This document shows positions 1 through 37,202 of a DNA stretch of 37,202 nt, piece by piece; positions within the stretch are counted from its first letter, which is position 1; each line of letters opens with the position of its first letter. Under the pieces are notes generated by a model. The model saw only the letters and a program-made list of their open reading frames with translations, ran no database searches and was not told the origin of the DNA. Both the position numbers and the translations under genes were made by a program. This DNA is from Prevotellaceae bacterium (GTDB lineage: Bacteria; Bacteroidota; Bacteroidia; Bacteroidales; Paludibacteraceae), in the NCBI GenBank assembly GCA_031261165.1, contig JAISJU010000033.1:1-37202 (forward strand), in the 5' to 3' direction.

Positions 1-70
1 ATTTAAGGTTAATGGTTTATATTAAAGGTGCTGCGCACCGAAAATCTTTGTAGCACAATAAATAAGTTTT

Positions 71-108
71 TTTGTATGTCCCTCGCCGCGCGGCGAGGGA
101 CATACAAA
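71..108. terminator. Perfect 38-bp palindrome (TTTGTATGTCCCTCGCCGC/GCGGCGAGGGACATACAAA)
   Basis: Both arms read directly from sequence, 19 bp each, no mismatch; probable bidirectional terminator or palindromic repeat. Confidence 0.6.
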
Positions 109-118
109 GCGGAACGCT

Positions 119-148
119 AAAAAAATGCGCGTATACGCGCATTTTTTT
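119..148. terminator. Perfect 30-bp palindrome with A-run/T-run flanks, bidirectional terminator-like
   Basis: AAAAAAATGCGCGTA/TACGCGCATTTTTTT read directly. Confidence 0.7.
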
Positions 149-286
149 TCTGATTATGTGGCTGCAAAGGTAGATTAAAATTGTATAAGTGGAATTATAT
201 TTTTGATGTTTTTTTTATGGGGGTACTGTTAAATATTTATAATGTGATAGAGGCGGAATATTTTTCTGCTCTTTCTTTCATCGTAA

Positions 287-412
287 CCGTCAGTTAAAAC
301 TGACGGCAATTGATATAAAGAAGTCGGTTGAAACCGACTACCCTGATTGGCGCAAGCAGTCGGTTTCAACCGACTTGTTTGTATCAATTGCCGTTGATTT
401 TAACCAACGGCA
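287..412. repeat. Two inverted copies of a composite palindromic repeat (CCGTCAGTTAAAACTGACGG + AGTCGGTTGAAACCGACT)
   Basis: AGTCGGTTGAAACCGACT at 322-339 and AGTCGGTTTCAACCGACT at 358-375, each flanked by a CAATTGATA-type spacer and a CCGT..ACGG palindrome. Confidence 0.8.
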
Positions 413-439
413 TAATACAATCCCATTTTTGTAATATAA

Positions 440-690
440 AAAGGGGGTTGCGGGTACTTCGACTTCGCTCAGCAACCAAGCCCGCAATGACAGGCTGCTG
501 TTGGGCAGTACGTTATTCCCCCTCGAATGGCGCGAAACCCAATGGCAGCCCGACATTGCGGGCTTGGTTACTGAGCGAAGTCGAAGTATGACCCGCAATC
601 CCCTTTTCAATCCTGTCATTCTGACGAAAGTCAGAAACCCGGTTTTTTTATGGGGTTGCGGGTCAAGCCCGCCATGACAGAACTTACATA
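440..690. repeat. Cluster of GCGGGTCAAGCCCGCAATGAC-type palindromic repeats, some carrying an inner CTTCGACTTCGCTCAG segment
   Basis: Several related copies at about 440-500, 560-606 and 652-680; same family seen at 9.0 kb, 27.7 kb, 33.8 kb and 35.4 kb. Confidence 0.8.
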
Positions 691-827
691 GTTCGGTACG
701 TTTTACAAAGAACTTAACAGCCCTGCCCCTTTAGGGGGTTGGGGGGTAAAGTGTGTAATGTGGCGGAATGCTGTATAAAAGGGGATTCTGACTTTCGTCA
801 GAATGACAGGATTGAAAAAGGGGGTTC

Positions 828-1023
828 TGACTTTCGTCAGAATGACAGGATTGAAACATTACACTGTGCAGTCGGTTTTAACCGACTTGTTTATATGAAT
901 TGCCGTCAGTTTTAACTGACGGAACGCCTTTCGTCAGAATGACAGGATTGAAACATTACACTGTGCAGTCGGTTTCAACCGACTTGTTTATATCAATTGC
1001 CGTCAGTTTTAACTGACGGAACG
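828..1023. repeat. Two direct ~95-bp repeats (CTTTCGTCAGAATGACAGGATTGAAACATTACACTGTG + CAGTCGGTTTYAACCGACTTGTTTATATSAATTGCCGTCAGTTTTAACTGACGG)
   Basis: Copies ending at about 926 and 1023 are nearly identical. Confidence 0.8.
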
Positions 1024-1112
1024 GCAATTATAAAATAAATCATATTAAGTCGCCATTCCAACAAAAAAACACTTATCTTTGTTGCTTGAAATTTTCAATC
1101 ATTAAATTATAA

Positions 1113-2408
<1,296 letters not shown>

Positions 2409-2424
2409 ACTTCGCAACATCTAT

Positions 2425-2527
2425 AAACTTCGCGTCTTCGCGCCTTTGCGTCTTCGCGTTTAGTATAAAAGAGCCGCAAGCGGCGGAGAAAAAATACTAA
2501 ACGCAAAGGTGCGAAGACGCAAAGTTT
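2425..2527. repeat. Imperfect inverted repeat (AAACTTCGCGTCTTCGCGCCTTTGCG ... CGCAAAGGTGCGAAGACGCAAAGTTT)
   Basis: Long complementary arms with an 8-nt bulge, read directly. Confidence 0.7.
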
Positions 2528-2580
2528 TTTTTAATCATTATACATTATATAGATTAAGCAATTTGTTGAATTTTATTCTT

Positions 2581-2665
2581 TTCTGGATTGCTTCGGAAAT
2601 ACCTCGCAATGACGTACTGCTCTTGGATTTTACGTCATTGCGAGGTACTCCGAAGCAATCCAGAA
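2581..2665. repeat. Inverted repeat with ~35-bp arms (TTCTGGATTGCTTCGG..CCTCGCAATGACGTA)
   Basis: Arms 2581-2616 and 2631-2665 complementary with two to three differences. Confidence 0.8.
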
Positions 2666-2788
2666 AAAAATGCTATAAACCTATTATTTAGAAAAATCCA
2701 AAACAGTTTCTATATTAATCACAAATTAATCACTTTATTAATTCTAAGTAATTTACTTTGTCCCACCTTATTTTTATAAACAAATACT

Positions 2789-5700
2789 ATGAAAAATTTC
2801 CACCGCATAATGCTCGCCCTGCTCACATTAGCAAGCGGCGCAACGGCACAAACAATCACCGTGCCGACACCATCATTAACCATCGTAACCGACTCCGTAG
2901 CGGACACTTGGCGTTCCGAAGCCTTTCCCATTGGCAACGGATATATGGGCGCAATGATTTACGGCGGCGTGGCATCGGACATTATCCAAATAAATGAACA
3001 CAGCCTTTGGTCGGGCGGACCCGGTGCCAACGCCGCCTATAATGGCGGACACACACGTACAGCAGAACAAAATAAAACTTCCCTGCAAGCCGCCCGCAAC
3101 GCCCTGCAAACCAAAATGACAGCATTTTCTACCAACGATTTTGCCTATATCAACGATGCGGGGCAAGTCGTTGCCAAAAATTATGCCGCTGAAACGCAAG
3201 GCAGCCCACTCCGAAATAACATCAACGGCTTGATGGGCGACAAAACAAATTTCGGCTCGTACCAAACCCTCGGCAATATCAACATCGCCTACCCATCGGA
3301 AGTTCCCGCTATGATTGTCGGCTACGCCAACACTTGCGAGTCCAATCACGCGGGCGAAATGACAGGTAACCTTTTTGACGGCAATTATTCTTCCAAATGG
3401 TATGCTGCCGATAATTTTCAGGGCGCAGCATCGTTGCCCATCAGTATTACTTGGGAATACGACCGCGCCAAAAACGCCGACTCGTACAGCCTCGTGTCCG
3501 GGGGCGATGTACCAGACCGCGACCCCAAATCGTGGAAGATATACGGCTCAAACACCGGCGAAGATGATTATATATTATTAGATACAGTAACAAATGCCGT
3601 GTTTAACGAAAGAAACCAAGTGAAAACTTTTAATTTTTCGGTTGCTGTTTCTGCTGTTTCCTATAAATATTACAAGTTAGAAATCACAGCACTCGCAGGC
3701 AATCCGGCAAGTGCGCAACCGCAATTGAGCGAAATTGTCCTCAATAATTCCACCGAAACATCAACCGTAACCTACTCCGGTTACGAGCGCACACTCGACA
3801 TTGACAACGCCCTCGTAACCGTCAGTTACACCGAAGACGGCACGGATTTCGCCCGCGAATATTTTATGAGTTACCCGAAAAACGTAATGGCAATGCGCCT
3901 CACGGCAAGCCAAGCGGGCAAACTCAGCCGCGTCTTTTGGATTTCAACGCCACAGTCGGCAGTAGAAATTTCTGCCGCAGGCAACGTTATCACAATGACC
4001 GGCAAACCCGCCGACCAAAGTGCCAACGGACTGAAATTTGCACAACAAATAAAAATTATCAACACCGGCGGAACAATCAGCGCAGACGGTAAGCGCATTA
4101 CGGTGGAAAATGCAGACGAAATACTTGTATTAATGTCCGCCGCCACCAATTATGTGCAATGTATAGACAATACATTTAATTATTTCTCGGCGGAAAATCC
4201 GCAGGACAAAACGGCTGCCAGTCTTGCTGCCGTTTCGGATTATGCCGCGTTGAAAGCCGAACATATACAAGATTATAAATCGCTTTACGATAGACTTAAA
4301 CTCACTTTCGGCAATATTTCCGCGCCCGAAAATAATACCCGCAAACTGCTCGAAGGGCTGAAAAACAACACAAATACCACCGCCGAAAACCTGTATCTGG
4401 AAATGCTGTATTATCAATTCGGGCGGTATTTGCTGATTTCTTCTTCAAGAGAAAACACGCTGCCGGCGAACTTGCAGGGAGTGTGGGCAGAAGGCTTAAA
4501 CCCCGATTGGGCATCGGATTATCACACGAACATCAACCTGCAAATGAACTATTGGCTTGCCGAGCCGACCAACCTCGCTGAATGCCACGCGCCGATGATT
4601 AAATACGTGCAAAGCCTCGTGCCGCGCGGAACGCAGACGGCGCAACGCTACTATTGCAAGCAAGACGGCTCGGCAGTGCGCGGCTGGGTGGTGCATCACG
4701 AGAATAATATTTGGGGCAACACCGCGCCCGGAAATTGGTACGATGGTTTTTACTTTCCCGCCGCCGCCGCGTGGATTTGTCAGGATATTTGGGAACATTA
4801 CCAATTCAGCGGCGACAGGCAATTTTTGCAAGATAATTTTCCCGCTTTGCGCGATGCCGCCCTCTTTTGGGTGGATAACCTTTGGGCGGACAGCCGCGAT
4901 GGCTCGCTGGTTGCCAATCCGTCTTACTCGCCCGAACACGGCGCGTATTCGCTCGGCGCATCGTGCGACCAGGCTATCATTTGGGAACTTTTTGACTTTG
5001 TGCTGAAAGCCGCCGATGTTTTGGGCGAAAATTCATCGGAAATCAATGAAATAAAAACTGCCAAAAGCCGCTTGGCAGGTCCGCAAATCGGCTTGGCAGG
5101 GCAGTTTATGGAATGGAAAGACGAGGTTGCAATGGACATCAGCGGCGATGGACACCACCGCCACGCCAACCACCTCTTTTGGTTGCACCCTGGCTCGCAA
5201 ATCGTAGCGGGCAGAAGCGTGCAGGACAGCCTCTACGCCGCCGCAATGAAAAAAACGCTCAACACGCGCGGTGATGACGGCACAGGTTGGAGTATGGCGT
5301 GGAAACTCAACTTCTGGGCGCGGCTGCGCGATGGCAACCGTGCGCACACGCTGCTGAAATCGGCACTGAATTTTGTGGACTTCCACAAACCGTCTGACGG
5401 CGGCAAAGGTGGTGTTTTCGCCAATTTGCTTGACGTTCATCCGACATATATCTTCCAAATAGACGGCAACTTGGGCGCAACGGCAGGTATGACCGAAATG
5501 CTCATTCAAAGTCAGGGCGGCTACATCGAACTCCTGCCATCGCTGCCAAGCGACTGGAACACAGGCGCATTTAAAGGAATAAAAGCGCGTGGGAATTTTG
5601 AAATCAGTGCCGAATGGGCGGGCGGCGAATTGGACAAAGCGGAAATCACTTCCAATGCAGGAAATGTTTGCGCATTAAAATTCAATAACGCAAGTAACTA

Positions 5701-5809
5701 CACCATAACCGAACAGGGCGGCAGCACAATAACGCCAAGTATTATTTCGGATAACGAAATCTCGTTTGAAACAGAAAGTGGGAAAACGTATGAAGTAATT
5801 AAAAATTAG
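2789..5809 (+). CDS. Secreted glycoside hydrolase family 95-like alpha-L-fucosidase with an internal F5/8 type C (CBM32-like) domain
   Basis: Signal peptide; SEAFPIGNGYMGAMIYGG, LLISSSRENTLPANLQGVWAEGLNPDWASDYHTNINLQMNYW, GDDGTGWSMAWKLNFWARL, IFQIDGNLGATAGMTEMLIQS typical of GH95. Confidence 0.92.
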   Translation: MKNFHRIMLALLTLASGATAQTITVPTPSLTIVTDSVADTWRSEAFPIGNGYMGAMIYGGVASDIIQINEHSLWSGGPGANAAYNGGHTRTAEQNKTSLQAARNALQTKMTAFSTNDFAYINDAGQVVAKNYAAETQGSPLRNNINGLMGDKTNFGSYQTLGNINIAYPSEVPAMIVGYANTCESNHAGEMTGNLFDGNYSSKWYAADNFQGAASLPISITWEYDRAKNADSYSLVSGGDVPDRDPKSWKIYGSNTGEDDYILLDTVTNAVFNERNQVKTFNFSVAVSAVSYKYYKLEITALAGNPASAQPQLSEIVLNNSTETSTVTYSGYERTLDIDNALVTVSYTEDGTDFAREYFMSYPKNVMAMRLTASQAGKLSRVFWISTPQSAVEISAAGNVITMTGKPADQSANGLKFAQQIKIINTGGTISADGKRITVENADEILVLMSAATNYVQCIDNTFNYFSAENPQDKTAASLAAVSDYAALKAEHIQDYKSLYDRLKLTFGNISAPENNTRKLLEGLKNNTNTTAENLYLEMLYYQFGRYLLISSSRENTLPANLQGVWAEGLNPDWASDYHTNINLQMNYWLAEPTNLAECHAPMIKYVQSLVPRGTQTAQRYYCKQDGSAVRGWVVHHENNIWGNTAPGNWYDGFYFPAAAAWICQDIWEHYQFSGDRQFLQDNFPALRDAALFWVDNLWADSRDGSLVANPSYSPEHGAYSLGASCDQAIIWELFDFVLKAADVLGENSSEINEIKTAKSRLAGPQIGLAGQFMEWKDEVAMDISGDGHHRHANHLFWLHPGSQIVAGRSVQDSLYAAAMKKTLNTRGDDGTGWSMAWKLNFWARLRDGNRAHTLLKSALNFVDFHKPSDGGKGGVFANLLDVHPTYIFQIDGNLGATAGMTEMLIQSQGGYIELLPSLPSDWNTGAFKGIKARGNFEISAEWAGGELDKAEITSNAGNVCALKFNNASNYTITEQGGSTITPSIISDNEISFETESGKTYEVIKN

Positions 5810-5821
5810 GAGGACAACACT

Positions 5822-6985
5822 ATGAGAAAGTTACATTATATAATTGCGCTGTTTTTCATTGCCACATCTGTTTCGGCAACAAATTACTATGTGAAACCCA
5901 CCGGCAGCGACGCATACAACGGTAGCAAATGGACTTTGGCAAAGAAAAACCCGCAAACAGCAATCAACCAAGCCGCAGCGGGTGACACCATTTTTGTGTC
6001 CGTTGGCACGTATGAAGGCGGCTTTGTGATGCGCGAAGGCATTACCGTGATGGGCGGCTACGTGGTGAGCGGCAACACCGCCGTGCGCCTCGCACCCAAT
6101 GCAGACGACCTCGAAAATAGCAGCGTTCTTGACGGCGGCGGCACGCAACGCACGCTTACCCAAATCGCAAATTTCGGTACACGCACCGTTTGGGACGGAT
6201 TTGTGATAAAAGACGGCACTTCGGCAGGCACAAACATTGCAGTCGGCTCTTTGGTTTATGCAGAAAACAATACGGACATAGTCGGCGTAGTCTATCAATA
6301 TGATGAAATTTTGGAAACAGGAAAAATGATTTCGATTGCCGAAAGCAAATTAAAATGGGACGGCTATCAAATAGATTTTGAAGAAATGCCCTATTATGGA
6401 AATGCCGCTAATGATATGAACGGCGCGGAAAATACGCAGGCGATTATTGATAAATTGGGTGCAGGCAATGCCGCCGAATACTGCAAAAACTTTCTTGCAG
6501 GCGGCTTTGGCGATTGGCACTTGCCGAGCGTGGGCGAATGGAAAGAAATATACGCACAAAAAAGCACCATCAACAGCATAATGATAGCCGCCAACACGCC
6601 ACTCGCCAACGGCTATTGGACAAGCAACCACGCAGGCGCATTGCCGGCTTGGGCATATTATTTTGAAGACGGTCGGACTGTGCCGACTTTGAAATACATT
6701 CAGAAAAGTGTCCGCGCCATTCGCCCCTTTCTGAAAAGCGAACTGAACATTTCTTCGGACACCGGCAGCAGCGTGTCGCTCAAACAAAACGGCATTCTCA
6801 ATCATTGCATCGTTGATGGCGTAGAAGTAATTGATGTTGCGGTGGAAAACATAAAAGAAGAAAACGCGCTTGCCGCCGTTGCAGGCTATTACAACATTAT
6901 CGGACAAAAATTGCCCAAAAAACCCGAAAGCGGGATATACATTATATTGTATGATAACGGAAAAACAGAAAAAGTAATTAAGTAA
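5822..6985 (+). CDS. Secreted protein: DUF1565/beta-helix-like N-terminus, DUF1566-like region, T9SS-like C-terminal tail
   Basis: NYYVKPTGSDAYNGSKWTLAKKNPQTAINQAAAGDTIFVSVGTYEGG; GGFGDWHLPSVGEWKEIY...GYWTSN; NIIGQKLPKKPESGIYIILYDNGKTEKVIK. Confidence 0.65.
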   Translation: MRKLHYIIALFFIATSVSATNYYVKPTGSDAYNGSKWTLAKKNPQTAINQAAAGDTIFVSVGTYEGGFVMREGITVMGGYVVSGNTAVRLAPNADDLENSSVLDGGGTQRTLTQIANFGTRTVWDGFVIKDGTSAGTNIAVGSLVYAENNTDIVGVVYQYDEILETGKMISIAESKLKWDGYQIDFEEMPYYGNAANDMNGAENTQAIIDKLGAGNAAEYCKNFLAGGFGDWHLPSVGEWKEIYAQKSTINSIMIAANTPLANGYWTSNHAGALPAWAYYFEDGRTVPTLKYIQKSVRAIRPFLKSELNISSDTGSSVSLKQNGILNHCIVDGVEVIDVAVENIKEENALAAVAGYYNIIGQKLPKKPESGIYIILYDNGKTEKVIK

Positions 6986-7012
6986 ATCAAAATAATTATC
7001 GTAATATTTTAA

Positions 7013-7090
7013 AACTTCGTGTATCTTCGTGTCTTCTTCGTGTTCCTTTGTGTAACGCGCTATTCATTACACGAAGAAACACGAAGACAT
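7013..7090. repeat. Imperfect inverted repeat of CTTCGTGT/ACACGAAG motifs
   Basis: Arms around 7014-7050 and 7067-7088, organised like the 2425-2527 repeat. Confidence 0.6.
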
Positions 7091-7123
7091 AACATTTCAC
7101 TTATATATTAAAATCAAGATTTT

Positions 7124-8128
7124 ATGAGAAAAACATTCATTACCATTGCAGCATTAAGCGCAGCATTAGCATTTACAAGTTGCGGCGGACAGAAAACGGA
7201 AACCGCCCAAGAACAAAATTTTAACAACCCCTTTATCCGCCATCTCTACACCGCCGACCCTTCGGCGCACGTGTGGGCAGACGGTCGGCTCTACGTCTAT
7301 CCCTCGCGCGATATGACACCCGACAACTGCGATGGAATGGACAATTATCACGTCTTCTCCACCGATGATATGCTGCATTGGACAGACCACGGACGCATAC
7401 TCCGCGCCGCCGATGTACCCTGGCAAAAAGAGGCATTGAACAACAACGCCAAATTTATGTGGGCACCCGACTGCGCGTACAAAAACGGCAAATATTACTT
7501 CTACTTCCCCCACCCCGACAAAAATTCGTGGAACGACAATTGGAAAATCGGTATTGCCGTGAGCGACAAGCCCGCATCAGACTTCAAAGTGCTGCCCGAG
7601 CCGCTCAAAGGCTTGCCCGAAAAAGGCGAAATCGACCCCTGCGTTTTCATTGACGAAGACGGACAGGCGTATTTCTACTACGGCGGCGGCGGACATTCCT
7701 ACGGCGCGAAACTCAAAGACAATATGACCGAACTTGACGGCGAATTGCAGGAAATGCAGGGTTTGCAGGATTTCCACGAGGCAACGTGGGTGCATAAACG
7801 CAACGGCATTTACTATCTTTCGTACTCCGATAACCACGATGAGGGCAACGATACCGAAGGCGTGAAAGGCGACAACCGTATGCGCTACGCCACTTCCAAC
7901 AGCCCCTTGGGACCTTGGGAATACAAAGGCATTTATATGGAGCCGACAGACAGTTACACCAATCACGGCTCAATAGTGGAATACAAAGGGCAGTGGTACG
8001 CCTTCTACCACAACAGCGAACTCAGCACCATCAACGGCGAATGGAACGATTGGCAACGCTCGATTTGTGTGGATAAACTCTTTTACAATGAAGACGGCAC
8101 AATACAACTTGTGCAGCAAACTAAATAA
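7124..8128 (+). CDS. Glycoside hydrolase family 43-like lipoprotein
   Basis: Lipobox FTSCGG; DPSAHVWADGRLYVYPSRD, FMWAPDCAYKNGKYYFYFP, GEIDPCVFIDEDGQAYFYYGG, ATWVHKRNGIYYLSYS. Confidence 0.9.
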   Translation: MRKTFITIAALSAALAFTSCGGQKTETAQEQNFNNPFIRHLYTADPSAHVWADGRLYVYPSRDMTPDNCDGMDNYHVFSTDDMLHWTDHGRILRAADVPWQKEALNNNAKFMWAPDCAYKNGKYYFYFPHPDKNSWNDNWKIGIAVSDKPASDFKVLPEPLKGLPEKGEIDPCVFIDEDGQAYFYYGGGGHSYGAKLKDNMTELDGELQEMQGLQDFHEATWVHKRNGIYYLSYSDNHDEGNDTEGVKGDNRMRYATSNSPLGPWEYKGIYMEPTDSYTNHGSIVEYKGQWYAFYHNSELSTINGEWNDWQRSICVDKLFYNEDGTIQLVQQTK

Positions 8129-8184
8129 GAGTTTTCATAGTTTTTTTTAAGGGGAGTAAAAATCGTCTGATTTTTGCGGAAGAG

Positions 8185-8217
8185 CTTCCAAGATGCGACA
8201 TCTCGGAAGTTTTTTTC
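8185..8217 (+). terminator. Rho-independent terminator downstream of the GH43-like gene
   Basis: CTTCCAAGATG cga CATCTCGGAAG followed by T7. Confidence 0.8.
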
Positions 8218-8224
8218 GTTTTTA

Positions 8225-8257
8225 TTTGTGTATGTTCGGGTTATTTGCGTAACTTTG
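8225..8257 (+). promoter_or_regulatory. Bacteroidetes-type promoter (TTTG-N21-TAACTTTG)
   Basis: Matches the TTTG/TAnnTTTG consensus upstream of the 8279 CDS. Confidence 0.6.
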
Positions 8258-8278
8258 CGGTCATAAAAATTTACAGTT

Positions 8279-8638
8279 ATGATACAGAGAATACAAAGTC
8301 TTTATTTATTGATGGTGGTAGTTATTTCTGCCGTCATATTTTATTTTACGCTTGGCGGAAATATTTTGCAGCCGATACTCACAGCCGGTAGCGCAGTCAT
8401 TGCTTTCATAAGCATTTTTCTTTATAAAAACAGAAACTTGCAGTTAAGGTTTAATCTGCTGAATGTCATTTTGTTTATATTCTTGTTTGGTATGTCATTC
8501 GGTAGTGCCATACGACAAGGGAAAGCAATCAACCCTTTTTCTTATCTGTATATAGTCAATATTGCTTTGACACTTTTTGCCTTTTTTGCCATCAAAAAAG
8601 ACGAAGATTTGGTCAAATCACTGGACAGAATCAGGTAA
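8279..8638 (+). CDS. DUF4293-like small membrane protein
   Basis: MIQRIQSLYLLMVVVISAVIFYFTLGG, several hydrophobic segments. Confidence 0.75.
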   Translation: MIQRIQSLYLLMVVVISAVIFYFTLGGNILQPILTAGSAVIAFISIFLYKNRNLQLRFNLLNVILFIFLFGMSFGSAIRQGKAINPFSYLYIVNIALTLFAFFAIKKDEDLVKSLDRIR

Positions 8639-10064
8639 GCCGCATTCGTATCCGCCATTCATTCGGATAAAGGTTGTTGGCACGGTTGCCCAAGTTTTTC
8701 ACCCAACCGAGCGGCAAACCCTGATACATTATTAACAAGTAGCCGCGCGGTGCATCGGGCGTTTCGATTGCCTCTCTTTGCAAAAAGCGCAGCGCGGTCG
8801 GCAAATCTGCCTCAAAAGTATTCACTTGCAGCAAATCAATATTTTTGGATAACGCCAAAGCCGCCTCAGGAATAAAATCTTTGCCTTTCTGCTCTGCCAA
8901 CGGTATGCCTGCGTGCATTATATTCAGCCTTTTTCTTAAATAATCAATGTCCTCTACCCTATCTTTCGGTAAAGCACTGATTTTATTTCCGTCAATGGAA
9001 ATTGTCCAATTGTTGGGGTTTTTTAGTTGGTTTTTCAGTTCGTCATTGCGGGTTTGGTTACTGAGCGCAGTCGAAGTATGACCCGCAATCCCCTTTTTGC
9101 CCTGTTTCCTATGGGTTTGCGGGTCAAGCCCGCAATGACAGAAAGAAGCAGGGGTTTGCGGGTCAAGCCCGCAATGACGAAAAGAAACAGGGTCAAGCCC
9201 GCAATGGGGGCTTTCCGTTTTCCGCAAAACCGATAGAAAAAATCCCTCGCCCCGCGTTTTGTGCGGATAAAAACGATAGCCGAAATCGGAAGCCGTAATC
9301 CCCCACGCCTCATCAATCCGTATCTGCAATAATTCCGCGCCGAGTTCGCGGATAATCCACTGCACATTTTCCTCATTTTCGGCACGATTGTAAGTGCAGG
9401 TGCTGTAAATCAGTATGCCGTCTGTTTTCAATGCCGACCACACAGCCGTCAAAATATCCCGCTGCCGCTCGGCGCATTTCCGCACGTTGTCCGGCGACCA
9501 CTCGGCTATCGCGCCCTCGTCTTTGCGAAACATTCCCTCGCCCGAACACGGCGCATCGACCAGCACTGCATCGAAAAACGACTGCAAACCGGAAAAATCT
9601 TTCGGCTCATTATTTGTTACAACAACATTCGCATTGCCCCACTTTATCAGATTTTCCGCCAAAATGTACGCCCGCGAACGGATAATTTCATTACTCACCA
9701 AAAGACTGCCGGCGGGCAAAAGCGAAGATAGGTGCGTGGATTTGCCGCCCGGCGCAGCGCAAAGGTCAAGCATACGGACAGGCTCATTAATATGCTGTTT
9801 TACAGCCTGCTCCACAAACATTGATGATGCCTCCTGCACATAATACGCCCCCGCGTGAAAAAGCGGGTCGGCAGTAAAAAGCGGTCTTTCGGGCAGGTAA
9901 AAACCGGTTTCGCACCATTTTACAGTATCTGTCATTGCGGATTGAACTTTGTCATTCAAACGAATGGAAACAGGCGACTCCGTCTGCAATGCCTGCAAGA
10001 AATCGGCGGTTTCTGCGCCCAAAATCGGCTGTATTTGATTGATAAATGCTTGCGGTAAATTCAT
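8631..10064 (-). CDS. RsmF/NOL1-NOP2-sun family rRNA cytosine-C5 methyltransferase, with a repeat-derived insertion
   Basis: RMLDLCAAPGGKSTHLSSLL, VDAPCSGEGMFRKDE, YSTCTYNRAENE motifs; linker encodes HCGLDP repeats. Confidence 0.9.
   Translation of the reverse strand: MNLPQAFINQIQPILGAETADFLQALQTESPVSIRLNDKVQSAMTDTVKWCETGFYLPERPLFTADPLFHAGAYYVQEASSMFVEQAVKQHINEPVRMLDLCAAPGGKSTHLSSLLPAGSLLVSNEIIRSRAYILAENLIKWGNANVVVTNNEPKDFSGLQSFFDAVLVDAPCSGEGMFRKDEGAIAEWSPDNVRKCAERQRDILTAVWSALKTDGILIYSTCTYNRAENEENVQWIIRELGAELLQIRIDEAWGITASDFGYRFYPHKTRGEGFFLSVLRKTESPHCGLDPVSFRHCGLDPQTPASFCHCGLDPQTHRKQGKKGIAGHTSTALSNQTRNDELKNQLKNPNNWTISIDGNKISALPKDRVEDIDYLRKRLNIMHAGIPLAEQKGKDFIPEAALALSKNIDLLQVNTFEADLPTALRFLQREAIETPDAPRGYLLIMYQGLPLGWVKNLGNRANNLYPNEWRIRMRLT
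9034..9210. repeat. Array of GCGGGTCAAGCCCGCAATGAC palindromic repeats inside a coding sequence
   Basis: Four related copies, ORF stays open. Confidence 0.85.
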
Positions 10065-10133
10065 ATTGCAAAGATAATGATTTTTTTATTAGAAATAAAT
10101 TTGCGTAATTTGCATTCTTAAAAAAACAGCAAT

Positions 10134-10832
10134 ATGCCGACCTTATATTTAATTCCCGTAACGCTTGGCGACAGCCCCATAGAGCGCGTGCTGCCTGCCG
10201 AAAACCGCAATGTGATTTTGAAAATCAAACACTTTATTGTAGAAGATATACGTTCTGCGCGGCGTTTTCTAAAAAAAACAGACCGCGACATCAATATTGA
10301 CGAACTGCATTTTTACGAGTTAAATCAGCACACCGACCCGAAAATGCTATCCGCTCTTCTCAAACCTTTGGAACAAAATCTGGATACGGGCATTATTTCC
10401 GAAGCGGGCTGCCCCGCCATTGCCGACCCGGGTGCCGATGTGGTGCGTCTGGCGCAGGAAAGGGGCTATAAGGTAGTGCCGTTGGTAGGTCCCTCGTCTA
10501 TTTTGCTCTCGCTGATGGCATCGGGTTTCAACGGACAAAACTTTGCTTTCAACGGCTATCTGCCCATTCCGCCCGCCGAAAGGGCGAAAGCACTTAAAAA
10601 ATTGGAAGTATTATCGGAAAATCAAACGCAAATTTTTATCGAAACGCCTTACCGCAACCTGAAAATGTTTGACGATATTCTCGCGCACTGCCAAGCGCAA
10701 ACCCGCCTCTGCATCGCCGCCGATATTACGCTTGATACGGAATTTATTAAGACAAAAACGATTAAAGATTGGAAAAAAGAAAAGCCTCTTATGATTGATA
10801 AGAAGCCTTGTATTTTTTTGTTGGGGAGGTAA
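10134..10832 (+). CDS. SAM-dependent tetrapyrrole-methylase-fold methyltransferase (RsmI-like)
   Basis: LYLIPVTLGDSP, ISEAGCPAIADPGADVVRLAQERGYKVVPLVGPSSILLSLMASG. Confidence 0.88.
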   Translation: MPTLYLIPVTLGDSPIERVLPAENRNVILKIKHFIVEDIRSARRFLKKTDRDINIDELHFYELNQHTDPKMLSALLKPLEQNLDTGIISEAGCPAIADPGADVVRLAQERGYKVVPLVGPSSILLSLMASGFNGQNFAFNGYLPIPPAERAKALKKLEVLSENQTQIFIETPYRNLKMFDDILAHCQAQTRLCIAADITLDTEFIKTKTIKDWKKEKPLMIDKKPCIFLLGR

Positions 10833-10839
10833 ATTAAGT

Positions 10840-10873
10840 AGACATTCCATTTTTTGAAAAAATGGAATGTCTA
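10840..10873. terminator. Bidirectional terminator between convergent genes
   Basis: TAGACATTCCATTTTT tg AAAAATGGAATGTCTA palindrome. Confidence 0.85.
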
Positions 10874-10883
10874 TTTTTCTTTT

Positions 10884-13325
10884 TTATAATATAAACTGCA
10901 AAGAAAACATCACCATAAACCTGTCCGCATCTTTGCGTTTGGTTTCCGTGAGCCGCCAGACAGCATCTATGCGTATAAACTTAAAAATATTTTCGATACC
11001 TGCCGATACTTCGGCGTAGGGTTTGCCATCGAAGGACTGCATTGCAACGGGAAAAAGCAGTTGCTTGTGCTTCCCCTTGTCCATCGCGCCGATGAGGTAA
11101 CGCGCCCCTACCACTTCGCGCCACTGCAATTTGCGAATGAGCGGTATGCGGTTGAGGAAAAAGCCCTGAAAATGGTGTTCCACACTGACAGAGGCGTAGC
11201 GGTCGCTCACAAATTCGTGGTAGTTCATCAGGTTGAAGGCGTAGATATTGTAGGAGTATGTTTCGTTGCCCTCGTGTATTTTCATCAGCGGGAAAGGCAT
11301 ATCGCCCAGCAGCCAACCGCCCTGCACGAGGTAAGACAAGTAACCAAGCGGCGGCAGCGGCAGGCGGTCGTTGATGTCGGCGTGCAGGCGCAGGTAATTG
11401 TAATTGCTGCCGGAAACGTTTTTCAATCCCGCCGTGATTTTCAGGTTGATAACCGGCGTTGTGCCACCCACGCGGAATTTCTCGTAATCGCCCATAATGG
11501 TTTTTTCGTTGCCCGCAAAGCGTGTGTTCAGGCTGATTTCCGCCATTTTGATGTGCGGAACGAGAGCCGAATCGGGTGCGTAAAACGGTACAAACTTGCT
11601 CGAGCCGATACGCGAAACCGAGAATTGCAGCGTGTTTGAAAATCCGCTGCCCCATTCCTTATCTACCTGAAAGTAAATATTATCGCGCATATTCAGTTTG
11701 GACAGATTGCGTTTGTCGAGCACGGAACTGAGGATATTATCCACGTTGAGCGCGTTCTCGTTTCTGCCCAGCATTTCGTAGTCGTGGCGGTATTGCGCCT
11801 CGATGGAAAACCGTTTGTCCTTACTGAAAAAGTACTGAAATCCGCCACCGTATTTAAAAGCGTTGTCACGGATACCGTAAGCCGTGTAGGCGTTCAGGCG
11901 CAGTTTTTTGTGCATCTTCTTGGTGGTGCGAATGCCGAGCCGGAAACGGCTGCCCTCAATCTCGTTGCTGCTATACAGGTAATAATAAGGTCCCAATTCC
12001 ACAGGTCCCAACTCCTTATAACCGAACATCAGCATTTCGGCGACATCTTTGGCGGTGCGCACAATCGGCACTTTTTTGATGGAATCGACCATCGTGTAAA
12101 TCGCCTCCTCGCGCTCATTGAGGGCAACGGGGCGAACGCTGTCCCAAAACGTTTTATCGAAACTCATCGCATTTTCTGACACCACGATTTCTTTTTTTGC
12201 CTTTTGGGGCATTTCCGCAGCGGTTTTAAATTGAAAATCTTTGTGTATAATGTTTTTGCGCCCGATTAAGCCGAGCAGTTTGCTGTCTTTCTTCTGAATA
12301 TTGAAATCGCCCCAAAACGACTCTTTGGCGGGGATATATTTGTCGCCCAACTGCCTGAAATCCTTTTCATACACAATCTCTTTCATAAAATTGACATTGG
12401 CGGTTTCCGAGAGGCGCATTTCTATTTTTGTCAATGCAAAAAGACTGTCGGCTATCCACATTTTGCCTTTGAAAGTGGGCGTTTGCGTGCGCTTGGGGCG
12501 AAAGGAAATTTCATAAATCTTCTGCCCATTGACGATGGTGCTGTCCCGCAAATAATATTTGTAATACAGCGTGCCGTAGTCATTTAGCGGCATCACAAAA
12601 TTGACATTATTGAGTACAAAAAAATTATTATACGGATTAATATCCGTGTAAAGTTTTCCGGTAAATTCGCTAATCATATCCGTTTCCATACCCGAAATTT
12701 TGGTGGCGTTGATGTACTCCGTTTCCTCGCCGTCCGCGTAGTGGTAGAAATCCGAAGACGTTTCGGTAATGAACACCGGCAAAAACGCATACGTTTCGAG
12801 CGTATCCATATAATTGTAGATGAAGTCGATTTGTTTCAGCACCTTGCTGTTCAGGTCGTAGCGTTTGATGTTTTTTAGGTCGATTTCGATTTTGCTGTAC
12901 AAGGCGCACGACCAATCGTTGAAATAGCGAGTGTCGTTTTGTTTTTTCCGTTCCGATACCTTTTTCAAAATGCTGCGCACATAACTGTCGTCAGGCATTA
13001 CGCTCACTTCGCCGAGATTGAATGTTTCTTCCCGCATAATGACCACCGTACTTTTCCCGCGAATGTTATCCACATCGAATTTTTGCAGAATGTAACCGAC
13101 AGAACTAACAACCAGCGTTTTAACCTCCTGCGTTGTTTCCAAATAAAACGAGCCGACCGCATCGGACACTGTGCCTACGTTCGTTCCCTCAAACAACACC
13201 GTAACGTAGGGCATCGCCTCGCCATTTTCGGCAGCAATGATTTTGCCCGACACTACCGTTTTTTGCGCCAATGCTTGTGTGGTCAATAATAAGGAAAATA
13301 TGAATATGCTGTAAAATTTTGTCAT
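10884..13325 (-). CDS. DUF5686 / carboxypeptidase-regulatory-like domain outer membrane protein
   Basis: Signal peptide; VVSGKIIAAENGEAMPYVTVLFEGTNVGTVSDAVGSFYLET plug-like domain; long beta-rich C-terminus ending VMFSLQFIL. Confidence 0.85.
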   Translation of the reverse strand: MTKFYSIFIFSLLLTTQALAQKTVVSGKIIAAENGEAMPYVTVLFEGTNVGTVSDAVGSFYLETTQEVKTLVVSSVGYILQKFDVDNIRGKSTVVIMREETFNLGEVSVMPDDSYVRSILKKVSERKKQNDTRYFNDWSCALYSKIEIDLKNIKRYDLNSKVLKQIDFIYNYMDTLETYAFLPVFITETSSDFYHYADGEETEYINATKISGMETDMISEFTGKLYTDINPYNNFFVLNNVNFVMPLNDYGTLYYKYYLRDSTIVNGQKIYEISFRPKRTQTPTFKGKMWIADSLFALTKIEMRLSETANVNFMKEIVYEKDFRQLGDKYIPAKESFWGDFNIQKKDSKLLGLIGRKNIIHKDFQFKTAAEMPQKAKKEIVVSENAMSFDKTFWDSVRPVALNEREEAIYTMVDSIKKVPIVRTAKDVAEMLMFGYKELGPVELGPYYYLYSSNEIEGSRFRLGIRTTKKMHKKLRLNAYTAYGIRDNAFKYGGGFQYFFSKDKRFSIEAQYRHDYEMLGRNENALNVDNILSSVLDKRNLSKLNMRDNIYFQVDKEWGSGFSNTLQFSVSRIGSSKFVPFYAPDSALVPHIKMAEISLNTRFAGNEKTIMGDYEKFRVGGTTPVINLKITAGLKNVSGSNYNYLRLHADINDRLPLPPLGYLSYLVQGGWLLGDMPFPLMKIHEGNETYSYNIYAFNLMNYHEFVSDRYASVSVEHHFQGFFLNRIPLIRKLQWREVVGARYLIGAMDKGKHKQLLFPVAMQSFDGKPYAEVSAGIENIFKFIRIDAVWRLTETKRKDADRFMVMFSLQFIL

Positions 13326-13365
13326 TCTGAAATATTTGCGTGCAAAGGTAATACTTTATTTTCTT

Positions 13366-13396
13366 TTTTGCATATAAAGAAAAATGCGTATCTTTG
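13366..13396 (+). promoter_or_regulatory. Bacteroidetes-type promoter with TATCTTTG -7 element (13389-13396)
   Basis: TTTTTG ... TATCTTTG; lies downstream of the ORF-track ATG at 13384, so the real start is probably 13414 or 13420. Confidence 0.6.
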
Positions 13397-13413
13397 CACC
13401 CGCAAAAAAAAGA

Positions 13414-13965
13414 ATGGGAATGAACATCAGCAAATACCTCCTCCGCAAGTTCGGTTGGAAAATAAAATTCAGTATTCCACAAATACCCGATAAATGCGTA
13501 CTTTGCCTCGCTCCGCACACAAGCAACTGGGATTTTATTCTCGGAAAACTTGCCTATTGGTCGTTAGGCAGAAAAGGACACTTCCTTATCAAAAAATCTT
13601 GGACAGTTTTCCCCCTCTCGCTTATTTTCAAGCCGATGGGCGCCATTCCGGTGGATAGAAAGAATAAATCCTCGCTCACCGAGCAAGTGGTAGAAATGTT
13701 TCACCGCTACAAGAAACTGAACGTAGCCATCACGCCCGAAGGCACGCGCAAACGCAACCCCAAGTGGAAACGCGGTTTCTACTTCATCGCCCAAGCCGCC
13801 AAAGTGCCCATCGTGCTGGCAAGTTTGGACTACCAACTGAAAACCATCAATCTGGGAAAAATCCTTGTGCCAAGCGGCAATGTGGATAGTGATATGCAAG
13901 AAATTCAGAGGTTTTATAAAAGCGTGCGGGCAAAAAATCCCCATAATTTTGCGATAGGAAACTAA
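13414..13965 (+). CDS. 1-acyl-sn-glycerol-3-phosphate acyltransferase-like protein (start refined to 13414 or 13420)
   Basis: APHTSNWDFILGK (HX4D-like), GAIPVDR, ITPEGTRKRNPKWKRGFYFIA. Confidence 0.85.
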   Translation: MGMNISKYLLRKFGWKIKFSIPQIPDKCVLCLAPHTSNWDFILGKLAYWSLGRKGHFLIKKSWTVFPLSLIFKPMGAIPVDRKNKSSLTEQVVEMFHRYKKLNVAITPEGTRKRNPKWKRGFYFIAQAAKVPIVLASLDYQLKTINLGKILVPSGNVDSDMQEIQRFYKSVRAKNPHNFAIGN

Positions 13966-13993
13966 ACTCTAAAATCTATAAATCTAAATAAAA

Positions 13994-15616
13994 ATGAGTA
14001 CAAAAAGTGCATTACAAATTGCTCGCGCAACTTACCAACCCAAGTTGCCTAACGCTTTGCTGCACGGCGCAGTAAAAGCCGTTGAGGGCAAAGCCACCGA
14101 GTCCGTTGCCGACCAGGCGGACATCAAAAAACTGTTTCCGAACACCTACGGAATGCCCATCATTACCTTTGAGGCAAGCGAAAAACACGCCAATCAGGCT
14201 ATCAACGTGGGCGTAATCCTTTCGGGCGGACAGGCGCCGGGCGGACACAACGTCATCAGCGGTTTGTTCGACGGATTGAAATCGCTCAACGAAAACAACA
14301 AACTCTACGGTTTCCTCAGCGGTCCCGGCGGATTGGTTGACCACAAATACATCGAACTGACCGTCAACATCATTGACGAATACCGCAACACCGGCGGTTT
14401 CGACATCATCGGCTCGGGGCGCACGAAACTCGAAGAAACCGCGCAATTCGACAAAGGCGTGGAAATCTGCAACAAACTCGGCATCAAAGCCGTTGTGATT
14501 ATTGGCGGAGACGACTCGAACACCAACGCTTGCGTGCTGGCTGAATATTATCTGCAAAAGCAAACCGGCATTCAGGTTATCGGCTGCCCCAAAACCATTG
14601 ACGGCGACCTGAAAAACGAAGTGATTGAAACTTCTTTTGGTTTCGACACCGCTTGCAAAGTCTATTCCGAAGTCATCGGCAATATTATGCGCGATGCCAA
14701 TTCCGCAAAAAAATATTGGCACTTCATCAAACTGATGGGACGCTCGGCATCGCATATCGGACTTGAATGCGCCTTGCAAACCCAACCCAACGTTACCATT
14801 ATTTCTGAAGAAGTAGAGGCTAAAAAGCAAACCCTCAGCGAAGTAGTGAACGGCGTTGCCGATGTGGTAGCCGCCCGCGCTGCTAACGGCGACAATTTCG
14901 GCGTGGTGCTTATCCCCGAAGGTTTGGTGGAATTTATCCCCGAAGTAAAAATATTGATTTCCGAGTTAAATGATTTGCTTTCGCACGAAACAGACGTACA
15001 AAAAGCATTGAAAGGCTTGACCGCCCCAAGTGCCGCCGTATATGCAAGTTTGCCCGATGCCATCGCCAAGCAACTTACGCTCGACCGCGACCCGCACGGC
15101 AACGTACAAGTGTCGCTCATCGAAACCGAAAAACTGCTTATCGAAATGGTAGGCAAGGAACTGAAACGCCGCAAAGACGCAGGCGCGTACAAAGGCAAAT
15201 TCAGCGGTTTGGCACACTTCTTCGGCTACGAAGGACGCTGCGCCGCACCCTCGAATTTCGATGCAGATTATTGCTACTCGCTCGGCGTGAATGCCGCCCA
15301 ACTCATCGGCGCAGGCAAAACAGGCTATATGTCGTCAATCCGCAACACCACCGCAGCCGCAGCCGAATGGATTGCAGGCGGCGTACCCGTTACGATGATG
15401 ATGAATATGGAAAAACGTCACGGACAGATGAAACCCGTTATCCAAAAAGCCCTCGTGCGTTTAGACGGCGCACCTTTCAAAAAACTCGCCGCCAACCGCG
15501 AAGAGTGGGCAAAAACAACGGCTTATGTTTATCCGGGTCCCATTCAATATTTCGGTCCCACCGAAGTTTGCGACCAACCGACAAAAACTTTGCTGCTGGA
15601 ACAAGAAGGAAAATAA
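13994..15616 (+). CDS. pfp: Diphosphate--fructose-6-phosphate 1-phosphotransferase (PPi-dependent PFK)
   Basis: [66 protein letters not shown]. Confidence 0.95.
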
Positions 15617-15644
15617 ATCTTGTTTTTAGATAAATGAACTTTTC

Positions 15645-15675
15645 CAAAGTCTTGGACTTTGGAAAAGTTTGTTTT
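15645..15675 (+). terminator. Stem-loop terminator downstream of pfp
   Basis: CTTTTCCAAAGTC ttg GACTTTGGAAAAG followed by T-rich sequence. Confidence 0.75.
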
Positions 15676-15735
15676 TTTATTTACATTACAAAAATTATAT
15701 CTACCTTTGCCCCATCAAAAAAAAACAAAAAAAAT

Positions 15736-15990
15736 ATGTGTGTTGCAATAAAAATATATCCCAAAACATTATATTTCTCATATATTTATCTTTTTTCTAT
15801 GCAAAAGGCTTTCCGACCGGAAAGACACTTGTATGTTTCTATGCAAAGCACTTTCCGACCGGAAACAGACTTTTATGTTTCTATGCAAACCGCTTTTCGA
15901 CCGGAAACAGACTTGTATGTTCCTATGCAAAGCACTTTCCGACCGAAAACAGACTTGCAAGTAAATATGCAAATAATATTCACACCTTAA
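15736..15990 (+). CDS. Possible small repeat protein or leader ORF containing MQ(S/T)xFRPExxLYVS repeats
   Basis: ATG downstream of TACCTTTG (15702-15709); 42-bp repeats keep the frame open; translation unproven. Confidence 0.3.
   Translation: MCVAIKIYPKTLYFSYIYLFSMQKAFRPERHLYVSMQSTFRPETDFYVSMQTAFRPETDLYVPMQSTFRPKTDLQVNMQIIFTP
15798..15990 (+). repeat. Tandem 42-bp repeat, four full copies plus a degenerate one
   Basis: tatgcaaaGCACTTTCCGACCGGAAACAGACTTgtatgtttc units read directly. Confidence 0.9.
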
Positions 15991-16003
15991 AACCTTTTTC
16001 ACT

Positions 16004-16732
16004 ATGAACAAGACAATGATTAGATTTGATTACGCACAGTTGCGCAACGAAACGCACGTGGAGTATCACAGCGAGTTCATCGCTGCGGCTACGAAATTCA
16101 ACCCCGACAACCTCATCTTCAACCCTGTGTACAAAACCTACACAGCGGCACACGAGGCTGAAACCAACCTGCTCGACGAGATGCGCAAAAGCGTCTACAC
16201 CGACCTCATCACGGCACAAGACGAGAAACGCGATGAAGTATTTCGCGGTTTCCACCTCACTGTGCAGGCAAACACGCACCACTTTGAGCAAGACAAGCGC
16301 GAGAGGGGCATACGCCTCGCCATCGTCTTCAAAAACTACGGCAACATCGCCAAAAAAACCTTTGATGCCGAAACCGCTGCCATAGACGACCTGCTGCGCG
16401 AACTCAAAAAAACGCCCTTCCTCAACGACATTCAAAATCTCAAACTCGACGACTGGGTCAACCAACTCCAATATGAGAACGAGCAATTCAAACGCCTGAT
16501 GGAAGCGCGTTACGAAGAGAGCGGCAACCGCCCCAACGACAATATGCGACACCTGCGCGGTGAAACCGACCACGCCTTCCGCGCCCTGCTCAACGTGCTT
16601 GACGTCTTCATCTTGCTCAACCAAGACACCGGCTATCCGCTCTTGGCAGACAACGTCAACGCCATCGCCGAACGTTACAAAAACATACTCGCGCAAGAGG
16701 CGGGAATGCGCAAACCGAAAAAAACCAACTAA
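16004..16732 (+). CDS. DUF6261-like protein
   Basis: Overall pattern (FDYAQLRNETHVEYHSEFI ... YGNIAKKTFDAETAAIDDLLRELK ... MRHLRGETDHAFRALLNVLDVF). Confidence 0.6.
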   Translation: MNKTMIRFDYAQLRNETHVEYHSEFIAAATKFNPDNLIFNPVYKTYTAAHEAETNLLDEMRKSVYTDLITAQDEKRDEVFRGFHLTVQANTHHFEQDKRERGIRLAIVFKNYGNIAKKTFDAETAAIDDLLRELKKTPFLNDIQNLKLDDWVNQLQYENEQFKRLMEARYEESGNRPNDNMRHLRGETDHAFRALLNVLDVFILLNQDTGYPLLADNVNAIAERYKNILAQEAGMRKPKKTN

Positions 16733-16765
16733 CTATTTATATTATTAATTTCAAATTTTTATTTT

Positions 16766-18370
16766 ATGAAAAAACTTTTTTTAAGCATTGGATTCATTGC
16801 CTGCGCAACATTAATAATTGCGCAAAACGCGCCGAAAGTAACGGCAAAATGGGAAACAACGTTCAATAAGAACATCAGTCTTTACGACAGATATTTAGGC
16901 GAAGACGAATCTTCTTATTATTTTTTGGTAAAAATAAAACTAAACAAATGGACAGCAGGCTACAGAGTAGAAAAATATGACAAAACAACACTGAAACCGA
17001 CTGAATCAAAAACATTTGAGCAAGAAATGAAAATCGAAAAAGTGTATCAAGTAGGAAATGAAACCTATGCTTATATTTACGACAATATAGGTATTTTCGA
17101 CTCGCCCGACAAGAAAACGGCTTATGAATTTTACAAATTCAACAAAAGTAAAATGCTCTTTGAAAAAATAACGCAACAATTTGCAGGCGTTAAGTTTGAA
17201 AACTTTGGCGGTTTGCGCCTATCGCCCGACCAATCTAAACTTTTATTTGTATTCCGAGAAGCCGCCAAAAAGAAAGATACCGATGACAGTTATCAACTGC
17301 TGATGGTTGATAATCAACTGCAAAAGATATGGGAAAAGAAAACAACCTCGCCAACTTTCGCCGATATTACAGTAGATAACGAGGGTAATCTGTATACTGC
17401 ATACAAAAAATACAGCGACAAAAAGAATTATAATTACATTCTTGCGAAATATTCTGCCAATGGCAGCGAAAAACGCTTTACAGTGAATATGAATGATTAT
17501 CTTTATCAGGACTGCCACCTGATAGCCTCTGCCGACAATCATTTGCTCGTGTTGGGCTATTTTTCGCATAAGACGGACAATAACAAAACAGGCGGTTGTT
17601 TTTTTGCAATGAACGATGATTTCAGTAAAGCAGAAAACATTACTTTTCAGGACATTCCTTTGGACATATTGACTTTGCACGATAAGAAAAAACTGCCGGA
17701 ACGTTATGATGATTACGAATTTAACGAGCCGCTGTATGGTGAAAACGGCGATGTTGTCATTTGTTCGGAAGTTAATTCATTAAAAGAGAGAACACATACA
17801 GATATTCGTTGGTCTAACAATGTAGGTGGTTCAAGTGCTTTTCAAAATGAAAGATTAGGCTATTCGACTATGACAACTAAAACTACCCAATCCGTTAGAC
17901 ACTATTTTCGAGATGTGTATGTGTTCAAAATCAGCGGAAATAAATTATTATATATGAAACGAGTACCCAAAGACCAAAGCGCATCGGAAACAAATAAAAT
18001 AGAAGGTCTCCCTAATATCAGCGATAAAATGAGTTACGAAGTATTTCTTTCGGGCGATAATGTAGTGCTGATTTTTACAGACGACAAAAAGAATATGAAG
18101 ACCAATGAAAATTCCAAAGAAATTGAAAATATTTTTGCAGGTTCCGCATTCTCGCCGCTATATAAATACGGAACTTTGGTAAGCGTAACTTTGGACAAAG
18201 ACGGCAAACAAACAAAGCAGACGGTAGATATAAGCGCAGTGAGAAAAGATAATTTGGAACCCGAAATATTGAATTGTGTTCATTTGGGCAACAATCAAGC
18301 AATTATTACTGCCCGTACTGAAAAACTTACACTTACTGATTGTAAAATAGGAGTGATTAGCATAGAATAA
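16766..18370 (+). CDS. Secreted/periplasmic protein of unknown function
   Basis: Signal peptide MKKLFLSIGFIACATLIIAQ; 534 aa intact ORF. Confidence 0.8.
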   Translation: MKKLFLSIGFIACATLIIAQNAPKVTAKWETTFNKNISLYDRYLGEDESSYYFLVKIKLNKWTAGYRVEKYDKTTLKPTESKTFEQEMKIEKVYQVGNETYAYIYDNIGIFDSPDKKTAYEFYKFNKSKMLFEKITQQFAGVKFENFGGLRLSPDQSKLLFVFREAAKKKDTDDSYQLLMVDNQLQKIWEKKTTSPTFADITVDNEGNLYTAYKKYSDKKNYNYILAKYSANGSEKRFTVNMNDYLYQDCHLIASADNHLLVLGYFSHKTDNNKTGGCFFAMNDDFSKAENITFQDIPLDILTLHDKKKLPERYDDYEFNEPLYGENGDVVICSEVNSLKERTHTDIRWSNNVGGSSAFQNERLGYSTMTTKTTQSVRHYFRDVYVFKISGNKLLYMKRVPKDQSASETNKIEGLPNISDKMSYEVFLSGDNVVLIFTDDKKNMKTNENSKEIENIFAGSAFSPLYKYGTLVSVTLDKDGKQTKQTVDISAVRKDNLEPEILNCVHLGNNQAIITARTEKLTLTDCKIGVISIE

Positions 18371-18386
18371 TCGTTTAAAAAACACA

Positions 18387-18414
18387 CAGGGGCGGAAAAA
18401 AATTTCCGCCCCTG
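18387..18414. terminator. Bidirectional terminator
   Basis: CAGGGGCGGAAA aaaa TTTCCGCCCCTG perfect 12-bp stem between convergent genes. Confidence 0.85.
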
Positions 18415-18434
18415 CATTTTTTATTGAAGTTTTA

Positions 18435-19433
18435 TTACTCCTGATTCAAAGTTACCCTTTTGAAAGCAACACAAGTCAAATGTTTTTTAGCAAGCAGTTC
18501 TTTTACGGTAATTTTACCTGCATCTTCGCCACCGCCTTCATACTTTTGTTCTACAAGCGTATATTCTTTAAAAAACTTAGCCAAACGACCTGCGGCAATA
18601 GCATTCACTTTTTGTTCCGGCAAACTTGCAGATTTTTCTGCTGCAACCGTTGTCTTTATTTCGCGTGCCTTTGCAGCCGTTTCTTCTGTAATCCAACCTT
18701 TTGCCATATTTGATTCAATATGGTCTTCGCTATCAACGTGTGCAGGATTGATACCTGCTTTTTTCAGCGCAACCTCAACTTCTTTTGCAACAAGTTCTGC
18801 TTTGGTTTTTTCGATAGCCACTGCCAACTCGTTGTCTTTTACATTTTGAGGAACAGCACTTTCATCAATAGCCACAGGCGACATTGCTGCAATATGCAGT
18901 GCTATACCGTGGATTGTTTCATAGTCGGCATCTTTTTCGGCAAAAGCAACGATAGTAGCCAATTTATTGCCCGAATGAATGTAAGACGTTACCGTAGCAC
19001 CCTTTACAAATTCGTAGTAATCGAGTTCCATTTTCTCGCCCGTTACGCCTGAGCGTTCGGTTACGAGGTCTGCAATCGTGCGACCGTCTACCGTGAGGGC
19101 TTTCAAAGCCGCCAGGTCAGCCGGTTTTTGTGCGATAGCCAAGTCAAGAATTTGTTTCGTCAGCCCGATAAAGTCTGCATTTTTAGCCACAAAGTCCGTT
19201 TCGCACTTCAATGCCAACACGGCTGCGAAATCGCCTTCGGCTGCTGCCAATACGCAACCTTCCGAAGCCTCGCGGTCGCTGCGTTTAGCGGCGATGGCTT
19301 GACCTTTTTTGCGGATAGTTTCGATGGCTTTTTCCAAGTCGCCGTTACTTTCATTCAAAGCATTTTTGCAGTCCATCATACCCGCGCCCGTCATCGTGCG
19401 CAATTTGCTGATTTCTGCCATTGTTACTGCCAT
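18435..19433 (-). CDS. tsf: Elongation factor Ts
   Basis: EISKLRTMTGAGMMDCKNALNESNGDLEKAIETIRKKG. Confidence 0.97.
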   Translation of the reverse strand: MAVTMAEISKLRTMTGAGMMDCKNALNESNGDLEKAIETIRKKGQAIAAKRSDREASEGCVLAAAEGDFAAVLALKCETDFVAKNADFIGLTKQILDLAIAQKPADLAALKALTVDGRTIADLVTERSGVTGEKMELDYYEFVKGATVTSYIHSGNKLATIVAFAEKDADYETIHGIALHIAAMSPVAIDESAVPQNVKDNELAVAIEKTKAELVAKEVEVALKKAGINPAHVDSEDHIESNMAKGWITEETAAKAREIKTTVAAEKSASLPEQKVNAIAAGRLAKFFKEYTLVEQKYEGGGEDAGKITVKELLAKKHLTCVAFKRVTLNQE

Positions 19434-19454
19434 AATTCTGTTTCCTTTCTTAAA

Positions 19455-20312
19455 TTATTTTTCGTCTTCGTTGTTAGTTAAAAATTTTGCTGCCACGTTA
19501 GCATTCAAAGCCTGTTCATCTTCTTTCTGCACACGTTCTTTTTTGGCAGGGCGGGCAGCGCGGCGTTGCTCTTTTTTGGGCGCATCTTCGTCTGCTGTTG
19601 CAGATTCTGCCTCTGTGCGTTCTATTTTGCGTTCCTGCAAACCTTCTTCGATAGCCTCTACAACTCTGCCGAGAATGATTTCCACCGATTTGGTAGCGTC
19701 ATCGTTGGCAGGAATTACGAAATCTATGTTCGAGGGGTCGGAGTTCGTATCCACCATTGCAAACACGGGTATTCCCAAGCGGTTAGCCTCGCGCACGGCA
19801 ATGTGTTCTTTCATCACATCAACAATGAAAAGTGCTGACGGCAAGCGGGTAAGATCGGCAATAGAGCCGAGAACTTTTTCCAATTTTTCGCGTTGGCGCG
19901 ACACTTGCAATTTTTCGCGTTTCGAGAGGTTGTCAAACGTACCGTCTTTAATCATTTTGTCGATGGTCGTCATTTTTTTCACAGCCTTGCGAATAGTGGG
20001 GAAGTTGGTAAGCATACCGCCCGCCCAGCGTTCTGTGATGTAAGGCATACCCACTTGTTGCGCTTTGCCTGCAACGATGTCTTTTGCCTGTTTTTTGGTG
20101 GCTACGAAAAGGATTTTTCTGCCCGATTTGGCGATGGATTTTGCTGCTGCTGCTGCCTCTTCGAGTTTTACAGCCGTTTTGTGCAAGTCAATCACGTGGA
20201 TACCGTTGCGTTCCATAAAGATGTACGGAGCCATTGCCGGATTCCATTTACGTTTCAGGTGTCCGAAGTGAACGCCTGCTTCTAATAATTCTTCAAAAGA
20301 AATTTGAGCCAT
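19455..20312 (-). CDS. rpsB: 30S ribosomal protein S2 (start refined to MAQISFEELLEAGVHFGH)
   Basis: VHFGHLKRKWNPAMAPYIFMERNGIHVIDLHKT. Confidence 0.97.
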   Translation of the reverse strand: MAQISFEELLEAGVHFGHLKRKWNPAMAPYIFMERNGIHVIDLHKTAVKLEEAAAAAKSIAKSGRKILFVATKKQAKDIVAGKAQQVGMPYITERWAGGMLTNFPTIRKAVKKMTTIDKMIKDGTFDNLSKREKLQVSRQREKLEKVLGSIADLTRLPSALFIVDVMKEHIAVREANRLGIPVFAMVDTNSDPSNIDFVIPANDDATKSVEIILGRVVEAIEEGLQERKIERTEAESATADEDAPKKEQRRAARPAKKERVQKEDEQALNANVAAKFLTNNEDEK

Positions 20313-20381
20313 TTTTTTTAATTTGATTTTTAATTGTTTACATTCTGTTTTATCAACCCGCAAGTAGTCCGTTCTTCTGTT

Positions 20382-20517
20382 AAACGTAACACATTTCCAA
20401 AAACGTGTTACGTTTGTCTCGAAATCTTGCGAATTTAGATACTAAACCTTTATTTAATTGTAAATGGCAAATTGTTAATTATTAATATGTAATTTACAAT
20501 TAACAATTTACCATTTA
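20382..20517. repeat. Two hairpins between rpsB and rpsI
   Basis: AAACGTAACAC(20382-20392)/GTGTTACGTTT(20405-20415), perfect; TAAATGGCAAATTGTTAATT(20461-20480)/AATTAACAATTTACCATTTA(20498-20517), one mismatch. Confidence 0.8.
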
Positions 20518-20528
20518 TAATTAAAATA

Positions 20529-20915
20529 TTAGCGTTTGCTGAACTGGAATCTCTTACGTGCTTTCGGACGTCCGGGTTTCTTACGTTCCACTTCGCGTTG
20601 GTCGCGGGTCATAAAGCCTTCGGCTTTCAGCGCGGGTTTGTCTTCGGCATTGATTTTCACCAATGCGCGAGCGATAGCAAGGCGCAATGCCTCAGCCTGT
20701 CCTTTGAAACCGCCGCCGCCGAGATTAACGTTAATATCGTATTTTTCGACAACACCCAGCGTGTTGAGGGGCTGTTTTACTACAAATTGCAGGATACTCG
20801 ATGGAAAATACGTTTCCAATTCGCGTTTGTTGATGGTAATTTTACCATTGCCTTCGCTAACAAATACGCGGGCTATGGCTGCTTTTCTTCTACCTATTGC
20901 GTTGATTGTTTCCAT
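20529..20915 (-). CDS. rpsI: 30S ribosomal protein S9
   Basis: NAIGRRKAAIARVFVSEGNGKITINKRELETYFP ... GRPKARKRFQFSKR. Confidence 0.98.
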   Translation of the reverse strand: METINAIGRRKAAIARVFVSEGNGKITINKRELETYFPSSILQFVVKQPLNTLGVVEKYDINVNLGGGGFKGQAEALRLAIARALVKINAEDKPALKAEGFMTRDQREVERKKPGRPKARKRFQFSKR

Positions 20916-20920
20916 TCTTT

Positions 20921-21376
20921 TTATTTAAGTGTGTTTAAATCAATTACTTTTGGCTGTTGCGCCTGTTTGTCGTGTTCTGCGCCTGCAAATACATAGAGAT
21001 TTCCCAAAAGAACGGCACCGAGGCGGTTTTTGGGCAACATACCCTTCACCACCTTTTTAATCAGTTTTTCGGGGCTTTTTTCCAAGAGTTTTTCCGGCGT
21101 AATTTCGCGTTGTCCGCCCGGATAGCCGGTGTAACTCAAATAGATGCGGTCTGTCCATTTTCTGCCTGTTAGTTTCACTTTGTCGGCATTAATAACGATG
21201 ACGTTGTCGCCGCAATCCACGTGCGGGGTGTAGGTGGCTTTGTATTTACCGCGCAAAATTTTGGCGATTTTAGACCCCATACGTCCCAACACTAAATCGG
21301 TGGCATCTACCACCAACCAATCTTTCTGCACCGTTGCTTTGTTGGCAGAAATGGTTTTATAACTTAATGTATCCAC
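20921..21376 (-). CDS. rplM: 50S ribosomal protein L13 (probable GTG start at 21376)
   Basis: (V)DTLSYKTISANKATVQKDWLVVDATDLVLGRMGSKIAKILRGKYKATYTPHVDCGD. Confidence 0.96.
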   Translation of the reverse strand: MDTLSYKTISANKATVQKDWLVVDATDLVLGRMGSKIAKILRGKYKATYTPHVDCGDNVIVINADKVKLTGRKWTDRIYLSYTGYPGGQREITPEKLLEKSPEKLIKKVVKGMLPKNRLGAVLLGNLYVFAGAEHDKQAQQPKVIDLNTLK

Positions 21377-21577
21377 TGTATAAAAATGTTTTTTTGTTTT
21401 TACTTTGGAAATCCGCTTTATTCTTTCAAACCGCACGAGGGGCATAACTCTTGCTATTCTAATAAAATACGCCTATTTCCGCATTTTGACTATGACGGAT
21501 AATAATCGGGCGCAAAAGTACGCTTTATTTTTTTATCCACAAAATATTGTTGTGAATTTTTTTTATATTTTTTTCTC

Positions 21578-21606
21578 TTGCAGGTAAAATTTTTTTTGTA
21601 CATTTG
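21578..21606 (+). promoter_or_regulatory. Bacteroidetes-type promoter (TTG-N18-TACATTTG)
   Basis: Upstream of the 21650 CDS. Confidence 0.5.
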
Positions 21607-21649
21607 CCGCTCTATTTTTTGAAAAAAACAACCCTTTAAATAATGTATA

Positions 21650-23677
21650 ATGAAAAAATCAACATTCAAACACAAATCTTTGGCACTCTTTGCGTGCCTT
21701 GCTCTTTTGAGTTTTAGTAATTTGCCGGCTCAAACAACGATTACACAAGCAGATATAATAACTGCATTGAGCGGTAGCGGATTAATTGACATACCCGGCG
21801 ATGCGGTCATCAGCAATAATATTGTTGCGCAAAATGCAGGTACGGCTAAAACATTAACGATTAAAGCGAGCGGAAATATTACCATTAGCGGTAATCTTGA
21901 TTTGAGCGGAGTAGCGGGTAACTCTTCAACTGCCAATGACATCACTCGCACTCAAAGAGCAGGGAAAGACGGACACAGCCTCATTATTGAAGCAGGTGGC
22001 AGCGTAACCGTTTCGGGTGTTATCAACACTTCCGGCGGATTAGGCATATCAACGCCTGCCGGTTATAAAGACGACAGAATAGGCGGTAAAGGCGGCAATG
22101 CCGGTAATGTAAGTATCAAAAGTGCCACAACTCTGACAATTAATTCTATTACAGCCAACGGCGGAAATGGCGGAGGCTCAAATATGGAAGGTGGAAGTCA
22201 ACCTGTTGCTGCACCCGGAAAAGCCGGAAATATTACAATTGAAGCAATAGGAAATATTTCAACTACCGGAACGATAGATGCGAATGCCGGAAATACCGGA
22301 CAAAATAACAACCCTTATTCAGATAATGCGGTTTCCGGTGTGCCGACATCTGAAAATGGTGGTAAAATACAGATAACTTCTGGCGGTGCAGTAATCATTA
22401 GCGGTGCTATCATCGCAAACGGCGGAAATGGTACTGGACAAGCAACAAGTACGTTGGTTGGAATAAATAATAATCGTAATAAGGCAAGTACTGACGGTGG
22501 TAATGGTGGTACAGTAGACATAACTTCTTGTTCAAATTTGACTGTTGCTACGATAATTGTAAATGGCGGATTGGCGGGTGTTCCTGTCGGGGCTCCTAAC
22601 GCAAGTACTTTTTGGAATCAAGCAGGTAGTGGAGGTTATGGTGGTAATGTAGTATTAACATCAAGTAATGGTAATGTTACTACAACACAAATACAAGCCA
22701 ACGCCGCAAACGGACAAGATGCAACTGCAAGTATGGGAAATCCTACAGGTACTAACGAAGGCAATTCCGCTCCATTTAATGGTCGTGCCGACCACGCCGG
22801 TTGGGGCGGCAATGGTGGCACTGTTAGAATTTATGCGTTACAGGGTACTCTGAACATCAACAATAATATTGCAGCAAATGCAGGAAACGGTGGAAATAAT
22901 ATAAGTGTAGGTGGTTTCTGTGGCGGAAGTGGCGGAAGTGGCGGAAATATAAACATAAAAGTCACCGCAGGTGAAGAAAACACTATACGTTCTTCATTAG
23001 CAGCAAATAGAGGAGAAAAAGGATTAGATGATGTAACTAATACTTATCAATGTGTTGAAGGGCAGGCAGGCAGTAATGGAACAATTGTAGTCGATATTAC
23101 CCCATATACACCGCCAACACTAATCGGACAAATTGATGTTGATTGCGATGACGATGGTATTGTTGTCAGCAAAACAATAGCAAGAGATACGCTTAATGCC
23201 TACCTTGCCAACTACACAACTAAGCCCGGAGAACGTTGGGAAATATGCTTAGACGGCAGCACTTGGAATGCAATAGCGTTTCCTTTTACCGTAACAGACG
23301 ATAATAAAGACGACTACAACGGCTATCTTCGCTGTGTTTACACAGAATGCGGTGTTGATGTCAGGCTCGAAAGTGTTTTGATTTACATTCCTTGTGTGCC
23401 TGTACCACCCACGCCGGAAGACTGTCCGAAACTGCCTAATGCCATTATTTGGGGCGGCGGTCAGGCTGCCAACCAAAATTTCTTGCAGGGCGATACGGAT
23501 ATAGAAAATTTAACCGTCTTCAACCGCTATGGAACAACCGTATTTGAAGGTGCAAGCGGTAAAGGTTGGAACGGAACTTATAAAAATAAACCTGTTGAGC
23601 CGGGTAATTACTATTATGTATTGAAACATTCGTGTCTTGGTGAAGTAAAAGGCACTATCCGAGTGGTAAAAGAATAA
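21650..23677 (+). CDS. Secreted Gly/Asn-rich repetitive protein with gliding-motility-type (T9SS type B) C-terminal domain
   Basis: Signal peptide; many GGNGG/GNITI segments; C-terminus DIENLTVFNRYGTTVFEGASGKGWNGTYKNKPVEPGNYYYVLKHSCLGEVKGTIRVVKE. Confidence 0.85.
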   Translation: MKKSTFKHKSLALFACLALLSFSNLPAQTTITQADIITALSGSGLIDIPGDAVISNNIVAQNAGTAKTLTIKASGNITISGNLDLSGVAGNSSTANDITRTQRAGKDGHSLIIEAGGSVTVSGVINTSGGLGISTPAGYKDDRIGGKGGNAGNVSIKSATTLTINSITANGGNGGGSNMEGGSQPVAAPGKAGNITIEAIGNISTTGTIDANAGNTGQNNNPYSDNAVSGVPTSENGGKIQITSGGAVIISGAIIANGGNGTGQATSTLVGINNNRNKASTDGGNGGTVDITSCSNLTVATIIVNGGLAGVPVGAPNASTFWNQAGSGGYGGNVVLTSSNGNVTTTQIQANAANGQDATASMGNPTGTNEGNSAPFNGRADHAGWGGNGGTVRIYALQGTLNINNNIAANAGNGGNNISVGGFCGGSGGSGGNINIKVTAGEENTIRSSLAANRGEKGLDDVTNTYQCVEGQAGSNGTIVVDITPYTPPTLIGQIDVDCDDDGIVVSKTIARDTLNAYLANYTTKPGERWEICLDGSTWNAIAFPFTVTDDNKDDYNGYLRCVYTECGVDVRLESVLIYIPCVPVPPTPEDCPKLPNAIIWGGGQAANQNFLQGDTDIENLTVFNRYGTTVFEGASGKGWNGTYKNKPVEPGNYYYVLKHSCLGEVKGTIRVVKE

Positions 23678-23684
23678 TAAAACG

Positions 23685-23716
23685 AAAAAGAGAGAACTAA
23701 AAATTCTCTCTTTTTT
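23685..23716 (+). terminator. Terminator hairpin
   Basis: AAAAAGAGAGAA ctaaaaa TTCTCTCTTTTT. Confidence 0.8.
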
Positions 23717-23723
23717 CTTTTTG

Positions 23724-23766
23724 TGACCTCGGAGGGGCTCGAACCCTCGACCCACTGATTAAGAGG
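23724..23766 (-). tRNA. 3' half of tRNA-Lys(CTT): attachment-site remnant, 5' half absent
   Basis: Reverse complement CTCTTAA-TCAGT-GGGTC-GAGGGTTCGAGCCCCTC-CGAGGTC-A gives anticodon loop CTCTTAA, T-arm, acceptor 3' strand; sequence 5' of the loop does not continue a tRNA. Confidence 0.8.
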
Positions 23767-23889
23767 GGATATGTGTGATTTTATATGATTAAAAATTAGC
23801 GAGTTACTGGTTTTTATTTTGTTTTAGTGAATAATTGGTGAATAAAATGAACGATATTGCTGTTTTATTTGTACCTTTGCATAAAAAAG

Positions 23890-24027
23890 ATGAATAAATT
23901 TTTGCAGTGGGCAATATTGCCCTATTACCGTATAAAATACGGAAAACAGGAACACTATAATGTTCCGATACAACCGATACGCTATTTTTGGTGGCGAATA
24001 AAACGCAGGGTAATTTCAAAGAAATAA
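23890..24027 (+). CDS. Possible 45-aa basic aromatic protein at the element edge
   Basis: MNKFLQWAILPYYRIKYGKQEHYNVPIQPIRYFWWRIKRRVISKK; TACCTTTG at 23872-23879 upstream. Confidence 0.35.
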   Translation: MNKFLQWAILPYYRIKYGKQEHYNVPIQPIRYFWWRIKRRVISKK

Positions 24028-24028
24028 C

Positions 24029-24322
24029 CTATTTATAAGTTAAAGTTGACACGCAAAAATTGGACTTGTTTGGGTTGTCGGATTTGGACACATTATTTTC
24101 CCATTGCAGGGGCTGCAGGTTTGAAATATTATCTGTGCCGCCTTTGCTTTCGGGCTTTATGTGGTCTATCTCCCAACCTTTGTTGTGCGAACGATTGCCG
24201 TATTGGTCGCGCTGCATTATTGCACCGCATACATCAAAACGGTGTGTGTTTGGATTAAATCCCTGCTTGGTATTTCCTTTTTCCCAAACTTGTTGAATTT
24301 GTTGTTCTGTAAAATTTGCCAT
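24029..24322 (-). CDS. HNH endonuclease
   Basis: FDVCGAIMQRDQYGNRSHNKGWEIDHIKPESKGGTDNISNLQPLQWENNVSKSD. Confidence 0.88.
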   Translation of the reverse strand: MANFTEQQIQQVWEKGNTKQGFNPNTHRFDVCGAIMQRDQYGNRSHNKGWEIDHIKPESKGGTDNISNLQPLQWENNVSKSDNPNKSNFCVSTLTYK

Positions 24323-24415
24323 AGTATTTTGGTTTTAAAGTTTTGTTTTTGTTTGCAAGTCAAAAGACTTACTTTTAACCGCGACATAGGCAGAGCCTGT
24401 GCCGAACGAGGGTTA

Positions 24416-24598
24416 TTATTCTTTGGTTTTTTTATTTTTTTTGATTATTTTATTAATGAAAGAAAATATAATAGATAATAAGAATATTCCACCAAAAATA
24501 ATAATGAAAGCAATAATATCGCCCAAAATAGAGCCTGCTGCCAAATCATATTCAATCATTGTTTGGTAATCCAATAATATAAATAGTGGTATTTTCAT
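24416..24598 (-). CDS. Small membrane protein
   Basis: 60 aa with central hydrophobic helix ILGDIIAFIIIFGGIFLLSIIFSF. Confidence 0.45.
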   Translation of the reverse strand: MKIPLFILLDYQTMIEYDLAAGSILGDIIAFIIIFGGIFLLSIIFSFINKIIKKNKKTKE

Positions 24599-24667
24599 AG
24601 TATTTTTGTTTTAAAGTTTTATTGTTTTGTTATTTATGCACACCAATTATAAATTGGCGCGAGCGGA

Positions 24668-25318
24668 TTATCTTTTAAATTTTCCAATAAGAAATGGGAT
24701 GCCGATAAACAAAAAAAGAAATATAATAATAGACCACAAACCAATCTGTTTAGTAATATACTCTCCAAAAAGAAGATAACAATAAATAATTGATAATACT
24801 ATAATGCCACCCAATATATTAGCAAAGAAGTTAAATCTACGTTCTTTCGCTCTGCGCTTAAGTTCCAATGCTCTTGACAAACGACCATTTTCTTTTATAT
24901 ACTCATCGGAAAGCCATTTATAATTAATTTTCAAGCAATAATCACAGTCTTCATTTTTATCAAATATAATATTTGAATGAAAAATCTTATATGGTATGTT
25001 ATGTGTACTTTGCATCTCAAACAATATTTCGTCTCTACTGTTAGAAATATTGGTATTTAATTGATTTTTTTCCAAAAAATAATCAAGTTTAAAAACATCT
25101 TCTTTTATTTTACTCAAAACATCAGAAAATAACGTTTCATCTATTTTTATTTTTTCTATAAAATTATGATAATGTTGCAAGTTATTGCAATTTAATTTGA
25201 CGGCTGACAAAAGTTCGCGCATATTAGACAAACTATATTCTAAATAATATAAATTAGTAAGCCTATTATCATAAGTATTATAGTCAGATTTTGATAGATA
25301 TTTTTCACGCTCTTTCAT
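24668..25318 (-). CDS. Uncharacterised protein with helical N-terminal region and two C-terminal TM helices
   Basis: 216 aa; FFANILGGIIVLSIIYCYLLF and IGLWSIIIFLFLFIGIPFLI. Confidence 0.65.
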   Translation of the reverse strand: MKEREKYLSKSDYNTYDNRLTNLYYLEYSLSNMRELLSAVKLNCNNLQHYHNFIEKIKIDETLFSDVLSKIKEDVFKLDYFLEKNQLNTNISNSRDEILFEMQSTHNIPYKIFHSNIIFDKNEDCDYCLKINYKWLSDEYIKENGRLSRALELKRRAKERRFNFFANILGGIIVLSIIYCYLLFGEYITKQIGLWSIIIFLFLFIGIPFLIGKFKR

Positions 25319-25342
25319 TGTTGATTAATATTTAAAATTTCA

Positions 25343-25663
25343 TTAAAATATTGCTGTCCACGACAAAATATTAAAAATAACAATTCCAATCACTGCTAAT
25401 AGTGCGATAAATACATTCTTTCCGATAGGGTTAATTAGCCCACCGATAGCACTTGCTACTATAAATAATAACACGGAATGCCACCACGTTATAATAAAGA
25501 AAGAAGTTATTACTAATGCAGCAAAAGACAGAAAGCCCAAAAAGGCTGCAACTGTTAGAAACATTTTAGCATTCGCCGAAGAGCCTTTAAATGATAAGTT
25601 CCCCGCATTTATAAGAAATGCACAAACTCCACTAAGTACGATGTAATAATAAAAATTTTGCAT
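25343..25663 (-). CDS. Multi-TM small membrane protein
   Basis: 106 aa, three to four hydrophobic segments. Confidence 0.6.
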   Translation of the reverse strand: MQNFYYYIVLSGVCAFLINAGNLSFKGSSANAKMFLTVAAFLGFLSFAALVITSFFIITWWHSVLLFIVASAIGGLINPIGKNVFIALLAVIGIVIFNILSWTAIF

Positions 25664-25667
25664 AATG

Positions 25668-25961
25668 TTATTTTTTTAATTGGTTAATAAATTCATTTTG
25701 TTGTTTCTCATACTCTCCTACTTTTCCATAGATTGTCAATTTTGTATTTTTGACAAAAAAATAGAACGGACCATCCCAATTTCCTGATGGTTTAGTTTTA
25801 TTCTGGTGTGGATAAACAATACACCAACAATCACTATCAGAAAATAACTCATACGCCTTTTCGGGATGTTTCTGGGCTAATTGCCAAAACTTATTATTTC
25901 CCAACTTGCTTATTATTATCAATAAGACAATAACAGCCACAACTAATAAAATCCAAATCAT
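25668..25961 (-). CDS. Membrane-anchored small protein
   Basis: N-terminal TM MIWILLVVAVIVLLIIISK followed by soluble domain. Confidence 0.6.
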   Translation of the reverse strand: MIWILLVVAVIVLLIIISKLGNNKFWQLAQKHPEKAYELFSDSDCWCIVYPHQNKTKPSGNWDGPFYFFVKNTKLTIYGKVGEYEKQQNEFINQLKK

Positions 25962-25965
25962 AATA

Positions 25966-26499
25966 TTATTTATTTAAAAGGTTGAAAATTCTATCATTTA
26001 AGGTGTTTATTTTCTCATCTTTTTTGTCAATCTTATTGAGCAACTCAACTATTAGATTGTCTTTTTCTTTGATTATGTCTTCTTTTTCTCTTATGACAGC
26101 ATCTTTTTCTTTGAGGGCGTTGCTGCCGTCTGCTATTATTAGGTCTTTTTGTTTGAGAGCCGTGTCAAGTTCTGAGATTATTCTCTCTTTTTCTGCAACT
26201 AAATCGAAACAGTCATTGATGCTTATATTGTTTTCTTTGACTGTTTTTCCATTAAACTGCAGATTGTGTCCAACATTGTTTCTCTGCATTGAATTATCGG
26301 AATTAGTATTTTCGCCCAACAAATAACCGACACTTACACCCAAAATTCCTGCAATTTTTTGTACGATTGAAAATTTTATGCTATCCGCATTCAGCATTTT
26401 ACTTAAATTTTGCTGCGACATATCCATTTTTTCAGCAAGACCAGTAACCCCAAGACCCTGAATTTTAGCCTCTTTTTTAATATAGTCAACTATATCCAT
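25966..26499 (-). CDS. XRE/CI-like transcriptional repressor with long coiled-coil tail
   Basis: IQGLGVTGLAEKMDMSQQNLSKMLNADSIKFSIVQKIAGILGVSVGYLLGENT HTH; C-terminal heptad-like KEKDxIIxEK repeats. Confidence 0.88.
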   Translation of the reverse strand: MDIVDYIKKEAKIQGLGVTGLAEKMDMSQQNLSKMLNADSIKFSIVQKIAGILGVSVGYLLGENTNSDNSMQRNNVGHNLQFNGKTVKENNISINDCFDLVAEKERIISELDTALKQKDLIIADGSNALKEKDAVIREKEDIIKEKDNLIVELLNKIDKKDEKINTLNDRIFNLLNK

Positions 26500-26530
26500 A
26501 TAATTATTTTTTGCGTATTAATATAATTTA

Positions 26531-26573
26531 ACAACTAATATTTTGTAAATACAACTAATTAGTCGTATTTTTG
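26531..26573 (+). promoter_or_regulatory. Rightward promoter (TTTG-N20-TATTTTTG) with operator-like ACAACTAAT direct repeats and ACTAATTAGT palindrome
   Basis: Direct repeats at 26531 and 26551 (20 bp apart); palindrome 26554-26563 in the promoter spacer. Confidence 0.55.
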
Positions 26574-26605
26574 CCTCGTCAAATTAACCCGACAACCCCG
26601 GACAT

Positions 26606-26683
26606 AAAAAAAGCCTGCTCGTTTTTGAAGCGAGATTTTGGGTGGTGCTAAAATTTAGGCGACAAATGTAAGCAGACTTTTTT
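26606..26683 (+). ncRNA. Structured leader or small RNA ending in terminator-like stem
   Basis: AAAAAAGCCTGCT ... AGCAGACTTTTTT closing stem (one mismatch), inner CTCG/CGAG hairpin; just downstream of the 26566 -7 element. Confidence 0.45.
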
Positions 26684-26725
26684 AATTGTCCAAAAAAATT
26701 TTTATGTTGTAAAACATATTATAAT

Positions 26726-26893
26726 ATGGTAATCATCAGGAAAGAGGTAGAGATACATTATAACAGATATGCTGTCCGCGACGTAGGTTGTTACGCAGAC
26801 GCATATATTGACAAAAAGATAGAAAGAATTTATTTTTTGTCGTTCTTGATTAAAGAAAAAATTCAATCAAACTCTTTCTATAAGGCTGACTAA
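26726..26893 (+). CDS. Possible 55-aa small protein
   Basis: MVIIRKEVEIHYNRYAVRDVGCYADAYIDKKIERIYFLSFLIKEKIQSNSFYKAD; overlaps the convergent 26867 CDS by 27 bp. Confidence 0.35.
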   Translation: MVIIRKEVEIHYNRYAVRDVGCYADAYIDKKIERIYFLSFLIKEKIQSNSFYKAD

Positions 26894-27058
26894 TTTGTCA
26901 TAAGGCAAATCAACCTCCAACGCGGAAGACCGCTCATTTGGACTGCCGAGTGAAAAAATAATCATTGATTTGCCTTCACTTTCCTTGATAAGGGAAATGC
27001 TTGAAAGATTGACAAAGCGGCGTTCACCGCCGGAGGTTAGTTGAATAAATTTACTCAT
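26867..27058 (-). CDS. Small conserved-looking protein, unknown function
   Basis: 63 aa; TATATTTG -7-like element on minus strand at 27133-27140. Confidence 0.5.
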   Translation of the reverse strand: MSKFIQLTSGGERRFVNLSSISLIKESEGKSMIIFSLGSPNERSSALEVDLPYDKLVSLIERV

Positions 27059-27222
27059 AGTTCTTTTGGTTTAGAGAAAAAAATAGTTGTCCCTGTTTTT
27101 CCGCAGAGATTAAGTGATGTTTATTTCGGGCGCAAATATACGACTATTTTTTTAAAAACGTAAATACATTTTGAAAATTATTGCCGCCCTTCGCTATACC
27201 GCGGCAAATAAAAATAACAAAG

Positions 27223-27281
27223 ACTTCCGAGAGGAGACAGAGAAAGCGAAGGCTCTGTTTTTCTCTCGGAAGTTGTTTTTT
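27223..27281 (+). ncRNA. Attenuator/terminator-like hairpin upstream of the 27307 CDS
   Basis: ACTTCCGAGAG(27223-27233)/CTCTCGGAAGT(27263-27273) with inner ACAGAG/CTCTGT, then T-run. Confidence 0.5.
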
Positions 27282-27306
27282 ATTAAAATTAAAAAGGAGA
27301 AAAATT

Positions 27307-27660
27307 ATGAAAAAGAGAATTGCAAACCAAAACAAAAAAAAGCAACCGTTGGTTGATTTTGTAAAAAATCAACAGAAATCTGAAATCAACAAAGGAGAGC
27401 AATCTAAAGTTGAAAGGTTGAAAATGGTAATACAAAAAATTGACGAATATTTCGACAAAAATTGGGAAGATGGAGATAGGTACTATACACGGTATTATGA
27501 ATCAGAACAAACAAACGGAATGTATATAATAGGAATAGAATATATGAATGGCTGGGATGTAGATTATGATTATGAAGACACATTTTTAATCAGTAAAACA
27601 AAATATTCCGATTTTTTGCAAAAGATAATCAATTTGAATGGATTTAAGGCAGCGGCATAA
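27307..27660 (+). CDS. Hypothetical protein (start refined from 27181 to 27307)
   Basis: AAAGGAGAAAAATTATG Shine-Dalgarno-like start; acidic C-terminal part. Confidence 0.6.
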   Translation: MKKRIANQNKKKQPLVDFVKNQQKSEINKGEQSKVERLKMVIQKIDEYFDKNWEDGDRYYTRYYESEQTNGMYIIGIEYMNGWDVDYDYEDTFLISKTKYSDFLQKIINLNGFKAAA

Positions 27661-27800
27661 TTGGGGGATTGCGGGTCTTTGCCCGCAATGACGGAGGAAA
27701 TGGGGGAAGACTTTAAGGACAAAAAGGACTTTAAGGACTGAAAGATGATGGAACAGGTGTGCCGAATGTGGGTCTTTGCCCGCAATGACGGAGGATTAAA
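27661..27800. repeat. Two direct copies of ATTGCGGGTCTTTGCCCGCAATGACGGAGG-like palindromic repeat plus GGACTTTAAGGAC segment
   Basis: Copies near 27667-27700 and 27770-27795. Confidence 0.75.
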
Positions 27801-27802
27801 AA

Positions 27803-27875
27803 GAGTGCAGTATCATTCAAAAGTGGCAACTTTTGAAACGCGGCGGATGCGAGTTCGACTCTCGCCTGCACTCCA
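27803..27875 (+). ncRNA. tRNA-like sequence without recognisable D/anticodon arms
   Basis: GAGTGCAG(27803-27810)/CTGCACTC(27866-27873) acceptor-like stem; GCGAG-TTCGACT-CTCGC T-arm (27849-27865); 9-bp hairpin TTCAAAAGT-GGCA-ACTTTTGAA (27816-27837). Confidence 0.5.
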
Positions 27876-27881
27876 AAAAAA

Positions 27882-27920
27882 GAAATAACCAAGAGGGCGT
27901 ATGTAATACGCCCCTACAAA
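27882..27920 (+). repeat. Palindromic leader repeat, copy 1 (AACCAAGAGGGCGTATGTAATACGCCCCTACAAA)
   Basis: Near-identical to copies at 28824 and 33857. Confidence 0.85.
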
Positions 27921-27945
27921 ACCAAAATATTTAAAATTTAAAATT

Positions 27946-28812
27946 ATGGCAAAAATTACAGCCTACAAAGGGCACGACAAAGACTTTAAATGTCGCGGAT
28001 TTCAATATGAAGTCGGAAAAGAGTATGAAGAAGATGAAGCGAGCATTTGCAATAGCGGATTTCACGCCTGCGAAAACCCTATCGACGTTTTCGGGTACTA
28101 TGCCCCGGCGGACGGAAGATATTCCGAAGTAGAATTAGATGCCAACAATGAGACAGACGATGATTCCAAAAGAGTTGGGAAAAAAATTAAAATAAAGTCC
28201 GAAATAGGAATTAATGGAATTGTCGACGCCTTTTTGAAATTTACATTTGAAAAAATAGATTTTTTAGAAAAAGCGGCAACCAACACCGGCTGCCGGTCAG
28301 CGGCAACCAACACCGGCTACCAGTCGGCGGCAACCAACATCGGCAACCAGTCAGCGGCAACCAACACCGGCAACCGGTCAGCGGCAACCAACACCGGCGA
28401 CCAGTCAGCGGCAACCAACACCGGCAACCGGTCAGCGGCAACCAACACCGGCGACCGGTCAGCGGCAACCAACACCGGCTACCGGTCAGCGGCAACCAAC
28501 ACCGGCGACCGGTCAGCGGCAACCAACACCGGCTACCAGTCAGCGGCAACCAACACCGGCAGCCGGTCAGCGGCAACCAACACCGGCAGCCAGTCAGCGG
28601 CAACCGTAGAAGGAAAATACTCTGTGGCTTGTGCGCTGGGCATAAGGTCAAAAGCGAGAGCCAATAAAGGCTCTGCGATAGTAGTTGCCGAAAGAAATGA
28701 TAATGGTGATTTGCTGGAGATTAAGGCGGCAATAGTTGATGGCGTTTTGCTAAAAGAGAATACGTTTTATTTGCTTGTAAACGGCGAATTAGTGGAAGAA
28801 AAAGAGGTTTAA
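27946..28812 (+). CDS. DUF7666-like phage protein with 9-residue tandem repeats AATNTGxxS
   Basis: KITAYKGHDKDFKCRGFQYEVGKEYEEDEASICNSGFHACENPIDVFGYYAPADGRYSEVE; 12 repeat units. Confidence 0.75.
   Translation: MAKITAYKGHDKDFKCRGFQYEVGKEYEEDEASICNSGFHACENPIDVFGYYAPADGRYSEVELDANNETDDDSKRVGKKIKIKSEIGINGIVDAFLKFTFEKIDFLEKAATNTGCRSAATNTGYQSAATNIGNQSAATNTGNRSAATNTGDQSAATNTGNRSAATNTGDRSAATNTGYRSAATNTGDRSAATNTGYQSAATNTGSRSAATNTGSQSAATVEGKYSVACALGIRSKARANKGSAIVVAERNDNGDLLEIKAAIVDGVLLKENTFYLLVNGELVEEKEV
28273..28596 (+). repeat. 12 in-frame tandem 27-bp units GCGGCAACCAACACCGGC-NRC-CRG-TCA
   Basis: Units enumerated by eye; two differences outside the three variable columns. Confidence 0.95.
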
Positions 28813-28823
28813 GATAAACAAGA

Positions 28824-28864
28824 CAAATAACCAAGAGGGCGTATGCAATACGCCCCTACAAATC
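28824..28864 (+). repeat. Palindromic leader repeat, copy 2 (AAATAACCAAGAGGGCGTATGCAATACGCCCCTACAAATCAAA)
   Basis: Identical to copy 3 across the palindrome. Confidence 0.9.
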
Positions 28865-28872
28865 AAAAAATT

Positions 28873-29577
28873 ATGGCAACTAAAAAATTTGCATTGCACA
28901 ATTCCTATTTCAAAGTAAGCCGGATGAACGGCTTGCCGGATACGATGATTGAGATAGCGGAATATTTGAAAGAACACGGCGAATTGCCGTTCCGGTATGA
29001 TGGCAATAACTGGGTGTATGATGCTTTTGTTGAGCGGCAGAAGTATAGGGGTGTGGCTAATTCGCAATACCTGACGCCTGATGCAACAGCGGATAGAATG
29101 ATGCACTTTGCGGGGAAATATTTTACAGAGAATAACGTGTTAGAGCCGTGCTGCGGGACAGGGCAGATTACTAAGGAATTGCTGAAAGATGGTTACAACG
29201 TGATTACGTTTGACAATGATAAAGACCTGTGCGAAGTGGCAATAAAAACGCTTGATTTGTTCGGAAAAAGCAATTGTACTGTTTTGTCGCTTGATTTTAA
29301 AAATTATGAGCAAGAGGATACTCACCGCAATCAGATTATTGCCAATCCGCCCTACGAAATTGCAGAATTGACGAATTTCTTGGAATGGATTGCCGAGATA
29401 CAGAACTGTGGCGGCATTTCAATTTTGCTGATGCCAAAAGGGTTTATCAATAAAGACAAGCCGAAACGGACTTTTAATGTGCTGCGCAAGTTTGGCGTGC
29501 TGGAAGTGGAGGATATGCAGGAAGAGTTTGCGCGGACAAAAACGCGGGCAGAAATTGTGGTGTTGAAGAAATTATAA
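28873..29577 (+). CDS. Class I SAM-dependent DNA methyltransferase-like protein (start refined to 28873)
   Basis: NVLEPCCGTGQITKELLKDGYNVITFDND motif I and IIANPPYEIAELTNF NPPY motif; likely N6-adenine type. Confidence 0.82.
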   Translation: MATKKFALHNSYFKVSRMNGLPDTMIEIAEYLKEHGELPFRYDGNNWVYDAFVERQKYRGVANSQYLTPDATADRMMHFAGKYFTENNVLEPCCGTGQITKELLKDGYNVITFDNDKDLCEVAIKTLDLFGKSNCTVLSLDFKNYEQEDTHRNQIIANPPYEIAELTNFLEWIAEIQNCGGISILLMPKGFINKDKPKRTFNVLRKFGVLEVEDMQEEFARTKTRAEIVVLKKL

Positions 29578-29597
29578 CTTTTAAAAAACAGGGAATT

Positions 29598-29894
29598 ATG
29601 GACTTTGGGGACGGAAGGGACATTAAGGGACACGCCTATAACAAAAAGGAATTTTTGCTGCCGGAAGGACTTCATTCTTGCGCGTTTTATCAGACGAAGA
29701 TTGAGGAAGACGGGGTGCATTATAAGGTGCGCATTCACGACTGTAACAGGGGGATTTGTCTGAATGGGGATTTGAGTACGAAACTGGGGCGGCGCGAGGC
29801 GGTTAATAAACTGAATGCGCTGATTAATGGGCTTGGTGAATTTCGGGATTTTATTTACAATAACTACTTGATATATGACTGCAAAGCAACCTGA
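29598..29894 (+). CDS. Hypothetical phage-type protein
   Basis: Intact ORF in same-strand gene array. Confidence 0.55.
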   Translation: MDFGDGRDIKGHAYNKKEFLLPEGLHSCAFYQTKIEEDGVHYKVRIHDCNRGICLNGDLSTKLGRREAVNKLNALINGLGEFRDFIYNNYLIYDCKAT

Positions 29895-30072
29895 TATTGA
29901 ATTAACGCACCGATACAGTCGGTTGGAGGCGGCGGAACTGCTGGAAATGAGCGTGCGGAATTTTGACCGCTTGAAACAGATGGGGCAGATTACTACGCAT
30001 TACCGGAAGGCTAATAATAGACCGTTCTTTTTGGGAAGCGAGGTGCTGCGGGTTTGGCGGGAGAGTTATTGA
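29875..30072 (+). CDS. Helix-turn-helix (MerR/excisionase-like) small protein
   Basis: YSRLEAAELLEMSVRNFDRLKQMGQITTHYRKANNRPFFLGSEVLRV. Confidence 0.6.
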   Translation: MTAKQPDIELTHRYSRLEAAELLEMSVRNFDRLKQMGQITTHYRKANNRPFFLGSEVLRVWRESY

Positions 30073-30137
30073 TTAGACGCGAGATTTTAGACTTTAGACA
30101 CAAGACACAAGACTTTAGACACAAGACACGAGACTTT
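30070..30137. repeat. Short satellite of (T)TAGACACAAGAC units
   Basis: ttagactttagacacaagacacaagactttagacacaagacacgagac. Confidence 0.75.
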
Positions 30138-30164
30138 TTGAAATATAACAATAATTAAAAATTT

Positions 30165-30368
30165 ATGATTATGAAAATTAGACTTACAAAATCGGAAAAA
30201 ATATCATCGTTGGCTTTGATTGGGCTGATGATATTGATTGTCGGGGCGGTGGGTGTGAATATCGCTCGGGCGGTGTGGGAGCATAGTGCTTCGGAAGTGT
30301 ATTTGTTTTGGTGGCTGATACCGGCACTGCTTGGGCTGATGTTTTGGCATATATTGGTTAATGAATAA
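30165..30368 (+). CDS. Small membrane protein
   Basis: Two hydrophobic segments. Confidence 0.5.
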   Translation: MIMKIRLTKSEKISSLALIGLMILIVGAVGVNIARAVWEHSASEVYLFWWLIPALLGLMFWHILVNE

Positions 30369-30380
30369 AAAAACGAGAGT

Positions 30381-30899
30381 ATGAAAGCATTAACCGTAAA
30401 ACAGCCATACGCACACTTGATATGCAAGGGTATTAAGGACGTGGAGAATCGGACTTGGAAAACGAATTTTCGAGGGCGGGCGCTGATACACGCGGGAAAG
30501 ACGGTTATACAGCCGACATTCGCGGTTGCGGGACAGGCAACGGCGGAAGAAATAGAATTTTCCACTGCGGTAAATTTCGTTGAGGAAAATGATTTGACAG
30601 GCGCAATAATCGGCTCGGTTGAAATAGTTGACTGTGTGAGAAATTATAAATCAATTTGGGCGGTGCCTGATATGTGGCACTGGGTGCTTGCAAATGCTGT
30701 TATGTTTGAAAGCCCGATGCCTAATGTGAAGGGGAGGTTGGGTTTTTGGGAGAGTGGCTATGATGAAATAGACTGTCCTGAGTGCGGAAGTAGGCAATTG
30801 CACAACTTTATGGATGGCGGCATACCGGAATTGGGCTGGGGGAATCCGGTGCATAAATGCGAGTTTTGCGAGAATTGGATTTTAGAGAGTGAGTTTTAA
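30381..30899 (+). CDS. ASCH (PUA-like) domain protein with C-terminal zinc-ribbon-like motif
   Basis: MKALTVKQPYAHLICKGIKDVENRTWKTNFRGRALIHAG; CPECGSRQ ... KCEFCENW. Confidence 0.85.
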   Translation: MKALTVKQPYAHLICKGIKDVENRTWKTNFRGRALIHAGKTVIQPTFAVAGQATAEEIEFSTAVNFVEENDLTGAIIGSVEIVDCVRNYKSIWAVPDMWHWVLANAVMFESPMPNVKGRLGFWESGYDEIDCPECGSRQLHNFMDGGIPELGWGNPVHKCEFCENWILESEF

Positions 30900-31045
30900 T
30901 TTTAAAAATAAAATATTATGAAATTAACAATTTTCAAAATTATGAAAATGCAACCTGCAGTACGGTTAAGTCAGCGGTTGAATGGGCGAAAGACAGGGTA
31001 TTCACTTATGATGAATTAGTAAGTAACTATCCACAAGCAAAAGAT

Positions 31046-31771
31046 ATGGATTATCTCTTGAAATATCTTAAACCTGAATATTATCAGGAGTTTTTTGACG
31101 CCAATCTTAAAGCCGAATGTATTGAAAATATTGATATGATAAGAAAAACTCTCAGCAGTTTTAGATATAAATCAGAATTTTTCGATAAACAATCCAAAGA
31201 ACTCAGCAAAAAATTGTTGGATGCGCGGCTATTTGAAACAAAAGAGTATAACGAAAATTGGTTTATGACCACTGCTAATAGAATGTACGGAAATCCTGTA
31301 TCTCACATAATGCAAACGTTATATGATGGAAAATACAACTGCAGACCTTACTTCTCAGAAAGTAAATTTAAAGATTCAATGAAAAAATGTCTTTGTTCGT
31401 TGATACAGAGCATAGAATTTAAAGATGGGGATTTTGAATATATATGCAAAAATCTAAATTACGGAGGTTGGTTTCATAAAAACTTCATTTATTATACGAT
31501 AATCAGCGTCAAAAACTATTCGGCTATAAAATATTTTGAGAAATATTTTAATTTTAAACCATTCATACTAAAAAAACAAAGGATGTATGAAAATATAAGA
31601 TTTCGAGTTGCTATTGACAATAAATGGCAATATTTGAAATGCACCTGCTTTGAGCCGGAAAATGATAAAATTAGATTTGTTACCGAGTATTCTGAAAAAC
31701 AAAAAAAATATTGTTTTACTCACAAAGAGTTTATGAATTTTTTTAAAGAACTTGAAGTAGATTTTAAATAA
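31046..31771 (+). CDS. Hypothetical protein
   Basis: 241-aa intact ORF. Confidence 0.55.
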   Translation: MDYLLKYLKPEYYQEFFDANLKAECIENIDMIRKTLSSFRYKSEFFDKQSKELSKKLLDARLFETKEYNENWFMTTANRMYGNPVSHIMQTLYDGKYNCRPYFSESKFKDSMKKCLCSLIQSIEFKDGDFEYICKNLNYGGWFHKNFIYYTIISVKNYSAIKYFEKYFNFKPFILKKQRMYENIRFRVAIDNKWQYLKCTCFEPENDKIRFVTEYSEKQKKYCFTHKEFMNFFKELEVDFK

Positions 31772-31776
31772 ATATT

Positions 31777-31926
31777 ATGAAGACAGCAAAAGAGGCAGCA
31801 AGAGAATATGCTTTGGAAACAAATGGCATAGATTTCAACACCGAAAATATTGAAAAAGCATTTTTGGCGGGAGTTAGATTTACACAATCTTGGATAAATG
31901 TAGCAGACGAAATGATTTTGTATTAA
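31777..31926 (+). CDS. Small phage-type protein (49 aa)
   Basis: MKTAKEAAREYALETNGIDFNTENIEKAFLAGVRFTQSWINVADEMILY. Confidence 0.55.
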   Translation: MKTAKEAAREYALETNGIDFNTENIEKAFLAGVRFTQSWINVADEMILY

Positions 31927-31945
31927 TAAAAAATACCGATAGTAT

Positions 31946-32107
31946 ATGAAAATAAGAATTATAAAGATATTCATTAAGAATACGCAAGAGGTAAAAATTA
32001 TCAAACCAATGGAAAAGATTATTGATTTGAAAGATTTGGAGAGTTTTCGCCAATCGTTTGTTGAGGCGGGCAGTAGTGTGTTATTTACATACGAGGAGTT
32101 AGGATAA
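31946..32107 (+). CDS. Small protein (53 aa)
   Basis: MKIRIIKIFIKNTQEVKIIKPMEKIIDLKDLESFRQSFVEAGSSVLFTYEELG; TAATG overlap with next gene. Confidence 0.45.
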   Translation: MKIRIIKIFIKNTQEVKIIKPMEKIIDLKDLESFRQSFVEAGSSVLFTYEELG

Positions 32108-32490
32108 TGAAGGTGTATATATCTGTACCGATAAGCGGACGAGCGCGGGAGGGTGTTTGTCTTGATGTGGCTGAGGCGATGCTGTATCTGAATGCGCACT
32201 TTGAGGAGGTGGAAACGATTAATCCGCTGGATTTGGGGGTGTGGCTGGATAAGGCACTGAGATTGCGGACGCGGGCGCGTAATGGCGGTGGGACAATAGG
32301 GACTTCAGGGACAGATGGGGCTGAAGATGAAGCGAGATGTGGGGACTATATGGGGTATGATTTGTCGGTGCTAATAAATGATGCTGATGCGGTGGCGTTC
32401 TGTAAGAATTGGATATACTCGAAAGGCTGCAGGCTGGAACACGCGGCGGCGGAGATTTATGGGAAGAGGATGATATTTTTGAATGAATAA
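32107..32490 (+). CDS. DUF4406 (nucleoside deoxyribosyltransferase-like) protein with a repeat-like insertion
   Basis: MKVYISVPISGR ... DYMGYDLSVLINDADAVAFCKNWIYSKGCRLEHAAAEIYGKRMIF. Confidence 0.8.
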   Translation: MKVYISVPISGRAREGVCLDVAEAMLYLNAHFEEVETINPLDLGVWLDKALRLRTRARNGGGTIGTSGTDGAEDEARCGDYMGYDLSVLINDADAVAFCKNWIYSKGCRLEHAAAEIYGKRMIFLNE

Positions 32491-32504
32491 AACGAAAAAC
32501 TATT

Positions 32505-32807
32505 ATGGAGATAAAAGAATTTTTAGAAAAGTTTTTGCCCGATTACGAGGTAAGACACAAATATCACATAGAAAAATGGACTGTATCAACTCCAAATGGA
32601 GCGCATACTCTATTTGAATGGAAATTTATTTGTGAGTATTTTCCCAAAGCCCTACAAAACTTCGTAGACAGGATTTGCGAAGAGCAAAAGGGAATTGTAT
32701 TGAGTGATTTTGTTAATTACGTTATGGTAACAGATAACAGTAAAATTACGGCAAATGAACGCGACTGCATTTTAAGAGCCAAACAACCAAAATTGGAGGA
32801 CTTATAG
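32505..32807 (+). CDS. Hypothetical protein
   Basis: 100-aa intact ORF. Confidence 0.5.
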   Translation: MEIKEFLEKFLPDYEVRHKYHIEKWTVSTPNGAHTLFEWKFICEYFPKALQNFVDRICEEQKGIVLSDFVNYVMVTDNSKITANERDCILRAKQPKLEDL

Positions 32808-32873
32808 CGCGCTAAGAATTGAGCAAAATATCCTTCCGTGTAAAAAATTTATACGGAACAAAAATAAAAACTT

Positions 32874-33848
32874 ATGAAAAACTTTAAAGGGAAAGCGATT
32901 TACAACCCTTCGGGCAAAGCGGGCGAATACTCGTATTGGGCTTGTAATTTTTACAACGGTTGCAGCAATGGCTGTACCTATTGCTACTTGAAAAAAGGCG
33001 TATTGGCACATACGCTTGGCGGGGATAAACCCACGCTCAAAAAGTGTTTCAAAGACGAGGCGCACGCGCTTGAAATCTTTGAAAAAGAGTTGAAGGTAAA
33101 TTTGATGAAACTGCAAGAATATGGATTGTTCTTTACCTTTACAAGCGACCCTTTTTTGCCTGAAACTATAACATTGACCGTAAAGGCAATGATTAAATGT
33201 TTATCCAACAATGTGCCTGTAAAAACACTTACCAAAAAAACAGATTGGGTAGAATACTTTTTGCAAGACGAAGAAATTAATAAAAAAAATCTGTGTAAAA
33301 AATTATTTGCTTTCGGATTTACACTCACAGGACACGATGAATTAGAACCAAATGCAAGCACCAATGCAGAACGAATTGAGGCGATGCGGAAACTGCACGA
33401 GGCGGGATTTAAGACTTGGGCGAGCATTGAGCCGGTGATTGATTTTGAGAGTAGTTTGCAAATGATTGAAGAAACGAAAGATTTTTGCAGCCATTATAAA
33501 ATAGGACTGAAAAGTGGAAAAAAATATAATTTTGAAGAACTGAACTATTTTGTATCAAATGTGGTTTTTACCTTTTCAAAGCCAAATGATTTTCAAAAAA
33601 ATCCAATGAAACAAATTTTTTCCCCCTATGGAAAGTGGGATTTTTTTAATAAAATATATTTCAAAGACAGTTTGCTAAAACAGGCAGGTCTAAACCGTAG
33701 CATATTGCCGGACAACTGCGTAAAGAGGGATTGGAGTATTTTTGGATTGAAATATCTTTTGGAAGTATATAGGAGATGGAAAGATTGCGGGTCGGATTCC
33801 GCAATGACAAACGATTCGACTTCGCTCACCGACCGGGATAAAGAATGA
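32874..33848 (+). CDS. DUF5131 / SPL-like radical SAM family protein
   Basis: YSYWACNFYNGCSNGCTYCYLKKGVL (CX3CX2C cluster); C-terminal tail overlaps a palindromic repeat. Confidence 0.82.
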   Translation: MKNFKGKAIYNPSGKAGEYSYWACNFYNGCSNGCTYCYLKKGVLAHTLGGDKPTLKKCFKDEAHALEIFEKELKVNLMKLQEYGLFFTFTSDPFLPETITLTVKAMIKCLSNNVPVKTLTKKTDWVEYFLQDEEINKKNLCKKLFAFGFTLTGHDELEPNASTNAERIEAMRKLHEAGFKTWASIEPVIDFESSLQMIEETKDFCSHYKIGLKSGKKYNFEELNYFVSNVVFTFSKPNDFQKNPMKQIFSPYGKWDFFNKIYFKDSLLKQAGLNRSILPDNCVKRDWSIFGLKYLLEVYRRWKDCGSDSAMTNDSTSLTDRDKE

Positions 33849-33856
33849 CAGAAAAT

Positions 33857-33899
33857 AAATAACCAAGAGGGCGTATGCAATACGCCCCTACAAATCAAA
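33857..33899 (+). repeat. Palindromic leader repeat, copy 3
   Basis: Same ~45-bp block as at 28824-28864. Confidence 0.9.
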
Positions 33900-33904
33900 T
33901 AATT

Positions 33905-34120
33905 ATGAAAGAAAGAGTGAATTTTAACAAGAGCGTCAAAATATATGATGCTTGCGCCTCGGATAACGCAAGGGCTTATCTGGGCTGTGTGAATTTTGTT
34001 GATGGGTATATGATTGCCTCAAATGCGCATATATTGGTGTTCAACAAATTAAATGAAGTTTGCAATTTGGATTTAGAGCAACTAAGAATTGGTATGCCCG
34101 AAGAAATGAAAGAAATATAG
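33905..34120 (+). CDS. Hypothetical phage-type protein, possibly C-terminally truncated
   Basis: MKERVNFNKSVKIYDACASDNARAYLGCVNFVDGYMIASNAHILVFNK; 340-nt non-coding region follows. Confidence 0.5.
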   Translation: MKERVNFNKSVKIYDACASDNARAYLGCVNFVDGYMIASNAHILVFNKLNEVCNLDLEQLRIGMPEEMKEI

Positions 34121-34217
34121 CAAAATTTAGGGGGCAGCCCACGAGGGAGTGGCGTATTCTTTTTAGGTTGTGAATTGCTTTCAAAAATTATATCACAAAA
34201 AATAAAAAAAGAATGAG

Positions 34218-34413
34218 GCGGGAGCGATACCCGCGCTGCTTACGAAGTCCGAACAAGAGCAACGACAAACAAGAGTGCTGCGGTAGGTTTGTCGGATTAG
34301 GAGCGCAGATAGATGTGGCACGCTATCACGGGGAGGCGCAACCCTGTAGATATGCCGACTGGATTAATTAGAAAAGGCGATAAGCGCAAAAGCCGAGTGG
34401 GGGCGGTGCCCAC
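34218..34413 (+). ncRNA. Candidate structured non-coding RNA region
   Basis: No ORF >60 aa on the track; stems GCGGG/CCCGC (34218-34234), CGACAAAC/GTTTGTCG (34263-34270/34287-34294), GTGGG/CCCAC (34397-34413). Confidence 0.35.
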
Positions 34414-34473
34414 AATCCAACAAAAAGGACTTTAAGGACTTTAAGGACTTTAAAAGAAAGAAAATTGAAAATT

Positions 34474-35217
34474 ATGACACACGGCTCATTATTCAGCGGC
34501 ATAGGCGGATTTGATTTGGCGGCACGGCGGGCGGGGCTGCGGAATGTGTTTTGGTGTGAGAATGACGAGTTCTGCCGGAAGGTGCTGCGAAAGCATTTTT
34601 GGCACAGTAATCAATTAAACGATATAAAGAATGAAGATTTTACACGATACAGAGGGCGAGTTGATGTTGTTTCGGGAGGATTTCCCTGCCAAGACATCAG
34701 TATTGCCGGAAAACAGGCGGGACTTACGGAGGGCAAAAGGAGTTCGCTGTTCTTCGAGATGGTCAGGGCGGTGGCAGAAGTGCAACCAAAATTTGTTGTT
34801 TGGGAAAATGTGCCTGAAGTCATTAATTACCTCGACATTATTAGAGATGAAATGCGGGCTGTCGGGTATAATAATATGTGGGGAAGAATGTTTTGTGCGT
34901 GGGAATTTGGATACCCGCATAAGAGAAAGAGATTTTTTGCCGTACATTTTGCCGACACCGAGTGCAACGGACTGGATAAGGCATCATACCTCGATGACTA
35001 CGCGGATAAAATGTTACAATCAGAAACACAGATTCGGAAACTTAACCACAATATTGGCAGGGCGTTTTGGAATATTACACACTGCGAAGATTTCAGAAGA
35101 GATGATGGGCTTTCCAATAAATTGGTGCAAAATCAGTTAAAGGGGTATGGGAATGCTATTGTGCCGGATATTGGGGAGTTGATATTTAGGGGGTTGAAAA
35201 CATTTATTAGCCGATAA
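34474..35217 (+). CDS. DNA cytosine-C5 methyltransferase (Dcm-like; start refined to 34474)
   Basis: MTHGSLFSGIGGFDLAARRAG, VVSGGFPCQDISIAGKQAGL, FVVWENV, LKGYGNAIVPDIGE. Confidence 0.9.
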   Translation: MTHGSLFSGIGGFDLAARRAGLRNVFWCENDEFCRKVLRKHFWHSNQLNDIKNEDFTRYRGRVDVVSGGFPCQDISIAGKQAGLTEGKRSSLFFEMVRAVAEVQPKFVVWENVPEVINYLDIIRDEMRAVGYNNMWGRMFCAWEFGYPHKRKRFFAVHFADTECNGLDKASYLDDYADKMLQSETQIRKLNHNIGRAFWNITHCEDFRRDDGLSNKLVQNQLKGYGNAIVPDIGELIFRGLKTFISR

Positions 35218-35220
35218 ATA

Positions 35221-36381
35221 ATGTATGACCATATTCGCCTGCATCTTAATCATACTTTTGAAAATGATAACGAGCGCAAGAAATTTTGCGAGCGGTATCA
35301 TTTGTGTGAATTTAATGAACATCAATCGACCTATAACAATTCAACGGAAACGGGGCTGAAACAGTGTCGAGGGGTTTATGTGAAGATGAGGCTCAGTAAC
35401 CGTACTTCGGCTTCGCTCAGTAACCGCAGTTCGACTTCGCTCACTGACCGGAAGGACTTTGGGGACAGTAGGGAAAATAGGGGGTTGCGGGTCGGAGCCC
35501 GCAATGACGGTGGCACACAGGTTGATGTGGGACTGATGTTTTCGTTTTCGCTGCATAAGTTTTATAATTTCAGCGTGCCGACTGTGGGGGAATATTTGAA
35601 TTGGGATGATTTTAGTTTTGGTAAGGCGAACAGGGCGAAGACTATGTTTTGCGATATGTTTCCGATGTGTGATTTTTCTCGGGCAAAGGTAACGACTTAT
35701 GAGGTGGGCATTAATATACAGTTGCCGCGCCCGCCGCAGGAATATATGGAGCAGTTGCGGGAGTTGCGGGTGAAAGAACGGAATTACCCCATTGTGGTGG
35801 ACAGGCACCAGAAGGATTATATGCAGTATGGGACATTCTCAAAGGGCAGGCGGATAGTGTATATATGGTACGACAAGACTTATGAGGCGCGGAGTAAGAT
35901 GCGCAGTAATTTGGTAAGGTATGTTGTGCCGGAGAATATTTTGCGCTGCGAAAAGGATAATCGAGTGCCGATACAGAAGACTATGTTTTTTGATTTGTTC
36001 AAAAAGGAGTTTCAACGCTTGACGGCAAATGAGTTTCGCAAGCGGTTTGTAGATGATATTTTTTTTGCCGAAAGAGTGCCAAAAGTGTGCCAACGGAATT
36101 TTCCTGATTTGGGAAAGGCGAAGTTGGCGATTTTAGAAGAGATTTTGAGGGATTTGAGGGACTTAAAGGACATTAGAGACGCGGGGGAAAGGGTTTTTGC
36201 GCGGATTGAGAAAGAATACAATGCCGGAATGCTGCCGAGGCGAACTTATTACCGCCGCGTGGCGGAAGTGAAAGAGGTGTTGGCATTGCTGCCGGGACTG
36301 CCGAAAGAGGTGTTGAATGAGAATGTGGATTATGAGAATGATTATAAAATGGCTGTTAGGGCTAAAATGGAGGTGTTATGA
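35221..36381 (+). CDS. Putative phage/plasmid replication-protein-like protein with a repeat-derived insertion
   Basis: SKGRRIVYIWYDKTYEARSKMRSNLVRYVVPENILR reminiscent of filamentous-phage-type replication proteins; assignment weak. Confidence 0.4.
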   Translation: MYDHIRLHLNHTFENDNERKKFCERYHLCEFNEHQSTYNNSTETGLKQCRGVYVKMRLSNRTSASLSNRSSTSLTDRKDFGDSRENRGLRVGARNDGGTQVDVGLMFSFSLHKFYNFSVPTVGEYLNWDDFSFGKANRAKTMFCDMFPMCDFSRAKVTTYEVGINIQLPRPPQEYMEQLRELRVKERNYPIVVDRHQKDYMQYGTFSKGRRIVYIWYDKTYEARSKMRSNLVRYVVPENILRCEKDNRVPIQKTMFFDLFKKEFQRLTANEFRKRFVDDIFFAERVPKVCQRNFPDLGKAKLAILEEILRDLRDLKDIRDAGERVFARIEKEYNAGMLPRRTYYRRVAEVKEVLALLPGLPKEVLNENVDYENDYKMAVRAKMEVL

Positions 36382-37199
36382 ATAACAATTACAATATATA
36401 TCAGAAAATAGACGAAATATGTGCGCGATTAGAAGGCTTTCGGGCATTCAATCCTAAACTTGCAAAACTATCGTACAGTGGCGGGCGGGACAGTCATTTA
36501 TTGTTGCATATTTTGAGAAATGTTTTAAAATTAAACAACGAGCAATTTCCCGCCATATATGCAAAAACTTACAATGAATTTGCCGAGATAAAGCATAGAA
36601 TTGAGGAACAGGATATTACGGTTGTAGATAGCGGACGGCGGGTATTTGAAGTGTTTGAGGAAGTTGGAGTTCCATTGTGGAGTAAAGATTGCTCGGTGAA
36701 TATTTATTACGCCTCAAAAAATGAAAAAAAATACACCAAACGGTGGGCAAAAAAATCAAAATCGCAATGGAATTTTACAGATAATTATTTTTGGTGTAAA
36801 AAAAATAATATAATCTGTTCGGATAAATGTTGTAAATTATTGAAAGAGAATATTTTGAATAAAAATAAAGCGCGAGTTGTCGGATTACGAGAAGAAGAAG
36901 GCGGTCGCCGGTCAGAAGGTCAGAAAGAATATGATTTTTGTGTAAGAAATTCAAAAGTGTTATTCAAACCGATTTTTGATGTTACTAATTCCGAACTTAT
37001 GGAAATAGAAAAGGCTTTGAGAATTGAACCATTAAATATATACAACTATTTAGACCGTACAGGGTGCGTAATGTGTGGTTTTGGGACAAAAAAGCAGATT
37101 GCTAAAAAAATAAACTATTTGCGTTGGTATGAACCAAGTAGAGCGGCATTTTATCTCAAATATTTTGACAAGTATTTGAGGTATAGGAAGATAATATAA
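36378..37199 (+). CDS. Phosphoadenosine-phosphosulfate-reductase-family PP-loop protein
   Basis: LAKLSYSGGRDSHLLLHILRNVL PP-loop; YLDRTGCVMCGFGTKKQIAKKINYLRWYEPSRAAFYLKYFDKYLRYRKI; ATGA overlap with upstream gene. Confidence 0.85.
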   Translation: MNNNYNIYQKIDEICARLEGFRAFNPKLAKLSYSGGRDSHLLLHILRNVLKLNNEQFPAIYAKTYNEFAEIKHRIEEQDITVVDSGRRVFEVFEEVGVPLWSKDCSVNIYYASKNEKKYTKRWAKKSKSQWNFTDNYFWCKKNNIICSDKCCKLLKENILNKNKARVVGLREEEGGRRSEGQKEYDFCVRNSKVLFKPIFDVTNSELMEIEKALRIEPLNIYNYLDRTGCVMCGFGTKKQIAKKINYLRWYEPSRAAFYLKYFDKYLRYRKII

Positions 37200-37202
37200 C
37201 TA

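Follow-up and report, generated by a model that had tools for sequence, protein, structure and literature searches.

In phage Mu (com-mom) and in Escherichia coli (dcm-vsr), the gene for an accessory protein of DNA modification partly overlaps, in a different frame, the gene for the modification enzyme. Genes B, E, and K of phiX174 are nested and overprinted, a de novo protein having arisen from the second frame of an older gene. We describe here a reading frame, B, nested at +1 inside a phage C5-cytosine DNA methyltransferase (MTase) gene, frame A, found in a 37,202-nt stretch of DNA (contig JAISJU010000033.1; the window). The com-mom and dcm-vsr overlaps are short and lie at gene ends, whereas B is fully nested, occupies about two-thirds of the MTase, and has no family match to those systems; unlike the phiX174 overprints, B is found in tailed double-stranded DNA phages, is 150 to 390 amino acids long, and is kept across phages of many bacterial phyla.

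The nearest published case that we found is the ShiLan domain (PMC11855218), an HNH homing endonuclease encoded out of frame within methylases of mycobacteriophages; in that case, too, a phage DNA methylase gene contains a second reading frame. ShiLan is a mobile insertion of sporadic occurrence, its HNH nuclease being encoded in the inserted stretch; B, by contrast, involves no insertion and no HNH match, and it overlaps the conserved MTase core across a whole clade. The nested ORF itself has been annotated record by record: it is "g50 internal gene" and "g55 internal gene" in Redbud and Shelly, two phages of Paenibacillus larvae, and "putative Mte8-like protein" in Escherichia phage K1ind3. 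A literature search, in which most subscription papers were out of reach, found no published analysis of its dual coding. Prokaryotic gene callers usually exclude long same-strand nested genes, and almost no annotation shows B.

Two reading frames in one methyltransferase gene

Frame A encodes an orphan C5-cytosine methyltransferase from a phage or prophage, with motifs I, IV (GGFPCQD), VI (ENV), VIII, and GNAIVP all present. The first-pass annotation had described two MTase-like frames here, and its description of both was accurate: B lies exactly at +1 to A, and the same DNA reads ADTEC or LPTPSA and, further on, RDDGLS or EEMMGFP. The features are as follows.

34474..35217, + strand: frame A, C5-cytosine DNA methyltransferase, 247 aa, intact, ATG start (PF00145, E = 4.9e-40; phrog_363, E = 7.6e-59; within the B+ clade of the A tree)
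34631..35140, + strand: frame B, putative nested overlapping gene, +1 to A, 169 aa, ATG at 34631 (phrog_1008, E = 3.6e-7; same-offset tblastn matches; profile and openness tests)
34664..34699 (approximate limits), + strand: B N-terminal motif MLFREDFPAKTS (family LTLFxEDxxASxxxxPG; sequence compared with family consensus)
34933..34938, + strand: T6 run, proposed slippage site; unconserved (a run of at least six T there in 2/188 loci), with no role supported
34949..34975 (approximate limits), + strand: B motif LPTPSATDW (family LPTPxAxD; sequence compared with family), opposite A residues ADTECNGL
35066..35140 (approximate start), + strand: B C-terminal motif GILHTAKISEEMMGFPINWCKIS (family GxLNPxFVEEMMGFPxxWT; family comparison), opposite A ITHCEDFRRDDGLSNKL

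The dual-frame resemblance had been placed at 34922 to 35140. It is real but extends well beyond that interval, beginning at about 34658 (near B residue 10, opposite MTase motif IV), and the match of the window B to phrog_1008 spans B residues 10 to 129. The DNA that encodes the N-terminal motif MLFREDFPAKTS is also the DNA for MTase motif IV in frame A; the region of the C-terminal motif GILHTAKISEEMMGFPINWCKIS is the best-conserved part of B.

The surrounding part of the window (24000 to 37202) is prophage-like. It carries a Cro/C1-type regulator (25966 to 26499, minus strand), a DUF7666 protein with a repeat array (27946 to 28812), an ASCH protein, a DUF4406 or deoxyribosyltransferase-like protein, an SPL-like radical SAM protein, and a phage-type PAPS reductase (36378 to 37199). 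Short similar stretches, cttcgctcactgaccgg and gagcccgcaatgac, are found at 33780 to 33850, at the end of one ORF, and at 35400 to 35520, inside the ORF at 35221 to 36381; a stretch resembling them also occurs in the ORF at 8631 to 10064, and all of these resemble small dispersed repeats that have made their way into coding sequence.

Distribution of the nested frame

A tblastn search with the window B found seven Porphyromonas gingivalis phages, with E values down to 5e-8, where A also matches and the +1 offset is the same; B is 42% identical over its C-terminal 72 amino acids, and A is 37% identical overall. Full A and B pairs were found in two Bacteroidales genomes, whose B proteins served as the starting queries for two scans of IMG/VR that yielded 107 loci. 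In all but one of these, B lies at +1 within an A ORF, and it is mostly 180 to 400 amino acids long. Retrieval with B could bias such a set, and an alignment of A alone was therefore also used as the query: B was present in 80/80 of the loci so retrieved. When the B-fetched and A-fetched sets are combined, both A and B are present in 197/198 loci, and the offset is always +1. No B lacking an A gene was found in the loci inspected, A being broken in a few. The window A protein, used as a query against viral contigs, gave no match to the pattern.

A genome scan keyed to B returned 398 relatives, and nearly all of the best 80 of these 398 have A and B nested at +1. The contig titles of those 80 name Bacteroidota, Bacillota, Pseudomonadota, Desulfobacterota, Acidobacteriota, Verrucomicrobiota, Synergistota, Chlorobiota, Nitrospirota, Chloroflexota, Parcubacteria, and Eggerthellales, single assignments being unsure because they depend on the binning of metagenome-assembled genomes. 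Judged from these sequences, the hidden candidate gene spans phages and prophages of about ten bacterial phyla. Isolated phages with B include those of P. larvae, Lacticaseibacillus, Vibrio, Synechococcus, Sulfitobacter, Mycobacterium, Escherichia, Klebsiella, Salmonella, and Xanthomonas. Several are tractable, among them E. coli K1H, BASEL Bas74/76/78, the Mycobacterium smegmatis F1 phages, and the P. larvae Fernviruses.

Selection on B as a protein

Open frames and motifs in B were compared with a null made by shuffling synonymous codons within each A gene, which leaves the A protein and its codon usage unchanged. The 170 open codons of the window B were matched by only 7 of 20,000 shuffles. 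In each of 103 loci, the openness of B was reached by at most 5/200 shuffles, and in 81% of loci by none; the third frame in the same test was at chance. Scored with a profile built without the cluster under test, the window B reached 53.4 bits, against 10.6 ± 4.7 for its shuffles (maximum, 21.3), so the two pairs of motifs noticed at the outset are indeed not a coincidence. The real B scored above every one of its own shuffles in 29/29 clusters, and likewise in 80/80 loci fetched with A. About 26 other C5-MTases of Bacteroidia chromosomes, among them the second MTase from the window's own genome, gave B-frame openness and B scores equal to those of shuffles and have no B.

Substitution patterns in A change where B overlaps it. 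Among 22 independent pairs, differences per first, second, and third codon position of A were.143/.078/.141 inside B, against.068/.034/.274 and.088/.059/.313 in the two A-only ends. The share of changes falling on the first position was higher inside B in 45/45 usable independent pairs (p = 6e-14). Near relatives of the window, the Porphyromonas phages L006 and L007, differ at the third position in 43/175 codons inside B and in 23/38 and 17/28 outside it. In the target recognition domain (TRD) inside B, 49 pairs gave.358/.236/.259 per A codon position, so that the third position of B is the freest; these TRDs are highly variable, and B is stop-free across them over 150 to 390 codons. In the few pairs from mycobacteriophages and E. 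coli Kagunaviruses, which have short A-only flanks, suppression at third positions is less strong or uncertain.

Codon choice at conserved residues of A points the same way. Relative synonymous-codon entropy was 0.69 inside B and 0.95 outside (p = 1.7e-4). Near-fixed codons inside B include Ala GCT (184/188), Gly GGG (174/177), Pro CCC (139/141), and Asp GAC (137/137), the last three of which sit opposite the C-terminal motif of B; usage of synonymous codons in A returns to normal at the B stop. Thus, apart from the few mycobacteriophage and Kagunavirus pairs, where the picture is unclear, synonymous sites of A are suppressed within B only. B is kept by selection at the protein level, at the cost of synonymous sites in A.

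Probable translation start and origin of B

Bacillota-type loci have an internal Shine-Dalgarno sequence before B in 27/29 cases, with 7.8 expected from shuffles; it is typically AAAGGAG, about 5 to 8 nt 5' of the ATG. The corresponding sequence is GGGAGG in P. larvae phages and GGAG in E. coli K1 phages. Bacteroidota loci show no such clear signal (18/24, mostly weak 4-base matches, with 9.8 expected), Shine-Dalgarno sequences being little used there. The window B has none at its start, which is normal for Bacteroidota and hence uninformative. An internal Shine-Dalgarno sequence together with a start codon indicates that B is begun internally rather than reached by frameshifting, and initiation at its own internal start codon is the most likely route, as read from these sequences. 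B is probably translated in the genome of the window.

When a tree was built from the N-terminal domain of the MTases, every B+ MTase fell on one side of a branch with an SH-aLRT value of 99. That side also holds one B- row and two doubtful rows, and L253 looks like a loss of B; the B- MTases were sampled mainly from Bacteroidia, and the tree was midpoint rooted. Because the B+ MTases form one clade, a single ancient overprinting fits. Most likely, B was born a single time, when overprinting took place at the base of one phage C5-MTase clade, and was then kept by selection. Ancient overprinting had been one of several origins put forward for the second frame, and the shuffle nulls, the constraint on synonymous sites of A within B, and the single B+ clade now support it strongly. 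Its companion idea, that one MTase family was born from another by frameshift, does not fit, since no MTase domain was found in B, and compensated frameshifts are at odds with the finding that, in almost every locus examined, A and B are both open from end to end of the overlap.

Properties of the predicted B product

The B family has a median length of 268 amino acids and is basic (median pI, 9.4). Its motifs are LTxxxxDxxASxxxxPGSxxAxKMTxTSGxxCxE, CxLTWKxKxTxxxRLLFQL, a repeated (L/W)PTPxAxD, and GxLNPxFVEWMMGFPxGWTDL. PHROG 1008, labelled "DNA methyltransferase," is matched by the window B (E = 3.6e-7) and by all relatives tested (E = 1e-27 or better); although this family of 329 positions carries an MTase label, the members seen here are the +1 nested product, with no MTase domain found in them. 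Sequence and profile searches of B and its relatives against Pfam, NCBIfam, and the PDB gave no match and no MTase domain, a search for an HNH domain in B gave none, and a PADLOC search of B was also negative.

AlphaFold models of B from two alignments (86 and 125 rows) had pLDDT values of 62 to 64 and a pTM of 0.28, with no confident global fold; the confident parts are the beta hairpin of CxLTWKxKxTxxxRLLFQL and the short C-terminal helix of VEWMMGFP only. A Foldseek search of the predicted B against the PDB gave nothing at E ≤ 0.001. Against BFVD, the sole match passing 0.001 was gp11 of Xanthomonas phage FoX4, itself a B, and two of the three next matches are labelled phage methyltransferases.

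B was also considered as a methyltransferase in its own right, and this was ruled out by the absence of an MTase domain in the Pfam, NCBIfam, and PDB searches. The same searches set aside the earlier reading of frame B as a second common C-terminus of phage Dcm enzymes. Most likely, the "other common phage Dcm C-terminus" of that reading is this very +1 frame, deposited under MTase names; such products include Leyra gp62 and K1H gp33. In the P. larvae phages B appears as "internal gene" or "DNA-cytosine methyltransferase," and records of the E. coli K1 phages call it either "putative Mte8-like protein" or a second "DNA methyltransferase." Some database entries that bear the name "DNA methyltransferase" are therefore not methyltransferases.

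Alternative explanations and the role of B

We consider it very probable that this DNA encodes two proteins, A and a separate nested B, the latter an old, single overprinting that is kept by selection and whose product is perhaps a partner of A. B might instead be a spurious ORF whose motifs and openness mirror the conserved residues and codon bias of A in the +1 frame. Part of B is indeed dictated by the conserved motifs of A (where GAT codons are used, DDG yields MMG), which is why shuffles still reach 50 to 100 bits in well-conserved clades. The real B nevertheless beats all shuffles in every cluster and in every A-fetched locus, other C5-MTases with the same motifs have no B, synonymous constraint on A is confined to B, and Bacillota loci have the internal Shine-Dalgarno sequence, so this explanation is highly improbable. 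Equally improbable is a constraint that acts on DNA or RNA (a regulatory element, RNA structure, or recombination hot spot) and not on the B protein: near-invariant synonymous codons could in principle reflect such a signal, but changes in the TRD favor the third codon position of B (.358 versus.236/.259), B stays stop-free over its length across variable TRDs with a Shine-Dalgarno sequence and start codon ahead of it, and no Rfam family was found in five loci. Only slightly less remote is a programmed frameshift or slippage that fuses the N-terminus of A to B, so that MTases would come with either of two C-termini, as the first-pass annotation had suggested from the T6 run at 34933 to 34938; three isolated loci (L297, L325, and L337) do read from the N-terminus of A into the C-terminus of B. 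Conservation of B, however, begins about 300 nt 5' of the T run, a run of at least six T is present in 2/188 loci with no conserved slippery site, B has its own internal start, preceded by a Shine-Dalgarno sequence in hosts that use one, and its C-terminus matches no known MTase domain.

A fourth alternative concerns only the last, functional step of the explanation that we prefer. B could be a free-standing effector (in anti-restriction, antidefense, or host takeover) that shares the MTase gene for space and coinheritance and does not act on A. B lies within replication or early modules of isolated phages, and short phage genes often serve host takeover; on the other side, no stand-alone B was seen in the loci inspected, and B has no match in Pfam or in PADLOC, which covers defense rather than antidefense genes. 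We regard this as a substantial possibility, though the less probable one. That B was found only alongside A, would share its mRNA, is basic, and has little confident fold favors a partner role over that of an independent effector, but its co-occurrence with A also follows from nesting, which ties the two physically. From model and sequence, B may act with A as an accessory partner of its MTase, a proposal whose chances we judge to be about even.

B lies wholly inside the MTase gene and ends at its own stop; with two proteins encoded as we propose, it would begin at its own internal start codon, and A and B would be made from the same mRNA. Its basic charge and its few confidently predicted elements would suit a protein that folds on the MTase or on DNA as its partner and that tunes, targets, or assists methylation of phage DNA against host restriction. 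A stronger version, to which we give slightly less than an even chance, is that B represents a large, ancient overprinted family in some ten or more phyla, an obligate partner that would alter what the MTase methylates or when. If that were true, phage DNA modification would have a built-in, inseparable accessory that annotation has hidden or mislabelled. B brings an unstudied protein into phage DNA modification, which is one of the main fronts against host restriction; since B runs to 150 to 390 codons and is nearly fixed in its clade, it also offers a clean, deep natural test of two proteins sharing one DNA.

Variant loci

Either A or B is disrupted in a few loci (L204 and L368). L368, 1368, and 1488 (Bacteroides finegoldii plasmid NZ_OY725930.1) have two in-frame TGA codons near the N-terminus of A, with B intact over 303 codons. 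In the IMG/VR contigs L357 to L361, A stops after motif VIII and B continues; the C-termini of both recur in other frames some 300 nt further downstream, which would fit an insertion in the TRD region. No Rfam intron was found for this anomaly, and the five loci searched with Rfam for introns or RNA elements gave nothing. In L350 and F1 mycobacteriophages such as Llama, Seabastian, and Ochi17 (H33 to H41), a frameshift near A residue 116 has led to annotation of the MTase as two genes, the second ORF beginning in the frame of B and continuing into the C-terminus of A. The joined frames of L297, L325, and L337 are natural frameshifts or errors. An intact A ORF is absent from the annotation of L214, a Paenibacillus plasmid, and both this plasmid and a second one, L215, carry another B-like C-terminal tail downstream of the B stop.
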